Below, in pieces: positions 1-64,000 of a stretch of DNA of 64,000 bases. The notes beneath the pieces are model-generated. The model worked only from the letters and a program-made list of their open reading frames with translations. It was not told where the DNA came from and made no database searches. Origin of the DNA: Flavobacterium gilvum (GTDB lineage: Bacteria; Bacteroidota; Bacteroidia; Flavobacteriales; Flavobacteriaceae); assembly GCF_001761465.1 (NCBI RefSeq), contig NZ_CP017479.1, forward strand, positions 1-64,000. Reading direction: 5' to 3'. Position 1 is the stretch's first letter. Each line of letters opens with the position of its first letter. A program made the position numbers and the translations under genes.

Positions 1-12
1 TTAACAAGATAT

Positions 13-1440
13 ATGAACAAGACTGCACAATCAGTATGGGAAAACTGTCTGTCCTTCATAAAGGACAATATTCAAGACCAGGCCTACAAAACTTGGTTCG
101 AACCAATTAAATCAGTTGAACTTACCGATAATGCATTGTATATCCAAGTGCCAAGTAAATTTTTCTACGAATGGCTGGAAGAACACTATGTTAAATTATT
201 AAAAGTGGCGCTTACCAAAGAACTTGGAAAAAACGCAAAGTTACTCTATAAAATTAAAATGGAAAACACTTATGGCAATAAACAACCGTTTACGGAACAG
301 TTGCCAAGTGCCAATAGAGCACCTATGAAGGCCCAAGAAGTAGATGCGCCATTTAAAAATCTAAATCCAGAATTAAAAAATCCTTTTGTCATTCCTGGTA
401 TTCGAAATTTAAAAATCGAATCCCAATTAAATCCTAATTACAGTTTTGACAATTTCCTGGAAGGAGATTCTAATAGATTGGCTCGTTCTGCAGGTATGGC
501 TGTCGCCAATAAACCTGGCGGTACGTCTTTTAACCCATTATTAATTTTTGGTGGTGTTGGATTAGGAAAAACACACTTAGCGCACGCTATTGGTGTAGAA
601 ATCAAAGACAAATATCCTGAAAAAACTGTTTTATATATCTCTGCCGAAATTTTCACACAACAATATATCGATTCGGTTAAGAAAAATAACCGAAATGATT
701 TTATTCATTTCTATCAGTTAATCGATGTTTTAATTATCGACGATGTTCAGTTCCTTTCTGGAAAATCAGGAACACAAGATGTATTTTTCCATATTTTCAA
801 TTACTTGCACCAAAACGGAAAACAGGTTATCCTAACTTCAGACAAGGCTCCTGTTGACATGCAAGATATCGAACAACGCTTATTGTCCCGTTTCAAATGG
901 GGGTTATCTGCCGAGTTGCACCAACCGGATTATGAAACTAGAATTTCAATCTTAAAAAACATTCTATATCGTGATGGTGTAGAAATGCCGGACGATATTA
1001 TTGAATACGTGGCACGCAACATCAAATCAAACGTTCGTGAATTGGAAGGTGCCATTATTTCATTGATTGCACAATCTTCTTTCAACAAAAAAGAAGTTAC
1101 TATCGAACTTGCAAAAAGCGTCGTAGAAAAATTTGTAAAAAACGTAAAGAGGGAAATCTCCATCGATTATATTCAAAAAATTGTTTCCGACTATTTCCAA
1201 TTGGACATTGAAACTTTACAATCCAAGACAAGAAAAAGACACGTTGTACAAGCGAGGCAATTGGCAATGTTTTTTGCCAAAAAATTCACCAAAGCCTCAC
1301 TTGCCAATATCGGTTCACAAATAGGAGACCGCGACCACGCCACAGTATTACACGCCTGCAAAACAGTTGATAACCTTGTAGCAACCGACAAACAATTCAA
1401 AAAATACGTCGAGGATATTAATTCAAAATTAACGCTCTAA
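13..1440 (+). CDS. dnaA: Chromosomal replication initiator protein DnaA
   Basis: 475 aa, the usual DnaA length. It binds DnaA boxes at oriC and, in its ATP form, melts the origin and loads the helicase. Visible domains are an N-terminal helicase-interaction domain (about 1-80), a variable linker, the AAA+ domain with Walker A GGVGLGKT (about 180-187) and Walker B IIDDVQF (about 240-247), and a C-terminal DNA-binding domain with the DnaA signature DRDHATVLHACKT (about 439-451). Only 12 bases precede the start, so its promoter and any upstream oriC lie outside the window. The phosphatase gene follows after 5 bases, which suggests co-transcription. I see no cluster of DnaA boxes downstream. Identification is certain from the motifs. 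Confidence 0.98.
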   Translation: MNKTAQSVWENCLSFIKDNIQDQAYKTWFEPIKSVELTDNALYIQVPSKFFYEWLEEHYVKLLKVALTKELGKNAKLLYKIKMENTYGNKQPFTEQLPSANRAPMKAQEVDAPFKNLNPELKNPFVIPGIRNLKIESQLNPNYSFDNFLEGDSNRLARSAGMAVANKPGGTSFNPLLIFGGVGLGKTHLAHAIGVEIKDKYPEKTVLYISAEIFTQQYIDSVKKNNRNDFIHFYQLIDVLIIDDVQFLSGKSGTQDVFFHIFNYLHQNGKQVILTSDKAPVDMQDIEQRLLSRFKWGLSAELHQPDYETRISILKNILYRDGVEMPDDIIEYVARNIKSNVRELEGAIISLIAQSSFNKKEVTIELAKSVVEKFVKNVKREISIDYIQKIVSDYFQLDIETLQSKTRKRHVVQARQLAMFFAKKFTKASLANIGSQIGDRDHATVLHACKTVDNLVATDKQFKKYVEDINSKLTL

Positions 1441-1445
1441 AAAAA

Positions 1446-1913
1446 ATGCCCGTCAAAATCTTAATGGTTTGCCTAGGCAATATATGTCGTTCTCCATTGG
1501 CAGAAGGGATATTAGCCTCCAAACTTCCTAATGATACTTTTTTTGTGGATTCTGCAGGAACAGGTTCCTGGCATATCGGCCACACACCAGATCGCCGCTC
1601 CATAGAAACAGCCAAAAAAAACGGTCTGGATATTACCACCCAAAGAGGCCGACAATTCTCTATAAACGACTTTGATTCCTTCGATTACATTTATGTAATG
1701 GACAACAACAACTACAGAGACGTTATTCATCTTGCACAAAACGACAGCCAAAAAGAAAAAGTACAACTTATACTTGATGCTGTATTCCCAAATGAAAATG
1801 TAGACGTTCCCGATCCTTATTATGGAACTGCGAATGGCTTTGATATGGTTTACCAAATGCTGGACGAAGCTTGTGAAGTTATTGCAAAAAGACTGATGAC
1901 CAAACACCACTAG
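1446..1913 (+). CDS. Low-molecular-weight protein-tyrosine phosphatase
   Basis: 155 aa, typical for the family. The N-terminal P-loop CLGNICRS carries the catalytic cysteine and arginine, and the C-terminal DPYYG motif carries the general-acid aspartate. These are the two signatures of low-molecular-weight tyrosine phosphatases, cytoplasmic enzymes that hydrolyse phosphotyrosine. Some members counteract tyrosine kinases of polysaccharide export, but no such kinase is in this window, so the substrate is unknown. It starts 5 bases after dnaA and is probably in the same transcript. An arsenate reductase of the same fold is less likely given the intact DPYYG motif. Confidence 0.93.
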   Translation: MPVKILMVCLGNICRSPLAEGILASKLPNDTFFVDSAGTGSWHIGHTPDRRSIETAKKNGLDITTQRGRQFSINDFDSFDYIYVMDNNNYRDVIHLAQNDSQKEKVQLILDAVFPNENVDVPDPYYGTANGFDMVYQMLDEACEVIAKRLMTKHH

Positions 1914-1934
1914 GAAAACCAAACACGTTTTTCA

Positions 1935-1942
1935 TACCTTTG
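1935..1942 (+). promoter_or_regulatory. Putative -7 box (TACCTTTG) for the methyltransferase gene
   Basis: TACCTTTG matches the Bacteroidota -7 consensus TAnnTTTG. It lies 78 bases before the start of the methyltransferase gene. I see no clear TTTG -33 element at the expected spacing. Confidence 0.45.
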
Positions 1943-2019
1943 CACAATGATTATTTTCTACTCGATGTTAAATCGAAAAAGAAAAAATCCTCTTTTTTAA
2001 AAAATCGAAAAAATCTTAA

Positions 2020-2742
2020 ATGAAAACAGCGCCTCTACTCGGAAAACTCTACTTAATCCCAACTACTATGGGTGATTGTGACCCTATGGATGTTTTTCCG
2101 CAAACCATAAAAAGATGCGTGGATCTAATCGATTATTATGTGGTTGAAAACGACAAAACAGCCCGAAAATCCATAAAATTGGTATGTCCGGAGAAAAAAC
2201 AATCCGAATTAAAACTTTTTGTACTCAACAAACACACAGAAACCCAAGATTATAAGGATTTTATAAAACCCCTTCTCGACGGTAAAAACATGGGACTTAT
2301 GAGCGAAGCGGGTTGCCCTGGCGTTGCCGATCCCGGCGCGGTTATCGTAAAACTAGCACACGAAAAAGGGATTCAAGTTATCCCTCTTGTTGGTCCATCT
2401 TCTATATTGCTGGCTATGATGGCTTCTGGAATGAACGGTCAAAGCTTTACTTTTCATGGTTATCTGCCTATTGAAAAAGACGAAAAGAAAGCTTCTCTCA
2501 AAAGTTTGGAACGAATCTCTTTTGAAAAAAATCAATCTCAGATTTTTATCGAAACCCCGTATCGCAACAATAAATTACTGGAAGATTTAATCCAGACATT
2601 ACATCCTGAAACGCATTTATGCATTGCCACAGACATTACTTTGCCAACGGAATACATCAAAACAAAGAAAATTTCGGCATGGAAAAAAGAAACAGTTGAC
2701 TTACACAAACGCCCCACCATTTTCATCATACATAAAATGTAA
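2020..2742 (+). CDS. SAM-dependent methyltransferase, RsmI/tetrapyrrole methylase family
   Basis: 240 aa. The segment around SEAGCPGVADPG matches the SAM-binding core of RsmI-like enzymes, which 2'-O-methylate C1402 of 16S rRNA, and the N-terminal GKLYLIPTTMGD corresponds to the first strand of the tetrapyrrole-methylase fold. At 240 aa it is shorter than E. coli RsmI (about 286 aa) and its N-terminus is divergent (PTTMGD rather than PTPIGN). It could be a second, RsmI-like paralogue rather than RsmI itself, so I give no symbol. It has its own probable promoter and is followed by the pectate lyase gene after 249 bases. Confidence 0.8.
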   Translation: MKTAPLLGKLYLIPTTMGDCDPMDVFPQTIKRCVDLIDYYVVENDKTARKSIKLVCPEKKQSELKLFVLNKHTETQDYKDFIKPLLDGKNMGLMSEAGCPGVADPGAVIVKLAHEKGIQVIPLVGPSSILLAMMASGMNGQSFTFHGYLPIEKDEKKASLKSLERISFEKNQSQIFIETPYRNNKLLEDLIQTLHPETHLCIATDITLPTEYIKTKKISAWKKETVDLHKRPTIFIIHKM

Positions 2743-2920
2743 AAAAACTTTGAACACCAACCCCCCAATCTGAAAGGGTCATCAGAAAAACAAACAACTC
2801 TTTTTTTATTCGCACTCCCCAACAATGCCAGAAACAACAAATATAAATGGCATAATACCTTCATTTCAACAGCATATCGGAGACCAAAATTTTAACACAA
2901 TAATGCCATCATATTTCACA

Positions 2921-2936
2921 ATGTAATCGATTACAT
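2921..2936. promoter_or_regulatory. Perfect 16-bp palindrome, LacI-type operator candidate
   Basis: ATGTAATCGATTACAT is a perfect palindrome with a central CG, the geometry of LacI-family operators. It lies 55-71 bases before the pectate lyase start and 15 bases upstream of a -7-like sequence (TAAATTGC, 2952-2959), where it would cover the -33 region. This suggests repression relieved by a sugar. No LacI-type regulator is in the window, so the regulator is unknown. Confidence 0.5.
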
Positions 2937-2991
2937 AAAGTTATTTTATTGTAAATTGCAACAAATCCAATCTAACAATAACTTTAACCTA

Positions 2992-4092
2992 ATGAAAAAA
3001 ATATTACTATTAAGCATCTTACTATTAAGTGCTTGCAGCAGTGGCGGTGATAACTCTACTCAAAACCCTGATCCAATTCAAAACCCTAATCCAATCCCAA
3101 ATCCCAAAATAGTAATTGAAGGATTTGGTGCCGCTGCTACAGGAGGAGGCAATGCCACTCCAATAACGGTTTCAGACTATAATTCCTTCAAAACTGCACT
3201 TACTTCAACAAATTCGGTAATTTTAGTTTCAGGCATCATTGACTGTCCCTTTACCAGCGTGCTGCTTAACGACAAAACCATTATAGGTTTGCCAGGAGCA
3301 AAACTAAGGAACCTACAGATAACGCCCGGAAATTCTTCTCTTTCAGCAGCCAATTCTGGAATTCTTAATATAAAAGCAGGCTCGAATAACGTTATTATCC
3401 GAAATCTTATTTTTGAGGGTCCAGGAGCCTATGATGTTGACGGGAATGACAATCTTACTAACGAAGGAACAAATGTCTGGGTAGATCATTGCGAGTTTCA
3501 AGACGGAATGGATGGCAATTTTGACAACAAAGGAAAAGCAGACAACATAACCATTTCTTGGTGTAAATTCACCTATTTAAAAGCACCGACATCCGGTGGA
3601 TCTGGAGGTACTGCCGACCACCGTTTTACTGATTTGGTAGGTTCTTCTGCAACTGATTTTCCTGCAGATGGTCATTATAGCATCACTTTTCAAAACTGCT
3701 ATTGGGCCGAAGGATGCAAAGAAAGAATGCCACGCGCCCGTAATGCAGAATTACATATTTTGAACTGTTATTATAAAACTTCGGTAACTGGATCTTTGGC
3801 TATAGGTCTAGGCGGCGGAAACAAAAACACCACTTGTTATGTAGAAAACAGCAATTTTGAAACCATCGGTAACGTTTATAAAGACTACACCTCAACAGAT
3901 GGTGGAACAGTCGGGATTGCATTTGACGGTTGCCTTAACAGAGTGAGTTCTGTAACAGGAACGGTTTCAAAACCTACTTACACCTATACCGTAATACCCA
4001 TAACCGACGTTGCTTTCAAAGTGTCAAATTCCACCAATGGCGCTGGAGCCACTCTGAATGTCACAACAAAAGGTGTTGTCTCAAGCAACTAA
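2992..4092 (+). CDS. Pectate lyase, polysaccharide lyase family 1, lipoprotein
   Basis: I place the start at the ATG at 2992 because a lipoprotein signal peptide begins there (MKKILLLSILLLSACSS, lipobox cysteine); an upstream TTG at 2956 is in frame but gives a poor leader. A proline/asparagine-rich linker (QNPDPIQNPNP) follows, then a right-handed parallel beta-helix domain. PL1 hallmarks are visible: VWVDHCEF, ISWCKF, the DG before the next strand, and RMPRAR, which carries the catalytic arginine. The enzyme cleaves polygalacturonate by beta-elimination, probably at the cell surface. It stands alone, without SusCD or other pectin genes nearby. It is flanked by a palindromic operator upstream and by a strong hairpin and repeats downstream. 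Pectin rather than pectate as substrate cannot be excluded. Confidence 0.9.
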   Translation: MKKILLLSILLLSACSSGGDNSTQNPDPIQNPNPIPNPKIVIEGFGAAATGGGNATPITVSDYNSFKTALTSTNSVILVSGIIDCPFTSVLLNDKTIIGLPGAKLRNLQITPGNSSLSAANSGILNIKAGSNNVIIRNLIFEGPGAYDVDGNDNLTNEGTNVWVDHCEFQDGMDGNFDNKGKADNITISWCKFTYLKAPTSGGSGGTADHRFTDLVGSSATDFPADGHYSITFQNCYWAEGCKERMPRARNAELHILNCYYKTSVTGSLAIGLGGGNKNTTCYVENSNFETIGNVYKDYTSTDGGTVGIAFDGCLNRVSSVTGTVSKPTYTYTVIPITDVAFKVSNSTNGAGATLNVTTKGVVSSN

Positions 4093-4120
4093 TTTACTAG
4101 AAGTAACGGCATTATCCATT

Positions 4121-4395
4121 TGGGCGTGCCACCATAAAAAAATGGGCCTACTCATCAAACCGGTGAGTCGGCCCATTTTTTTATGCTGTCGGGTCATCCG
4201 CGTTACAAGGTAACTTGCTCCTACCCCTCACGCACAATGTCATTAAGTTAAGCTTTTTGTTTTCTCGCAAAGCCACAAAGCCGCAAAGAATTCGGTGCAA
4301 AACTTTGCGTCTTGGCGCCTTTGCGAGAGCTATATTTAGAAAAATCTTGTCGGGAAATCCTTAACTTAATGACATTGCCCTCACGCAAATCCGCA
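4121..4395. repeat. Compound nested palindromic repeat, copy A
   Basis: Outer layer: GGGCGTGCC, a hairpin (4133-4185), GTCGGGTCATCCGCG, a small hairpin GTTAC/GTAAC, CTTGCTCCTA and CCCTCACGCA. Middle layer: perfect 18-bp inverted repeats CAATGTCATTAAGTTAAG (4235-4252 and 4360-4377), flanked on each side by the 10-bp direct repeat CCCTCACGCA (4225-4234 and 4378-4387). Inner layer: an imperfect 26-bp-arm palindrome of the TCTCGCAAAG type (4263-4288 and 4303-4328). Copy B at 20024-20287 has the same outer and middle layers but a different inner palindrome. Confidence 0.92.
4133..4185 (+). terminator. Hairpin after the pectate lyase gene, possible terminator
   Basis: Perfect 16-bp arms (CATAAAAAAATGGGCC at 4133-4148 and its complement at 4170-4185) end in a T-run, and an inner ACTCA/TGAGT stem extends the structure. 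It works on paper as a bidirectional terminator, but it is also the first hairpin of the compound repeat. Confidence 0.6.
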
Positions 4396-4661
4396 GGAAA
4401 TTTACCAAAAGACAACCCGTTTATTTTATCGCAATATGTTTTTTCGAAAAACAATTAGCCAACCAAAAAGCCTATAATACAATTTTCCTTAATTTTGAAA
4501 ATAAAATTACTCCAAGCTTTCGTTTTAAATCAACAATATTTATGAAATCGCCACTAACAAAGGTTTGTTGCAAACAAACAACGATGGATAAAAGTCGACA
4601 CGAGCGTAGCAAATTGGCGAAGCATAACATATATAACCCATAAAAAATAACCTTTACATAT

Positions 4662-5507
4662 ATGAAACCCCTCATTTTGATAATAAGCTTTTTCACAAGT
4701 ATTTGCTGTGTAGCACAAGACCAATTAAATTTCAACTCTAAACCTATTGATTGCGAAAACAATTGGATTGTCTTTCCTTCTGACTCATCCGGTTCCTACA
4801 ACTATGGTTTTGTATATATGGACAATGAGGCCGGTTTGACTTTCGATTTTGCCGGTTCATTCAAAATAAACAGCAATGGAAAATTTCTTATAAGTAAAAA
4901 AGAAGAGGGAAGTTCCATGAAATTCAGGTTACAACCTAACAAATCATTGGTAGCAGTCATTCCTGAATCTTATTTTGCCGAATTTAGTATTTCAAAAACT
5001 CCTGATTGGCTCAAAGCTTATCAAGAAGGCGAAAACTCAATCAATAGATTATTTATATGGGGCTATACTTACAACCTCTGGAACGAATGCGCTAAAGGAT
5101 TGACTTACTTAGAAAAAGTAAAAAAAACAGACCCAAACTACAAAGGCCTTAAAACTGAGATTGCTTTTTCATATAACTGCTTAAATCAACCTCAAAATGC
5201 GATTATTATTCTTAAAGAAGCAATTAAAGAAACTCCGAACGACGCTTATGCCTACAAAGAATTGCTTTATGCACAAGTACGCAACAACCAACTCCCCGAC
5301 GCAATAAAAACCTATTATAAAATAGAAAAAGATATAACTGACAAAACTTATAAATCTGAAAACGCTTTCAATATTTTATATGCTTTCTATAGTCAGAATA
5401 ACTTAAAGAAATTCAACGAGTGGGTAAATTTTACTCAAATTGACAAAGACAGTCGTTTTGGGTCTTATGTCGAAAAATTTAAAAAGGATTTGGAAAAAAT
5501 AAATTAA
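4662..5507 (+). CDS. Secreted TPR-like protein of unknown function
   Basis: 281 aa. The start is followed by a signal peptide (MKPLILIISFFTSICCVAQ) with a probable cleavage after AQ, so the protein is likely periplasmic. The first half (about 20-120) looks beta-rich and matches nothing I recognise. The second half (about 125-275) has helical pairs resembling tetratricopeptide repeats, with segments such as CAKGLTYLEKVKKTDP and NAIIILKEAIKETPNDAYAYKELL. That suggests a protein-binding scaffold. It stands alone between the repeat region and the aminotransferase gene. Function unknown. Confidence 0.7.
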   Translation: MKPLILIISFFTSICCVAQDQLNFNSKPIDCENNWIVFPSDSSGSYNYGFVYMDNEAGLTFDFAGSFKINSNGKFLISKKEEGSSMKFRLQPNKSLVAVIPESYFAEFSISKTPDWLKAYQEGENSINRLFIWGYTYNLWNECAKGLTYLEKVKKTDPNYKGLKTEIAFSYNCLNQPQNAIIILKEAIKETPNDAYAYKELLYAQVRNNQLPDAIKTYYKIEKDITDKTYKSENAFNILYAFYSQNNLKKFNEWVNFTQIDKDSRFGSYVEKFKKDLEKIN

Positions 5508-5551
5508 TTTTCGAAACGGCTTTTATACAATTAAATAAATTCATCTCCTTC

Positions 5552-6679
5552 ATGAGCAAGCTCCCAAATGTAGCGACCAGCATTTTTACCATAATGTCAA
5601 AAATGGCAACAGAACATAATGCCATCAATCTTTCACAGGGTTTTCCAAATTTCCCGGTTGATGAAAGATTAACCCAAATTGTTTCCAAACTAGCATTTGA
5701 AGATGTTCATCAATACACTCCAATGGCAGGTTATCCTCCCTTGCTCAACAAAATAACATCATTAATAAAAACTTCATACGCCCGAAATATCATTCCTGAA
5801 ACCGAATTACTCGTCACGGCTGGCGCAACTCAAGCCATATTCACCACATTACTAGCTCTGCTAAAGCCTGATGACGAAGTAATCATTCTTGATCCCAGTT
5901 ATGATTGTTACGAAGCTCCAATCCTTTTAAGTCAGGCAAAACCCATTCGCGTGCCACTAAATGATGATTATACTCCAAATTGGAATACGATTGCCAATTC
6001 ATTTTCGGAGAAAACCAAAATGATAATTACCAACAATCCGCACAATCCAACTGGAAAAATCTTAACCGAATCGGACTTAATAACCCTGGAAAATCTTTTG
6101 GAACAGCACCCAAATGTAGTACTGCTTTCAGACGAAGTTTACGAATACATTACTTTCGAACAAAAGCATATCTCGACCCACACTCGAAAAAAAATACTTG
6201 ACCGTTGCATCACCGTTTCCTCTTTTGGAAAATCATTTCATGTAACAGGATGGAAAATAGGTTACCTCGTGGCGCCCGATTATTTGATGAAAGAAATCAA
6301 AAAAGTGCATCAATTTTTGGTTTTCAGCGTCAACAGTATTTGTCAAGTCGCAGTTTCTGAATATTTGGATTTAGTCAACATAAATGAAATCAGCACTTTT
6401 TATCAGGAAAAAAGAGATTTTTTCAGATCATTATTAAAAAACAGCCGATTCCAATTGATGCCATGCGAAGGAACTTATTTTCAGGTCGTTTCCTATGCTG
6501 GTATTTCAGATGAAAATGATGTGGATTTTTGCAAGCGATTAATAACCGATTACGGAGTTGCCGCCATCCCCATCTCTAATTTTTATGCTGATGGAAAAGA
6601 TTTAAAATTAATACGTTTTTGCTTCGCCAAAGACAATCAAACACTCGAAGAAGCAGCTAGACGATTGAGTCGGGTATAG
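5552..6679 (+). CDS. PLP-dependent aminotransferase, class I (methionine/kynurenine aminotransferase type)
   Basis: 375 aa with fold type I features: the N-terminal NLSQGFPNFP substrate-arm motif, NNPHNPTGK in the middle, SDEVYEY for cofactor binding, and SSFGKSFHVTGWKIGY with the PLP-binding lysine. The pattern is closest to the YbdL-type methionine aminotransferases and kynurenine-oxoglutarate aminotransferases, which transaminate large neutral amino acids. In bacteria the likely role is the last step of methionine salvage or general amino-acid transamination. Start chosen at MSKLPNVATSIF, the usual N-terminus of this group. Neighbouring genes do not narrow the substrate. Confidence 0.88.
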   Translation: MSKLPNVATSIFTIMSKMATEHNAINLSQGFPNFPVDERLTQIVSKLAFEDVHQYTPMAGYPPLLNKITSLIKTSYARNIIPETELLVTAGATQAIFTTLLALLKPDDEVIILDPSYDCYEAPILLSQAKPIRVPLNDDYTPNWNTIANSFSEKTKMIITNNPHNPTGKILTESDLITLENLLEQHPNVVLLSDEVYEYITFEQKHISTHTRKKILDRCITVSSFGKSFHVTGWKIGYLVAPDYLMKEIKKVHQFLVFSVNSICQVAVSEYLDLVNINEISTFYQEKRDFFRSLLKNSRFQLMPCEGTYFQVVSYAGISDENDVDFCKRLITDYGVAAIPISNFYADGKDLKLIRFCFAKDNQTLEEAARRLSRV

Positions 6680-6782
6680 TTGCTAAGAATCTAAGATGCT
6701 GAGATTCCTAGAAACTCAGAAACTATATTATGCATGCATATTATTTTAATTTATTACATTTACATTCCAAACAAATAAATTT

Positions 6783-7664
6783 ATGAGTTATACCGATAAA
6801 ATGCTAAGAGACGATGCCTTAAAAGGAAAAGTAATTGTAGTAACAGGGGGAGGAAGCGGCTTAGGAAAAGCGATGACAAAATATTTTTTGGAATTGGGGG
6901 CGCAAGTTGCCATCACTTCTAGAGATTTGGATAAACTAAAAAACACAGCACAAGAGTTGGAAACCGAAACAGGCGGAACATGCTTACCTTTACAATGTGA
7001 TGTTCGTCATTATGAAGAAGTTGAGAACATGCTTCAAGCTGTATTGAAGGCTTTTGGGAAAGTAGATGTGTTATTAAATAATGCCGCAGGAAATTTTATC
7101 TCTCCCACAGAACGCCTTTCGGCAAATGCTTTTGATACCATAATTGACATTGTTTTGAAAGGAACCAAAAACTGTACGCTGGCTTTTGGAAAACACTGGA
7201 TAGACACCAAACAAGCTTCGGCGACCGTCTTAAATATCGTTACTACGTATGCCTGGACGGGTTCTGCTTATGTGGTTCCGAGTGCCACGGCAAAAGCAGG
7301 TGTTCTCGCCATGACGAGAAGCCTCGCTGTAGAATGGGCAAAATATGGTATTCGCACCAATGCGATAGCACCCGGACCGTTCCCAACCAAAGGCGCCTGG
7401 GACCGATTATTACCGGGAGACTTATCGGAAAAATTTGATATGGCCAAAAAAGTTCCTTTGAAAAGGGTTGGCGACCATCAGGAATTGGCAAATTTAGCTG
7501 CTTATCTGGTTTCTGATTTTTCGGCATACGTAAACGGCGAAGTAATTGTAATTGATGGTGGCGAATGGCTAAAAGGGGCCGGACAATTCAACTTACTCGA
7601 AGCTATCCCCGAAGAACTTTGGGATCAATTGGAAATGATGATTAAAGCAAAAAAAAGGAGTTAA
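6783..7664 (+). CDS. Short-chain dehydrogenase/reductase, 2,4-dienoyl-CoA reductase-like
   Basis: 293 aa. The Rossmann glycine motif TGGGSGLG is near residue 22, followed by NNAAGNF and a C-terminal AIAPGP segment. The catalytic region reads PSATAKAGVLAM, the pattern of 2,4-dienoyl-CoA reductases rather than the standard YxxxK spacing of classical SDRs. Such enzymes reduce dienoyl-CoA intermediates of unsaturated fatty-acid oxidation with NADPH. No other beta-oxidation genes are nearby. A clear terminator follows at 7737-7766. Confidence 0.83.
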   Translation: MSYTDKMLRDDALKGKVIVVTGGGSGLGKAMTKYFLELGAQVAITSRDLDKLKNTAQELETETGGTCLPLQCDVRHYEEVENMLQAVLKAFGKVDVLLNNAAGNFISPTERLSANAFDTIIDIVLKGTKNCTLAFGKHWIDTKQASATVLNIVTTYAWTGSAYVVPSATAKAGVLAMTRSLAVEWAKYGIRTNAIAPGPFPTKGAWDRLLPGDLSEKFDMAKKVPLKRVGDHQELANLAAYLVSDFSAYVNGEVIVIDGGEWLKGAGQFNLLEAIPEELWDQLEMMIKAKKRS

Positions 7665-7736
7665 CCAACTACAATATTCTTGAATTAATTTTAACAAAAA
7701 AAGAAAACAAAACCAATATTACAATAACCAATAAGG

Positions 7737-7766
7737 AGAGAACTTTTCATACAGTTCTCTTTTTTA
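7737..7766 (+). terminator. Rho-independent terminator after the SDR gene
   Basis: Stem AGAGAACT (7737-7744) pairs with AGTTCTCT (7753-7760), followed by a T-run. It separates the SDR gene from the parA operon. Confidence 0.8.
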
Positions 7767-7912
7767 TTCCTATTAAATATAAAAAAAGCAAAAAATTTAC
7801 CTTATTGTCAAGATAAATAGCTCTGCATGAAAACTATTTGTTTTTGTTAACAAAATAGATTTTCAAAACCCATAAATAATTGTATTTTTACCGTTCAAAA
7901 TTTAGAAAATAA

Positions 7913-8680
7913 ATGGGCAAAATCATAGCGATTGCGAATCAGAAAGGTGGTGTTGGTAAGACAACAACTTCAATTAACCTAGCTGCTTCGTTAGGAGTTT
8001 TAGAAAAAAAAGTATTATTGATAGATGCTGATCCTCAAGCGAATGCTACATCCGGATTAGGAATTGATGTCGAAACGGTTGAAATCGGAACCTATCAAAT
8101 TCTCGAACATAGTCATACCCCTGAAGAGGCTATCGTAAAAAGTTCTTCTCCAAATGTAGATGTAATTCCTGCACATATTGATCTTGTTGCGATTGAAATC
8201 GAACTTGTTGACAAAGAAAACAGAGAATATATGCTCAAAAAAGCATTGGAAAGCGTAAAAGACCAATACGATTATATCCTGATTGATTGTGCACCGTCTC
8301 TTGGACTTTTGACTTTGAATGCCTTAACTGCTGCAGATTCAGTAGTTATTCCAATTCAGTGTGAATATTTTGCATTGGAAGGTTTGGGCAAATTGTTGAA
8401 TACAATAAAAAGTATCCAAAAAATCCACAATCCTGATTTGGACATCGAAGGTTTATTATTAACAATGTTTGATTCCAGATTGCGTTTATCTAACCAAGTG
8501 GTAGAAGAGGTTCAAAAACACTTCAACGATATGGTTTTTGAAACCGTAATACAAAGAAATGTAAAATTGAGTGAGGCTCCTAGTTTTGGCGAAAGCATCA
8601 TCAACTATGACGCAACCAGCAAAGGAGCAGTAAATTACATTCACTTAGCCCAAGAAATTATAAAGAAAAACAGTAAATAG
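7913..8680 (+). CDS. parA: Chromosome-partitioning ATPase ParA (Soj)
   Basis: 255 aa. The deviant Walker A KGGVGKTT lies at the N-terminus (NQKGGVGKTTTSINLA), DADPQANAT follows, and DCAPSLGLLTLNAL is the switch region, all standard for chromosomal ParA/Soj. It drives segregation of ParB-bound origins on a nucleoid gradient. parB follows after 4 bases. The location 8 kb from dnaA fits the usual origin-proximal position. Upstream, TTC and TATTTTTA about 18 bases apart (7870-7895) may form the promoter. Confidence 0.96.
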   Translation: MGKIIAIANQKGGVGKTTTSINLAASLGVLEKKVLLIDADPQANATSGLGIDVETVEIGTYQILEHSHTPEEAIVKSSSPNVDVIPAHIDLVAIEIELVDKENREYMLKKALESVKDQYDYILIDCAPSLGLLTLNALTAADSVVIPIQCEYFALEGLGKLLNTIKSIQKIHNPDLDIEGLLLTMFDSRLRLSNQVVEEVQKHFNDMVFETVIQRNVKLSEAPSFGESIINYDATSKGAVNYIHLAQEIIKKNSK

Positions 8681-8684
8681 TTGT

Positions 8685-9584
8685 ATGTCAAAAGCAATAA
8701 AAAAACAAGCCTTAGGTAGAGGTTTATCTGCATTATTAAAAGATCCTGAAAACGATATTCAATCGGTAGATGATAAAAACGCAGATAAAGTTGTAGGAAA
8801 TATTATAGAGCTTGAAATTGATGCTATCGAAATTAATCCGTTTCAGCCCCGAAGCAATTTCAACGAAGAATCGTTACGCGAATTAGCCACTTCCATCAAG
8901 GAATTAGGTGTAATTCAACCTATTACTGTTCGTAAATTAGACTTCAACAAATACCAATTAATTTCTGGGGAACGCCGTTTGCGTGCTTCCACTTTGATTG
9001 GGCTTACAACTGTTCCTGCTTATATTCGTATTGCAAACGACAACGAATCATTAGTAATGGCCTTGGTTGAAAACATTCAACGTCATGACTTAGATCCGAT
9101 TGAGATTGCGCTTTCTTACCAACGTTTGATTGATGAAATTCAATTGACTCAGGAACAAATGAGTGAAAGAGTGGGCAAAAAACGTTCCACTATTTCTAAT
9201 TACTTGCGTCTGTTAAAATTAGACCCAATCATTCAAACAGGAATTCGTGACGGTTTTATCAGTATGGGACATGGTCGAGCCATCATCAACATAGAAGATC
9301 ATGACGTTCAGACAGATATTTACCAAAAAATAGTAAGTCAAAACCTTTCGGTTAGAGAAACTGAAACTTTGGTAAAAAATTATCACGATAGCCTAAAACC
9401 AAAACCAGCAATCCCAACAAAATCATCATCTTTTGAAATTAATGATGAAGATGTAAAAAGATTCAACAAATATTTCGGAGCAAAAATCGATGTAAAAGTT
9501 GCAGGAAATGGAAAAGGAAAAATCACCATTCCTTTTCATTCTGAAGAAGACTTCAATAGAATAATAAAATTAATAGAAGGGTAG
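8685..9584 (+). CDS. parB: Chromosome-partitioning protein ParB (Spo0J)
   Basis: 299 aa. The ParB/sulfiredoxin-like N-terminal domain includes NPFQPR and the CTP-binding GERRLRAS (about residues 95-105). The central helix-turn-helix region contains VENIQRHDLDPIE and RVGKKRSTISNYLRLL, and a C-terminal dimerisation part follows. ParB loads at parS as a CTP-dependent clamp and works with ParA. I looked for a parS-like palindrome related to TGTTTCACGTGAAACA in the window and saw none. It overlaps the next gene by one base (TAGTG). Confidence 0.95.
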   Translation: MSKAIKKQALGRGLSALLKDPENDIQSVDDKNADKVVGNIIELEIDAIEINPFQPRSNFNEESLRELATSIKELGVIQPITVRKLDFNKYQLISGERRLRASTLIGLTTVPAYIRIANDNESLVMALVENIQRHDLDPIEIALSYQRLIDEIQLTQEQMSERVGKKRSTISNYLRLLKLDPIIQTGIRDGFISMGHGRAIINIEDHDVQTDIYQKIVSQNLSVRETETLVKNYHDSLKPKPAIPTKSSSFEINDEDVKRFNKYFGAKIDVKVAGNGKGKITIPFHSEEDFNRIIKLIEG

Positions 9585-10144
9585 TGAATAAAATCTTATC
9601 CATAGGGTTATTACTTTTTCTAATAGGAAACGTTTCGGTTTTTGCACAAGCAAAAACCGATGCTGTTTTAAAGACGAAAGACACTTTAAAATCTGTCGAC
9701 ATAGACCCTTTAACACCTGCAAAAGCTGCTTTTTACTCGGCTATATTGCCAGGACTAGGTCAGGCTTACAACAAAAAATACTGGAAAATCCCATTAGTCT
9801 ATGGCGCAATGGGAACCAGTTTATATTTCTACATCGACAACAAAAAAAAATACAACGAATATCGTGATGCTTACAAAAGCCGTTTGGCTGGAAATCCAGA
9901 CCCAAATTACAACTATCTTTCGGACTCACAATTAATACAAGCTCAAGAATTTTACCAAAGAAACTACTCATTATCTGGTTTTTTTGTAATTGGATTTTAT
10001 GTATTAAACATCATCGATGCCAATGTTGACGCAGCCTTAATTCAATTTAATGTTAATCAAAACTTATCGCTAAAACCAGAAATAAGTCCTGATTCTGTAA
10101 CATTAAAATCAAATTTAGGACTAACCATTAATTATCGCTTTTAG
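9584..10144 (+). CDS. DUF5683-type membrane-associated protein
   Basis: 186 aa, GTG start inside the parB stop (TAGTG), which implies translational coupling. A signal peptide (MNKILSIGLLLFLIGNVSVFAQ) is followed by AAFYSAILPGLGQAYNKKYWKIPLVYG, typical of the DUF5683 family found after parB in Bacteroidota, with further hydrophobic segments around 75-95 and 130-150. It is probably an envelope protein. Its constant position after parAB hints at a link between partition and the envelope, but no function is established that I know of. Confidence 0.82.
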   Translation: MNKILSIGLLLFLIGNVSVFAQAKTDAVLKTKDTLKSVDIDPLTPAKAAFYSAILPGLGQAYNKKYWKIPLVYGAMGTSLYFYIDNKKKYNEYRDAYKSRLAGNPDPNYNYLSDSQLIQAQEFYQRNYSLSGFFVIGFYVLNIIDANVDAALIQFNVNQNLSLKPEISPDSVTLKSNLGLTINYRF

Positions 10145-10192
10145 ATTCGAATACCATTCGTTTCTTTTTAAAAAATCAAAAATAAAATACTG

Positions 10193-10900
10193 ATGAAAAT
10201 TGCACTTTTAGGATACGGAAAAATGGGACAGGTAATTGAAAGAATTGCCATTGAAAGAGGCCATGAAATTGTTTTGAAAAAAGATGAATTCAATACTTAT
10301 GACGGACTTTCCTCTGCTGATGTTGCTATCGATTTTAGTGTACCAACAGCTGCCGTAAGCAATATTTCGAGTTGTTTTCATGCCAATGTTCCTGTAGTTT
10401 CCGGAACAACAGGCTGGCTGGAACATTACGACGAAATGGTTGCGCTTTGTAAAGAAAAAAACGGAGGATTTATCTCTAGCTCAAACTTTAGCCTTGGTGT
10501 GAATTTGTTTTTTGAATTCAACGAATATTTAGCCAAAATCATGGCTCCATTTAATCACTACAAAGTGGATATGGAAGAAATTCACCATGACCAAAAATTG
10601 GATGCTCCAAGTGGAACAGCAATTTCATTGGCAAAAGGCGTTATCGAAAATAGTAACTACACCAATTGGACACTAGACACTCCAAAAGAAAATGAGATTC
10701 ACATCGAAGCAGTAAGAGTAGGAACAGTTCCAGGAACTCATACAGTAACATATAATTCTGATGTGGATTCCATCGAAATAAAGCATACAGCCCACAACCG
10801 TGAAGGTTTTGCTTTGGGTGCTGTAATTGCTGCCGAATGGCTTGCCGGAAAACAAGGCATTTTTACTATGAAAGATGTATTGAATTTAAATTCTAAATAG
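10193..10900 (+). CDS. dapB: 4-hydroxy-tetrahydrodipicolinate reductase
   Basis: 235 aa, shorter than the E. coli enzyme (273 aa), as usual in this phylum. Motifs are the N-terminal GYGKMGQ nucleotide-binding turn, SGTTGW, and EEIHHDQKLDAPSGTA, which contains the catalytic histidine-lysine region. It reduces 4-hydroxy-tetrahydrodipicolinate with NAD(P)H in the lysine/meso-diaminopimelate pathway, supplying peptidoglycan precursors. It lies in the parA-to-lepB co-directional run, 48 bases after the DUF5683 gene and 43 before lepB. Confidence 0.96.
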   Translation: MKIALLGYGKMGQVIERIAIERGHEIVLKKDEFNTYDGLSSADVAIDFSVPTAAVSNISSCFHANVPVVSGTTGWLEHYDEMVALCKEKNGGFISSSNFSLGVNLFFEFNEYLAKIMAPFNHYKVDMEEIHHDQKLDAPSGTAISLAKGVIENSNYTNWTLDTPKENEIHIEAVRVGTVPGTHTVTYNSDVDSIEIKHTAHNREGFALGAVIAAEWLAGKQGIFTMKDVLNLNSK

Positions 10901-10943
10901 AAACCCCAGATCCAAATAGAAATTTAATCTAAAGTTTAAAATT

Positions 10944-12506
10944 ATGACACAATATCACTGGTTTTTATTTTTCTTAGCCGTTCAGGTTATACACTTCTTA
11001 GGAACTTGGAAAATATACGAAAGTGCAGGCAGAAAACGTTGGGAAGCTGCAATTCCTGTTTACAACGCCATTGTTTTGATGAAAATAATCGGAAGACCAA
11101 CTTGGTGGACTATTTTGCTTTTTATCCCAATTATCAACCTGATTATGTTTCCAGTTATTTGGGTTGAAACTATCCGTAGTTTTGGAAAAAAATCTTCTCT
11201 GGATACCGCATTGGTAATTGTAACTTTAGGTTTTTACATCTTTTATCTTAATTACACACAAAAACTAACTTACATACCTGATAGAAACTTAAATCCAGAG
11301 CACAAAGCTGCAGATACTGTCAGTTCATTGCTTTTTGCCATAATTGTGGCAACTATTGTTCATACTTATTTCATTCAGCCTTATACTATCCCGACTTCTT
11401 CATTGGAGAAATCCTTATTGGTTGGAGACTTTTTGTTTGTCAGCAAAATGAATTATGGTGCGAGAGTCCCAATGACTACTGTTGCCATGCCAATGGTACA
11501 CGACACTATACCAATGACTAAGAAAAAATCATACTTGACTTGGCCTCAGTTACCTTATTTCAGACTTCCTGGCATACAAAATATCAAGCGTTGCGACATT
11601 GTTGTGTTCAACTGGCCCGCAGATACTGTATTTAAATTCCGAGACTCATCTGGACTAAGAGCAGACAAACCAATTGACAAGAAATCAAATTATGTAAAAC
11701 GTTGCGTGGGTATTCCTGGAGATAGCTTGTCTATAAAAGACGGATTGGTATACATCAACGGAAAGGAATTGATTTTACCAGAACGTGCAAAACCACAGTT
11801 TTCATATAAAATTGTTTTGGATGGCAAAACCCCTATCGACTTTGAATATCTTTTTAGAGACATGAATGTTACTGATGGAATAAACTATGTAAGTCCAAGA
11901 AAAGATACTATTGGAATAGCTGCATTAACATTTGAAAATGCTCAAAGATTAAAAAATGTTCCAGGAATATTAGCGGTATTCCGTAATATTTCGCATACAC
12001 CAGAAACCGGTACTTATGGTGTTTTCCCTCACAACAAGGAATGGAATCGTGATAATTATGGCCCAATTTATATTCCTCAAAAAGGAAAAACAGTTGCCTT
12101 AAATTTGGAAACTTTACCTTTTTACAAAACCATCATAACCGATTATGAGAAAAAGGATTTGAAGGTGAATGGCAATGAAATCAGAATTGACGGTAAAGTA
12201 GCCACAACTTACACTTTTGACCAAGACTATTATTGGATGATGGGAGACAACCGCCACAACTCTGAAGACAGTCGTTATTGGGGCTACGTTCCCGAAAATC
12301 ACATTGTAGGAAAACCAATTTTTATCTGGATGAGTTGGGACACCAACGGTAAAGGCATCAACAAAATACGCTGGGACAGAGTTTTCACAACTGTTGATGG
12401 TGAAGGGCAACCTCAATCTTACTTTAAATATTTTCTAATTGCCCTTGCTGCCTTTTTTGTTGGTGAGTATTTTTGGAAAAAGAAAAAAGCAAAAGAAAAT
12501 AGTTAA
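10944..12506 (+). CDS. lepB: Signal peptidase I with N-terminal DUF5684-type membrane domain
   Basis: 520 aa, much longer than classical LepB. An N-terminal domain with several hydrophobic segments (about 1-105) precedes the peptidase part. Peptidase signatures are [12 protein letters not shown] with the nucleophilic serine, [12 protein letters not shown] with the general-base lysine, and [18 protein letters not shown] near the C-terminus. Between the lysine box and the last box is a long insert (about 280-400) typical of Bacteroidota enzymes. A C-terminal hydrophobic helix (about 497-512) anchors it. It cleaves signal peptides of exported proteins at the inner membrane. Confidence 0.95.
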
Positions 12507-12510
12507 TAAA

Positions 12511-12559
12511 GTTTCAGGTTTCAAGTTTAAAGTTCATATCAAAACTTGAAACCTTAAAC
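12511..12559. repeat. GTTTCA-type hairpin between lepB and wbqC-like gene
   Basis: 18-base arms (12511-12528 and 12542-12559) pair at 17 of 18 positions around a 13-base loop. The arm GTTTCAGGTTTCAAGTTT is closely related to the hairpin at 48814-48850. There is no T-run, so a repeat or RNA-processing element is as likely as a terminator. Confidence 0.75.
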
Positions 12560-12575
12560 TTGAAACTTCAAAATA

Positions 12576-13199
12576 ATGAAAGCACTATTACATCCCTCCT
12601 ATTTCCCGTCAATAAGCCATTTTGTAGCTATGGCACAATCGGAAAGCATTACGTTTGAAATGGAGGATAATTTTCAAAAACAAACCAATCGCAACCGAAC
12701 TTACATTTACAGTCCGAATGGTGTTCAGTTATTGAATATCCCTATAAAACACTCCAATCTATCGCATCAAAAAACAAAAGATGTTAAAATAGAGCAGGAA
12801 TTTGACTGGCAAAAGCAGCATTTCAAATCCATGGAAGCTGCTTATAGAAGCTCTCCTTTTTTTGAATATTTTGAAGATGATTTAGTTCCTTTTTTTCAAA
12901 AAAAACACACTTTCCTCATGGATCTTAATTTTGAAGCATTGGAATTAACATGCAAATGTTTGCGAATGAAATTGGAATTTGACTCCACAACAGAATATTT
13001 TCACACGATAGAAGATTCCCAAATTACTGATTTAAGATATTTGATTAACGGGAAAAAAGACCTTTCGGTTTTTGAGAATTACCCACAGGTTTTTGATGAT
13101 AAATTCGGGTTTTTGAATAATTTGAGTGTCCTTGATTTGTTATTCAATGAAGGAAAATATGCGATGGATTATTTAAAAAATCAAGTGCTTATCAAATAG
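12576..13199 (+). CDS. WbqC family protein
   Basis: 207 aa. It begins LLHPSYFPSISHFVAMAQ, the N-terminal signature of WbqC-like proteins, and later has NRTYIYSPNGVQLLNIPIK and W(Q)KQHFKSMEAAYRSSPFFEYF, both typical of the family. The family is linked to polysaccharide or O-antigen loci in some bacteria, but its biochemistry is not settled. Here it follows lepB, a common arrangement in flavobacteria, and converges with the next gene on the minus strand. Confidence 0.85.
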   Translation: MKALLHPSYFPSISHFVAMAQSESITFEMEDNFQKQTNRNRTYIYSPNGVQLLNIPIKHSNLSHQKTKDVKIEQEFDWQKQHFKSMEAAYRSSPFFEYFEDDLVPFFQKKHTFLMDLNFEALELTCKCLRMKLEFDSTTEYFHTIEDSQITDLRYLINGKKDLSVFENYPQVFDDKFGFLNNLSVLDLLFNEGKYAMDYLKNQVLIK

Positions 13200-13264
13200 A
13201 ATTTCAATTAATAAACAAATTTGCAAATTTTATTTTTAAGATTATTTTCTGTTCAAAAAAAAAT

Positions 13265-14311
13265 CTATTTCATCGACAATCTCGCCATAATAGGATAATG
13301 ATCTGAGTTTTGAAAATCAGGAAAACTTTCAAACTGTTTCACTTCCATAGTTTCGTCGGCAAAAATATAATCTATTCGGGCTGGATAATACTTAAACGTA
13401 TAAGTAGCTCCAAAACCAACTCCTGCCTCCTCAAAACTATCTTTCAGTTTACCTTTTATATTTCGATATACATAGGAAAAAGCGCTGTTATTCATGTCAC
13501 CACAGATAATAATTGGGTATTTACAGTTCTTTTCGTGTTCTTTAAAAATAGCAGCTTGCTCCTGTTGTTGCGTGAACGCTTTACTGATTCGGATAAAAAG
13601 AAATTTCGATTTTTGTTGGTCAATTACATCAATATTCTCAGAAATTTCATTGACATCGGGGGAAATTTTTATCGACTGCAAATGCATGTTATACACTCGT
13701 ATAATATCTTTCCCTTTTTTAATATCGGCATAAACCACGTTGTTATTTGACTTAGGAAACGGTATATTTCCATGTTCAATTATTGGAAATTTAGAAAAAA
13801 TTGCCTGACCTGTTTTAATTTGTTTTCCCTCCATCAAAACGAACTTATAAGGATATACTTTTAGGTCAATATCAGCAGAATTGGAAAACTCTTGTATGCA
13901 TAATATATCCGGATTTTGTTCATTTATAAACTCCAAAATATTGTCCGGAATATCATCACGATCCAACCACTTGAAAACATTAAACAATCTCACGTTATAG
14001 CTCATAACCGTAAAATCTTTGTCACTTTCCTGAAATTCTTTTGCCGAAAACTTATAAAATTTATTAAAAAAAGTAATTCCAATCAAAAGAACAAGCCCTG
14101 ATAAAATCATGCGCTTTTTAAACTGAATCCCCCAATACAGAAAAAACAAACCATTTGCCAAAAAAAACAAAGGCATAAACAAAGTAAAAACCGATAAAAG
14201 CGGAAAGAATTTTGGCGCCAAAAAAGGAAGCAGATATGCAATGAATGTTAGAGCAATAAGCGCTAAATTCACAAAATACATTCCCTTATTAAACCATGAA
14301 AGGTTCCTCAT
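13265..14311 (-). CDS. Endonuclease/exonuclease/phosphatase-fold membrane protein
   Basis: 348 aa. The first 90 residues form about three membrane helices (for example LALIALTFIAYLLPFLAP). The rest is an exonuclease III-like domain with MSYNVRLFN, ILCIQEF (metal-binding glutamate), GDMNN and the C-terminal SDHYPI with the catalytic histidine. Such proteins hydrolyse phosphodiester or phosphomonoester bonds; the membrane anchor suggests an envelope substrate rather than DNA repair. It is downstream of the rhomboid genes on the same strand. Substrate unknown. Confidence 0.85.
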   Translation of the reverse strand: MRNLSWFNKGMYFVNLALIALTFIAYLLPFLAPKFFPLLSVFTLFMPLFFLANGLFFLYWGIQFKKRMILSGLVLLIGITFFNKFYKFSAKEFQESDKDFTVMSYNVRLFNVFKWLDRDDIPDNILEFINEQNPDILCIQEFSNSADIDLKVYPYKFVLMEGKQIKTGQAIFSKFPIIEHGNIPFPKSNNNVVYADIKKGKDIIRVYNMHLQSIKISPDVNEISENIDVIDQQKSKFLFIRISKAFTQQQEQAAIFKEHEKNCKYPIIICGDMNNSAFSYVYRNIKGKLKDSFEEAGVGFGATYTFKYYPARIDYIFADETMEVKQFESFPDFQNSDHYPIMARLSMK

Positions 14312-14383
14312 ATTTATTTGATGTATTTAAACTTTTAACTCAAAAGTTTACGTTTTACACTTCAATAATGATATAAAAATAAA

Positions 14384-15244
14384 TTATTTTCCGGCTTGAA
14401 ACAAGAATTCTTTTTCTTCCTGAGTCAAACTCTCATAACCGGACTGACTTATTTTATCTAAAATCTCATCAATTTGTTGTTGCTTTTTATCTTTCACAAC
14501 AATTCTTGAAGTCGTTTTTTCGATAGGTTTTTTATAATTCTTATGTACTTTTTTGAAAGGAGTTCCAGGTTTTTTGAAGGCATTCAAAAAGAAATCCAGA
14601 ACAACACTGACTATCTTACTCAAATCGGTTCCGTTTTGAAGTAATTTAACATAGATAAAACCAAAAAAAGCGCCCGCCAAATGAGAAATATGTCCGCCTG
14701 AATTCCCTAATCTAAATTGCATTAAATCCAAAATAAGAATCACTGCGGTAAGATGCCATAATTTTACATTTCCAAATAAAAATAACCTAACCCCCATCAA
14801 AGGGCTGTAAGTTGTTGCCGCGACCAAAATTGCCATAATTGCTGCTGACGCACCTACGATTGTACCACTGTAATGCAACAAATTAAATCCTAAAGCAAAA
14901 ATTAATCCGGAAAAAATTACGCTTAAAATATAAAGTCCCAAATATTGTTTGGAATTAAAAAAAGTCAAAAACAAGTAACTCGAAAAATTCAGAACCAGCA
15001 TATTGAATAGCAAATGCCAAAAATCATTATGAAAAAAACCATAAGTCAGAAACGTCCATGGTTTTAATACAAAAACCGATGGCTCAGATGACAAGGCAAT
15101 CCAATTAGGAAAGTCAAAAGCCCCAAACTTAAATTGATAGAAAAACACTAGGGAAACCAAAAAACAACCTATATTCCAATAGATCATTTTCAGGCCAATT
15201 CCGCCTAATTTATATTGCATTTTTAAATCGTCTAAGATATTCAT
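14384..15244 (-). CDS. Rhomboid family intramembrane serine protease
   Basis: 286 aa with about six membrane helices. Motifs are FHNDFWHLLFNM in the second helix, GASAA with the serine nucleophile (the usual second glycine is alanine) and HISHLAGAFFG with the catalytic histidine. A basic cytoplasmic tail of about 70 residues follows, ending in a helix-rich ILDKISQSGYESLTQEEKEF segment. It would cleave membrane-protein substrates within the bilayer. It is paired with a second rhomboid gene 62 bases upstream, which belongs to the mutL operon. Confidence 0.9.
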   Translation of the reverse strand: MNILDDLKMQYKLGGIGLKMIYWNIGCFLVSLVFFYQFKFGAFDFPNWIALSSEPSVFVLKPWTFLTYGFFHNDFWHLLFNMLVLNFSSYLFLTFFNSKQYLGLYILSVIFSGLIFALGFNLLHYSGTIVGASAAIMAILVAATTYSPLMGVRLFLFGNVKLWHLTAVILILDLMQFRLGNSGGHISHLAGAFFGFIYVKLLQNGTDLSKIVSVVLDFFLNAFKKPGTPFKKVHKNYKKPIEKTTSRIVVKDKKQQQIDEILDKISQSGYESLTQEEKEFLFQAGK

Positions 15245-15306
15245 ATTAGAAACTATCGATTATGTTTTTTAATAGTATAATTTTTCTTTTCCGAAATATA
15301 GAAAAT

Positions 15307-16065
15307 TTAATTCCAACGGCGATTATTGAATTGATTTTTCTTCCAATACCACATCATTAAGTACCCAACCAATGCACCACCTAAATGAGCAAAATGAGCT
15401 ATTCCGCTAGATCCTCCAAAAATAGATCCTCCGGATACTCCCAAATATAAATCAACCAACAGTAATCCTGGAACAAAATACTTGGCTTTTATAGGAATCG
15501 GAATAAACATCAAAGCTAATTCTGCATTTGGAAACATAAATGCAAAAGCCACTAATAATCCATAAATAGCTCCAGACGCCCCCACAACATTTCCAAAATA
15601 AGCACTAACAAAATTCATAAAATCGGGGCTATTCAATATTGAAACAATTTGACTATTTCCTTTCCCTTCATTTAATACAGCCATAATTTCTGCTTTAGAA
15701 AAACCTTGATTCATCAAGGTGTTCAACCCATCTTGAAAAAAATAATAATTAACAGCAGAATGTAATAACGCAGCTCCTATACCACAGGAAATATAAAAAA
15801 ACACAAATTTTCTACCGCCCCAAAAATGCTCTAATGCAGAACCAAAAGAATATAACGCAAACATATTGAAAGCAATGTGCATGATATTTGGCAATGGCGC
15901 ATGCATAAACATATGAGTGAAAATTTGCCAAAAATGAAAATCGGGATTTTCAAAAAAGTACATCGAAAGCACTTTATAAGCTGGCTCCCCAACAAACATG
16001 GAACCAATATAAAATAATATATTAATAATCAATAACTGTTTTACAGTAGGTGTGATACTCATCAT
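15307..16065 (-). CDS. Rhomboid family intramembrane serine protease (second paralogue)
   Basis: 252 aa. It has the canonical GASGAIYG serine motif and the HFAHLGGALVGY histidine motif, with HIAFNMFALYSFG in the earlier helix. It begins within the last four bases of mutL (ATGA overlap), so the two are translationally coupled. The tandem of two rhomboids suggests related but distinct substrates. A loop insert of roughly 45 residues (about 105-150) between early helices is hydrophilic. Confidence 0.92.
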   Translation of the reverse strand: MMSITPTVKQLLIINILFYIGSMFVGEPAYKVLSMYFFENPDFHFWQIFTHMFMHAPLPNIMHIAFNMFALYSFGSALEHFWGGRKFVFFYISCGIGAALLHSAVNYYFFQDGLNTLMNQGFSKAEIMAVLNEGKGNSQIVSILNSPDFMNFVSAYFGNVVGASGAIYGLLVAFAFMFPNAELALMFIPIPIKAKYFVPGLLLVDLYLGVSGGSIFGGSSGIAHFAHLGGALVGYLMMWYWKKNQFNNRRWN

Positions 16066-17957
16066 AAGGCAAACTTTTTATCTAAATCTTCCACACGCAT
16101 GGTGATGAAAGTTGGTTTCTGAAATGGGGAAACATTTGGGTCTTTACAGGCAAAAAGACCATTTACTAAATTTTCCTGTTCTTTTTCGGTCAAATAGGCT
16201 CCCGTTTTGACAGCAAGACTTTTGGCCATCGATTTGGCGATAGTATCATTCTGACTGAAACTATTTTCGGGAATTCCATCTTGTAAATCACTCAATAACT
16301 GATCCAGAACCGCTGCAACTTCACTTTCCGTAATATTAACCGGAATGCCCGAAATCACAACATGATCTGTATTTGATTCTTCAAAAACAAATCCGGTATT
16401 TATTAACGACTGTTGCAACTCCGCAATAAGCTCCATCTCTGTCGCAGAATAAAAAAGATTGATAGGAAACAGCAATTGCTGACTCGCGGCGTGATGCACG
16501 GTCATATTCACCAAAAATTGTTCATACAAAACTCGTTGGTGCGCCCTGTTTTGATCCACAATCACCATCCCCGATTTGATTGGAGAAACTATATATTTTT
16601 TATGAATCTGATACGTTTTATGAACCGTTTGTTCCACTTCCTCATCATTAAACAAAGAGGAAGTCACTTCTTCATTTTCAAAAGAAAACTCTTTGCTTTC
16701 AAAAGAATAATTATTATTGACAGAGGCAAATTCACCTTCCTCCGTAATAACTTCCGTATCGTGTTTAATTCCCGTGTATAAACTCTCCCAACCTGCTGTT
16801 ACTTCCTGTTTTTTATAGGAAGATGAAAAACTCTTAGTAGGTTTGTCTTCGGCAAAAGGATTGAAACTCCTATCGATTTGAATCGTAGGTACTTCGGCAT
16901 CCATGTTTTTATAATGATAAGGCGTGTCCAAATTAGAATCACGCTCAAAATCCAAAACTGGAGCTACATTAAATTGTCCCAAACTGTGTTTTATCGAAGC
17001 TCGTAAAATAGCATACATCGCACTTTCATTATCAAACTTGATTTCAGTTTTTGTAGGATGAATGTTTATATCAATAGTATTCGGAGGCACCTCTAGATAC
17101 AAATAATAACTGGGCTGCGAACCATCTTTCAAAATCCCTTCATAGGCAGCCATAACCGCATGATGCAAGTACGGACTCTTTATGAAACGGTCATTGACAA
17201 AGAAAAACTGCTCTCCCCTATTTTTTTTGGCAAATTCTGGCTTGCTAACAAAACCTTGAACTGTCATCATTTCGGTATCCTCAACAACAGGAACCAATTT
17301 TTCATTGGTTTTACCACCAAAAAAATTAACAATTCGTTGTCTTAAATTAGATGACGGCAAATTATACATTTCACTGCCATTGTGAAAAAAAGTAAAATGA
17401 ATTTTGGGATGAGCCAGCGCCACTCGTTGAAATTCATCTACGATATGACGAAATTCCACCGTGTCCGATTTCAGGAAATTACGGCGTGCCGGTATGTTGA
17501 AAAATAAATTTTTTACGGCAAATGAAGTTCCTTTCGGCAAAACCGCCACATCTTGAGAAATAAACTTACTCCCTTCTATAACAATGTGAGTTCCCAATTC
17601 CTCCTGCTCCATTTTGGTTTTCATCTCCATGTGGGCAATCGCCGCGATTGAAGCCAATGCTTCTCCACGAAAACCTTTGGTATGCAATGAAAATAAATCT
17701 TCGGCTTGTCGAATCTTCGAGGTTGCATGACGCTCAAAACACATACGGGCATCGGTAACATTCATTCCAGAACCATTATCAATTACCTGTACCAATGATT
17801 TACCGGCATCTTTTATAATCAATTTAATATCTGTTGCTTTTGCATCCACAGCGTTTTCCAGTAGTTCTTTCACTACCGAAGCTGGCCTTTGTACCACTTC
17901 TCCAGCAGCAATTTGATTGGCAACATGATCTGGAAGCAATTGAATTATACTCGACAT
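16062..17957 (-). CDS. mutL: DNA mismatch repair protein MutL
   Basis: 631 aa. The N-terminal GHKL ATPase domain is clear: VVKELLENAVDAKAT, DNGSGM, ATSKI and TKGFRGEALASIA. A long acidic linker (about 340-445) leads to the C-terminal dimerisation domain. The usual endonuclease motif DQHA(x)2E(x)4E reads DQNRAHQRVLYE (about 467-478), so the histidine and the first glutamate are replaced, and the late cysteine motif is ACKDPNVSPF rather than CPHGRP. Nicking activity is therefore doubtful, while the ATPase looks intact. MutL couples MutS recognition to strand removal. Confidence 0.96.
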   Translation of the reverse strand: MSSIIQLLPDHVANQIAAGEVVQRPASVVKELLENAVDAKATDIKLIIKDAGKSLVQVIDNGSGMNVTDARMCFERHATSKIRQAEDLFSLHTKGFRGEALASIAAIAHMEMKTKMEQEELGTHIVIEGSKFISQDVAVLPKGTSFAVKNLFFNIPARRNFLKSDTVEFRHIVDEFQRVALAHPKIHFTFFHNGSEMYNLPSSNLRQRIVNFFGGKTNEKLVPVVEDTEMMTVQGFVSKPEFAKKNRGEQFFFVNDRFIKSPYLHHAVMAAYEGILKDGSQPSYYLYLEVPPNTIDINIHPTKTEIKFDNESAMYAILRASIKHSLGQFNVAPVLDFERDSNLDTPYHYKNMDAEVPTIQIDRSFNPFAEDKPTKSFSSSYKKQEVTAGWESLYTGIKHDTEVITEEGEFASVNNNYSFESKEFSFENEEVTSSLFNDEEVEQTVHKTYQIHKKYIVSPIKSGMVIVDQNRAHQRVLYEQFLVNMTVHHAASQQLLFPINLFYSATEMELIAELQQSLINTGFVFEESNTDHVVISGIPVNITESEVAAVLDQLLSDLQDGIPENSFSQNDTIAKSMAKSLAVKTGAYLTEKEQENLVNGLFACKDPNVSPFQKPTFITMRVEDLDKKFAL

Positions 17958-18021
17958 TGAAAATTATAGGTTGTTGATTAACGATTTGAGATTTTGATTT
18001 TAAATTAAAACCAAAGGATGA

Positions 18022-18029
18022 CAAATTTA
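18022..18029 (-). promoter_or_regulatory. Putative mutL -7 box (TAAATTTG)
   Basis: TAAATTTG on the minus strand matches TAnnTTTG and lies 64 bases before the mutL start. No convincing -33 element is visible. Confidence 0.4.
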
Positions 18030-18150
18030 AGGAATTTCTATCGGGTTTTGCTTTTTTACCGATGATAAAAAACAAAAAAACACAATTTCATAAGTAACTT
18101 TTTATCAATACAATACAACTTTTTTAATTGTAAAAAGTCGAAACACATTG

Positions 18151-18320
18151 TTAAACATATAAGTCATGTAAGTTTTTAATATAAATGAAATCGAGTAAAA
18201 AATAGTTCATTTAAGCAAAGTCACTTAACCTTATGAAGAACGTTTTTTACTTATACTCCCTTTTTACCACTAATTTGACAACCTAACTTTTTTAAAAACT
18301 TACATGACTTATATGTTTAA
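18151..18320. repeat. 170-bp element with perfect 29-bp terminal inverted repeats
   Basis: Arms at 18151-18179 and 18292-18320 are exact reverse complements over 29 bases; the left arm begins TTAAACATATAAGTCATGTA. The 112-base centre is AT-rich and has no open frame of note. The structure is that of a miniature inverted-repeat element. No direct repeat of obvious length flanks it. Confidence 0.93.
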
Positions 18321-18368
18321 AATTAAATGCTGTTTATTTTAGAACATAGCGAATTAAAGTAAAAACAT

Positions 18369-18412
18369 AAAAAAACCCATACCATCCTGCGAACGATATA
18401 GGCTTTTAAAAT
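18369..18412 (-). terminator. Weak hairpin after ribH
   Basis: On the minus strand an AAAGCCTATA... arm pairs imperfectly with TATGGGTTTTTT, which ends in a T-run. The stem has mismatches, so termination is only plausible. Confidence 0.4.
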
Positions 18413-18426
18413 TTTAAAACAATTTT

Positions 18427-18999
18427 TTACTCTTCTATTTGCAAAGGCTGATTCTCAATTCGCAAAGGACCCGATGACAACAAATGCTGGTTGTCAATTC
18501 TATGGGTTAATGAAGCCTGCTGACGGATATAAGCCATTTTTATGGCTGCAATAGCCGCTTCGGTCCCTTTGTTTCCGTGAATACCGCCGCTTCTGTCGAT
18601 GGACTGCTGCATTGTATTGTCTGTCAACACACAAAAGATAACCGGAATATCCGTTTGAACATTCAAATCTTTAATTCCTTGGGTTACACCTTCGCACACA
18701 AAATCAAAATGTTTTGTTTGCCCCTGAATCACACATCCAATAGCAATAACAGCATCTACGTTTTGTGTCTGCAACATTTTTTTGGAACCATAAATCAGCT
18801 CAAAACTTCCGGGAACGTTCCAACGGATGATGTTATGAGGAGCCACTTCATTGTCCAACAATGCCGTCAATGCACCATTATAAAGACCTTCGGTGATAGT
18901 ATCATTCCATTCTGAAACAACAATCCCAAAGCGAAAATCTTTCGCGTTTGGGATTGTGTTTTTATCGTAATCCGATAAATTTTTATTTTCGGTAGCCAT
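18427..18999 (-). CDS. ribH: 6,7-dimethyl-8-ribityllumazine synthase
   Basis: 190 aa, longer than the usual 155-160 because of about 25 extra C-terminal residues. Motifs are FGIVVSEWN near the N-terminus, VPGSFELIYGSKKM, AIGCVIQGQTKHFDFV with the catalytic histidine, and GGIHGNKGTEAA for phosphate binding. It condenses 5-amino-6-ribitylaminouracil with 3,4-dihydroxybutanone phosphate in the penultimate step of riboflavin synthesis and forms icosahedral or pentameric shells. No other rib genes or FMN riboswitch are nearby. The tail rich in Q and H is unlike the conserved core. Confidence 0.96.
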   Translation of the reverse strand: MATENKNLSDYDKNTIPNAKDFRFGIVVSEWNDTITEGLYNGALTALLDNEVAPHNIIRWNVPGSFELIYGSKKMLQTQNVDAVIAIGCVIQGQTKHFDFVCEGVTQGIKDLNVQTDIPVIFCVLTDNTMQQSIDRSGGIHGNKGTEAAIAAIKMAYIRQQASLTHRIDNQHLLSSGPLRIENQPLQIEE

Positions 19000-19103
19000 T
19001 TAATTTTAGATTTTAGAATTTAGAACTTAGATTTCAGATATTAAAGTTAGACTTTTGAAATCAAAAATCAACAATCTTAAATCAACAATCTTAAATCTTT
19101 TTA
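19000..19103. repeat. Low-complexity AATCTTAAATC/TTTAGA words between ribH and TPR gene
   Basis: Repeated words such as TTTAGATTTTAGAATTTAGA and a tandem ACAATCTTAAATCA fill the gap. Similar words occur at 6680-6722, 20293-20372 and 39190-39240. They look like degenerate dispersed filler rather than coding sequence. Confidence 0.6.
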
Positions 19104-19880
19104 CTATTGTGCCAAACCAATCAAACCATCAACTGTTGCAGCTTCTGGTGAGTTTTCATAATTTTCTTTAATATCAGTAAAATACTTCAAGGCATCTGCT
19201 TTATTTCCTAAAGCCAAAGCAACTTTACCGGCTTTCATCAAGAAACGTGGCGTTGTAAAATCATTTTTACTGGCCTCAGACGCTTTAATGTAATTTTCCA
19301 AAGCTTCTTTAGGTTGTTTTTTCTGAGAATAAGCATCTCCGATAGCTCCTTTTGCCAAAGCGCTCAACATCACATCAGTCGAACTGAATTTACCCAAATA
19401 ACTGATAGCCTCATCATATTTACCAGTATTCAAATAAGCAATTCCTGCATAATAGTTAGCCAAATTCCCAGCTGCAGTCCCTGAATATTCATCAGCGATT
19501 TTCACAAATCCAAATTTACCTTCAGATCCATTCAATGCCAATTTGTACAAAGAATCACTAGCAACGCCATTTGTCGCTTTTTCAAAATTAGACTGAGCAA
19601 CAAACATTTCACTTGCAGCATCCTCTTCTTTAGGATTAGCAATAAATTTTTGATAAGCAAAATAACCAACAGTTACCAATGTGATTGCACCAACAACCCC
19701 GATAATAATTTTTTGATTCTTAGCAACCCAGTCTTCTGTTTTAGAAGCCGTTTCGTCTAGTTTCGAAAAAACCTCAGCCGTAGCGCTGTCTTTTTCATCA
19801 ATCATTACATTTTCAACTGCATCGTCTTTTACTTCCTTTTCTTTTGGTGCTTTATATCCTCTTTTACTGTAAGTAGCCAT
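19104..19880 (-). CDS. Membrane-anchored TPR protein, YfgM-like
   Basis: 258 aa. A charged cytoplasmic N-terminus (about 1-57) is followed by a single membrane helix (IIIGVVGAITLVTVGYFAYQKFI, about 58-80) and a periplasmic series of TPR-like helices (for example GNLANYYAGIAYLNTGKYDEAISYL). This is the layout of YfgM-type proteins that associate with the Sec translocon or envelope chaperones. It is upstream of ribH on the same strand. The relation to YfgM is by architecture only. Confidence 0.8.
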   Translation of the reverse strand: MATYSKRGYKAPKEKEVKDDAVENVMIDEKDSATAEVFSKLDETASKTEDWVAKNQKIIIGVVGAITLVTVGYFAYQKFIANPKEEDAASEMFVAQSNFEKATNGVASDSLYKLALNGSEGKFGFVKIADEYSGTAAGNLANYYAGIAYLNTGKYDEAISYLGKFSSTDVMLSALAKGAIGDAYSQKKQPKEALENYIKASEASKNDFTTPRFLMKAGKVALALGNKADALKYFTDIKENYENSPEAATVDGLIGLAQ

Positions 19881-20023
19881 TTAAAATTTTAATTTAGTGA
19901 ACGGCAAAAATAAAATTTTTATTGTTATGCACGTAAAAAAATTTGATTTTATCTTAATTTTTAGAAAAAAATATTCTCATCACAATTTCATCCCAAAAAA
20001 CCACACACAATATCTCAATAATT

Positions 20024-20287
20024 TGGGCGTGCCCCCGTTGCACAAAGGGGCCAATCAACTGTTGCGTTTATACGCCCCTTTGCACAACGGGGTCGGGCTA
20101 TCCGCGCTACTTTGGTAGCTTGCTCCTATCCCTCACGCACAATGTCATTAAGTTAAGCGTTTTTTATGTCATTTCGACGAAGGAGAAATCACATAACGTG
20201 AGTCACTAGTGAGATTCCTCGTACCTCGGAATGACAAAACGATGGTTTTATATCCTTAACTTAATGACATTGCCCTCACGCAAGCGA
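20024..20287. repeat. Compound nested palindromic repeat, copy B
   Basis: Outer layer: GGGCGTGCC, a hairpin with CCCCGTTGCACAAAGGGG-type arms, GTCGGGCTATCCGCG, small hairpin GCTAC/GTAGC, CTTGCTCCTA and CCCTCACGCA. Middle layer: the same perfect 18-bp inverted repeats as copy A (20140-20157 and 20255-20272) with the same 10-bp flanking repeats (20130-20139 and 20273-20282). Inner layer: a palindrome of the TGTCATTTCGACGAAGGAG / CTCGTACCTCGGAATGACA type, unlike copy A. Confidence 0.92.
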
Positions 20288-20385
20288 ACAAAAAAGACTT
20301 TAGATTTAAGAAGTTAAAAATAATTTGGTTAAATCTTAAATCAAAAAACGCTAATCGAAAATCTTAAATCAGATCCCTATCTTAT

Positions 20386-20415
20386 TATATCAATATTTTT
20401 CAATAATTTGCACCC
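20386..20415 (+). promoter_or_regulatory. Promoter-like block upstream of the amidase gene (shared with recF)
   Basis: The 30 bases contain ATTTTTCAATAATTTGCA and match 21444-21473 at 28 of 30 positions. TAATTTGC resembles a -7 box with one base fewer in the spacer. It is 85 bases before the amidase start. Confidence 0.55.
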
Positions 20416-20500
20416 AACAACACCGATTTGTAATCTTTTACAAATCAAACACTCCCCACACAAAACCCCAAGTATTTTAATTCATTAAATTGACGATTAG

Positions 20501-21268
20501 ATGAACTTATCAAAAAAAATGAAAATTGCATTCACTTTTTTAACAATGCTTTTTATGGCTACTGTTTATGGGCAATCCAAAAATTTCACGGTTACACTCG
20601 ATGCTGGTCACGGCGGAAAAGATGAAGGAGCCAAATATTTTGGCAACAAAGAAAAGAACCTAACTCTCGCAGTTGCACTGAAAGTTGGCAAAATATTAGA
20701 GAAAAATTCAAATATCAATTTAGTATATACCCGAAAAACCGACGAATTTATTGAACTTAGAAAAAGAGCAAAAATTGCCAATCACGCCAATTCAAATTTA
20801 TTCATTTCGATTCATTGTAATGCAAATAAGAATCTCACAGGAAATGGAAGCGAGACCTATGTAATGGGAATGTCCAGAGCAAATATGAATTTAGAAGTTT
20901 CAAAAACAGAAAACTCCGTAATCTTTCTCGAAGACAATTATCAGAAATCCTACAAAGGTTTTGACCCAAACAAACCCGAAACATTAATAGGATTACAAAT
21001 CCTGCAGGAAAGCAATCTAACGAGCAGTATTGATCTTGCGAAAAAAATACAGAATAACTTTTCAAATTCCAACGCCATAAAATCGAGAGGAATCAAACAA
21101 GAGCCGCTGTGGGTTCTGGACGCTACCACAATGCCCGGAGTTTTAATCGAAATAGGTTTTATTTCCAACAAAAATGATGTAAGTGTACTAGAATCTGAAA
21201 AAGGACAAAACGACATTGCCTCAGCAATTGCAAAAGCTATCATAAGTTACAAAAAGGAAAATTTTTGA
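20501..21268 (+). CDS. N-acetylmuramoyl-L-alanine amidase, Amidase_3 type
   Basis: 255 aa. A signal peptide (ending near VYGQS) precedes a zinc amidase domain: LDAGHGGKDEGA with the first metal histidine, KEKNLTLAVAL with the glutamate, ISIHCNA with the second histidine, and VLIEIGFISN with the catalytic glutamate. It cleaves the bond between N-acetylmuramic acid and the stem peptide in the periplasm, usually for daughter-cell separation. An alternative start is the methionine at 20519. It is monocistronic, followed by a palindrome (21316-21412). Confidence 0.93.
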   Translation: MNLSKKMKIAFTFLTMLFMATVYGQSKNFTVTLDAGHGGKDEGAKYFGNKEKNLTLAVALKVGKILEKNSNINLVYTRKTDEFIELRKRAKIANHANSNLFISIHCNANKNLTGNGSETYVMGMSRANMNLEVSKTENSVIFLEDNYQKSYKGFDPNKPETLIGLQILQESNLTSSIDLAKKIQNNFSNSNAIKSRGIKQEPLWVLDATTMPGVLIEIGFISNKNDVSVLESEKGQNDIASAIAKAIISYKKENF

Positions 21269-21315
21269 GATAACAGCTGAAACTTTCCTATTTAAACAAG
21301 ACTCATAATATTATC

Positions 21316-21412
21316 CTCAACGGTTGAAACCGTTGGCTATACCATAATTAAAAATAAAAACGCTATTGAAGTTTTGACTTTAGTTTGCCATAGTCCGTGA
21401 TTTCAACCGTCG
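21316..21412. repeat. Imperfect palindrome with CAACGGTT-GA-AACCGTTG
   Basis: A perfect 8-bp-arm palindrome (21318-21335) is the left end of a larger imperfect inverted repeat whose right end contains TTTCAACCG (21401-21409). It lies between the amidase gene and recF and may act as a terminator or be a dispersed repeat. Confidence 0.65.
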
Positions 21413-21443
21413 GAAACTTTTTTAAATTCATTTCCCTTCCTTA

Positions 21444-21473
21444 TATATCGATATTTTTCAATAATTTGCAGCC
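21444..21473 (+). promoter_or_regulatory. Promoter-like block upstream of recF (shared with amidase gene)
   Basis: Second copy of the block at 20386-20415, with two differences in 30 bases, lying 57 bases before recF. Confidence 0.55.
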
Positions 21474-21530
21474 GCTTAAAAACCACCCAGAAAAAGGTTT
21501 CGAAGCCAACAATTCCAGCAAGACATTCAG

Positions 21531-22610
21531 ATGCATTTAAAGAAAATATCCTTATTCAATTACAAAAATTTCTCCGAAGCCAATTTCGAATTTGACAGCA
21601 AAATCAATTGTTTCGTTGGCAAAAACGGCATCGGAAAAACCAATGTATTGGATGCGATCTATCATTTGTCGTATGGAAAAAGTTATTTCAATCCGCTTGC
21701 TGTTCAAAACATCAAACACGGCGAAGAATTTTTCGTAATTGATGCCGAATTCGAAAAAAACGACAGAACCGAACAAATCGTTTGCAGTCTCAAAAAAGGT
21801 CAAAAAAAAATCCTGAAACGCAACGGAAAAGCCTACGATAAATTCTCAGACCATATCGGATTTATTCCGTTGGTCATTATCTCGCCAGCCGACACGGATT
21901 TAATTGTAGAAGGCAGCGAAACCAGAAGAAAATTTATGGACAGCGTGATTTCCCAATTGGACTCACAATATTTACAGCAACTCATTCAGTACCAAAAAAT
22001 CATGAGTCAGCGCAACGCATTGCTAAAGTATTTTGCGCTGAACCACACTTATGATAACGATACCTTATCTATATATAATGAGCAGTTAACCGAATTTGGT
22101 CAATACATTTTTGAAAAAAGAAAAGCTTTCGTTGCAGAATTCATTCCTATTTTCAACTTTCACCACCACAACATTACCGGTTCGCAAGAATCTGTTCAGT
22201 TGATTTATGAAAGCCATTTATTCGAAAATGAATTATTGACGCTCTTACGGGAAAGCATCAACAAAGACCGTATCCTGCAATACACCAGCATGGGAATTCA
22301 TAAAGACGATCTTTCCTTTGAAATAGACAATTATCCAATTAAAAAATTTGGTTCACAAGGTCAGCAAAAATCCTTCTTAATAGCGCTGAAACTAGCTCAA
22401 TTCGAATTCCTAAAAAAACAAAGCGGAGTAAAACCCATTCTGCTTTTTGATGACATCTTCGATAAACTGGACGAAAACCGCGTTTCCAAAATTATCGAAA
22501 TGGTCAACAACGACACTTTTGGGCAGCTTTTTATATCAGACACGCACCCCGAACGCACGGAAACAATCGTAAAATCGACATTGCAGAGTTACACGATTTT
22601 CAATTTGTGA
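21531..22610 (+). CDS. recF: DNA replication and repair protein RecF
   Basis: 359 aa, normal length. SMC-like ATPase motifs are Walker [10 protein letters not shown] (about 30-38), the ABC signature region [18 protein letters not shown], and Walker [14 protein letters not shown] near the C-terminus. RecF acts with RecO and RecR to load RecA at gaps and stalled forks. Unlike in many bacteria it is not next to dnaN or gyrB. It appears to be transcribed alone. Confidence 0.96.
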
Positions 22611-22682
22611 TTTAAGATTACTTAAAGATTCAAAAAGGCAAAAAATGCGTAATTTTACACAAATTATAATAATAACGTCCCA

Positions 22683-23411
22683 ATGAAAATTAATTATTTC
22701 TATTTACTTGCCATCTGCTTAATTGTATTTTCCGGCAAAGGACAAACGTCGCCTCCTTTATACTGCGACGTAAAAGCATCACAAACCGTTAAAACAATTG
22801 ATGTTGCCTCCTATTCAGAAAAAATAAAAGCAACTCCAAATGCTCAAATTCTAGATGTTCGCACACCCGAAGAATATGCATCGGGACATATCGAAAACTC
22901 AGATAATGTAAATTTCCTCAGTGATAGCTTTGTCTTAAGAACCGACAAATACGACAAAACAAAACCCGTTTTTGTGTATTGCAAAAGTGGCGGAAGGAGT
23001 GCTAAAGCGGCTGATAAATTAGCCGAATTGGGCTTTACAACCATCTATAATCTCGACGGAGGAATGCTAAAATGGGAAGCTGCAGGGTTGGCAAAACCAG
23101 ACACCAAAATCATAGGTATTTGCAGTCAGGAATATTCCGAATTATTAAATACCGACAAAGAAGTACTGATAAGCTTTTACGCACCTTGGTGTGCTCCCTG
23201 CAAAAAAATGGAGCCTTATATACTGAAAATGCAAAAAGAGATGAATAACAAAGTGGTCATCATCCGATTAAATGCCGACGAAAACAAAACGATTATGCAG
23301 GAACTAAAAATCAGCGAACTGCCTACTTTGGTTTTGTATAAAAACAAAGCAATTACATGGCAAAAATCTGGATTCGTCAGTGAAGAAGATTTAAAAACCC
23401 AATTACAATAA
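22683..23411 (+). CDS. Exported rhodanese-thioredoxin fusion protein
   Basis: 242 aa. A signal peptide (MKINYFYLLAICLIVFSGKGQ) is followed by a rhodanese domain (about 35-135) with LDVRTPEEYASGHI and the active loop CKSGGRS, then a thioredoxin domain (about 140-242) with FYAPWCAPCKKM and a cis-proline LPTLVLY. Both catalytic cysteines are present, so both domains look active. The likely site is the periplasm, with sulfur transfer coupled to dithiol reduction as a reasonable guess. DUF2461 follows after 8 bases. Confidence 0.88.
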   Translation: MKINYFYLLAICLIVFSGKGQTSPPLYCDVKASQTVKTIDVASYSEKIKATPNAQILDVRTPEEYASGHIENSDNVNFLSDSFVLRTDKYDKTKPVFVYCKSGGRSAKAADKLAELGFTTIYNLDGGMLKWEAAGLAKPDTKIIGICSQEYSELLNTDKEVLISFYAPWCAPCKKMEPYILKMQKEMNNKVVIIRLNADENKTIMQELKISELPTLVLYKNKAITWQKSGFVSEEDLKTQLQ

Positions 23412-23419
23412 TCTGGCCT

Positions 23420-24088
23420 ATGCTCTCAAAAGACACGCTGCAATTTCTCGAAGACTTAAAAGCCAATAACAATCGTGATTGGTTTCTCGAAAACAAAAAA
23501 CGTTACGAAGCTGTAAAAAAAGACTACCATCAACTAGTGGGTTCTTTACTCGACACACTGAAACCGCTTGATTCCTCATTGGAAATGATGGAGGTCAAAA
23601 ATTGTGTTTTCAGAATCAATCGTGACATTCGATTTTCCAAAGACAAATCACCTTATAAAACCAATTTAGGAATTTGGATTTCTCCGGGCTCCAAACACAT
23701 TGAGGCTCCGGGTTATTATCTTCATATCGAAAACGAAAACTGTTTTGTTGGAGGCGGATTGTATTGTCCGCAACCGGATCAGCTTCAAAAAATCAGAAAA
23801 GAAATTCACTTTTTCTATGATGATTTGGTCGAAATTCTTAACGATAAAAAGTTCAAATCCATTTACGAAAGTTTAAGCAGGGACGAAAATTCAACCCTGA
23901 AAAATCCACCAAAAGGATACGATAAAGAAGACCCAGCTATTGAATTCTTGAAACTAAAAAGTTTTACTGCTATTCAAAAATTTGACACAAAACTGGCAAC
24001 CCAAAAAGATTTTGTCTCGATAATCGCCGAAAAAATGATTGCCTTAAAACCATTTAATAATTTTATCGACAGAGCATTATCAGAATAA
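23420..24088 (+). CDS. DUF2461 (TIGR02453) family protein
   Basis: 222 aa. Family features are LEDLKANNNRDWFLENKKRYE at the N-terminus, RINRDIRFSKDKSPYKTNLGIW in the middle, and GYYLHIE...VGGGLY. The family is widespread and conserved, with no function I can name. It lies between the rhodanese-thioredoxin gene and murB, all on the plus strand with short gaps, suggesting an operon. Confidence 0.88.
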   Translation: MLSKDTLQFLEDLKANNNRDWFLENKKRYEAVKKDYHQLVGSLLDTLKPLDSSLEMMEVKNCVFRINRDIRFSKDKSPYKTNLGIWISPGSKHIEAPGYYLHIENENCFVGGGLYCPQPDQLQKIRKEIHFFYDDLVEILNDKKFKSIYESLSRDENSTLKNPPKGYDKEDPAIEFLKLKSFTAIQKFDTKLATQKDFVSIIAEKMIALKPFNNFIDRALSE

Positions 24089-24126
24089 TTTCAAAGCCAA
24101 ACACTACTCATTAATTACAATTCCTT

Positions 24127-25140
24127 ATGGAGATTTTGCATCATTTTTCTTTAAAAAACTACAACACTTTTGGCATTGAAGCCAAAGCCGAACAATTTGT
24201 CGCCGTCCACAGTGTAGCCGAATTAAAAAGCATTTTGGAACAAAATAAAAATCAAAAAAAATTCATCCTTGGCGGAGGGAGCAATATGCTTTTGACAAAA
24301 GATATCGAAGCGCTAGTAATCCATATTGATTTAAAAGGAAAAAAAATACTCAAAGAAGATGCCGATTATGTTTGGGTTGAAAGCCAAGCTGGCGAAAACT
24401 GGCATGAATTTGTGCTTTGGGCCATTGACCAAAACTTTGGCGGAATCGAAAATATGTCGCTTATTCCCGGTAATGTTGGTACAACACCCGTACAAAACAT
24501 TGGCGCTTATGGAGTCGAAATGAAAGACACTTTTGTTTCCTGCGAAGCTATCAATATCGAGAGTCAGGAAATGAGAACTTTCACTAAAGAAGAATGTAAT
24601 TTTGGATACCGAGAAAGTATTTTCAAAAACGAGGTCAAAGACCAATACATCATCACTTCTGCTGTTTTCAAACTAACGAAACAGAACCATAAAATAAACA
24701 CTTCCTACGGAGACATTCTTGCTGAATTGACAAAAAACAACATCACAACTCCCACTCTAAAAGACGTGAGCAATGCCGTGATTGCTATTCGAAAAAGCAA
24801 ATTACCCGATCCTGCAGAATTGGGAAACAGCGGTAGTTTTTTTAAAAACCCGATACTTTTAAAAACTGATTTTGAGAAAATCCACCAAAATTTCCCCGAA
24901 ATGAGATTCTTTGACATTTCAGCAACCGAAGTCAAAGTTCCTGCAGGTTGGCTGATTGAACAAGCCGGATTAAAAGGAAAACGTTTTGGCGATGCCGGAA
25001 TCCATAAAAACCAAGCATTAGTTTTAGTGAATTATGGTGGAGCTACAGGACAGGAAATTCTAGAAGTTTCCAAAACAGTACAGGATACGGTGTTCAATAC
25101 GTTTGGCATCCATATTGAGGCAGAAGTTAACATCATATAG
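24127..25140 (+). CDS. murB: UDP-N-acetylenolpyruvoylglucosamine reductase
   Basis: 337 aa, type I MurB length. The FAD-binding part shows NTFGIEAKA, LGGGSNMLL and NVGTTPVQNIGAYG; the C-terminal domain has NSGSFFKNP with the catalytic serine and a late glutamate near GIHIEAE. It reduces UDP-GlcNAc-enolpyruvate to UDP-MurNAc with NADPH in the cytoplasmic stage of peptidoglycan synthesis. The adjacent genes are not in that pathway. Confidence 0.97.
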   Translation: MEILHHFSLKNYNTFGIEAKAEQFVAVHSVAELKSILEQNKNQKKFILGGGSNMLLTKDIEALVIHIDLKGKKILKEDADYVWVESQAGENWHEFVLWAIDQNFGGIENMSLIPGNVGTTPVQNIGAYGVEMKDTFVSCEAINIESQEMRTFTKEECNFGYRESIFKNEVKDQYIITSAVFKLTKQNHKINTSYGDILAELTKNNITTPTLKDVSNAVIAIRKSKLPDPAELGNSGSFFKNPILLKTDFEKIHQNFPEMRFFDISATEVKVPAGWLIEQAGLKGKRFGDAGIHKNQALVLVNYGGATGQEILEVSKTVQDTVFNTFGIHIEAEVNII

Positions 25141-25245
25141 ATTATAGAATTCCGATTGCAGAGCAAAAATTGAAAATAGCAGAAAAGAAATATCCAAATA
25201 AAAAAAGTAATTGCTTATTTACATAAATAATTTTCAATTGTTAAT

Positions 25246-25253
25246 TACCTTTG
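25246..25253 (+). promoter_or_regulatory. Putative -7 box (TACCTTTG) of the glycosyltransferase-sigma operon
   Basis: TACCTTTG followed by C matches the TAnnTTTG consensus, 29 bases before the glycosyltransferase start. No clear -33 box. Confidence 0.45.
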
Positions 25254-25281
25254 CAATCGTTTTTAAAAGCCAAAAAAATAC

Positions 25282-26391
25282 ATGATGCTAACCTTTACTT
25301 TATACTTTTTTATTGCAATAATTGTCATTCAACTTTTTTATTATCTCGTTGTTTTTACAAAATTTTCTTTTGCCAGAACACAAGAAATTGAAGCGAAAAA
25401 CATACCAATTTCCGTAATAGTTTGTGCCAAAAACGAAGAAGAAAACGTAATAAAATACATTCCTTTATTAGCTGAACAAAATTATCCGGACTTTGAAATT
25501 GTTTTGATTGACGATGCTTCCAGAGACAATACCCTGGAGATTTTTGAAGAATTTGAAAAACAATATCCAAATATTCGTTTGGTAAAAGTAAAAAACAATG
25601 AGGCTTTTTGGGGAAACAAAAAATATGCATTAACACTGGGAATTAAGGCTGCCAGAAAAGAACACCTTTTATTTATCGATGCCGACTGCTATCCTACTTC
25701 CAAAGATTGGATAACCGCCATGAGTTCTCGATTTACAAGACAAAGAACTATCATTTTGGGATATGGAGCTTATGAAAAAGCAGGTAATTCCTTTTTGAAT
25801 AAAATAATCCGATACGAAACCTTACTTACCGCCATCCAATATTTTTCCTGGGCAAAAATTGGCAAACCTTATATGGGTGTTGGCCGTAATTTAGCATACA
25901 AAAAAGAAGAGTTTTTCAAAGTAAACGGTTTTATAGACCATATTCAGATTCGTTCTGGCGACGATGACTTATTCATTAACCAGGCAGCAAATTCAGACAA
26001 TATCACTATCAGTTACAGCCCTGAAAGCTTCACTTACTCGGCTCCAAAATCGACTTTTAAAGATTGGTTTATCCAAAAAAGAAGACACGTTGCCACGGCC
26101 AAACATTACAAAGCTTTTGATAAAATACAATTAGGACTCTTTTTCAGCTCACAATTATTGTTTTTATTATTGCCAATTCCACTACTTATTTTTCAATTCC
26201 AATGGATTTTGGTTCTGAGCCTTATTGGGTTCCGATACTTGGTAACTTGGATTGTTGCCGGGTTTGCTGCCGGAAAATTAAAAGAAAAAGATGTGATGTA
26301 TTGGTATCCTATTATAGAAATTATACTTATATTCACTCAAATTAATGTTTTTATAACCAACATCTTTTCAAAACCTGCACATTGGAAATAA
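25282..26391 (+). CDS. Membrane glycosyltransferase, family 2
   Basis: 369 aa. An N-terminal membrane helix (about 2-28) is followed by a GT-A domain with LIDDASRDNT, the metal-binding DADCYP, and GDDDLFINQ, then QKRRH, the acceptor-side motif of processive family-2 enzymes, and two or three C-terminal helices (about 285-350). It transfers a sugar from a nucleotide donor, probably to an envelope glycan or lipid. The ECF sigma gene starts inside its last codons, so the two are coupled. Confidence 0.9.
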   Translation: MMLTFTLYFFIAIIVIQLFYYLVVFTKFSFARTQEIEAKNIPISVIVCAKNEEENVIKYIPLLAEQNYPDFEIVLIDDASRDNTLEIFEEFEKQYPNIRLVKVKNNEAFWGNKKYALTLGIKAARKEHLLFIDADCYPTSKDWITAMSSRFTRQRTIILGYGAYEKAGNSFLNKIIRYETLLTAIQYFSWAKIGKPYMGVGRNLAYKKEEFFKVNGFIDHIQIRSGDDDLFINQAANSDNITISYSPESFTYSAPKSTFKDWFIQKRRHVATAKHYKAFDKIQLGLFFSSQLLFLLLPIPLLIFQFQWILVLSLIGFRYLVTWIVAGFAAGKLKEKDVMYWYPIIEIILIFTQINVFITNIFSKPAHWK

Positions 26392-26933
26392 ACAAACAAA
26401 TAGAAAAAGCAAAAAAAGGAAATCAAGTAGCCTTTACCTTTCTATTGGATTATTATTGGAATGAAGTGTACGGCTTCATGCTAAAACGAACCGAGAACGA
26501 AACTATCGCCGAAGACATAACCATTGAAACTTTTTCTAAAGCATTTGATAAAATAGCCTCGTACAACCCAGAATATCAATTCAATACCTGGCTGATTTCC
26601 ATTGCAAAAAATGTACATATTGATTTAATTCGCAAAAAAAAATCAAGCCTTTTCATCGAAATAACTGATGAACAGGATCAAACTGCGTATAATGTTGCCG
26701 ATACAACCCCATCGGCAGAGGATGTTTTGATTACAGAGCAAAATCTTTCGCAACTATTACAATTTATAAAGGAATTAAAACCTCATTACCAAGAAGTTAT
26801 TCAGTTACGTTATTTCCAAGAGATGAGTTATCAGGAAATTGCCAATAAAATAGACGAACCTTTGAGCAACGTAAAAATAAAATTACTTCGTGCCAAAAAA
26901 TTGCTTTCGGAAATCATCCAAAACAGACGATAA
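26382..26933 (+). CDS. RNA polymerase ECF sigma factor, sigma-70 family
   Basis: 183 aa. The TTG start at 26382 overlaps the glycosyltransferase gene by 10 bases; it is preferred because MEINKQIEKAKKGNQVAF is the normal N-terminus of region 2 and the next methionine would remove it. Region 2 includes ETFSKAFDKIASYNPEYQFNTWL, and region 4 includes LRYFQEMSYQEIANK and PLSNVKIKLLRAKK. No anti-sigma factor follows; instead there is a 580-bp non-coding region. Target genes unknown. Confidence 0.92.
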   Translation: MEINKQIEKAKKGNQVAFTFLLDYYWNEVYGFMLKRTENETIAEDITIETFSKAFDKIASYNPEYQFNTWLISIAKNVHIDLIRKKKSSLFIEITDEQDQTAYNVADTTPSAEDVLITEQNLSQLLQFIKELKPHYQEVIQLRYFQEMSYQEIANKIDEPLSNVKIKLLRAKKLLSEIIQNRR

Positions 26934-27513
26934 TTTCTTTAACAACAACAAAAAAACACTTCTTCCTAAAAAATCTGATTCAATTATTGTTTAAAGACCT
27001 ACTTTGTTAGTTTTTTTTCACGCAGATTTCGCAGACTTTCGCAGACTCTTGAATTCTCTTCATCCCAAGTTCGATTATTATTTTTTGGAGCAGAAAAATT
27101 AGGCTTTTTCAGCAGGCATTGTTACCGCTTTTCGTTGCAATCTTTTTATTTTTAAAGAAAAAACAAAAAGGATTTTCACTGCAAACGAAAGTTCACTGAA
27201 CTCCTATGAAAATAAAACTATAGTGAAGTAATCGGGGCTAAAAAGAAAGATTTTGCCTTTTAATAATCATCCAAAAAAAACAGCAACAATTAAACTCTGT
27301 TAAAAAAACATCTTCCTAGAAAATATTTGTTAAATTACTACTACTTATCTAATAATTTTTCTTACATTTACTTATATCTATAATTTTTAACAATTGAATT
27401 AAAAACTACACACCTGTTATCCATAAAACATCATTATTCTAAACCAAAACCTAAAAATCATTTAAAAAAACACTTATGACTTGACTATTACTTAACCATT
27501 AAATCCATAAATC
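26934..27513. other. 580-bp intergenic region with a dispersed repeat
   Basis: No gene. The middle (about 27081-27245) carries a repeat of the CGCTTTTCGTTGCAATCTTTT ... AAAAGGATTT ... CGGGGCTAAAA family, also present at 39061-39186. The remainder is AT-rich; TACATTTA at about 27363-27370 could be a -7 box for the TonB gene but has no partner. Confidence 0.7.
27081..27245. repeat. Dispersed repeat, CGCTTTTCGTTGCAATC ... CGGGGCTAAAA type, copy 1
   Basis: Shared blocks with copy 2 (39061-39186) are CGCTTTYCGTTKCAATCTTTT (split here), ACAAAA(AA)GGATTTYCACTKCAA and CGGGGCTAAAA. Copy 1 has about 45 extra bases between the last two blocks. It also has TTTTTTGGAGCAGA at its left, which recurs at about 57164-57178. 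Confidence 0.75.
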
Positions 27514-28347
27514 ATGTCTAAATTAAACATCTACGAAAACAGCTGGACTAATCTTGTATTCGAAGACAGAAACAAAGAATACGGAGCCTATAATTTACGC
27601 CAGGAACACACCAAAACGTCTATTTTCGCACTCTTAACGGGAGTATTGCTTTTGGCCGTAGCCGCAAGCCTCCCGAAGATTTATAACTACCTGAATCCAG
27701 AACACCAAATCACAACTTTGACTCCAAAATTAGAACCGGCTACAATTGTGAATTTAGACACTTATGTTCCTCCTCCACCAGCGAGTCATGAAGAGGCAGC
27801 AATACCTCAAATTAAAGAACCAATTACCCAGGAACCAATTACCAGCCAACAGCTCATTAATCCGGAAGTTGTAACTTCAACCGCTGCAACTCCAATTGAT
27901 ATTGCTACCAACAACGAACTCAAAAACCTTCCAAACACTGGAACAACTGAGGCTACAGGATCAGGAGTTGGCACATCAAACTCAACAGGAACAGGTACTG
28001 GAACAAGTTCGCCTGGCATTACCGAAAGCACAATTGTATCGAGCGCTCTATTGGATAAATTACCTGAATTCCCTGGAGGAATCAATAAATTTTATTCTTA
28101 TGTTGGCAATAATTTTGAAAAACCGGAACTGGATGGCGATTCAGCGATTCGTGTAAATGTCGCATTTGTTATTGAAAAAGATGGAAGCATGACAGACATT
28201 CGTGTATTGAAAGATCCTGGATATGGTTTAGGAAAAGAAGCCGTAAGAGTTCTGAAATCCCTAAAAACAAAATGGACTCCTGGAATGATTGACGGCAAAG
28301 CAGTTCGAACTGCTTATAACCTTCCAATCACCATTCAACCGAATTAG
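27514..28347 (+). CDS. Energy transducer TonB
   Basis: 277 aa. A short cytoplasmic segment with the NRNKEYGAYNLRQ-like motif (here DRNKEYGAYNLR) is followed by one membrane helix (about 36-55), a proline/threonine/glycine-rich spacer (about 70-175) and a C-terminal TonB domain with LPEFPGGINKFYSYV and VNVAFVIEKDGS. It transmits proton-motive force from ExbB/ExbD to outer-membrane receptors. ExbBD are not in the window, but two TonB-dependent-type barrels are (41404-44226 and 53524-55860). A strong terminator follows. Confidence 0.93.
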   Translation: MSKLNIYENSWTNLVFEDRNKEYGAYNLRQEHTKTSIFALLTGVLLLAVAASLPKIYNYLNPEHQITTLTPKLEPATIVNLDTYVPPPPASHEEAAIPQIKEPITQEPITSQQLINPEVVTSTAATPIDIATNNELKNLPNTGTTEATGSGVGTSNSTGTGTGTSSPGITESTIVSSALLDKLPEFPGGINKFYSYVGNNFEKPELDGDSAIRVNVAFVIEKDGSMTDIRVLKDPGYGLGKEAVRVLKSLKTKWTPGMIDGKAVRTAYNLPITIQPN

Positions 28348-28368
28348 ATTTTTACCCATATAAAACAG

Positions 28369-28402
28369 AAAGCCGAACTTCTAGGAGCTCGGCTTTTTTT
28401 AT
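28369..28402. terminator. Terminator between tonB-type gene and M48 gene
   Basis: Stem AAGCCGA (28369-28375) and TCGGCTT (28389-28395), followed by a T-run. It sits between convergent genes and mainly serves the plus strand. Confidence 0.8.
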
Positions 28403-28417
28403 TATTTGCAACTATAA

Positions 28418-29320
28418 TTACTTCTTGGTTGTAGTAGTTTTTGTGGCTGTTTTAGTTGTAGTAGCCTTAGTTGTGGTTTTAGTTGTTGTGGTTTTCTTTG
28501 CAACAGGCAAAGCCCCATTAATGATAGGCTTTTTCATATAAGCTTTATACAAACCGTCTTTCTCTGCTCTTGCTTTGGCTGTATCAGCTCTCAAGTTAGA
28601 ATCTGGATGCGAACTCATCATTTGATCAATAAAGGAACTCTCAGCACTTTGACTCATTTTAGCCAATGTTCTAAACGCCGATTCCTCAGCATTTACATCA
28701 TATCCATTTTTTTTCATGAATTCATAAGCAAACAAATCAGCTTCGGATTCTTGTTTTCTACTAAATTTACAATCAATAATCGCGCTACCAATTTTACCTA
28801 ATTGACTATCAGTAACAGCAGCTACTTTATTAGATTGTGAAGCTGCGGCATCAATTAAAGCTTCTTTTTTATATGCTGCTTTCATCGCATCTCTTGAATC
28901 GTGATTATTTACGTGACCAATTTCGTGACCAATAACAGCGATTAATTCGTTATCGTCCATAATATCCATCAATCCCGAAAAAACACGTACACTACCATCA
29001 GCTGTAGCAAAAGCATTGACATCTTTAGTCAAATAGACTTTATAATTTAAGGTATAAGTATCCCCTTTAGTGTATTTCCCAAAAACTCGTGCCAATCGAA
29101 TAGCGTAAGGATCTGTTGGTTCTGCCACTTTATTTTCGGTATCCATTTTATCAACCGCAGCTTTGGACAAAGCAGCCGCATCCGCATCGGTAATAGTAAA
29201 TCCCGTTATTCCTTTTTGAACAGCACCTAATGCTCTTTCCCCAAGATTAATTTGAGCCTGAGCCACAGAAAATCCAAAAAGGACAGCCGAAGCGCTTAAA
29301 AATAATGATTTTGTGTTCAT
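28418..29320 (-). CDS. M48 family zinc metallopeptidase
   Basis: 300 aa. A signal peptide (ending near AQAQ) precedes a peptidase domain with VIGHEIGHVNNHD (HExxH zinc motif, about 127-139) and the third ligand in KQESEADLFAYEF. This is the BepA/LoiP type of periplasmic protease that works in outer-membrane quality control. The last 25 residues are almost only lysine, threonine and alanine (TTTKTTTKATTTK), a low-complexity tail from a simple DNA repeat (28421-28500). Its function and variability are unclear. Confidence 0.9.
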   Translation of the reverse strand: MNTKSLFLSASAVLFGFSVAQAQINLGERALGAVQKGITGFTITDADAAALSKAAVDKMDTENKVAEPTDPYAIRLARVFGKYTKGDTYTLNYKVYLTKDVNAFATADGSVRVFSGLMDIMDDNELIAVIGHEIGHVNNHDSRDAMKAAYKKEALIDAAASQSNKVAAVTDSQLGKIGSAIIDCKFSRKQESEADLFAYEFMKKNGYDVNAEESAFRTLAKMSQSAESSFIDQMMSSHPDSNLRADTAKARAEKDGLYKAYMKKPIINGALPVAKKTTTTKTTTKATTTKTATKTTTTKK

Positions 29321-29533
29321 CTTTTATTATATTTAATTTTATACTACAAATATACTGCAACTGCTAAACAACAAAAACACCTTTTTAGTATAATCTTAAA
29401 AAAAAATTAACACTAAAAAACGCTAAGTCAATCTATAAAAAAACAACTCTTTAAGTCAAAAAACAACTTGATAATCATCTAAGTTTTATCAAAATTCATA
29501 ATTAGGGAACTCAAATTCTAAAACTACATTCCT

Positions 29534-29541
29534 TATCTTTG
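29534..29541 (+). promoter_or_regulatory. Putative lipA -7 box (TATCTTTG)
   Basis: TATCTTTGC matches TAnnTTTG and lies 20 bases upstream of the lipA ATG, giving a very short leader. Confidence 0.5.
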
Positions 29542-29560
29542 CATTCTGAATAAATGAAAT

Positions 29561-30430
29561 ATGGAAACTGCTTTAGACAATACACTCCCTGTGGGAAAGC
29601 CAAAATGGCTAAAAGTAAAACTACCTATTGGACAAAAATATACTGAACTTCGCGGTTTAGTTGACAAATATAGCCTTAATACAATCTGTACTTCTGGGAG
29701 CTGCCCAAATATGGGAGAATGTTGGGGGGAAGGTACGGCAACATTTATGATTTTAGGAAATGTATGTACCCGTTCCTGCGGTTTTTGTGGTGTAAAAACC
29801 GGAAGGCCAGAAACTGTCGATTGGGACGAGCCTGAGAAAGTGGCCCGTTCAATAAAAATTATGAATATCAAGCATGCCGTAATCACTAGTGTGGACAGGG
29901 ATGATTTGAAAGATGGAGGTTCTATTATATGGGGAGAAACTGTAAAAGCTATCCGTAGAATGAATCCAAACACAACTTTGGAAACTCTAATTCCAGATTT
30001 TCAAGGCATCGAAAGAAACATCGACCGTATCGTAGAGGCCAATCCTGAAGTGGTTTCTCACAATATGGAAACCGTTCGAAGACTCACTCGAGAAGTACGC
30101 ATTCAAGCCAAGTACGACAGAAGTTTGGAAGTTTTAAGATACTTGAAAGAAAAAGGGATTAACAGAACTAAGTCGGGAATTATGCTTGGTCTTGGTGAAA
30201 AAGAAGAAGAAGTTTTTCAAACTATGCGCGATTTATATGCTGCAAATGTAGACATTGTGACCATCGGTCAATATTTACAGCCAACTAAAAAACACCTTCC
30301 TGTAAAAGAATTCATCACTCCGGATCAATTCAAAAAATATGAAGCATTCGGTCTGGAATTAGGATTCCGTCATGTAGAAAGTGGAGCATTGGTTCGATCT
30401 TCATATAAAGCACAAAAACACATTTTATAA
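29561..30430 (+). CDS. lipA: Lipoyl synthase
   Basis: 289 aa. Both iron-sulfur motifs are present: the auxiliary cluster [12 protein letters not shown] and the radical-[11 protein letters not shown]. The C-terminal RSSYKAQ carries the conserved serine ligand. It inserts two sulfur atoms into octanoyl groups on lipoyl domains. lipB is not adjacent. The gap to gap contains a hairpin (30435-30474). Confidence 0.98.
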
Positions 30431-30434
30431 CAAA

Positions 30435-30474
30435 GTTTAATCGTTTAATTGCCAAACCGGTTAGACGATTAAAC
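30435..30474. repeat. Hairpin between lipA and gap
   Basis: Arms GTTTAATCGTTTAA (30435-30448) and TTAGACGATTAAAC (30461-30474) pair at 13 of 14 positions, with the related word AAACGGTTAAAC following. No T-run, so a terminator is not certain. Confidence 0.65.
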
Positions 30475-30496
30475 GGTTAAACAAATAAACGAAAAA

Positions 30497-31492
30497 TTGA
30501 AAACAAGAATTGCCATCAATGGTTTTGGAAGAATCGGACGAAATTTATTTCGATTGCTTTTGGACCACCCCTCTATTGAAGTAGTCGCCATAAATGACAT
30601 TGCCGATAAAAAAACAATGGCTCATTTAGTTAAATACGACAGCATTCACGGTGTTTTGCCTTTTGCGGTAAGCAACGATGAAAAAGGAATTATTGTTGAC
30701 GGAAAGCATTTTTTGTTTTTCCACGAAAAAAATATTTCAAATTTAGACTGGAAAAGTGTTGACATCGATTTTGTTATAGAATCTACTGGCAAGTTCAAAA
30801 CTTTTGAAGAGATAAACAACCATATTTTGGCTGGAGCCAAAAGAGTAATTCTCTCAGCTCCATCTGAAGTTGACACGATAAAAACTGTGGTTTTGGGCGT
30901 TAATGAATCTATTCTTGATGGAACCGAAACTATTGTATCCAATGCCAGCTGTACTACCAATAATGCAGCGCCAATGATCAAAGTAATTGAAGAACTTTGC
31001 GGAATCGAGCAAGCCTACATCACAACAATTCACTCTTTTACAACAGATCAAAGCTTACACGATCAACCCCATAAAGATTTACGCAGAGCTAGAGGCGCAA
31101 GCCAATCTATTGTCCCAACGACAACGGGTGCAGCAAAGGCCTTAACAAAAATCTTTACTTCATTAGACGGCAAAATGGGTGGTTGCGGAATTAGGGTACC
31201 CGTTCCTGATGGTTCCCTTACGGACATAACCTTCAACGTAAAAAAAATTGTCACGATAGAGGAAATAAACAACGCTTTTAAATTGGCGTCAGAAACCAAT
31301 TTGAAGGGAATTTTAGAATATACAGATGACCCTATTGTGTCAATTGATGTAATTGGAAATAAAAATTCATGTATATTTGATTCTCAACTTACTTCTGTAA
31401 TCGACAAAATGGTAAAAGTTGTAGGTTGGTACGATAACGAAATTGGATATTCATCAAGGCTTATAGATCTGATTTTGTTATTAAAAAAATAA
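30497..31492 (+). CDS. gap: Glyceraldehyde-3-phosphate dehydrogenase, type I
   Basis: 331 aa. TTG start at 30497, chosen because it gives the standard N-terminus INGFGRIGRN; no ATG is available nearby. The active-site loop is SNASCTTNNAAP with the catalytic cysteine, and WYDNEIGYSSR is near the C-terminus. IND after the second strand suggests NAD preference. It oxidises glyceraldehyde-3-phosphate in glycolysis or the reverse in gluconeogenesis. Flavobacteria often have more than one copy, so this may not be the main glycolytic enzyme. The hybrid kinase gene follows after 18 bases. Confidence 0.95.
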   Translation: MKTRIAINGFGRIGRNLFRLLLDHPSIEVVAINDIADKKTMAHLVKYDSIHGVLPFAVSNDEKGIIVDGKHFLFFHEKNISNLDWKSVDIDFVIESTGKFKTFEEINNHILAGAKRVILSAPSEVDTIKTVVLGVNESILDGTETIVSNASCTTNNAAPMIKVIEELCGIEQAYITTIHSFTTDQSLHDQPHKDLRRARGASQSIVPTTTGAAKALTKIFTSLDGKMGGCGIRVPVPDGSLTDITFNVKKIVTIEEINNAFKLASETNLKGILEYTDDPIVSIDVIGNKNSCIFDSQLTSVIDKMVKVVGWYDNEIGYSSRLIDLILLLKK

Positions 31493-31510
31493 CAAAAAAC
31501 AGCCCCAATC

Positions 31511-33691
31511 ATGAAATACTTTTTATTATTTACTGTTTTTTTTCATTCTCTACTCTATTGCCAAATTGAAAAAAAGGCGGACAGTATCGCCTATTATTCA
31601 ATATCTGCAAGCGAGAATATCAAAAACAATAATTATAAAAAAGCTTTATCATTAACTCAAAAAGCTATCGATTTCAGTAAAAAAAATAACGATTCTGAAA
31701 ACGAGGCTATCCAAACATACAACTTAGGTAAAATTTATTTTGATCTAAATCTTCATAATGATGCAATCGAATTATTAGGCAAAAGCATTAAGTTATTCAA
31801 CACCGTTTCCAATGCCCCTGATAATAAAGTAGCAAATGCCTATTACTATTTAAGTTTGTCCTATACGGAGAAAAAAAATTACCCCCTTGCCGAAATCTGT
31901 ATTTTCAATGCCGAAAAAATTAAAAAAGAATTAAACATTGACGACAAGACGGATTTAATTAATTTACAAAAAGGGATTCTCGCAAAAATAAAAGGTGACA
32001 ACGACTTGGCTTCAAACCTATTCAACAACATTATTTCAAAACCAAACAGTGACATTCTAACCTACCCAAAAGCCGAAGCCTTTTACCAAATTGGAACAAT
32101 TGAAGCTACCAACAAAAGGTATAATTTGGCTTTGAATTACTTTAACCGAGCCTTAGAATTAAATCTAAGAACTAAAAGCACGATTCAAAAGTCTAATATT
32201 TTATTAGCCCTAAGTACCGTTTACGACAAATTGCTTGACAAATCTAATGCCTTTGCCTACTTAAAAAAACATTTGAATGTAAAAGAAAGCATCGTTCTAG
32301 CCAATGAAGAAAAACTAGGCATAAACGACTATGAAGTATTCAAGGAATCCCAACGGAAACAAGAAGAATTATTACTCGAGAAAGAAAATAAAGAAAAAGA
32401 AAAAGCTGATAAATTTTCAAAACTAATAAGCATTTTAGCCATTGCAATCATATCTGTTTTATCCCTTTTGAGCTTATCTCTTTACAAAAACAATATCATT
32501 CGTAACCAAACCAATGCATTATTAAGAGAAAAAAACAATGAATTGATTGCTGCGAAAAACAAGGCAGAAGAAGCTTCCAAAGCAAGGTCTGAATTTCTTT
32601 CCACTGTAAGCCACGAACTTAGAACACCACTGAACGCCATCAACGGAATTACCCACCTTTTATTGGAAGAAAAACCAAAAAAATCACAGATGCATTATTT
32701 GTCCTCTTTAAAATTTTCGGGCAACTATTTGACCACCTTCATCAATGATATTTTGGAAATAAACAAAATTGAATCTAACAAACTCGAAATTGAATATATT
32801 AATTTCAATATCAAACAGTTATTGGGAGACATTCAAAACTCTCTAAAAGAAATTGCAACGATAAACAATAATAAATTTATTCTCAAGGTTGATCCATCCA
32901 TACCCGAAAATTTAATCGGAGACCCTACAAAACTGTCTCAAATTTTCATGAATTTAATCAACAATGCACTCAAATTCACCAATAACGGAACTGTTATTGT
33001 AGCTGCACGATTAAGAAACTACCAAAATGAAAACGCCACAATATTTTTTCAAATTGTCGACACGGGTATTGGAATTCCAGAAGATAAATTAAAAACTGTA
33101 TTCGAAAGTTTTTCGCAGGGATCGGTTGAAATCAACAGAAAATTTGGAGGCACCGGACTAGGATTAACAATCGTAAAAAAACTGGTTCGCATTTTAGGAG
33201 GCCATATCCGACTTAAAAGTATTGTTGGAGAAGGTTCTACTTTTTCTTTTGAATTGAACTTCAAAGTGGACAGCAAACCGATGTTTAAAAAAGTTACTAC
33301 CAAAAATTACAATCCAGAAATCTTTAAGAACAAAAAAATACTTGTGGTTGAAGACAATAAAATCAACCAGATGATTACCAAAAAAATGCTGGTAAACAAA
33401 GGTATGGATTGCACTATTCTGGACAATGGGGAAGACGCAATCGAAATATTGAAAGACGATACATTCGACCTGGTATTAATGGATGTTCATTTATTGGGAA
33501 TAAATGGTACTATCGCGACACAACAAATCAGGGAGTTTGACAACATAACCCCAATTCTCGCCCTTACAGCAATTTCATTAAATGAAAACAGAGAAATGTT
33601 ACTCTCATTTGGCATGACAGATGTGATTACAAAACCATTTGTCGCCGAAGATTTTTATGACACTATTGCCCAAAATTTAATCATTTCCTAA
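31511..33691 (+). CDS. TPR-containing hybrid sensor histidine kinase
   Basis: 726 aa. A signal peptide is followed by TPR-like helices (about 20-285), a membrane helix (about 304-322), a coiled coil, a HisKA domain with VSHELRTPLNAI (phospho-accepting histidine near 368), an HATPase domain with LINNALKFTNNG, DTGIGIP and GGTGLGLTIVKKL, and a C-terminal receiver domain with VVEDNKINQ and the aspartate in LVLMDVH (near 658). It senses a periplasmic signal, probably a peptide or protein through the TPRs, and relays phosphate inside one polypeptide. No output regulator is adjacent. It overlaps the convergent phosphorylase gene by four bases. Confidence 0.94.
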   Translation: MKYFLLFTVFFHSLLYCQIEKKADSIAYYSISASENIKNNNYKKALSLTQKAIDFSKKNNDSENEAIQTYNLGKIYFDLNLHNDAIELLGKSIKLFNTVSNAPDNKVANAYYYLSLSYTEKKNYPLAEICIFNAEKIKKELNIDDKTDLINLQKGILAKIKGDNDLASNLFNNIISKPNSDILTYPKAEAFYQIGTIEATNKRYNLALNYFNRALELNLRTKSTIQKSNILLALSTVYDKLLDKSNAFAYLKKHLNVKESIVLANEEKLGINDYEVFKESQRKQEELLLEKENKEKEKADKFSKLISILAIAIISVLSLLSLSLYKNNIIRNQTNALLREKNNELIAAKNKAEEASKARSEFLSTVSHELRTPLNAINGITHLLLEEKPKKSQMHYLSSLKFSGNYLTTFINDILEINKIESNKLEIEYINFNIKQLLGDIQNSLKEIATINNNKFILKVDPSIPENLIGDPTKLSQIFMNLINNALKFTNNGTVIVAARLRNYQNENATIFFQIVDTGIGIPEDKLKTVFESFSQGSVEINRKFGGTGLGLTIVKKLVRILGGHIRLKSIVGEGSTFSFELNFKVDSKPMFKKVTTKNYNPEIFKNKKILVVEDNKINQMITKKMLVNKGMDCTILDNGEDAIEILKDDTFDLVLMDVHLLGINGTIATQQIREFDNITPILALTAISLNENREMLLSFGMTDVITKPFVAEDFYDTIAQNLIIS

Positions 33692-34500
33692 TTTCTCGCT
33701 ATCAACTCACTGATTAGCTTACGCAAATGAGGCTCAGCACCTTTGGCCGCTTCCAAAACCTCATCGTGCGAAATGGTTTCTATACTTTCCTCATCGCCCA
33801 TATCAGTAATGATGGAAACACCAAAGGTTTCTAAATCCATGTGTCGTGCCACAATCACCTCAGGAACGGTTGACATTCCCACGCAATCAGCACCCATAAT
33901 CTTAACCATTCTGTATTCTGCCAAAGTTTCAAATGTTGGTCCCTGCAAGCCTAAATAAACGCCCTCATGAACCTCAATATTAAACTCATGGGCAATCTCT
34001 TTTGCCTTTGCAATCATTTCAACGGAATATGGCTGACTCATATTTACGAATCTTGGTCCAAAACGTTCATCATTTTTTCCTCGCAAAGGATGTTCCGGCA
34101 TAAAATTGATATGATCTTTGATAATCATGATTGAACCCACTTTGAAATTTGGATTCACACCTCCCGAAGCATTCGAAACAATTAATTTTTGAATACCCAA
34201 ATACTTCATCACACGTACCGGAAAAGTAACTTCCTTCATGGAATACCCTTCATAATAATGAAAGCGTCCTTGCATGGCAACCACTTTTTTACTACCAATG
34301 GTCCCAAAAACCAACGCCCCTTTATGTCCTTGAACTGTCGAAACGGGAAAATTTGGAATTTCCTCATAAGGCAACCTAAATTCAATCGCAATATCATTGG
34401 TAAAACCTCCCAATCCGGAGCCTAAAATCACCCCAAATTCCGGCGTAAAATCTATTTTGTTTTTTATATAACTAACTGTTTCTTGTACTTTGTCCCACAT
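33688..34500 (-). CDS. Purine nucleoside phosphorylase, trimeric PunA type
   Basis: 270 aa. The start MWDKVQETVSYI and ILGSGLGGF give the phosphate-binding glycine loop; GRFHYYEGYS, VSNASGGVNP and the C-terminal ADCVGMSTVPEVIVARH are typical of the trimeric family. It cleaves inosine and guanosine with phosphate to base and ribose-1-phosphate. It starts 29 bases inside the end of lpxK in another frame, so the two are coupled. Confidence 0.94.
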   Translation of the reverse strand: MWDKVQETVSYIKNKIDFTPEFGVILGSGLGGFTNDIAIEFRLPYEEIPNFPVSTVQGHKGALVFGTIGSKKVVAMQGRFHYYEGYSMKEVTFPVRVMKYLGIQKLIVSNASGGVNPNFKVGSIMIIKDHINFMPEHPLRGKNDERFGPRFVNMSQPYSVEMIAKAKEIAHEFNIEVHEGVYLGLQGPTFETLAEYRMVKIMGADCVGMSTVPEVIVARHMDLETFGVSIITDMGDEESIETISHDEVLEAAKGAEPHLRKLISELIARN

Positions 34501-35497
34501 AACTTAAAATATTTTTATCAAAATCATCTCCATCTGAAAGGAACGAACTTTTTATTGGCAAAAAATAAAGCTGTTCACTTAATATACTTCCTTTCAATCG
34601 GACATAATCTTTTTCTGTTGTTACAATAACCTTGCCGCCTGCTTTTTTCTTAATTTCTTCTAGTTCGCTTTCGCTAAAATTATGATGATCAGGAAAAGTC
34701 AGACATTCGTCATTTTCCTTTTTCAAATGTGTAAAAAATGATTCAGGCTTCGCTATTCCTGCCAAAAGTATCTTATCCATCTTTTTTACTTCGGCAACAT
34801 TTATGGTTTTTTCATTAGAATAAACCACACCATCATACTCAATAAAGGTAAAAAACAAAGTTTGATTAGAAGCCAGATTCAGTTGTTTTTTTATAGAATT
34901 TTGCTCCCCCAAGGAAAGATTTGAAGGACATTTTGTAACCACAACAATATTAGCTCTTTGCACACCACTCCTGCTTTCTCTTAAATTTCCTGTAGGCAGC
35001 ATAAAATCGTTACAATACAAATCTCCATAAGACGTAAGAAGAATATAAAATCCTGCGTTTACCTTTCTGTGCTGAAAAGTGTCATCCAATAAAATAATTT
35101 CGGGAGGATTTGAATTCAACAACAATTTTTCGATTCCATTCTTTCTATTGGCATCTACGGCAACCTGAATATTTCTGAATTTTTGATAAAATTGGAATGG
35201 TTCATCCCCCAATTGCAATGCATCAGAACTTGAATCGGCCAAAACAAAACCTTCGGATTGTCTTTTATATCCCCTGCTCAATGTCGCAACTTTGTATTTA
35301 TCTGAAAGCAACCGAATCAAATATTCAATTTGAGGTGTTTTTCCTGTTCCGCCCACGCTGAGATTTCCCACAGCAATAACAGGTAAATCAAAAGAAAATG
35401 ATTTCAAAATTCTTGCATCGAAAAGCAAATTGCGGATATTGGTAATTAAGCCATACAAAATGGCAAATGGAAATAATATTTTTCGCAGTAAATTCAT
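34472..35497 (-). CDS. lpxK: Tetraacyldisaccharide 4'-kinase
   Basis: 341 aa. An N-terminal hydrophobic helix (about 1-22) anchors it in the inner membrane. SVGGTGKTP is the Walker A motif (about 47-55), and LLDDTFQHRKV and TTEKDYVRLK are further LpxK signatures. It phosphorylates the 4' position of the lipid A disaccharide. It begins only three bases after the toxin gene, and a second copy of its first 30 bases lies at 36107-36136, upstream of the toxin-antitoxin pair. This implies that its natural promoter region is now separated from it. Confidence 0.96.
   Translation of the reverse strand: MNLLRKILFPFAILYGLITNIRNLLFDARILKSFSFDLPVIAVGNLSVGGTGKTPQIEYLIRLLSDKYKVATLSRGYKRQSEGFVLADSSSDALQLGDEPFQFYQKFRNIQVAVDANRKNGIEKLLLNSNPPEIILLDDTFQHRKVNAGFYILLTSYGDLYCNDFMLPTGNLRESRSGVQRANIVVVTKCPSNLSLGEQNSIKKQLNLASNQTLFFTFIEYDGVVYSNEKTINVAEVKKMDKILLAGIAKPESFFTHLKKENDECLTFPDHHNFSESELEEIKKKAGGKVIVTTEKDYVRLKGSILSEQLYFLPIKSSFLSDGDDFDKNILSYVGQSTRNS
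35468..35497 (-). repeat. Direct repeat (lpxK start), copy adjoining lpxK
   Basis: The first 30 bases of lpxK (codons for MNLLRKILFP), matching 36107-36136 at 28 of 30 positions in the same orientation. The two copies flank the toxin-antitoxin genes. Confidence 0.93.
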
Positions 35498-35500
35498 AAA

Positions 35501-35782
35501 TTATTTATCAAAATAATGCCCCATTGCGGAAACCACAAAAACAGTTACAATTTCAGCTTCTACTCGATAAACAATTCGGTCTTTTTTATTGATTCTCCTT
35601 GACCAATACCCTTCCAAATTATACTTTAATTCTTCGGGCTGACCTTCTCCTGAAAAGGGACTTTCAGTAAGTTCTAAAAGTATTTTTTCAATTTTTTTTA
35701 TAGTAGATTTGTTCCCCGATTTATAATGAGCCTTCAAGTTTTTACGGGCGACATCTTCAAATTCTACAAAATACTTCCCCAT
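35501..35782 (-). CDS. Txe/YoeB-family addiction-module toxin
   Basis: 93 aa, normal for a RelE/YoeB-fold mRNA interferase. SPFSGEGQPEELKYNL and GYWSRRINKKDRIVYRVE match YoeB closely, and the C-terminal SAMGHYFD carries the histidine and tyrosine expected for catalysis. It would cleave mRNA at the ribosome when free of antitoxin. It overlaps the antitoxin gene by 19 bases and ends three bases before lpxK, so lpxK transcription probably runs through the module. Confidence 0.92.
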   Translation of the reverse strand: MGKYFVEFEDVARKNLKAHYKSGNKSTIKKIEKILLELTESPFSGEGQPEELKYNLEGYWSRRINKKDRIVYRVEAEIVTVFVVSAMGHYFDK

Positions 35783-36039
35783 ATATCATCAGGATTTAAC
35801 CTTGTTGTATTTCCTTTTTTAATGTTAGCTTCAGCTTTTTTTATTTTGGCAACAAAATCAGTGCTATAAGGGCTTTTCTTCTCTGATTCGCTATCGCTCG
35901 TATCGGTTTTTTTTATTTTTTTAGAATCCGTTTCAATAATCTCAATACCTTCAACGTTTTTAAAAAAAGTCTCCGACATTGCCATAAATGCCTTTCCTGC
36001 TTTTGTGCGCTCGTTAATTTTTATGGTTATTGTAGTCAT
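35764..36039 (-). CDS. Antitoxin of the Txe/YoeB pair, DUF2683-like
   Basis: 91 aa. The N-terminal TTITIKINERTKAGKAFMAM resembles antitoxins paired with Txe/YoeB toxins in Bacteroidota (DUF2683-like). The middle is acidic and lysine-rich and probably unfolded (about 40-62), and the C-terminal NTTRLNPDDIWGSIL likely wraps the toxin. TACATTTG at 36058-36065 on the same strand is a good -7 box. The start lies 10 bases after the stop of the short frame that continues from the duplicated lpxK start. Confidence 0.85.
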   Translation of the reverse strand: MTTITIKINERTKAGKAFMAMSETFFKNVEGIEIIETDSKKIKKTDTSDSESEKKSPYSTDFVAKIKKAEANIKKGNTTRLNPDDIWGSIL

Positions 36040-36057
36040 GACTATTGATTTAATTCA

Positions 36058-36065
36058 CAAATGTA
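36058..36065 (-). promoter_or_regulatory. Putative toxin-antitoxin -7 box (TACATTTG)
   Basis: TACATTTG on the minus strand matches TAnnTTTG, 18 bases before the antitoxin ATG. No obvious TTTG at the -33 position. Confidence 0.45.
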
Positions 36066-36106
36066 CAAAATATCACGGTTTTTATTTGGTAAAAAAAAGC
36101 ATGCTT

Positions 36107-36136
36107 GGGAAACAATATTTTTCGCAGTAAATTCAT
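36107..36136 (-). pseudogene. Fossil lpxK start upstream of the toxin-antitoxin pair
   Basis: ATG at 36136 and the next nine codons read MNLLRKILFP, the same as the start of lpxK, with two silent base changes. After the tenth codon the sequence diverges; the frame continues for 18 unrelated codons and stops at 36050. It is best read as what remains of the original lpxK start after insertion of the module. Confidence 0.88.
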
Positions 36137-36156
36137 TTTACGAAAGTTTAATATTT

Positions 36157-36164
36157 TATCTTTG
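36157..36164 (+). promoter_or_regulatory. Putative -7 box (TATCTTTG) of the Nif3-coiled-coil operon
   Basis: TATCTTTG fits TAnnTTTG and lies 111 bases before the Nif3-like gene, in the divergent region shared with the lpxK side. Confidence 0.45.
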
Positions 36165-36275
36165 AACGGAAATTATTAAAAACAAACTGATAGCAACTTT
36201 TTAGATAAATTTCAAACATTTTGTGTTATTAGTTTATAAAAATACAGCAAACAAATATCCTGAAAAGATTAAAAA

Positions 36276-37373
36276 ATGAGTACAATAAAAGAAATTCTTT
36301 CAGTTCTTGAAACAATGGCTCCATTAGCTTACGCCGAAGATTTTGACAATGTTGGTTTAATAATTGGGGACGAAAATGCAAAAGCAACCGGAATTTTGGT
36401 TTGCCACGATGCCTTGGAAAATGTAATTAACGAAGCCATCACAAAAAAATGCAACTTGGTAGTGTCTTTCCACCCAATTTTATTTGATGGAATAAAAAAA
36501 ATAACAGGAAAAAATTATGTAGAACGAGCACTTCTAAAAGCAATCAAAAATGACATTGCCATCTACGCCGTACATACTGCCTTAGACAATCACCCGGAAG
36601 GTGTAAACAAAATATTTTGCGAAACCCTAGGCCTTGTGAAAACTGAGATTTTGATTCCAAAACAAAATCATATCCGAAAATTAGTTACTTATACCATCCG
36701 TGACAATGCCGAAAAAGTTCGAAATGCTTTATTTGAAGCAGGAGCGGGAAGCATTGGGAATTATGACAAATGCAGTTTCAACTCAGAGGGTACTTTTACG
36801 TATCAAGGAAACGAAAAAAGCGAACCCACTATTGGTGAACGAGGCGTGCTTTCTAGAGGAACCGAGGTTAAAATTGAGGTTGTTTACGCCAAGCATTTGG
36901 AAGCCAAAATAATAAAAGCATTGAGAGAAAACCATATCTACGAAGAAGTTGCCACCGAAATCTACAATATGAAGAACACTTTTAAACATATTGGTTTGGG
37001 AATGATCGGAGAACTCGAAGAACCAATGGATGAAAAGGATTTTCTACAATTTGCAAAAGACAAAATGGGTGCCAACGGAATTCGTCACTCGGCCTTTACA
37101 GGAAAAAAAGTAAAAAAAGTGGCCGTCTTGGGAGGTTCTGGAAGTTTTGCCATTAAAAATGCAATTCAGGCCGGAGCCGACGTTTATTTGACTTCTGATT
37201 TGAAATACCATCAATATTACGAGGCAGAAAATCAACTTTTATTGGCAGATATCGGACATTTTGAAAGTGAGCGTTATACAAAAGAGTATATTGTTGATTA
37301 TCTTAGAAAAAAAATTCCTAATTTTGCAATCATTTTATCGGAAGAAAATACAAATCCAGTTAAGTACTTATAG
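36276..37373 (+). CDS. Nif3-like dinuclear metal-centre hexameric protein
   Basis: 365 aa, the long form with a central insert (about 125-240) of the PII-like type. N-terminal motifs are YAEDFDNVGLIIGD and VVSFHPILFDGIKK, where the first of the usual two adjacent histidines is phenylalanine. The C-terminal part has LTSDLKYHQYYEA and LADIGHFESE with metal-binding histidine and glutamate. Members form hexameric toroids with two metals. Suggested roles include GTP cyclohydrolase-like hydrolysis, but the substrate is not settled. The coiled-coil gene follows after 3 bases. Confidence 0.92.
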   Translation: MSTIKEILSVLETMAPLAYAEDFDNVGLIIGDENAKATGILVCHDALENVINEAITKKCNLVVSFHPILFDGIKKITGKNYVERALLKAIKNDIAIYAVHTALDNHPEGVNKIFCETLGLVKTEILIPKQNHIRKLVTYTIRDNAEKVRNALFEAGAGSIGNYDKCSFNSEGTFTYQGNEKSEPTIGERGVLSRGTEVKIEVVYAKHLEAKIIKALRENHIYEEVATEIYNMKNTFKHIGLGMIGELEEPMDEKDFLQFAKDKMGANGIRHSAFTGKKVKKVAVLGGSGSFAIKNAIQAGADVYLTSDLKYHQYYEAENQLLLADIGHFESERYTKEYIVDYLRKKIPNFAIILSEENTNPVKYL

Positions 37374-37376
37374 AAT

Positions 37377-38156
37377 ATGGCGAATACGAAAGAATTAAGT
37401 GTTGAGGACAAGTTAAGAGCAATTTACGATTTACAGCTAATTGACTCTAGAATTGACGAAATCAGAAACGTTAGAGGAGAACTTCCTTTAGAAGTTGAAG
37501 ATTTAGAAGATGAAGTTGCAGGTTTAAGCACTCGTTCAGAGAAATTGAAAGGCGAACTCGAAGTAATCGAAAACCTTATCAAAGAGAAAAAAAATGCAAT
37601 TGACGAACACAAAGAAGCTGTCAAAAAATACACCAAACAACAAGAAAGCGTTCGTAACAACCGCGAATTCAACTCTTTGACAAAAGAAGTAGAGTTTCAG
37701 GAATTGGAAATTCAATTGGCCGAAAAGCAAATCAAAGAAATGAAAGCTTCTATAGAGCACAAAAAAGAAATGATTGCTACTTCAAAAGAAAAATTAGAAG
37801 CTAAATTGGCTCACTTAAAACATAAAAAATCAGAACTTGATGCTATCATGTCTGAAACTCAAAAAGAGGAGACATTCTTAACTGAGAAATCAGCTGAATT
37901 CGAAGCATTGATTGAAGATCGCTTATTAGCTGCCTACAAAAGAATCAGAAGCAGTGTTCGCAACGGACTAGCAGTTGTTTCTATCGAAAGAGGAGCATCC
38001 GCAGGATCATTTTTCACAATTCCACCACAAACACAAGTAGAAATCGCATCAAGAAAGAAAATCTTAATCGATGAACACTCAGGAAGAATTTTGGTTGACA
38101 CCGTTCTAGCTCAGGAAGAAAGAGAAAAAATGGAACAATTATTTGCAACATTCTAA
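37377..38156 (+). CDS. Coiled-coil protein of the C4 zinc-ribbon (CdsZ/DUF164) family lacking the cysteines
   Basis: 259 aa. A long coiled coil (about 30-185) is followed by the C-terminal domain that in relatives holds a CxxC...CxxC zinc ribbon. Here the first pair reads RGASAGSFFTIPPQ and the second IDEHSGRILVD: all four cysteines are replaced (Ser, Ser, Asp, Ser), while the surrounding IPPQ and GRILVD are intact. The protein is therefore a real family member that should not bind zinc there. It is paired with the Nif3 gene, a usual arrangement. Function uncertain. A good terminator follows. Confidence 0.9.
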   Translation: MANTKELSVEDKLRAIYDLQLIDSRIDEIRNVRGELPLEVEDLEDEVAGLSTRSEKLKGELEVIENLIKEKKNAIDEHKEAVKKYTKQQESVRNNREFNSLTKEVEFQELEIQLAEKQIKEMKASIEHKKEMIATSKEKLEAKLAHLKHKKSELDAIMSETQKEETFLTEKSAEFEALIEDRLLAAYKRIRSSVRNGLAVVSIERGASAGSFFTIPPQTQVEIASRKKILIDEHSGRILVDTVLAQEEREKMEQLFATF

Positions 38157-38164
38157 TACAAATT

Positions 38165-38190
38165 AAGTCCCGATTTATCGGGACTTTTTT
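38165..38190 (+). terminator. Terminator of the Nif3-coiled-coil operon
   Basis: AAGTCCCGA (38165-38173), loop TTTA, TCGGGACTT (38178-38186), then a T-run: a textbook rho-independent terminator. Confidence 0.88.
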
Positions 38191-38202
38191 ATCCCCCCTA
38201 TT

Positions 38203-39060
38203 TTGAACCTTAAAAAAAGCATACGATTCTTGGTTGCCAAATCTGTTGGGCAATACATAAACCTGCTCCATTTTGTGCACCCAAAAAAAGCAGTGCATTT
38301 ATCCTATGCGCTTTTTACCAATCCAAGAGTAGGTAAAATACAAAAGGAAAACCTTCCTGCAATTTTACAAAACACCGTTAAAGAAACGTTCCAACACAAC
38401 GAGCATTATTTCCAGACCTACACCTGGGAAGGAAACGAGACTAAAATCCTATTGGTTCACGGCTGGGAAAGCAATTCGGCACGCTGGGAAAAAACACTAC
38501 CCTATCTCCAAAAATCAGGAAGTACAATCATCGCTATAGATGCACCGGCACACGGACAAAGTAGCGGAAAAGAATTCAACGTACCGCGTTATGCCGAATT
38601 TATCAACAAAGCGGTAAAAAAATACAATCCAAGTATTATCATTGGCCATTCCATAGGTGGTTCGGCTTGTATTTATCACCAATATTTACACCCAGAAACT
38701 AGCATTGAAAAAATGATAATTCTAGGCGCTCCGTCTGATTTAAAGACACTCCTCGATAATTATATCCAAATGTTGAGCCTAAACCGAAAAATGTTTCGTC
38801 TTTTGGAAAAACGCTATCTGGAAAATTTCAATTTCAAACTGGACAATTTCTCGGGTGAAGCATTTGCACAGCACATCAAAATAGATGGAATCATCGCTCA
38901 CGACACTACAGACTCCGTTGTTTCCTACCAAGAAGGCCAAAAAATAGCGAATGGCTGGAAAAAAGGAAAATTCATTACAACCAACGATTTGGGACATTCT
39001 ATGCACGATGATAATTTATACCAAGAAATCTATCGTTTTTTATTTGAAGCCAAAAAATAG
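38203..39060 (+). CDS. Alpha/beta hydrolase
   Basis: 285 aa. TTG start at 38203, the only start that keeps the N-terminal part; the next methionine is far downstream. LLVHGWESNSARW is the oxyanion-side motif, GHSIGGSA the nucleophile elbow with the serine, and LGHSMH the catalytic histidine. This resembles lysophospholipase or carboxylesterase-type hydrolases. Substrate unknown. It is separated from the preceding gene by a terminator. Confidence 0.86.
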   Translation: MNLKKSIRFLVAKSVGQYINLLHFVHPKKAVHLSYALFTNPRVGKIQKENLPAILQNTVKETFQHNEHYFQTYTWEGNETKILLVHGWESNSARWEKTLPYLQKSGSTIIAIDAPAHGQSSGKEFNVPRYAEFINKAVKKYNPSIIIGHSIGGSACIYHQYLHPETSIEKMIILGAPSDLKTLLDNYIQMLSLNRKMFRLLEKRYLENFNFKLDNFSGEAFAQHIKIDGIIAHDTTDSVVSYQEGQKIANGWKKGKFITTNDLGHSMHDDNLYQEIYRFLFEAKK

Positions 39061-39186
39061 GCTTATTTGTAAACATGGGTTCCCGCTTTCCGTTTCAATC
39101 TTTTGTACCGAACCCCGGCACAAAAGGATTTCCACTTCAATCGGGGCTAAAATGGAAAAATTGGTTCTTTTTCAGCTAGCATTAAA
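39061..39186. repeat. Dispersed repeat, CGCTTTCCGTTTCAATC ... CGGGGCTAAAA type, copy 2
   Basis: Same family as 27081-27245: CGCTTTCCGTTTCAATCTTTT, CACAAAAGGATTTCCACTTCAA and CGGGGCTAAAA occur in the same order, with shorter spacing. CTTTTTCAGC follows here and stands before the first block in copy 1. Confidence 0.75.
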
Positions 39187-39246
39187 TGCAAAATCTAAGT
39201 TTCTTAGGATCTCAGAAACTTAGAATCTTAGAATCTAAAAAAATAC

Positions 39247-39254
39247 TACTTTTG
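39247..39254 (+). promoter_or_regulatory. Putative rluF -7 box (TACTTTTG), near-leaderless
   Basis: TACTTTTG ends five bases before the rluF ATG. If used, the transcript would begin at or very near the start codon. Confidence 0.5.
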
Positions 39255-39258
39255 CAAT

Positions 39259-40071
39259 ATGGAAGAAAATCTAAAACGCCTCAACAAATTCATAGCCGAA
39301 ACCGGTTATTGTTCCCGTCGTGAAGCCGACAAATTCATAGAAGAAGGTCGGGTAACCATCAATGGTGCCGTACCAGAACTCGGAACAAAAGTAGCACCAG
39401 AGGACGAAGTGCGTATAGATGGAAAATTAATTCGTGAAAAAACGGAAAAACCCATATATCTGGCTTTTCATAAACCAGTTGGAATAGAATGCACCACAAA
39501 TCTTGATGTTCGCAATAATATTGTGGATTACATCAATTATCCTAAACGCATTTTCCCCATCGGACGCTTAGACAAAGCCAGTGAAGGCTTGATTTTCATG
39601 ACAAATGATGGAGATATAGTAAACAAAATATTGCGCGCCCGAAACAATCACGAAAAAGAATACACTGTAACGGTAAACAAACCTATAACCGATCGTTTTA
39701 TAGAGCGAATGGGAAATGGCGTGCCTATTTTGGACACCGTAACCCGAAAATGCAAAGTAGAGCAAATCAGTAAATACATCTTCAAAATCATTTTGACACA
39801 AGGATTGAATCGTCAAATCCGCAGAATGTGCGAATATTTAGGCTACGAAGTTACCGCCTTGAAACGCATCCGAATCATTAATATTTCACTGGATATTCCT
39901 GTAGGACGCTACCGTGATTTAACCGATGCCGAAATAAAAGAACTCAATCAACTTATCGAGCCTTCGAGCAAAACCGAGGAAGCCAGCTTACCAAAAGCAG
40001 AAACTCCAAAACGAAGAACTGAATTCATCAAAAGAGACGATCCAAGATTTAAGAAAAGAGGGGATTATTAA
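39259..40071 (+). CDS. rluF: 23S rRNA pseudouridine synthase RluF
   Basis: 270 aa. An S4 RNA-binding domain ([21 protein letters not shown], about 6-65) precedes the catalytic domain, with [20 protein letters not shown] carrying the catalytic aspartate and [17 protein letters not shown] typical of RluF/RluB/RsuA enzymes. [17 protein letters not shown] is RluF-like. It would modify U2604 of 23S rRNA. A basic tail (about 240-270) is added at the C-terminus. Convergent with the thioredoxin gene. Confidence 0.92.
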
Positions 40072-40103
40072 ATCCCTTTTTTATAGAATGGTAAATTGTA
40101 ATA

Positions 40104-40145
40104 AAACTAAACCACCTACAGTGAAAGTACAAGGTGGCTTAGTTT
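40104..40145. terminator. Hairpin between rluF and thioredoxin gene
   Basis: AAACTAAACCACCT (40104-40117) pairs with AGGTGGCTTAGTTT (40132-40145) at 13 of 14 positions. It lies between convergent genes; the T-content is modest but it could terminate both. Confidence 0.65.
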
Positions 40146-40166
40146 AAAGTTTGGCTGAGAGGATTA

Positions 40167-41360
40167 TTATATTTTTTTAAGTATTGCAGTGTTTTTCACT
40201 GTATCAATATGGGGAATATAATTCCTTGAATTAATCATTGTTTCAAGTTCTGATTCACTCAATACTTTTCCATTCTCATCTTTCCAAATCATTGAATTAG
40301 GAATCTTAATTGTTGTTCCTTTTTTTTCTTGCTTAACATCTAAACTTGGAGCTGATAATATTTCTGAAAGTTTGTTATTTAAATCTTCACCACGTAAATT
40401 TCGACCAATCACAAAACCATTTCTATCAATAAGAATATTTTCAGGAATTGTGTTTATATGATACAACAAAGCGGCTTTATTACTACTCCTTCCTTTCAAA
40501 TCACTTACATGTTCCCAATTCAATCCGTCTTTTTGAATTGCTTTGAGCCAACTATCTTTATTGTCGTCTAATGAAACGGCAAAAATTTCAAACCCACTCG
40601 ATTTAAATTTATTATACGTATTGACAAGATTGGGATTTTCCGCGCGACAAGGCGAACACCACGAAGCCCAAAACTCAAGCAACACAACTTTTCCGTTGAG
40701 ATCTGAAAGCTTTTTTTCTATCTCATTTTGATTCTTCATAGAAAAATCTCTATATTTTTCTCCAATCTCGATTGCTTTTAAGTCATTTAAATCCAATAAC
40801 AAACTAGAAATTCTTTTACCGTATTCAGACTTTTTATTTTCATCAGACATCTTCGAAAATAGTTCTGTAGATTTTTTCTTTCCAAAGACAGATGCCATAA
40901 TAGAAAGGTTATGAGCACTCAAAATAGAATTGGGATTATTTTGAATAAATTTCATTTCATTTTCAACAATTTCTTCATAGGTTTTAAGAGCTCTCATTTC
41001 CTTTCTAAGTACTCCTACTAAACTATCTGTTTTAGAACCAGTAATAACAGCATTACTAAAACTGTTTTCTGTAGAGTTGAATGTCATGGTATTTCTTTCT
41101 AGCCAGATTGTTTTAGTACCTAAATTTCTGTTAAAAAGAACAGTTTGGATTGGAAATACACCTATTTTAGTTTTAAACAAAAAAGTATTATTCTTGACAA
41201 CAGATGAATCCATTTTTTTTTCTGTCAATGAATTTACTAATAACAATACCGTTCCGTCGGCTATATCTTTCGTTTTTCCATGTAGTGAAAATTTAGAGTT
41301 ATTTTGACTAAAACAAGAGATCGATACTATTGTAAAGAGGAATGATAATGTTTTTTTCAT
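40167..41360 (-). CDS. TlpA-family thiol-disulfide oxidoreductase with DUF4369-like N-terminus
   Basis: 397 aa. Signal peptide (MKKTLSFLFTIVSISCFSQ), a beta-rich N-terminal DUF4369-like domain (about 22-110), a helical middle and a thioredoxin domain (about 210-345) with LEFWASWCSPCRAENP. It probably acts in the periplasm on disulfides, as usual for the phylum. It lies 43 bases downstream of the outer-membrane barrel gene and is likely in the same operon. Confidence 0.9.
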   Translation of the reverse strand: MKKTLSFLFTIVSISCFSQNNSKFSLHGKTKDIADGTVLLLVNSLTEKKMDSSVVKNNTFLFKTKIGVFPIQTVLFNRNLGTKTIWLERNTMTFNSTENSFSNAVITGSKTDSLVGVLRKEMRALKTYEEIVENEMKFIQNNPNSILSAHNLSIMASVFGKKKSTELFSKMSDENKKSEYGKRISSLLLDLNDLKAIEIGEKYRDFSMKNQNEIEKKLSDLNGKVVLLEFWASWCSPCRAENPNLVNTYNKFKSSGFEIFAVSLDDNKDSWLKAIQKDGLNWEHVSDLKGRSSNKAALLYHINTIPENILIDRNGFVIGRNLRGEDLNNKLSEILSAPSLDVKQEKKGTTIKIPNSMIWKDENGKVLSESELETMINSRNYIPHIDTVKNTAILKKI

Positions 41361-41403
41361 AGCTACAATTATATTAATTTAAAATCTGAATTATACATAA
41401 TGA

Positions 41404-44226
41404 CTATTTTTTTTCAGGTGCTTTTTGTTGTGTTTTTTGCTCTAGTTTTAGTTCCGGTTTTTGTTCTGGCTTTTGTACCGGTTTTTCTTCTTCCAATTTC
41501 ACTCCAAACTTCTTGAATTTATATGTTATCGAGAACATTCCGTAACGTTTTAAAACGGTGTTTTGCGCATCAACAATAGAGGTTGCTGATATGGTTCGTG
41601 TGGCACTTTGATTTTGGTTCAAAATATCATACACTTTAAATTTGAAAATCCATTGATCCTCTTTGCTTTTGTAGGACAAACTGGTATTCCACAAATAGAA
41701 ATCTTTTTTGAAACCTCCCGAAATATTCGAACTGTAGTTGTATCCAAAATCATTCCCCAAAACCCATTGTTTATAGAAATAATTCGTCGCCTCTATCTTG
41801 AATTCGTGTTCTCTGTTGGATGTTTCGTCAATTCTATAATTGTTATAATCTGTTTTTCTAATTGTAAAATAGTATGTAGGGCGCAGTGTAAAAAATTCTC
41901 CGTAATCATACGAGAAAGAAAATCCTGGGGTGACACTTTTTATCTCCGCCGAATATAACCTAGCATTGGTAAATCCTTGTTGAAAACCATATCCTGTATT
42001 CAAATCCAAACCGTATTTATAGGTATTCAGTCCTTTTTTTATGGTTTTATTCCAATTCCCACCTAGGCTAAGATTATAATTTCCTGAAATATTAACATAG
42101 GTCGTTTTTTGTTTTCCATTTGCATCATAAATCGAAGTGGTAGCAATACCGCTGTCTGAATAACTACCATTAGAATAAATGGAATAACTTGAAAGACCTG
42201 CGGTATTCTGACTTCTTAAACTAACACTGGCATAGTGACTTTTCCCTATGTCCAAATTATTATTTCCAACAACCGTATTCAAAGGATTGGAAAGATTTTC
42301 GACTGGCAAAAGCTGTTGAGCGGTGGGTAAAGAATACGAACGATTGTAATAGCCGTTAATACTCTTTGATTTTGTAATATTATAATTAAAATTCAAACTC
42401 CCTTCCGGCAAAGCATAGTTTTTTGACAAATTGGTATTGGTATCTAAATAATTTGAAAAATTATCTGTTTCTACAAAATACGTCCCTAGCGAAACCCTAA
42501 AATAGCCTTTCTTTTTACGGAGCATTAATCCGGCACTAGGTGAAAACCGAGATGATTTCGATTCAAAATAATTTGACAACAATTCATTCCTATCCGAATA
42601 CTTACCCGCTGCAGTATCAAAATCAAAAGTATTGTTATCATCTTTCCCTTTGGCCCAATTTGTCATTGTCCCAACAAAAACAGACAAAGAATCGGTAATA
42701 GGCTCCGTATATTGAAGATTAAAAGAAAGATTATCATTGGTTCTTTTCGCCAACACATTTTGGTTCCGAATATCATCTGGAGTTGCGTTTTGATAAAACA
42801 AAGTTGCCGAATTATTTATCGAATTGGATTCACTTATCGAATTATTATTTTGCAAATAAGCGCTAAAATACCTTCCTTTTTTCTTAAAGCCTTTAAAAAA
42901 ACCCATAAAATTATTAAAATTTCCCGATTCGCTATGAGAATTAACTTTGGAACTGTTCTCATTCATCAAATTATTGTTATCGTCCCGTGAGGCAGCCTGA
43001 TAGGCAGAACTACTATTCGTTGTTGTTTTTGCAAAACGCGGAGCTAGATAAATATTTGTTTTGTCATCTATTTTATATTGAAATTCGCCATTAAAATCAT
43101 GCCCTTCAGTCAATTGGTTGCTCTTACTTTCTGATTCGGTGAAAATGTTTCCTGTTGGCAAAAAGTCTGCTCTGGATGTTTTGTTTTTATTTTCATTGTC
43201 CAAATTCTTATAGTTGTAAGCGGTGTGTGCACTTAATTTTTTTGTCCATTCGTCATCATAATTCAATCCCGCTGTTGTTGAACGGGTTATCCCTGTTGGA
43301 GCAGAATTACCATTCCCATAAGAAATACGTGGCCCCGAAATATTTCGGCCACCACCCATATTATCAAAAACATCATCCATAGAGAATCCTGTCGCATTGA
43401 TATTGTTAGACGAAACAATTGCAGTAACACGGCGTTTGTTTTTGAAATAACTGGCAATTCCACTGGTTTCATAACGATCATTGGTACCATAGCCACCCAT
43501 GAATTTTCCAAAAACTCCTTTGTTTTTATCTTCCTTCAAAACAAAATTGATAGTCGAACTATTAGAAGTCGATTCTTGCTTGGTCATTTCTTCTTCCTTG
43601 GTTTTGGTGTTCGAAACCTGTACTTTTTTTACCATGTCTGCAGATAAATTCTGAAGCGCAATTTTCCCGTCTTCGCTAAAAAACGGTTTTCCGTTAACCA
43701 ATATTTTGTCAACAGCTTTTCCGTTGATGGTGATATTCTTATTCCCATCAATTTGTGCTCCGGGCAATTGCCGAATCAAAGCTTCGATATTCGCATCTGG
43801 GCGCACCTTGAACGAGGATGCGTTAAATTCCAAAGTGTCTTTCTTGATTTTGACTGGAGGCGCATCGCTTTTCACGACCACTTCCGAAAGTTGAATTTGC
43901 TTTTTTGAAAGAGGCAAAACGTTAAAATCTCTATTTTCAGTAGCCGAATTTTCCTTGATTTTAAGATTTTCGTAACCAGTGGCAGATGTTTTCAAGAAAA
44001 AAGGAACAGTTATCTTTTTGGTTTCAAACTTGAAAATTCCATTTTTATCCGAAACTGTATAACTTATTATAGCAGAATCTTTTACTGTCGTAAGATAAAC
44101 GGTTGCGTCTTCGATTGGAGCTGAAGTTTCCTTGTCGATGAGTTTTCCCTTGAGCATTATTTTGCTTTGAGCATTAGCTAAAAGACTAAAAAAGCACGTT
44201 ATTATCAGTAAGTAGATTTTATTCAT
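41404..44226 (-). CDS. Outer-membrane beta-barrel protein, TonB-dependent receptor-like
   Basis: 940 aa. Signal peptide, then a carboxypeptidase-D-like domain (MLKGKLIDKETSAPIEDATVYL, about 24-110), a plug-like domain with IEALIRQLPGAQIDGNKNITINGKAVDKILVNGKPFF split over about 145-185, and a long barrel with many aromatic strands. The tail (about 915-940) is a degenerate repeat of lysine, proline, glutamine and glutamate (QKPEQKPELK), replacing a normal barrel C-terminus. Substrate unknown. The pairing with a TlpA-type protein is common. Confidence 0.88.
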   Translation of the reverse strand: MNKIYLLIITCFFSLLANAQSKIMLKGKLIDKETSAPIEDATVYLTTVKDSAIISYTVSDKNGIFKFETKKITVPFFLKTSATGYENLKIKENSATENRDFNVLPLSKKQIQLSEVVVKSDAPPVKIKKDTLEFNASSFKVRPDANIEALIRQLPGAQIDGNKNITINGKAVDKILVNGKPFFSEDGKIALQNLSADMVKKVQVSNTKTKEEEMTKQESTSNSSTINFVLKEDKNKGVFGKFMGGYGTNDRYETSGIASYFKNKRRVTAIVSSNNINATGFSMDDVFDNMGGGRNISGPRISYGNGNSAPTGITRSTTAGLNYDDEWTKKLSAHTAYNYKNLDNENKNKTSRADFLPTGNIFTESESKSNQLTEGHDFNGEFQYKIDDKTNIYLAPRFAKTTTNSSSAYQAASRDDNNNLMNENSSKVNSHSESGNFNNFMGFFKGFKKKGRYFSAYLQNNNSISESNSINNSATLFYQNATPDDIRNQNVLAKRTNDNLSFNLQYTEPITDSLSVFVGTMTNWAKGKDDNNTFDFDTAAGKYSDRNELLSNYFESKSSRFSPSAGLMLRKKKGYFRVSLGTYFVETDNFSNYLDTNTNLSKNYALPEGSLNFNYNITKSKSINGYYNRSYSLPTAQQLLPVENLSNPLNTVVGNNNLDIGKSHYASVSLRSQNTAGLSSYSIYSNGSYSDSGIATTSIYDANGKQKTTYVNISGNYNLSLGGNWNKTIKKGLNTYKYGLDLNTGYGFQQGFTNARLYSAEIKSVTPGFSFSYDYGEFFTLRPTYYFTIRKTDYNNYRIDETSNREHEFKIEATNYFYKQWVLGNDFGYNYSSNISGGFKKDFYLWNTSLSYKSKEDQWIFKFKVYDILNQNQSATRTISATSIVDAQNTVLKRYGMFSITYKFKKFGVKLEEEKPVQKPEQKPELKLEQKTQQKAPEKK

Positions 44227-44228
44227 GA

Positions 44229-44384
44229 TTATAATTTATTTCGTTTTACGTGCCTTATCTGTTCATTTTTAAAAATGCTATTTTCCTGTGTACGAACACA
44301 AAACATTGGCTTTTTAATTATTTTTTGAAAAAGAAAGCTACACATTGGCAATAGCATAACAAGCAAAAGAAAGGTTTTTTCCAT
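44229..44384 (-). CDS. Possible small hydrophobic protein or leader peptide
   Basis: A 51-codon frame starts MEKTFLLLVMLLPMCSFLF, like a signal peptide, continues with basic residues and stops two bases before the ATG of the barrel gene. The short spacing would allow coupling. It may also be chance in AT-rich DNA, and no relative is known to me. Confidence 0.25.
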   Translation of the reverse strand: MEKTFLLLVMLLPMCSFLFQKIIKKPMFCVRTQENSIFKNEQIRHVKRNKL

Positions 44385-44506
44385 AATAGTTTACCGTTTG
44401 AGGATTGGTTTTTTTGTAAGTTTTTTTTAATAATTTTCAAACATAGTCATAAACAAAACATAAATATTACAACAAAACGTTAAAATCTGTGTAAAATTAA
44501 TATGAC

Positions 44507-44721
44507 ATTATTTAACATTTCATTCAGAAATGGACGAATTGTGGACTTTTGAAAATAATTCAATAATATTATGAAGCAAATGTAAATACACTATTGCTAG
44601 GAAATCCTGCACTTCTTGAATTTGGTAATATCTATCTTGAATCAAACAAAAGGCAATAAAAGCTAACACAGTATTATTTAACATTTAACTCAGAAATAAG
44701 CAAATTGCAGACTATTAGAAA
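44507..44721. repeat. Diverged direct repeat pair
   Basis: Two segments of about 48 bases (44507-44554 and 44673-44721) both begin ATTATTTAACATTT, continue with CAGAAAT, then AATTG and GGAC/AGAC, and end near GAAA. Identity is roughly two thirds by eye; the spacing is 166 bases. Confidence 0.5.
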
Positions 44722-44738
44722 TTAATTTTGTCAAAACT

Positions 44739-45445
44739 CTAATTATTATAAAATTGATAAACACTCGTTTTATCGGCATCAAGATTAACACTATTACCGA
44801 TGGTTAAAAGACAGTTGGAATTATTCTTCAAAGTTCCTGACAAAATGCTGATTCGTTTTTTAACAGGAACATATAATTTTGTTTTATCAAGTTGTATTAG
44901 CAACTTTGTCAAACTTTCTCCTTCAAAGTAAATTTCAGATTCTTTGGCTAGTATGGAAATAGAAGTAATCTTCTTAAAATTAGAATTCAATTGAGCCTTA
45001 TTCAAATTAACACGCAAACTATCGGTTTGAAATTCATTTAACCGAACTACTGAGTTTTCCTTAGCACGGATACTTTTTACATTTTGACAATAAATATCCG
45101 GTACAATAAAAAAATACCCCCCTTTTGTTGACTGCTTTCGTTGAGATGCTCTTTTTTAACCGAATAAACAAAAAGGGTATCATTACGAACCAAGAATGGC
45201 GCAAAGTTGGGAACCGAATTTTTCAAATAGTTTTGGATTATTTTGTTTTGGGGTCCATTTTTCAAAATAAAATTGGCTCCTGTCTCTGCAACCACGACCG
45301 AAAACGGTTGCAACGGCTTTTCTTGAGTCAGGAAACCACCCTTATGCTCAGTACCCCTATAGTATTTTGCTCCTACAAAAAGCAGGGTAATTCCACTAAA
45401 AAGAAAAATTAAAAAAGAAATAAATATATAGTTACTTGTCTTCAT
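44739..45445 (-). pseudogene. Frameshifted envelope protein gene at the end of the GntR-ABC operon
   Basis: Two frames form one gene split by a one-base shift. The first part (45445 to about 45110) has an N-terminal membrane helix (YIFISFLIFLFSGITLLFVG) and ends HLNESSQQKGGIF. The second part (about 45108-44739) continues IVPDIYCQNVKSIRAKE and RVNLNKAQLNS to the stop at 44739. Reading the run of seven T at about 45109-45115 as six restores one frame of about 235 codons. The rebuilt protein resembles GIN-domain (DUF2807-like) adhesin-type proteins in its repeated short strands, but this is weak. The shift could be real decay, phase variation in the homopolymer, or a sequencing error. Confidence 0.75.
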
Positions 45446-45809
45446 GATCATTGTTTTTTATTACTGATAATAATTCGTTTAAATCGGCGCTATTGAGTTT
45501 AAGTAATTTTACTTTAAGTAGAAAATCAGGCAAATCCTGACTGAAAAAATTAGATTTTTCATTCTCCTTTATAAGGTCCAAAGCTTTTTCAGAGATAAAA
45601 AAACCGACGCCTCTTTTGTTGTCAAAAATGCCTGCATCTTGCAAATTGGCATAAGCACGCATGACTGTATTGTGATTCACCTCAAATTCGGCTGCCAAAT
45701 CCCGAACCGATGCCACCCGGTCTCCCTGCTTCAATTCACCTTCTAAAATTTGCCGACAGAGAGCATCTACTATTTGGAGGTAAATCCCTTTTGTTGATTT
45801 AAAATCCAT
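45432..45809 (-). CDS. GntR-family transcriptional regulator, YtrA subfamily
   Basis: 125 aa. A winged helix-turn-helix (about 10-75) has QIVDALCRQILEGELKQGD, VRDLAAEFEVNHNTVMRAYANLQDAG and NKRGVGFF, followed by only about 45 residues, the short tail of YtrA-type regulators. These repress their own ABC-transporter operons. It follows the permease gene after one base and overlaps the next gene. A matching palindrome, GTGTACTA-N6-TAGTACAC, lies at the operon promoter (47470-47491). Confidence 0.92.
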   Translation of the reverse strand: MDFKSTKGIYLQIVDALCRQILEGELKQGDRVASVRDLAAEFEVNHNTVMRAYANLQDAGIFDNKRGVGFFISEKALDLIKENEKSNFFSQDLPDFLLKVKLLKLNSADLNELLSVIKNNDHEDK

Positions 45810-45810
45810 A

Positions 45811-46629
45811 CTATGCCTCTCTTTCTTTTAATTTAAAATAAGCAATAGCTAAAAAGAACATCCAAGAAAATAGCGAAAATAATAAAGCGAACATTTGACT
45901 GCTATCTAAATGTTCTGTAATAACAAAATCTCTTAATATTATACCAAAACCATGATTTTCAGGATAAAAAATATGGGAGAGCAATATCACAAATAAAACT
46001 GAAGTTCCCCATAAAACCACTGAGACAATCACAGTTTTAATTAATGCATAACGCTTAAAATAGGTAGTGCCCGCAAAAAGATAAATACCATAAGACAAAA
46101 ACCCGAAAATCATAAAAAGTATCTTCCAAATATCATCAAGTTCATTTTTATAATTGCTTACCAAAAAGCGAAACTCAAAATAGGGAATTAATGAAAGATC
46201 CAATCCTGATTCGCCTGGAGTCAAAGATGCTTTTGCCAAACGGATAACAATCCAGAATATTCCCAACGCTATAGGTACAAAAAGACCGATTCTAAGCAAA
46301 AACTGAACCATCAATTTTTCAAAACTGGAACCCGGACAAAGTAAATAATTACTGGTCTTGATTTGATTGCTTAAATCAGGAAATGCTGTTCCAACTACAA
46401 CCCCAACTGCCATCATATAAAAAATAAAACACACCATATAATTCCTACTTACACCACCTTCATATTGAATCATACTATTTTTAGCTGAATTAAGAAACCA
46501 ATATGATAATAGATAAGTTATGAATGCTAATCCAATAATAGTCAGAAGGTATTTGGTTTTATTAATTAGCAAATCTTGCTTCAATAAATGGCTAAATCTT
46601 TTTATATTAAAATAGTTATTAAATGACAT
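45811..46629 (-). CDS. ABC transporter membrane protein of a GntR-linked system
   Basis: 272 aa with about six hydrophobic segments (near 28-50, 67-85, 108-130, 178-196, 205-228 and 247-265). No conserved motif names a substrate. Gene order (ATPase, membrane protein, GntR) matches YtrA-type transporters that respond to cell-envelope stress in other bacteria. It overlaps the ATPase gene by 11 bases. Confidence 0.82.
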   Translation of the reverse strand: MSFNNYFNIKRFSHLLKQDLLINKTKYLLTIIGLAFITYLLSYWFLNSAKNSMIQYEGGVSRNYMVCFIFYMMAVGVVVGTAFPDLSNQIKTSNYLLCPGSSFEKLMVQFLLRIGLFVPIALGIFWIVIRLAKASLTPGESGLDLSLIPYFEFRFLVSNYKNELDDIWKILFMIFGFLSYGIYLFAGTTYFKRYALIKTVIVSVVLWGTSVLFVILLSHIFYPENHGFGIILRDFVITEHLDSSQMFALLFSLFSWMFFLAIAYFKLKEREA

Positions 46630-47455
46630 GGCTTTCGGATTTTAGGGTTACTTTATTGATTATGGCATTAAAAAGTAGTTCGATGTCTATTTCGGTTTCT
46701 TCGAGTTCGTCAGCTCCCATTAAGATACGATGTCCACCAAGACATTTCTCCTGATAAATAGGCGTTTCAATACCAGATAAACTATTAACAGTTTTAAATT
46801 GCCATTGCTGACTGATGTCAAAAACCGTTTCATTAAAAACAATTTTTCCTTCATCGAGCACCACAATTTTATCGATTATGGTTTCAATATCTTTTACCTG
46901 ATGAGTCGAAATAAGAACCAATTGTTCTTCTGTGACAGAACTGACTAGAACTTTTCGGAACAAACTTTTAGATGGAATATCCAAACCATTTGTTGGTTCA
47001 TCCAAAATCAACAAACTGCAATTTGTGGATAAAGCGAAGGCGATGAGGAATTTTTTGCGCTGTCCGTGTGAGAGTCCGTTCAGATTACTTTTAAGATTTA
47101 ATTCAAATTCCTTCAGGATTTTATCCATTTTATCATAATCGAATTTTGGGTACAAAGGCGCGGTTGCCTTTATATACAGCCCAATGGTTATGGAGGGAAA
47201 CAAAAACTCTTCGGAAACCATATAAATATCGGCTAGAAAATCTGGCAATCGATCAAATGGTTTAAAGCTGTTGATTCTTAATTCTCCCAATTGTGGTTTT
47301 AGCAGCCCCGAAATTAACTTAAGAAAAGTTGATTTGCCTGCTCCATTTTTACCAAGCAATCCTACAATACTGCCGTTTTCCTGCTGAAAGGACAAATCAG
47401 TAAACAAAGCGTCTTGCTTTCGGTACTGAAAATTTAAGTGTTGGATGTTAATCAT
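46619..47455 (-). CDS. ABC transporter ATP-binding protein
   Basis: 278 aa from the ATG at 47455. A longer frame begins at 47521 but adds a hydrophobic segment foreign to ATPases and would run through the operator. Motifs are Walker A GKNGAGKST, the signature LSHGQRKK, Walker B LLILDEPTNGLD, and the switch histidine in STHQ. It energises the membrane protein encoded next to it. Confidence 0.94.
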   Translation of the reverse strand: MINIQHLNFQYRKQDALFTDLSFQQENGSIVGLLGKNGAGKSTFLKLISGLLKPQLGELRINSFKPFDRLPDFLADIYMVSEEFLFPSITIGLYIKATAPLYPKFDYDKMDKILKEFELNLKSNLNGLSHGQRKKFLIAFALSTNCSLLILDEPTNGLDIPSKSLFRKVLVSSVTEEQLVLISTHQVKDIETIIDKIVVLDEGKIVFNETVFDISQQWQFKTVNSLSGIETPIYQEKCLGGHRILMGADELEETEIDIELLFNAIINKVTLKSESHVI

Positions 47456-47460
47456 AGTAT

Positions 47461-47494
47461 GGTTTTTTAGTGTACTAGTTAAGTAGTACACAAA
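47461..47494 (-). promoter_or_regulatory. Promoter and GntR operator of the ABC operon
   Basis: On the minus strand TTTG (47494-47491) is followed after 21 bases by TAAAAAAC (47469-47462). The spacer is almost exactly the palindrome GTGTACTA-N6-TAGTACAC (47470-47491), with perfect 8-bp arms. A bound repressor would block polymerase. The start codon is only 6-7 bases after the predicted transcription start. Confidence 0.65.
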
Positions 47495-47614
47495 TAAAGC
47501 AAATAATAATGTAATAAACAATCATTTTTAGAAAAATTATTTTACAACTATCTAAAAGCCTGAATTTGATTGCGAGTTTTTTGTTTTTTTTAACCTCTCA
47601 ACAATCCCCAAACT

Positions 47615-47724
47615 TCTCATACTGATGGAGGAAGCATCTCCTCAAGTAGCTCCGCAATCTAAGTAAAAAAATGAATTACGTTGTCGAATTGTATTGTTGA
47701 GATTCCTCCTCCGTCGGAATGACA
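47615..47724. repeat. Degenerate dispersed palindrome, GAGATTCCTC ... TCGGAATGACA type
   Basis: The left arm contains CTGATGGAGGAAGCATCTC and the right arm GAGATTCCTCCTCCGTCGGAATGACA split around 47698-47724. The right arm matches the inner palindrome of compound repeat B (GAGATTCCTCGTACCTCGG...). Confidence 0.65.
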
Positions 47725-47809
47725 ATATTAGGCTCAGGCATTGAGCGACATGACTACTTGAGTGCTTTTATATTCCTTTTTTTGAAAAAACGAATCCCAT
47801 TAAACGCAA

Positions 47810-47841
47810 AAAAGCCGCTTCAACTAAATGAAACGGCTTTT
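47810..47841 (-). terminator. folD terminator
   Basis: Stem AAAAGCCG (47810-47817) and CGGCTTTT (47834-47841); read on the minus strand it ends in a T-run. Confidence 0.8.
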
Positions 47842-47858
47842 GTATAATAATGTAAATT

Positions 47859-48740
47859 CTATTTTCTGCTTCGAATCTCTCTTGCTAAAAGTGTATTTTT
47901 TAATAACATGGCAATAGTCATTGGCCCTACTCCACCCGGAACCGGGGTGATGAAAGAAGATTTCTTGCTTACGCCGTCAAAATCAACATCACCAGTAATT
48001 ACATATCCTTTTGGATGCGAAGCGTCTTGTACTCTAGTAATTCCTACGTCGATTATAACCACACCATCTTTTACCATATCAGCTTTAAGATAATTGGGAA
48101 CACCAAGTGCTGTAATAATGATATCAGCATTTTTGGTGTATTCTTCAATGTTTTTGGTTCTGCTGTGAGTCAATGTCACAGTAGAATCTCCTGGATATCC
48201 TTTGCGGCTCATCAAGATACTCATCGGTCTCCCCACAATGTGGCTACGCCCGATAACTACTGTATGTTTTCCGGCAGTTTCTACTTTGTATCGCTCCAAT
48301 AATTCCATTATTCCGAATGGTGTTGCCGGTAAAAAGGTTTCCATATCCAAAGCCATTTTTCCAAAATTGGCCGGATGAAAACCATCTACATCTTTTTCAG
48401 GATCAATCGCCATTAATATTTTTTGCTCGTCGATATGTTTTGGCAAAGGCAACTGAACGATATAACCATCCAGATTATCATCCTCGTTCAACTCTTTAAT
48501 CTTGGCAAGCAATTCCTCTTCGGTAATTTCGGCAGGTAAACTAACTAATGTAGATTCGAAGCCAATTTGTTCGCAAGAACGAACCTTACTTCCTACATAA
48601 GTTAAACTTGCTCCATCAGTTCCAACAATTACGGCAGCCAAATGAGGAACTTTTTCCCCGTTTTCTTTCATTGTTTTTACTTTGGCAGCAATTTCATTTT
48701 TAATATCTTCCGATGTTTTTTTTCCGTCGAGTAGTTGCAT
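47859..48740 (-). CDS. folD: Bifunctional methylenetetrahydrofolate dehydrogenase/cyclohydrolase
   Basis: 293 aa. Motifs are [13 protein letters not shown] with the catalytic lysine, [24 protein letters not shown] for NADP binding and [13 protein letters not shown] near the C-terminus. It interconverts 5,10-methylene- and 10-formyl-tetrahydrofolate, supplying one-carbon units. It is downstream of ffh on the same strand with a hairpin between them. Confidence 0.97.
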
Positions 48741-48813
48741 TGTTTTTTTGTCTAAAGTTTAAAGTTCAAAGTTTCACGGTAATAATGAAACTCAATTTGT
48801 TATTATTAAAAAA

Positions 48814-48850
48814 GTTTCAAATTTCAGGCTTACAACCTGAAACTTGAAAC
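48814..48850. repeat. GTTTCA-type hairpin between folD and ffh
   Basis: Arms GTTTCAAATTTCAGG (48814-48828) and CCTGAAACTTGAAAC (48836-48850) pair at 14 of 15 positions with a 7-base loop. It is related to the hairpin at 12511-12559 and to other GTTTCAAG-type filler. Confidence 0.75.
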
Positions 48851-48858
48851 TATCATTA

Positions 48859-50211
48859 TTATCTTGGCATTCCGCCTGGCATTCCTTTCATTCCGCCCAT
48901 CATTTTCATCAGGTTTTTTCCTCCTGGGCCCTGCATCATCTTCATCATCTTGCTCATTTGGTCAAACTGCTTCATCAATTGATTCACTTGTTCGATTTTG
49001 GTCCCGGAACCTTTGGCAATCCTAGCCTTCCTTTTTACATCGATTATTGCCGGCTTACTTCTTTCGATAGGCGTCATCGAATGGATAATTGCTTCAATAT
49101 GTTTGAAAGCGTCGTCTTCAATTTCGATATCTTTCATGGCTTTGGAAGCACCTGGTATCATTCCTACCAAGTCTTTCATATTACCCATTTTCTTCACTTG
49201 CTGAATCTGCGATAGGAAATCATCAAAACCAAATTCATTTTTTGCAATTTTCTTCTGAATTTTTCTGGCTTCCTCTTCATCATATTGCTCCTGAGCTCTT
49301 TCTACCAAGGACACAACGTCTCCCATACCAAGGATACGCTCAGCCATACGATTTGGGTAGAAAACATCAATCGCATCCATTTTCTCACCAGTACCTACAA
49401 ACTTAATTGGTTTGTTCACCACAGATTTGATAGAAATTGCAGCTCCTCCACGAGTATCACCATCTAATTTGGTCAAAATAACCCCGTCAAAATTCAAGAT
49501 ATCGTTAAATGCTTTAGCTGTATTCACTGCGTCCTGACCAGTCATGGAATCCACAACAAAAAGAGTTTCTTGTGGTTGGATTGCTTGGTGCACTTTGGCA
49601 ATTTCGTCCATCATTTCCTTATCGACAGCCAAACGACCGGCCGTATCGACAATCACAACATTAAATCCGTTGGCTTTTGCGTGTTTGATTGCATTTTGAG
49701 CAATTTCAACTGGATTTTTATTTTCTGGCTCAGAGTAAACCTCAACTCCTATTGAATCCCCAACGACATACAATTGCTGAATCGCCGCCGGACGATAAAT
49801 ATCACAGGCAACCAAAAGTGGTTTTTTATTCTTTTTTGTTTGAAGATAATTAGCCAGTTTACCAGAGAAAGTAGTTTTCCCAGATCCTTGTAATCCCGAC
49901 ATCAATATAATTGAAGGATTTCCAGAAAGATTGACTCCCGCAACATCTCCACCCATCAATTCTGTAAGCTCATCTTTGACTAACTTTACCAATAATTGTC
50001 CCGGCTGCAACGTTGTCAATACATCCTGACCTATTGCTTTGTCCTTTACTTTGGTAGTAAAATCTTTGGCAATTTTAAAATTGACATCGGCATCGAGTAA
50101 GGCACGACGCACTTCTTTCAAAGTTTCGGCTACGTTTACTTCGGTGATTTTTCCGTGCCCCTTTAATATATGAAAGGCTTTGTCCAGTTTATCGCTTAAA
50201 TTATCAAACAT
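48859..50211 (-). CDS. ffh: Signal recognition particle protein Ffh
   Basis: 450 aa. Domains are N (about 1-85), G with SGLQGSGKTTFSGKLA, DTAGRL and TKLDGDTRGG, and the methionine-rich M domain (about 300-450) with SKMMKMMQ and GGMKGMPGGM at the end. It binds signal sequences and 4.5S RNA and targets ribosomes to FtsY and SecYEG. The SRP RNA gene is not visible here. Confidence 0.98.
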   Translation of the reverse strand: MFDNLSDKLDKAFHILKGHGKITEVNVAETLKEVRRALLDADVNFKIAKDFTTKVKDKAIGQDVLTTLQPGQLLVKLVKDELTELMGGDVAGVNLSGNPSIILMSGLQGSGKTTFSGKLANYLQTKKNKKPLLVACDIYRPAAIQQLYVVGDSIGVEVYSEPENKNPVEIAQNAIKHAKANGFNVVIVDTAGRLAVDKEMMDEIAKVHQAIQPQETLFVVDSMTGQDAVNTAKAFNDILNFDGVILTKLDGDTRGGAAISIKSVVNKPIKFVGTGEKMDAIDVFYPNRMAERILGMGDVVSLVERAQEQYDEEEARKIQKKIAKNEFGFDDFLSQIQQVKKMGNMKDLVGMIPGASKAMKDIEIEDDAFKHIEAIIHSMTPIERSKPAIIDVKRKARIAKGSGTKIEQVNQLMKQFDQMSKMMKMMQGPGGKNLMKMMGGMKGMPGGMPR

Positions 50212-50237
50212 AATTGTGTTTTTCTTTAATTAAGGCG

Positions 50238-50245
50238 CAAATTTA
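50238..50245 (-). promoter_or_regulatory. Putative ffh -7 box (TAAATTTG)
   Basis: TAAATTTGC on the minus strand, 26 bases before the ffh ATG. No clear -33 box. Confidence 0.45.
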
Positions 50246-50690
50246 AGGATTTGATATTGAAGTTTAAAAAGTATTAGAAACAAAAAATCATTTGTTTCAA
50301 AATAAAATTCAAAACAACAAAAAAAAGCTAGATATATCAATCAATTTTCCTAAAAAACAAAAATCAATAGAAGTAAAAAAATGAATTTATCAAATCGTTT
50401 GGTAATGCATAAGTAAATATGAGCATATATCTTTTTAGATACCCTACTTACAATATTCTGCACCCTGTTTCGAGTCATTTCTTTTTCCACTTTAGCAAGA
50501 TTTACACTTTTAGCATCAATTCTATTCAAACGTTTTCGTTTATGTTATTGTTTGCAATAATAAGATTTTTAAATATTCATCAAAATGTTAAAATAATAAT
50601 TATTATTTAATTTAAAATCAAAATAAAAGCACTAAAATACATATTAAGCAAAAAATCAATTATTTTTTTATCAAATTAATAATAAAATAT

Positions 50691-50721
50691 TTTGCGCTTC
50701 CAAAAATAGATCGTACATTTA
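50691..50721 (+). promoter_or_regulatory. Complete Bacteroidota-type promoter (TTTG-N19-TACATTTA)
   Basis: TTTG (50691-50694) and TACATTTA (50714-50721) are separated by exactly 19 bases, the expected spacing. It is 57 bases before the small secreted protein gene. Confidence 0.7.
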
Positions 50722-50778
50722 CTCTATCAAAAAACAAAATAATTTTCTAAAAAAAAACAATATAAAAAACACAAAATC

Positions 50779-51291
50779 ATGAAAACAGTTATCACCTTCG
50801 TTCTATGCTTAAGTTTATTTTCCGTGACCTATTCACAAGAAAAAAAAGCTATCAAATTACCCGAAGTACTAATTTCACAAAACAAAAAATACATTCCGGA
50901 CAACAATCCTGATGCTGTTGTCAGAAATACTCAAAACGAGTTCGTTTTATACAAAGTAGATGATGAATGCAAAAACTTTAGCGAATATTTAGTTACTTTA
51001 GAAAATAAAAAAGGTTCTTTACAGGCAACATTCGATGAAAAAGGAGTATTAATGTATGTTTCCGAAAAATACACTAATGTAGAATTACCTAGAGAAGTCA
51101 TAAATTCTGTTTACATGTCTTATCCAGATTGGACAATAACAAAAAGTAAATTTGAATATTCTCAACAAAAAGGAGAAATATTAAAAAAATCTTATCATCT
51201 AAAACTTAAAAAAAACAACAAAACTCAAATTGTAATTATTAATTCAACAGGTGAAATTATCAAAAACACCAAAGATTTGGCAATGAATTAA
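50779..51291 (+). CDS. Small secreted protein, PepSY-like
   Basis: 170 aa. Signal peptide MKTVITFVLCLSLFSVTYSQ. The mature part has a pattern of short strands and a helix, with GSLQATFDEKGVLMYVSEKYTN and QIVIINSTGEIIK, resembling PepSY-like or BLIP-like folds that occur in tandem. The match is by pattern only. It is monocistronic, behind a good promoter and ahead of a strong terminator. Confidence 0.72.
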   Translation: MKTVITFVLCLSLFSVTYSQEKKAIKLPEVLISQNKKYIPDNNPDAVVRNTQNEFVLYKVDDECKNFSEYLVTLENKKGSLQATFDEKGVLMYVSEKYTNVELPREVINSVYMSYPDWTITKSKFEYSQQKGEILKKSYHLKLKKNNKTQIVIINSTGEIIKNTKDLAMN

Positions 51292-51312
51292 AATTGCTCA
51301 ATTCTTAAAATC

Positions 51313-51355
51313 AAAATCCGCATTAGACTTCTCAACAAAGTCTAATGCGGATTTT
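51313..51355. terminator. Bidirectional terminator between the small secreted protein gene and argS
   Basis: Perfect 18-bp arms AAAATCCGCATTAGACTT (51313-51330) and complement (51338-51355) with a 7-base loop; A- and T-rich ends allow termination on both strands. Confidence 0.9.
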
Positions 51356-51383
51356 AAATTAAAAATATTTTTTCTTAGAAAAA

Positions 51384-53162
51384 TTACATTCGCTCCGGGA
51401 CATTAATTCCTAATAAACTAAAGGAATCTGCAATAACATCTGCTACTTTTTTGGACAATTGCACTCTGAACGTTTTTTTGCCTAAATCAGTTTCTCCCAA
51501 TATAGAAACGGCTTGGTAAAACGAGTTGTACTCACGCACCAAATCATAAGTATAATTAGCAATCAAAGCTGGGCTGTGATTATTGGCCGCATTTTGAATT
51601 ACTTCTGGAAATAATTCAAGTTGTTTTATCAATTCTTTCTCCTTTTCGTGTATCTCGACTACGCTCGATACAGCATTAAGATCAAAATCAGCTTTGCGTA
51701 AAATCGACTGAATTCTGGCATAAGTATATTGAATAAAAGGTCCAGTATTTCCAGCAAAATCGACAGATTCCTCTGGATTGAAAAGGATTCGCTTTTTTGG
51801 ATCTACTTTCAAAATATAATATTTTAGCGCCCCAAGGCCAATCGTATTGTATAATCTAGCTTTTTCGACATCAGAATACCCATCCAATTTCCCTAAATCT
51901 TCAGAAATTTGTTGGGCTGTACTAGTCATTTCACTCATTAAATCATCAGCATCAACAACAGTTCCTTCTCTGGATTTCATTTTTCCGGAAGGTAAATCAA
52001 CCATTCCGTAGGATAGGTGAAAAAGATTGGAAGCCCAGTCAAATCCTATTTTTTTAAGTATCAAAAACAATACTTTAAAGTGATAATCCTGCTCGTTTCC
52101 TACAGTATAAACCATTCCGCCTACATCCTGCATATCTTTTACACGTTGAATTGCAGTTCCAATATCCTGTGTCATATAAACTGCTGTACCGTCTGAACGC
52201 AAGACGATTTTACGATCCAAACCTTCATCTGTCAAATCAATCCAAACTGAACCGTCTGGATCTTTTTCAAAAATCCCTTTGTCTAATCCAACCTGAACAA
52301 CATCTTTTCCTAATAAGTAGGTATTGCTTTCGTAATAATAGCTATCAAAATCAACTCCAAGATTTTTATAAGTAGTTCCAAAACCATCATAAACCCATTG
52401 GTTCATCATTTTCCAAAGTTCAATAACTTCCGGTTTTCCACTTTCCCAATCCAAAAGCATTTGCTGCGCTTCGAGAATAATTGGAGCCTGTTTTTTGGCC
52501 TCTTCCTCAGTTTTTCCCGCATTCATCAAATCGGTAATTTCAGCTTTATAGGCTTTATCAAAAGCTACATAATAGTTACCCACCAATTTATCACCTTTCA
52601 AACCGGTAGATTCTGGAGTTTCGCCGTTACCAAATTTTTGCCAAGCCAACATCGACTTACAAATATGTATTCCTCTATCGTTGATAATTTGCGTTTTATA
52701 CACTTTTTTACCCGAAGCCTTAAGAATTTCGGCTACTGAATAACCTAATAAGTTATTTCGAACGTGACCTAAGTGCAGGGGTTTATTCGTGTTTGGTGAA
52801 GAATATTCTACCATCACTGCCTTGTCATTTGCCGAAGGCGTTACAAATCCAAATTTTTCAATAGTTCTGATTTCGTTGAAGAAATTCAGATAATATTGGT
52901 CGGCAATTACAATATTCAAAAATCCCGAAACCACATTGAAACGCGCTACTTCGGAAACATTTTCAACCAAATAATTTCCAATTTTGTTTCCCAATTCTAC
53001 AGGATTACTTTTTATCACTTTCAACAATGGAAAAATAACCATGGTAATATCGCCTTCAAACTCTTTCCGTGTAGCTTGAAACTCAATTTTATCAATTGTT
53101 ACATCAAACAACGTCTGAATTGCTTTTTCTATAGATGGGGTAAGAATATTGGATAATGACAT
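51384..53162 (-). CDS. argS: Arginyl-tRNA synthetase
   Basis: 592 aa from the ATG at 53162; a longer in-frame start at 53210 lies upstream of the promoter box and is unlikely. HLGHVRNNLLG is the HIGH motif and GKMKSREGT the KMSKS-like motif; an N-terminal additional domain (about 1-110) and a C-terminal anticodon-binding domain with DLVREYNSFYQ are typical. It charges tRNA-Arg with arginine. Confidence 0.97.
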   Translation of the reverse strand: MSLSNILTPSIEKAIQTLFDVTIDKIEFQATRKEFEGDITMVIFPLLKVIKSNPVELGNKIGNYLVENVSEVARFNVVSGFLNIVIADQYYLNFFNEIRTIEKFGFVTPSANDKAVMVEYSSPNTNKPLHLGHVRNNLLGYSVAEILKASGKKVYKTQIINDRGIHICKSMLAWQKFGNGETPESTGLKGDKLVGNYYVAFDKAYKAEITDLMNAGKTEEEAKKQAPIILEAQQMLLDWESGKPEVIELWKMMNQWVYDGFGTTYKNLGVDFDSYYYESNTYLLGKDVVQVGLDKGIFEKDPDGSVWIDLTDEGLDRKIVLRSDGTAVYMTQDIGTAIQRVKDMQDVGGMVYTVGNEQDYHFKVLFLILKKIGFDWASNLFHLSYGMVDLPSGKMKSREGTVVDADDLMSEMTSTAQQISEDLGKLDGYSDVEKARLYNTIGLGALKYYILKVDPKKRILFNPEESVDFAGNTGPFIQYTYARIQSILRKADFDLNAVSSVVEIHEKEKELIKQLELFPEVIQNAANNHSPALIANYTYDLVREYNSFYQAVSILGETDLGKKTFRVQLSKKVADVIADSFSLLGINVPERM

Positions 53163-53523
53163 GAATACTTGTTTTTTTTTAAGTGTGCAAATATACGGCT
53201 TATTCACCAAATATCGAAAGTGAAAATTACTTTCTATTCATAATCGTTCGATCCATTTTTACTTAAAAAAAACATCCATGCCTTCCTCAAATAACGCTAA
53301 AAACTCTTCTAAAACATTTTTTTCTAAAAAAAATTACACAAGACAACCCTTTTAAAACCAAAGATTAACAACAAAATCAACAATTGATAATTACTTTTTT
53401 TCACAAAAAGTGTTACAAATAAAAGATAAAACAGTCTTACATGCAGTCATCACCCGAGGCGTAGCCGAACTGTTTGGAGCGTAGCGGAAAAAATCAAAAT
53501 AATCAATCAAAAAAAAACTAAAC
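53163..53523. other. 361-bp intergenic region upstream of argS and the receptor gene
   Basis: It contains the argS promoter box (53188-53195) and a short repeat-like fragment with GGCGTAGCC and GGAGCGTAGCGG (53452-53488) close to the receptor start. No gene seen. Confidence 0.6.
53188..53195 (-). promoter_or_regulatory. Putative argS -7 box (TATATTTG)
   Basis: TATATTTGC on the minus strand, 25 bases before the chosen argS start; this supports the 53162 start. Confidence 0.5.
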
Positions 53524-55860
53524 ATGAAATTAAAACTATTTACATTTTTCCTATTGAGTATCATAGGAATCGCACATGCAGAAAACCCGGGAATTATTTC
53601 GGGAAGAGTAACAAACAAAACAACAAAACAACCCGTTCAGTATGCATCAATTGTCATAAAAGATGCCGGAAAAGTAGTCTCAGGAATAGTCGCTGATGAA
53701 AACGGAAACTTTCAGATTAAAAATTTAGAATTAAAAAAATACACTTTAGAAGTTGAATTTATTGGATACAAAAAATATGTTACTTCATTAGAATTGAATT
53801 CGGGTAAAAAAAATTCAAGCATAGAAATTCTTTTAGAAGAAGAAGCTACAGAACTACAATCTGTTGACATCGTTAAAGAACATTCGATAATCGAACAAAA
53901 AACGGATCGAAAAGTTATTAATGTTGGTAAAGATTTATTGAGCGCAGGAGCCACTGCCGCCGAAATCATGAACAACATTCCATCCGTAAGTGTCGATCCG
54001 CAAACCAATGCAGTGAGCCTTAGAGGAAATTCTAATGTTAGGGTTTTTGTAGACGGTAAGCCAAGCACGGTAGATGCTGCTCAATTATTGCAACAAATTC
54101 CGTCCACTTCAATCAAACAAATTGAATTAATCACCAACCCATCAGCCAAGTATAACCCCGAAGGAATGAGCGGGATTATCAATATTGTTTTAAACAAAAA
54201 CGCAAAAATAGGTTTTAACGGAAGTGTGAACAGTGGCGTAACCTTTGGAGAAACCCCAAAAACTAATTCCTCTTTTGACATGAATTACCGAAGTGGAAAA
54301 GTGAATATGTATGCTAATTACGGCTTAACTGACGGAAAAAGACACAATCACGGACAAGTAAAAACACTTGAACCAAATGATGAGAATACTCAAAGCTTTG
54401 ATTTTTTGAATGATAATACCTCGCACTTAGCCAAAGTAGGGCTTGACTTTTATTTGAATGACACAAATACTATTTCTGTCTACACCACTCAAAATATCAA
54501 TAATAACAACGGAAAATCTCAGGTAACTGTGGATTATTTGATTCCTGTAAAACCAAGTATTTACCAAACAGTTGACAGTAAATACAATAATTATACCCAA
54601 ACTTATAATTTGGATTATAAGAAAAAATTCAAGAAAGAGGGACATACTCTTGAATTTGAAGGTAATTACAGCAACAACAAGGATTCTGAAAACAGCATAT
54701 ACAACGATCCTAAAACAAACGATATTGATAATAAAAGAAACAATGTCTTGCTTAATCTAGATTACGTCAATCCTTTGACAGAAACCATCAAACTTGAGGC
54801 AGGATTAGAAACCAGAATTGAAAACACCAAAAATAATTTTCTTTTGAATGGTGGTTATAATTCAAATTTCGATTACGAAAGAAAAATTTATTCTGCTTAT
54901 ACCACGTTCTCAAAACAATGGAAAAAATGGAATGCGCAAGCAGGAGCCCGTTTTGAAAAATACACCGCCGATGCTTTATTTAAAAAAGTAAATGAAGCTG
55001 ATGGTAATTTTAATGAAGATTTATTCACGATTTACCCTTCTGGTTTTTTAACTTACACTCAAAATGATAATAATTCGTTCAATTTCAGTGTTTCAAAACG
55101 TGTAGACAGACCAAGCATTGGTCAGGTAAATCCTATTCGCCAATGGAGTACTCCACTAATCGATTCCGAGGGAAATCCCGAATTGTCTCCTCAATTTACC
55201 AACTCAGTTGAATTGAATTATACTAGAAAAACCAAAATTGGCTCGATAACTTCAGGTGTATTTTACCGTCAAATTAATGACGAGATTACAAGAACGCTGA
55301 CTCAAAGTGTAGAAGACCCTGAAAAACAAATTTTATCTTATTCTAATTTAGGGGACAACAATGCCTACGGAGTAGAGGTTTCAGGAAATTTAGACTTCAC
55401 AAAATGGTATACTGCCAATATTAGTTTTGATGCCTATAAAAGAAAAATAAAAGGCTATGTAGAAATGGATTATGTAGAGGTTGACGTTACTACTTTTAAC
55501 GCCAGAATGAGCAACACTTTTAAAGCCAATAAAAATTTACGTTTTCAATTGACAGGAATGTACCGAGGCGAAGATATAGGATTGCAATTTATCAATAAAC
55601 CAACATGGAGAGTTGATGCAGGTTCCAGCCTTACCATTTTAAAAGGCAGCGGAACAATAACTGCCAGAGTTAGTGATGTTTTTAACAGTATGCATTCTTC
55701 ATTTGAGGCAACAAAACCCAAATTACAAAGTGGAGAGTTCCATTGGGAAAGCCAAACAGCTTACGTAGGATTCAATTATCGTTTTGGAACAGGAAAAAAC
55801 AAAGCCATTCAAAGAAAAGAAAGAGATAAAAACGAAACCCAGGGAAGTGGTGGGTTCTAA
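53524..55860 (+). CDS. TonB-dependent outer-membrane receptor
   Basis: 778 aa. Signal peptide, carboxypeptidase-D-like domain (IISGRVTNKTTKQPVQYASI, about 24-105), plug domain with NNIPSVSVDPQTNAVSLRGNSNVRVFVDGKP split over about 155-185 and ITNPSAKYNPEGMSGIINIVL, then a beta-barrel to about 765 (YVGFNYRFGTGK). This is the outer-membrane beta-barrel family (FecA/CirA-like group). Substrate unknown. Regulation may involve the region just upstream, which has a repeat-like fragment. Confidence 0.92.
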   Translation: MKLKLFTFFLLSIIGIAHAENPGIISGRVTNKTTKQPVQYASIVIKDAGKVVSGIVADENGNFQIKNLELKKYTLEVEFIGYKKYVTSLELNSGKKNSSIEILLEEEATELQSVDIVKEHSIIEQKTDRKVINVGKDLLSAGATAAEIMNNIPSVSVDPQTNAVSLRGNSNVRVFVDGKPSTVDAAQLLQQIPSTSIKQIELITNPSAKYNPEGMSGIINIVLNKNAKIGFNGSVNSGVTFGETPKTNSSFDMNYRSGKVNMYANYGLTDGKRHNHGQVKTLEPNDENTQSFDFLNDNTSHLAKVGLDFYLNDTNTISVYTTQNINNNNGKSQVTVDYLIPVKPSIYQTVDSKYNNYTQTYNLDYKKKFKKEGHTLEFEGNYSNNKDSENSIYNDPKTNDIDNKRNNVLLNLDYVNPLTETIKLEAGLETRIENTKNNFLLNGGYNSNFDYERKIYSAYTTFSKQWKKWNAQAGARFEKYTADALFKKVNEADGNFNEDLFTIYPSGFLTYTQNDNNSFNFSVSKRVDRPSIGQVNPIRQWSTPLIDSEGNPELSPQFTNSVELNYTRKTKIGSITSGVFYRQINDEITRTLTQSVEDPEKQILSYSNLGDNNAYGVEVSGNLDFTKWYTANISFDAYKRKIKGYVEMDYVEVDVTTFNARMSNTFKANKNLRFQLTGMYRGEDIGLQFINKPTWRVDAGSSLTILKGSGTITARVSDVFNSMHSSFEATKPKLQSGEFHWESQTAYVGFNYRFGTGKNKAIQRKERDKNETQGSGGF

Positions 55861-55892
55861 AAATTAGTTTTAATAATTAGGTTACCAAAAGA

Positions 55893-55930
55893 AGAAACCC
55901 CAGAGAATGCCAACTCTGGGGTTTCTTTAT
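55893..55930 (+). terminator. Terminator of the receptor gene
   Basis: AGAAACCCCAGAG (55893-55905) pairs perfectly with CTCTGGGGTTTCT (55914-55926), followed by T-rich sequence. Confidence 0.88.
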
Positions 55931-56055
55931 ATTTAATTCTGACATAGAACAAATGGTTTCCAAAAAAGTTAATCACAAGTTCCACAAATTCTCACAAATT
56001 GATTATTTTATGACATTGAAAACCAACATCAATTCATAGAATCTATGTTAGAAAA

Positions 56056-57063
56056 CTACCACTTAATAATCGCACTTGCCCAAGTAAATCCACTTCCGAA
56101 AGCGGCCAAAACTACAGTATCTCCGGACTTAATTTTCCCTTGTTCCCAAGCTTCGGTCAATGCAATAGGCACAGAAGCCGCAGTTGTATTTCCGTATTTT
56201 TGAATATTATTGAACACTTGGTCGTCTGAAAGTTTGAATTTATTTTGAATATATTGAGAAATTCTCAAATTGGCCTGATGGGGAATCAACATATCAATAT
56301 CCGAAATCTGAAGATTATTAGCTTGCAATCCCTCGGAAATTACTTCAGCAAAACGAACCACCGCATTTTTGAAAACAAACTGTCCATTCATATAAGGAAG
56401 ATAACTTTCGTCGTTTGGATTATTGTCGGCAATAATGTCCGAAACCCAACGCCCTCCCATTCCTGGTGCTTTTAGAACTAATTCCTCGGCATGAATACCT
56501 TCTGAATGTAAATGCGTAGACAGAATTCCTTTTGTCAAATCTTCTTCTCTGCTCAAAATGGCAGCTCCTGCTCCATCCCCAAAAATAACCGAAACACCAC
56601 GACCTCTTGTAGTCATATCCAATCCTGTAGAATGTACCTCGGAACCTATCACCAGAATATTTTTATACATTCCCGTTTTGATATATTGATCGGCTACAGA
56701 AAGTGCATAAACAAAACCAGAACATTGATTACGAACATCTAATGCTCCAACGGTTTTTAGCCCCAAATCCCTCTGAACCAAAACCCCCGGACCAGGAAAA
56801 TAATAATCGGGACTTAAGGTTGCAAAAACAACAAAATCGATATCATCAGCCCCAACTCCTGCACGCTCCATCGCGATTTTGGCAGCCTTTACTCCCATTG
56901 TAGTGGTAGTGTCTTCGCCACGAATGATATGTCTTCTTTCCTGAATCCCTGTTCGTTCCTGAATCCATTCGTCGTTTGTATCGATGATTTTAGCCAAATC
57001 ATCATTGGTTACTACATTATCAGGGACATAATATCCCAATCCTGTTATTTTTGAATGGTACAT
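56056..57063 (-). CDS. fabH: 3-oxoacyl-ACP synthase III
   Basis: 335 aa. The active-site cysteine lies in RNQCSGFVYAL, the histidine in LIPHQANLRI and the asparagine in YGNTTAASVP. GAGAAILSREED is the glycine-rich loop. It starts fatty-acid synthesis by condensing an acyl-CoA with malonyl-ACP; in this phylum often with branched primers. It is alone here, not beside plsX or rpmF. Confidence 0.94.
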   Translation of the reverse strand: MYHSKITGLGYYVPDNVVTNDDLAKIIDTNDEWIQERTGIQERRHIIRGEDTTTTMGVKAAKIAMERAGVGADDIDFVVFATLSPDYYFPGPGVLVQRDLGLKTVGALDVRNQCSGFVYALSVADQYIKTGMYKNILVIGSEVHSTGLDMTTRGRGVSVIFGDGAGAAILSREEDLTKGILSTHLHSEGIHAEELVLKAPGMGGRWVSDIIADNNPNDESYLPYMNGQFVFKNAVVRFAEVISEGLQANNLQISDIDMLIPHQANLRISQYIQNKFKLSDDQVFNNIQKYGNTTAASVPIALTEAWEQGKIKSGDTVVLAAFGSGFTWASAIIKW

Positions 57064-57084
57064 ACTTTTACAATTTTTATAAAA

Positions 57085-57092
57085 CCAAGGTA
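57085..57092 (-). promoter_or_regulatory. Putative fabH -7 box (TACCTTGG)
   Basis: TACCTTGG on the minus strand is one base from TAnnTTTG, 21 bases before the fabH start. Confidence 0.4.
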
Positions 57093-57260
57093 ATAAATTT
57101 AAATATCTTTCAAAATATTCGACTACAAATTACTCATTTTTTGGCAATATTCAATTAGCTTTTTTTTTGGAGCAGAATGACTCCACCATAACTATCTTGG
57201 TTAGAAATTATTTCAAAAAAACATCGCTTCCAAGAAGCTAATTAACAACACTAAAATTTC

Positions 57261-57268
57261 TATTTTTG
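57261..57268 (+). promoter_or_regulatory. Putative -7 box (TATTTTTG) of the S9 peptidase gene
   Basis: TATTTTTG fits TAnnTTTG, 66 bases before the gene. TTTTTTGGAGCAGA at about 57164-57178 upstream is a fragment of the dispersed repeat at 27081. Confidence 0.4.
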
Positions 57269-57334
57269 TTTTAAATGTAACAAAATTATTTTGTTCCGAC
57301 ATATCAGTACTACTAATCAAAATATATTAACCTT

Positions 57335-59746
57335 ATGAAATTAAGAGTTTGCTCATTCCTATTTCTATGTTTAGGATTGTCTTCATTGGCACAAGAAAAT
57401 CTAAACTATCAAAAACCATCCAAATCAATATTAGATTTAGCTGATTATCAAAGAGCTCCTTCAGTCTCCATGGACACCAAAAAAGAATACATGCTTTTGA
57501 TGTATAGAGCCACTTATAAAACATTGGACGATTTAAATCAGGAGGAAATGCGTTTGGGAGGCTTACGAATAAACCCAATAACCAATATTTCCAGTACGGT
57601 AACCTACATAAACAATATCAAACTAAGAAAAGTTGCTGACAAAAACGAAATACAAATTACAGGGTTTCCAGCCAATCCCCGTATCAGTAATATAGTATGG
57701 TCGCCAAACGACAAAAAGATTCTGTTTTCAAACACCATTAGTACAGGAGTTGAAATGTGGGTTTTGGATGTTGCCTCCGCAAAAGCAACCAAATTAACCG
57801 ATGCATCTCTAAACGCGAATCTGGGCACACCATTTAGCTGGTTCAATGATAATGAAACTATTTTGGTAAAAATGCTACCCAAAAACAGAGCTGCATTATT
57901 AGATCCGAAAAAAGATTTACCAACCGGACCAATCATTTCTAATTCGGAGGGGTCAAAATCACAAAACAGAACTTATCCTGACATGTTGAAGAACAAAAAT
58001 GATGAAATCAATTTCGAAAACATCATTACGTCTGAGCTATATAAAGTTACCCTGGACGGAAAGACAACTTTATTCAAACCAGCAGCTATGTATGCTGGTG
58101 AGAGAATTTCTCCCGACGGAAATTATTTGATGTTGACTACCATTCAAAAACCATTTTCATACATTGTCCCTATAAACCGTTTCCCTGCAAAATCGGTTGT
58201 TTATGACAAGAATGGTGCTGAAATAAAAACCGTAAATGAAGTGCCCCTAAATGAAATTATGCCAAAAGGGTTCATGGCGGTACGCAAAGGAAAAAGAGAA
58301 ATGAGTTGGAGAAATGACAAGCCAGCCACATTAGCTTATGCAGTAGCTTTAGACGAAGGCGATCCTTCAAACAAGGTTGAATTTAGAGACGAAATCTTTT
58401 TATGGGAAGCACCTTTTACGGCAAACCCAACTTCTATGGTAAAAACACCACAACGTATCAGTAACATTATCTGGGGAAATGAAACAGTTGCCATTGTTTC
58501 AGATGAATGGTACGACACTCGAAATACAAAAACCTATTTAATCAATCCATCCGATCCTAACCAAAAACCAAAAATAATTACGGATCGAAATTCACAAGAC
58601 ATTTATGCAGATCCTGGAGTTTTTGAAACTAAAGAAAATCAGTACAATAGGAATGTATTAGCAATAGAAAACAATAATGCCTATCGAATTGGGGATGGAT
58701 ATACCAAAGATGGACAATTTCCATTTATAGATGAATTCAATCTAAAGACATTACAATCAAAACGCTTATATACTTCTCCTTACAAAGACAAAAAAGAAGA
58801 TTTACTGGAAATTGAAGATTTTAAAACAGGGAAAGTGTTGGTACAGATTCAATCAAAAAATGAGTATCCCAATTATTATTTTAGAAACATTAAACAAAAA
58901 AACAACCTAACTCCTATTACCACTTTCGCAAACCCATTTGAAAGTATCAAAAACGTTAGCAAAGAAGTAATAAAATACAAGCGAAAAGATGGTGTCGAAT
59001 TATCTGGAACTTTGTACTTGCCAGAAGGGTATGACAAGGTTAAAAAAGAAAAATTACCATTGCTAATTTGGGCCTATCCAGCAGAATACAAAGATAAAAA
59101 CAGCGCAGGACAAAGCAATCAAAACCCTAATGAATTTACATTTCCTTATTATGGCTCTTTTGTTTATTGGGTAACCAAAGGATATGTTGTTCTTGACGAT
59201 GCTTCGTTCCCTATAATTGGCGAAGGAACCACAGAACCTAATGATAATTTCATTACCCAATTGGTAGACGATGCCGAAGCCGCAATAAATGCCGTAGATG
59301 CTTTAGGGTATATCAATACCAAAAAAGTGGCTATTGGCGGGCATTCTTACGGCGCTTTCATGACGGCTAATTTACTGACTCATTCTAATCTTTTTGCTTG
59401 TGGCATTGCCAGAAGTGGTGCCTACAATAGAACATTAACACCGTTTGGATTTCAGAGTGAACAACGTAATTACTGGGAAGTGCCTCAAGTTTACAATACA
59501 ATGTCGCCTTTTATGAATGCTGAAAAAATGAAAACTCCATTACTTTTAGTTCACGGCGAAGCAGATAACAATCCTGGCACTTTTACTTTACAAACCGAAC
59601 GTTATTTCCAAGCTCTAAAAGGATTGGGAGCCCCTGTCAGAATGGTAATATTACCTAAAGAATCTCACGGTTATGTAGCCAAAGAAAACATCTTGCATCT
59701 ACTTTGGGAACAAGAACAATTCCTGGATAAATATTTGAAAAACTAA
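57335..59746 (+). CDS. S9-family prolyl oligopeptidase-like peptidase, exported
   Basis: 803 aa. Signal peptide (to about 20), a beta-propeller domain (about 60-540), and an alpha/beta-hydrolase domain (about 560-803) with the nucleophile GGHSYGAFMTA, the aspartate in VHGEADNNPGT and the histidine in KESHGYV. The pattern is near glutamyl endopeptidase-type S9 enzymes. It is a periplasmic or surface peptidase, probably for peptide nutrients. A terminator follows. Confidence 0.9.
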   Translation: MKLRVCSFLFLCLGLSSLAQENLNYQKPSKSILDLADYQRAPSVSMDTKKEYMLLMYRATYKTLDDLNQEEMRLGGLRINPITNISSTVTYINNIKLRKVADKNEIQITGFPANPRISNIVWSPNDKKILFSNTISTGVEMWVLDVASAKATKLTDASLNANLGTPFSWFNDNETILVKMLPKNRAALLDPKKDLPTGPIISNSEGSKSQNRTYPDMLKNKNDEINFENIITSELYKVTLDGKTTLFKPAAMYAGERISPDGNYLMLTTIQKPFSYIVPINRFPAKSVVYDKNGAEIKTVNEVPLNEIMPKGFMAVRKGKREMSWRNDKPATLAYAVALDEGDPSNKVEFRDEIFLWEAPFTANPTSMVKTPQRISNIIWGNETVAIVSDEWYDTRNTKTYLINPSDPNQKPKIITDRNSQDIYADPGVFETKENQYNRNVLAIENNNAYRIGDGYTKDGQFPFIDEFNLKTLQSKRLYTSPYKDKKEDLLEIEDFKTGKVLVQIQSKNEYPNYYFRNIKQKNNLTPITTFANPFESIKNVSKEVIKYKRKDGVELSGTLYLPEGYDKVKKEKLPLLIWAYPAEYKDKNSAGQSNQNPNEFTFPYYGSFVYWVTKGYVVLDDASFPIIGEGTTEPNDNFITQLVDDAEAAINAVDALGYINTKKVAIGGHSYGAFMTANLLTHSNLFACGIARSGAYNRTLTPFGFQSEQRNYWEVPQVYNTMSPFMNAEKMKTPLLLVHGEADNNPGTFTLQTERYFQALKGLGAPVRMVILPKESHGYVAKENILHLLWEQEQFLDKYLKN

Positions 59747-59773
59747 AACAACAGGAATCCCGATTTTCATTTA

Positions 59774-59811
59774 ATAAGAAAGAGACAGTTCAAAAACTGT
59801 CTCTTTCTTAT
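59774..59811. terminator. Terminator between the S9 peptidase gene and the ABC ATPase gene
   Basis: Perfect 17-bp arms (59774-59790 and 59795-59811) with ATAAGAAAGAGACAGTT on the left, around a 4-base loop. It lies between convergent genes and can work in both directions. Confidence 0.85.
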
Positions 59812-59855
59812 ATAAGTAACTTCTAATTTGTTATTATTTTTAAAATTTAGACCTT

Positions 59856-60800
59856 CTAAATAATTTTCAATGCCACTTCCTGATTGGCTTCCAAAGCCGA
59901 ATCATGCTCGAAGAAAATAACCTTTCTATCAAAAACTGCCTTAATCAAATAACGACTTCCTTTAAAAAAAGACTGTTTTGCAACCGCTTTTATAGTACCG
60001 TTTTCATCCAGTTTTAACTGATGCGGGTACAATAAAATAATTTCATCCTCGCCGTCAATAGGCATTAATTGGGACAGTTTCAATTCATTTACTTCTCCAA
60101 AAAGAGAAGCAACATATTTATTCAATGGATAATTATAAACATCTGCCGATGGTCCTTTTTCCAAAATTTGCCCCTGATGCAAGACGATAGTTTCGTCCGA
60201 AAAAGAAAGCGCATCAGTGCTGTCATGGGTTGCAATGAAAGTAGTAATTCCTTTTTTCTTCAAATAGGCAAAAAGGTTTCTGCGTAATGCATTTTTTCTA
60301 AAATTATCAATGTGGCTGAAAGGTTCGTCTAACAACAACACTTCGGGTTCCAAAGCCAAAACCCTCGCCAAAGCCACACGCTGCTGCTGTCCACCGCTCA
60401 ACAATTTAGCTTTAACATTAGCAAATTCGGTCATTTCAACCATTTCCAGTAATTCCTGAATACGCAGTTTTTTTAAGGGTAAAAAACCATTGGAGAGAAA
60501 CTTGCCCACATTTTCGGCAACCGTTTCATAGGGCATCAAATCAAAATCCTGAGCCAGATATTTCATAAATGGCATTCCTGGAATCAAATTAAATTTTGGC
60601 CCAAGAATCTCTTTTTCATTATAAAAAATGTGTCCCTGATTAAGATCGTACATTCCATAAATAAGTTTTAAGAGGGTACTTTTTCCGCAACCACTTTCCC
60701 CAAGAATTGCTATATTCTGCCCTTTATTGACTGTGAAATCTACATTTTGGAGAATGATTTTTTCGGTATAGCCGAATGAAATATTTTGAATTTGAAGCAT
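59856..60800 (-). CDS. ABC transporter ATP-binding protein with C-terminal TOBE-like domain
   Basis: 314 aa. Walker A GESGCGKST, signature LSGGQQQRVALARVLAL, Walker B VLLLDEPFSHID and the switch in ATHDSTDALSF. The C-terminal part (about 235-314) is TOBE-like, as in FbpC/PotA/ModC-type ATPases for iron, polyamines or oxyanions. No permease or binding protein is adjacent, so the partner is unknown. The last base is 55 bases from the terminator. Confidence 0.9.
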   Translation of the reverse strand: MLQIQNISFGYTEKIILQNVDFTVNKGQNIAILGESGCGKSTLLKLIYGMYDLNQGHIFYNEKEILGPKFNLIPGMPFMKYLAQDFDLMPYETVAENVGKFLSNGFLPLKKLRIQELLEMVEMTEFANVKAKLLSGGQQQRVALARVLALEPEVLLLDEPFSHIDNFRKNALRRNLFAYLKKKGITTFIATHDSTDALSFSDETIVLHQGQILEKGPSADVYNYPLNKYVASLFGEVNELKLSQLMPIDGEDEIILLYPHQLKLDENGTIKAVAKQSFFKGSRYLIKAVFDRKVIFFEHDSALEANQEVALKII

Positions 60801-60825
60801 TCTATCACATTAAAATTTGAAAAAA

Positions 60826-60833
60826 CAAATATA
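60826..60833 (-). promoter_or_regulatory. Putative -7 box (TATATTTG) of the ABC ATPase gene
   Basis: TATATTTG on the minus strand, 25 bases before the gene; no -33 partner at the right distance. Confidence 0.45.
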
Positions 60834-60879
60834 GTTTCTTTACCAAAAAAAATATGTTGATAATTCATTTATATCCAAA

Positions 60880-60911
60880 AAAAAACTGCTTCATAACGAA
60901 GCAGTTTTTTT
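60880..60911 (-). terminator. Terminator of the OmpA/lipocalin operon
   Basis: AAAAAACTGCTTC (60880-60892) and GAAGCAGTTTTTT (60898-60910) form a perfect 13-bp stem; the T-run is on either strand, and the OmpA gene ends 16 bases away. Confidence 0.85.
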
Positions 60912-60926
60912 CAGTATTTTGATATG

Positions 60927-61610
60927 TTATTGTTTCGTTTTGGCCTCTTCCACCATTTTTTCATTGGCCGTAATTGCAAATTCCACACGACGGTTTTGAC
61001 TTTGACCTTCTTTTGTGTCATTTGAAGCAATTGGGTCTGCAATTCCATGACCTGATGTTTTGAAACGACCGGCCACCAAACCTTTTGAAATCAAATACGC
61101 TTTTACAGATTCAGCTCTTTTTTGAGAAAGCGTCAAATTGTATTCTGGTTTTCCTGTATTATCGGTATAACCAAAAATTTCAATATTTGTATCTCCGTAT
61201 TCTTTAAAAACAGGAACCAATTTATCCAAATTTGCTTTTGCCTGAGCGGTTAAAGTTGCTTTATTAACATCAAAACGTACGGCATCTTCTTTAAGAACCA
61301 AACGAATTCCTTCACCTACTCTCTCCACATCAGCACTTGGAAGCGCCTGGTCAATTTCTCTAGCCTGCTTATCCATACTGTGTCCGATAACTGCTCCGGT
61401 TCCACCGCCAATCGCGGCTCCAATTGCTGCACCGCCGGCAGTACCAATTCCTGTATTATTCCCTATAATTGCACCAATAACACCTCCTGCAACGGCACCA
61501 ATACCAGCGCCTTTTTGAGCATTATTTGCATTATTCACAGATTCACAACTTGTAAAAAGAAAACTTAATACTAATAAACTGCTAACTCCTAAAATCGTTA
61601 TTTTTCTCAT
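60927..61610 (-). CDS. OmpA-family lipoprotein with glycine zipper (YiaD-like)
   Basis: 227 aa. Lipoprotein signal (FLFTSCES), a glycine-zipper region (about 34-80, GAVAGGVIGAIIGNN and similar) and a C-terminal OmpA domain (about 105-215) with NIEIFGYTDNTG and SQKRAESVKAYLISKG for peptidoglycan binding. It links the outer membrane to the cell wall. It follows the lipocalin gene after 18 bases and is probably co-transcribed. Confidence 0.94.
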   Translation of the reverse strand: MRKITILGVSSLLVLSFLFTSCESVNNANNAQKGAGIGAVAGGVIGAIIGNNTGIGTAGGAAIGAAIGGGTGAVIGHSMDKQAREIDQALPSADVERVGEGIRLVLKEDAVRFDVNKATLTAQAKANLDKLVPVFKEYGDTNIEIFGYTDNTGKPEYNLTLSQKRAESVKAYLISKGLVAGRFKTSGHGIADPIASNDTKEGQSQNRRVEFAITANEKMVEEAKTKQ

Positions 61611-61628
61611 TTTTATCTAAGTTATAAA

Positions 61629-62138
61629 TTAGTTGACTTTTTGAAATTGATAAACCACATCGGTAGGTTTGTTTCCTACATTTATTTTATCAATCAATTC
61701 AAATGAAGTTTCTGTCTGGTTTCTAACACCAAGCACAAAACCGGTTTTTACTTTTTTGGATTTCAATCCTTCGTCCAGAATTTTTAGAACAAACTGCCCT
61801 TCCTGATTTATGTACCATGTAATTTCGGATGTAAAAGCAGTACAATCAGGGCTATTCAAAGTCATGTTTCCTTTGTTGTTATTCGAAATGAATTTCCAGG
61901 TACTTCCTATGAAACATTTTGAATCCGCAAGATTAAAAGAATTGACCTTAATATAGTTAGAACCTGGATATATAACATTGACAACCTGCCAATTTCCTTT
62001 GATTCCTACCTGAGAAGTCTTATCCAATTTTGTCATAGGAGCATTTGAAACAGGCTCTGGAGCAGCTGGGGCATTAGACGTTGGTTTGCATGCAAAAACC
62101 AAAATGGCCATTGTGCATATTAAAAGAATTTTCCTCAT
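61629..62138 (-). CDS. Lipocalin-like lipoprotein
   Basis: 169 aa. Lipoprotein signal (MRKILLICTMAILVFACKP). The mature part has GNWQVVNVIYPG and CFIGSTWKFISNN, the GxW start and beta-strand pattern of bacterial lipocalin-like (DUF4488/lipocalin-like_2) proteins. It may bind small lipids or other ligands. It is transcribed with the OmpA lipoprotein. Confidence 0.82.
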   Translation of the reverse strand: MRKILLICTMAILVFACKPTSNAPAAPEPVSNAPMTKLDKTSQVGIKGNWQVVNVIYPGSNYIKVNSFNLADSKCFIGSTWKFISNNNKGNMTLNSPDCTAFTSEITWYINQEGQFVLKILDEGLKSKKVKTGFVLGVRNQTETSFELIDKINVGNKPTDVVYQFQKVN

Positions 62139-62167
62139 TTTTCAAAATTTTAAAATTAATTTAGGTA

Positions 62168-62175
62168 CAAAGATA
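62168..62175 (-). promoter_or_regulatory. Putative -7 box (TATCTTTG) of the lipocalin-OmpA operon
   Basis: TATCTTTG on the minus strand, 29 bases before the lipocalin start. Confidence 0.5.
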
Positions 62176-62305
62176 CATATCAAATTCGTTAAAAACATTT
62201 TTTACATATATAATTACTTACGACAATTTGTCATTCCCGCTTCAATTGGTACTTTATTTGAAAGTAACTTTTACCGATTGTAAAACCATTAATAAATATA
62301 AAAAC

Positions 62306-64000
62306 ATGACAACAGGTAAAATTAATGTTTCGGTTGAAAACATCTTTCCCTTAATCAAGAAGTTCCTATACAGTGACCACGAAATTTTCTTGCGTGAATT
62401 GATTTCAAACGGAACCGATGCGACTTTGAAATTAAAACATCTCACTAGCATTGGTGAAGCCAAAGTTGAATATGGTTCTCCTATTATTGAAATTAAAATT
62501 GATAAAGAAGCAAAAAAACTTCACATTATAGACCAAGGTATTGGTATGACTGCCGATGAAGTAGAGAAATACATCAATCAGGTAGCGTTTTCTGGAGCTG
62601 AAGAATTCTTGGATAAATATAAAGATTCGGCAAAAGATTCAGGAATTATTGGTCATTTTGGACTTGGTTTTTATTCTGCTTTTATGGTTGCCGAAAAAGT
62701 GGAAATCATAACCAAATCCTACAAAGACGAACCTGCTGCACACTGGACATGCGACGGAAGTCCCGAGTTTACACTTGTAGCGGCTGACAAAACTGACAGA
62801 GGAACAGAAATTATTTTGCACATCGCCGAAGATTCTCTTGAATTTTTAGAGGAATTTAAAATTTCTGGTTTGTTGACTAAGTACAACAAATTTATGCCTA
62901 TTCCGATTAAATTTGGAACAAAAACAGAAACACTTCCAAAACCTGAGGACGCTCCGGAAGATTACAAACCTGAAACAATCGAAGTTGACAACATCGTAAA
63001 TAATCCAAATCCTGCCTGGACAAAACAACCTTCAGAATTAACAGATGCTGATTACAAAGATTTCTACCGTGAAATGTATCCGATGCAGTTTGAGGAGCCT
63101 TTGTTCCACATTCATTTGAATGTTGATTATCCTTTTAACTTAACCGGTATTTTGTATTTTCCAAAATTAAGCGGTGATTTACAAATTCAGAAAGACAAAA
63201 TTCAATTGTACCAAAATCAGGTTTTTGTAACGGATAATGTTGAAGGAATCGTACCTGAATTCCTTATGATGCTTCGTGGTGTAGTTGATTCTCCAGATAT
63301 TCCACTGAACGTTTCCCGTTCTGGATTGCAAGCTGATGGTGCTGTGAAGAAAATTTCAAACTACATCACTCGTAAAGTTGCCGATAAATTGAAATCTTTG
63401 TTCAACGAAAACAGAGAAGATTTTGAGAAAAAATGGAATGACATCAAAATCGTTTTGGAATACGGAATGCTTTCTGAAGATAAGTTCTATGAAAAAGCAG
63501 GAGCATTTGTATTGTACCCAACTGTTGATGATACTTATTTTACTCTTGATGAATTGAAAGAGAAAATCAAAGAAAACCAAACGGATAAAGACGGAAAAGT
63601 TGTTGTGCTATACGCCGGAAACAAGGAAGCACAACACTCTTATATAGAAATTGCAAAAGATAAAGGTTACGAGGTATTGCTTCTAGACTCCCCGATTATC
63701 TCGCATTTGATTCAAAAAATTGAAGGCGATAACAGCGGATTGCATTTTGTTCGTGTGGATTCTGACCATATTGACAACTTAATCAAGAAAGAAGATGCTG
63801 CTATTTCTAAATTATCTGAAGAAGAAAAAGAAAGCCTGAAAACGGTTCTTGAAACGATTGTTCCAAAACAAACCTACACGGTTCAATTGGAAGCTTTGGC
63901 AAGTGACTCGGCTCCATTTATAATCACGCAACCGGAATTTATGCGAAGAATGAAAGAAATGAGCCAAACCGGTGGCGGCGGAATGTTTGGTATGAGCAAT
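62306..64000 (+). CDS. htpG: Molecular chaperone HtpG (Hsp90), partial at the window edge
   Basis: 565 codons from the ATG at 62306 to the window end; the family is about 625 aa, so about 60 C-terminal residues are missing. The N-terminal ATPase shows LRELISNGTDA, DQGIGM, GHFGLGFYSAFMVA and TEI; the middle domain has FPLNV-type VSRSGLQ (NVSRSGLQAD). The last visible part, SQTGGGGMFGM, is a glycine/methionine-rich stretch within the C-terminal dimerisation region. HtpG assists folding of late intermediates under stress. The start agrees with the usual N-terminus. Confidence 0.97.
   Translation, partial: MTTGKINVSVENIFPLIKKFLYSDHEIFLRELISNGTDATLKLKHLTSIGEAKVEYGSPIIEIKIDKEAKKLHIIDQGIGMTADEVEKYINQVAFSGAEEFLDKYKDSAKDSGIIGHFGLGFYSAFMVAEKVEIITKSYKDEPAAHWTCDGSPEFTLVAADKTDRGTEIILHIAEDSLEFLEEFKISGLLTKYNKFMPIPIKFGTKTETLPKPEDAPEDYKPETIEVDNIVNNPNPAWTKQPSELTDADYKDFYREMYPMQFEEPLFHIHLNVDYPFNLTGILYFPKLSGDLQIQKDKIQLYQNQVFVTDNVEGIVPEFLMMLRGVVDSPDIPLNVSRSGLQADGAVKKISNYITRKVADKLKSLFNENREDFEKKWNDIKIVLEYGMLSEDKFYEKAGAFVLYPTVDDTYFTLDELKEKIKENQTDKDGKVVVLYAGNKEAQHSYIEIAKDKGYEVLLLDSPIISHLIQKIEGDNSGLHFVRVDSDHIDNLIKKEDAAISKLSEEEKESLKTVLETIVPKQTYTVQLEALASDSAPFIITQPEFMRRMKEMSQTGGGGMFGMSN

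Follow-up and report, generated by a model that had tools for sequence, protein, structure and literature searches.

The toxin-antitoxin (TA) module that precedes lpxK, an essential gene of lipid A synthesis, in the window (the whole 64,000-nt stretch of Flavobacterium gilvum DNA analysed here) is a real insertion with duplication of its target. It is not unique, being one of many insertions at the same place across the genus. We lean towards the view that such modules, which carry no recombinase, spread by recombination with lpxK as their address and take over transcription of this gene, a route and a dependence that we infer from comparing loci.

On the minus strand the locus comprised, in order, a remnant of the native lpxK promoter, an outer copy of the lpxK start, the antitoxin, the toxin, a 3-nt spacer and a complete lpxK. 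The divergent Nif3/DUF34 gene (36276..37373, plus strand; Pfam PF01784, E 2.4e-76) formed the left flank. The remnant, AACTTTCGTA (36139..36148, minus strand), matched the box of relatives, TACTTTCGTA, at 9 of 10 positions, and was followed by the outer copy (36107..36136, minus strand), recognised by repeat search, shuffles and comparison with relatives. Next came TACATTTG (36058..36065, minus strand), a sigma-A-type -7 box (TAnnTTTG, the consensus in the excerpt of PMC6847099) belonging to the TA operon and the putative promoter now serving lpxK. The antitoxin gene (35764..36039, minus strand; 91 aa; Pfam DUF2683, E 9.7e-13) overlapped at its end with the start of the toxin gene (35501..35782, minus strand; 93 aa; Txe/YoeB family, Pfam YoeB_toxin, E 6e-20). 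Read directly, three nucleotides (35498..35500, minus strand) separated the toxin stop from the ATG of lpxK (34472..35497, minus strand), an intact gene for a tetraacyldisaccharide 4'-kinase of 341 aa (Pfam PF02606, E 3e-77; TIGR00682). The inner copy (35468..35497, minus strand), found by direct reading and by repeat search, is the actual start of lpxK.

The toxin resembled Txe/YoeB toxins in scoring above the family cut-offs (75.3 bits against TIGR02116, cut-off 51.8; 71.5 against Pfam YoeB_toxin, cut-off 27) and in its similarity to solved YoeB chains (PDB 2a6q). Most of the protein was covered, placing it in the Txe/YoeB family, and its activity as a toxin is predicted from this membership. 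In yefM-yoeB systems the antitoxin is of the YefM/Phd type. Unlike the named YefM/Axe families, however, the window antitoxin had DUF2683 as its sole Pfam match and matched no NCBIfam model, and we did not assign the pair to yefM-yoeB. PADLOC matched neither protein. By eye, unlike toxins were seen behind similar antitoxins across the short gene overlap (35764-35782 in the window, and homologous loci), which suggests toxin exchange at this overlap.

Antitoxin and toxin were the sole ORFs of 50 aa or more between the two copies of the lpxK start. With no integrase or transposase among the ORFs of this size, and with the module ends joined by none of the 15 inverted-repeat pairs listed, a transposon or insertion sequence was rejected; an integrase-borne island was rejected for want of an integrase ORF in the inserted stretch. 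No tRNA was found at 33000-39000. A DNA search of the genome for a second copy of the module returned just a 25-nt AT-rich match at 1,452,693, in an intergenic stretch, which we judged to be due to chance.

The two copies of the lpxK start (35468-35497 and 36107-36136) were identical at 28 of 30 positions, both by direct reading and in the repeat search (family D1, spacing 639), and the two differences were silent on the minus strand (TTA/TTG for Leu, CCA/CCC for Pro). None of 300 shuffled lpxK starts reached the score of this repeat, ruling out a chance match. Direct reading, repeat search, ORFs and Pfam matches thus upheld what the first-pass annotation had reported, namely a recurring lpxK start with two silent changes, enclosing just an antitoxin gene and a Txe/YoeB toxin gene whose end is three bases from lpxK. 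Over its first 29 nt the outer copy equalled the native lpxK start of genomes G150 and G156 and of several other relatives (29/29). The inner copy differed from the native start of those relatives at 1 base of 30, and the 5′ end of the inner lpxK looked native for the clade over both 60 and 240 nt, so any donor tract would have to be very short; none was recognisable in lpxK on sequence comparison with the clade. This native-looking end is equally compatible with a duplication of resident DNA and with homologous exchange. Nif3 DNA diverged by about 15% between the window and G150, at which divergence the chance that 29 neutral bases stay unchanged is about 1% (0.85 to the power 29, our own arithmetic). 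Since the outer copy is intact over 29 nt despite this divergence, the insertion in the window is probably recent.

Empty sites were sought by comparing window positions 35400-36300 with 398 Flavobacterium genomes, 304 of which gave some match. In G150, G156 and G056 the lpxK-side and Nif3-side matches overlapped by 29 nt, and a single lpxK start stood directly behind an intact native promoter. The same 29-nt overlap was found in the more distant G274. Insertion with long target duplication is defined by a relative that lacks the insert and by target sequence repeated directly at both borders, and both were found. In the tree of Nif3 sequences the window fell in a group of 10 loci with a support of 100, consisting of two TA loci (the window and G287), three empty loci (G150, G156 and G056) and five loci with a TPR gene. 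In these last five close relatives (L212-L216) a TPR gene of 423-424 aa lay between eroded lpxK-start sequence and lpxK, which retained a TTTTACTTTCGTA-type promoter; the cargo differed and the address was the same. The TPR identity is from Pfam, run for L212.

These comparisons bore out the first-pass annotation in its prediction that related Flavobacterium would show a single lpxK start facing the Nif3 gene. They also agreed with its reading of the outer copy as a remnant: the copy was absent from empty sites and was eroding in other filled sites, and a conserved regulatory leader of lpxK was ruled out. Of its account of the event, insertion of a module with a duplicated target stood, given the empty sites and the remnant. 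An attachment site or random transposition, which it had also allowed, became less likely, given the lack of a recombinase ORF and the recurrent, fixed place.

This recurrence was surveyed in 147 lpxK loci, the window included, from 150 genomes; lpxK was missing from two of these and G125, with a partial gene, was left out. Sixty-nine loci were empty, 31 had a toxin ending 2-5 nt before lpxK (toxin ends were scanned only from -14 to +9 of lpxK), 37 held something else and 10 lacked Nif3 in the available DNA. The 93-aa toxin frame was open in 29 of the 31 TA loci, and the other two (L093 and L168) were degraded. In a further locus (L307) the gap between toxin and lpxK was 1, and in L222 the toxin lacked its usual stop and read 4 nt into lpxK. 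Disrupted toxin frames ahead of lpxK were also seen in L225, L300, L296 and L299, which are degrading modules. The antitoxin query matched in 40 of the 150 genomes. Its matches at E 1e-15 or better numbered 32, of which 31 adjoined lpxK and one (G138 C3) lay ahead of a tadA-like gene.

A strict junction pattern searched in 84,980 genomes returned 73 stretches, 68 with lpxK at the junction. The 93-aa frame was open in 62 of these, cut by the locus edge in three and disrupted in three. Fifty-four were labelled Flavobacterium, and the other 14 were mostly from Flavobacteriaceae or Bacteroidetes bins, with odd labels including Lentimicrobium and Rhizobium. This pattern, which the window itself fails, detected no TA-lpxK junction outside Flavobacterium in 299 genomes of the family, among which the genus was represented only by the window's own genome and G060, making this a weak negative. 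Toxin matches at E 1e-12 or better occurred in 11 of 249 family genomes including that of the window, and the other 10 loci had no lpxK or Nif3 in the available DNA. No earlier description of TA modules at lpxK was present among the literature matches listed, a set of titles and abstract openings in which subscription papers were mostly out of scope.

Of 73 loci compared with 300 shuffles, ten had an outer copy of the lpxK start that was significant at p<0.02, where about 1.5 would be expected, and 63 had none at this level. G287 (L217) and L299, both with p 0.027, were next in rank and were not counted among the ten. Altogether 75 loci were tested, two of which (L255 and L298) were discounted as lying at a locus edge. 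The test omitted the degraded L093 and L168 and the long or tandem intervals of L082, L116, L121, L124, L128 and L135, some omitted loci re-entering as copies from the junction-pattern search. Ten loci chosen for their outer copy, G287 included, had the same junction and left flank when aligned. Just inside the left junction of the window lay a 10-nt palindrome, AAGCATGCTT (36097-36106), with a T-run next to it on the minus strand; other loci had AAGCGCTT or AAGTACTT at this position, which by eye was palindromic in 4 of 10 aligned loci.

Two modules with different toxin types were found in tandem in G121, and the 84 nt between them matched the adjoining lpxK start at 79 of 84 positions; remnant and inner copy gave no clear donor signal. 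In a second tandem, in G028 (L121), just 68 nt separated the modules. The duplicates of the lpxK start were 29 nt long in the window, about 84 nt in G121 and, by eye, about 50 nt around a TPR gene in G112. The loci compared revealed neither a recombination intermediate nor a circle or a donor.

The Nif3 tree (145 rows, 16 of them picked for matching the query) required at least 27 changes of state in TA presence, 11 of them forced by starred branches alone; the tree is unrooted, so that gains are not separable from losses, and L093, L094, L168 and L225 were counted as TA. Shuffled labels gave a mean of 34.0 changes and in none of 500 shuffles as few as 27, so the TA label is partly clade-structured. 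Between some distant species toxin DNA was closer than Nif3 DNA, with identities of 0.82 and 0.73, respectively, for the window and L071, and of 0.88 and 0.73 for L010 and L083. The toxin-minus-Nif3 difference reached values as low as -0.15 as well across the 319 toxin pairs with an identity above 0.72, and toxin exchange could be the cause of such negative values. G287, of the same group as the window, had a different toxin, outside the 15 nearest to that of the window (which reach down to 0.70). The toxin tree, built on few columns and with weak forks, accommodated 40 toxins at lpxK and 16 elsewhere with 4 changes of location, where shuffles needed 14.2. The lpxK toxins mostly cluster apart from copies elsewhere, which suggests that modules mostly move from lpxK to lpxK.

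Promoter motifs were compared in 72 empty and 37 filled loci, with L093 and L168 left out. In the empty loci TACTTTCG occupied positions -12 to -5 relative to the lpxK ATG; agreement was 90-96% at six of these positions and 81 and 89% at the remaining two. The native box in its 10-nt form stood directly before lpxK in 64 of the 72, matching at 9-10 of 10 positions. The box TAnTTTCG was within 20 nt of the lpxK ATG in 60 of the 72 empty loci; of the 37 filled loci, one had it within 150 nt of lpxK. All 37 filled loci had TAnnTTTG ahead of the antitoxin (4.3 expected), and none had it within 150 nt of lpxK (4.0 expected, as estimated by plain shuffles that ignore codon use); its absence from the toxin's end may be a codon-use effect. 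In the interval from Nif3 to the antitoxin none of the 37 filled loci had the old box complete, and three (the window, G287 and L092) matched it at 9 of 10 positions, with different changes in the window and G287.

The excerpt of PMC6847099 places the -7 element, TAHHTTTG, at positions -12 to -5 relative to the start site, and lpxK mRNA in empty sites would therefore be expected to begin at the ATG itself. The native lpxK motif, a putative promoter, has a C at -6 and so departs by one base from TAnnTTTG. A CGT box is mentioned for ECF sigma factors in the excerpt of PMC9723704, and a different sigma factor at the native lpxK promoter is possible. A hairpin and T-run directly followed the toxin stop (by eye) in about 12 of the 18 copies located away from both lpxK and tadA; the 2-5 nt before lpxK are too short for these. 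In filled sites, lpxK appears to have lost its own promoter and moved onto that of the module. The suggestion of the first-pass annotation that an addiction module is tied to lpxK thus gained indirect backing from the loss of the promoter motif, and the dependence itself is presumed.

Under the reading that we favour, a Txe/YoeB-type module would have entered the window lineage recently at the lpxK start, bringing no recombinase. It would travel among Flavobacterium species on DNA that already joins module and lpxK start. Such DNA would pair with the resident lpxK start, and recombination would leave a resident outer copy and a complete inner lpxK. With a donor bearing the lpxK start on both sides, both crossovers, or the single crossover of a circle, could fall within the 29-nt repeat and produce the clean structure of the window. 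Homology on one side only would make the other joint illegitimate and the remnant variable in length. After insertion lpxK would be the third gene of an antitoxin-toxin-lpxK operon read from the module promoter, and with decay of the native promoter, lpxK expression would suffer if the module were lost, a putative addiction effect. The fixed right end and the left junction common to ten loci favour recombination through lpxK over an attachment site or random transposition.

Resident DNA may instead have been duplicated at each insertion, by a staggered break, a template switch or one-ended insertion, incoming lpxK homology playing no part. Such an origin agrees with the clade-native sequence of both window copies, with the varying length of the duplicates, and with the long, variable target duplications described for restriction-modification systems in the excerpt of PMC3031569. 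Random duplications should vary, however, whereas the right end was placed 2-5 nt from the lpxK ATG in 31 loci and the left junction was common to ten, and the lpxK-located toxins formed few lineages; we consider this origin somewhat unlikely.

Also weighed was a single ancient insertion ahead of lpxK, passed on by vertical descent with many losses, some of them through recombination between the repeats that restored an empty site, without re-entry. The shared left junction could reflect one old insertion with many losses, and precise deletion of a module is possible between direct repeats; clustering of lpxK-located toxins and the degraded modules in L093, L094, L168 and L225 point the same way. 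We nevertheless think this history improbable, since the similarities of toxins and of Nif3 disagree, and since the window's outer copy is intact beside neighbouring DNA of about 15% divergence whereas that of G287, in the same group, is eroded. The G287 toxin, moreover, falls outside the 15 nearest to that of the window although the species are close, and the G121 tandem calls for a later entry at least once. A single preferred site, direct repeats and clean module flanks would also be expected if an integrase supplied in trans acted on the 29-nt repeat as an attachment site at the lpxK start. Repeats of both 29 and 84 nt at the same gene, the lack of a recombinase ORF in the inserted stretch and family copies before tadA-like genes without such a repeat make this highly improbable.

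Restriction-modification genes were reportedly found by Nobusato et al. in 2000 to insert with long target duplication. As in these insertions (excerpt of PMC3031569), an addiction-type pair at lpxK is flanked by a long, variable direct repeat of the target; unlike in them, the cargo is a TA module and its right end is fixed at one gene start in many species. Homology-facilitated illegitimate recombination is proposed for effector-immunity arrays of Vibrio cholerae in the excerpt of PMC5361080, and the favoured reading resembles this proposal in that one-sided homology would anchor incoming DNA and successive entries would leave remnants, as in G121. The arrays differ in that immunity genes are left behind, whereas pieces of the lpxK start remain in Flavobacterium. 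Chromosomal type II TA modules between housekeeping genes, ccd in folA-apaH of E. coli O157:H7 and parDE in relA-mazG of Salmonella, are covered in the excerpt of PMC7167474, where their mode of movement is called unelucidated. They share with the lpxK locus a small TA pair at a preferred place beside core genes and other elements in the same slot. The lpxK locus differs from these slots, as described there, in showing an empty site, a duplicated start, tandem re-entry and promoter loss, with lpxK 2-5 nt after the toxin.

Because a single genus offers empty sites alongside a fresh insertion, others that are eroded, a tandem re-entry and modules in decay, the question becomes open to testing. 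A suggested route to persistence is takeover of host-gene transcription, without killing of module-free cells. More tentatively, mobile addiction modules may form an enzyme-free class in which the start of an essential gene is carried along or regenerated as an address. Such modules would enter ahead of this gene across species through ordinary recombination and become costly to lose as its promoter decays, so that promoter capture rather than post-segregational killing would explain their persistence.

Members of the same TA family were also seen in G271, G138 and G068 (L227:1558-2303, L229:994-1734 and L228), where a tadA-like deaminase gene follows them at a distance of 15-43 nt. The toxin match in G068 covered residues 26-93 only, and the deaminase gene of L229 scored 128 bits against a TadA cut-off of 150 and matched Pfam deaminase families. 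The gene start was not duplicated at these three sites, where the best upstream match was 16-17/30. The first-pass annotation had proposed looking for 30-bp repeats at other TA borders; none was seen at the borders tested, those of the three tadA-like sites and of a 231-aa gene in L306 (best 15-17/30), and a general occurrence of such repeats was not supported. In L332, from outside the genus, a gyrA/parC-like gene, identified by eye from its sequence, began 32 nt after the end of a toxin of this superfamily.
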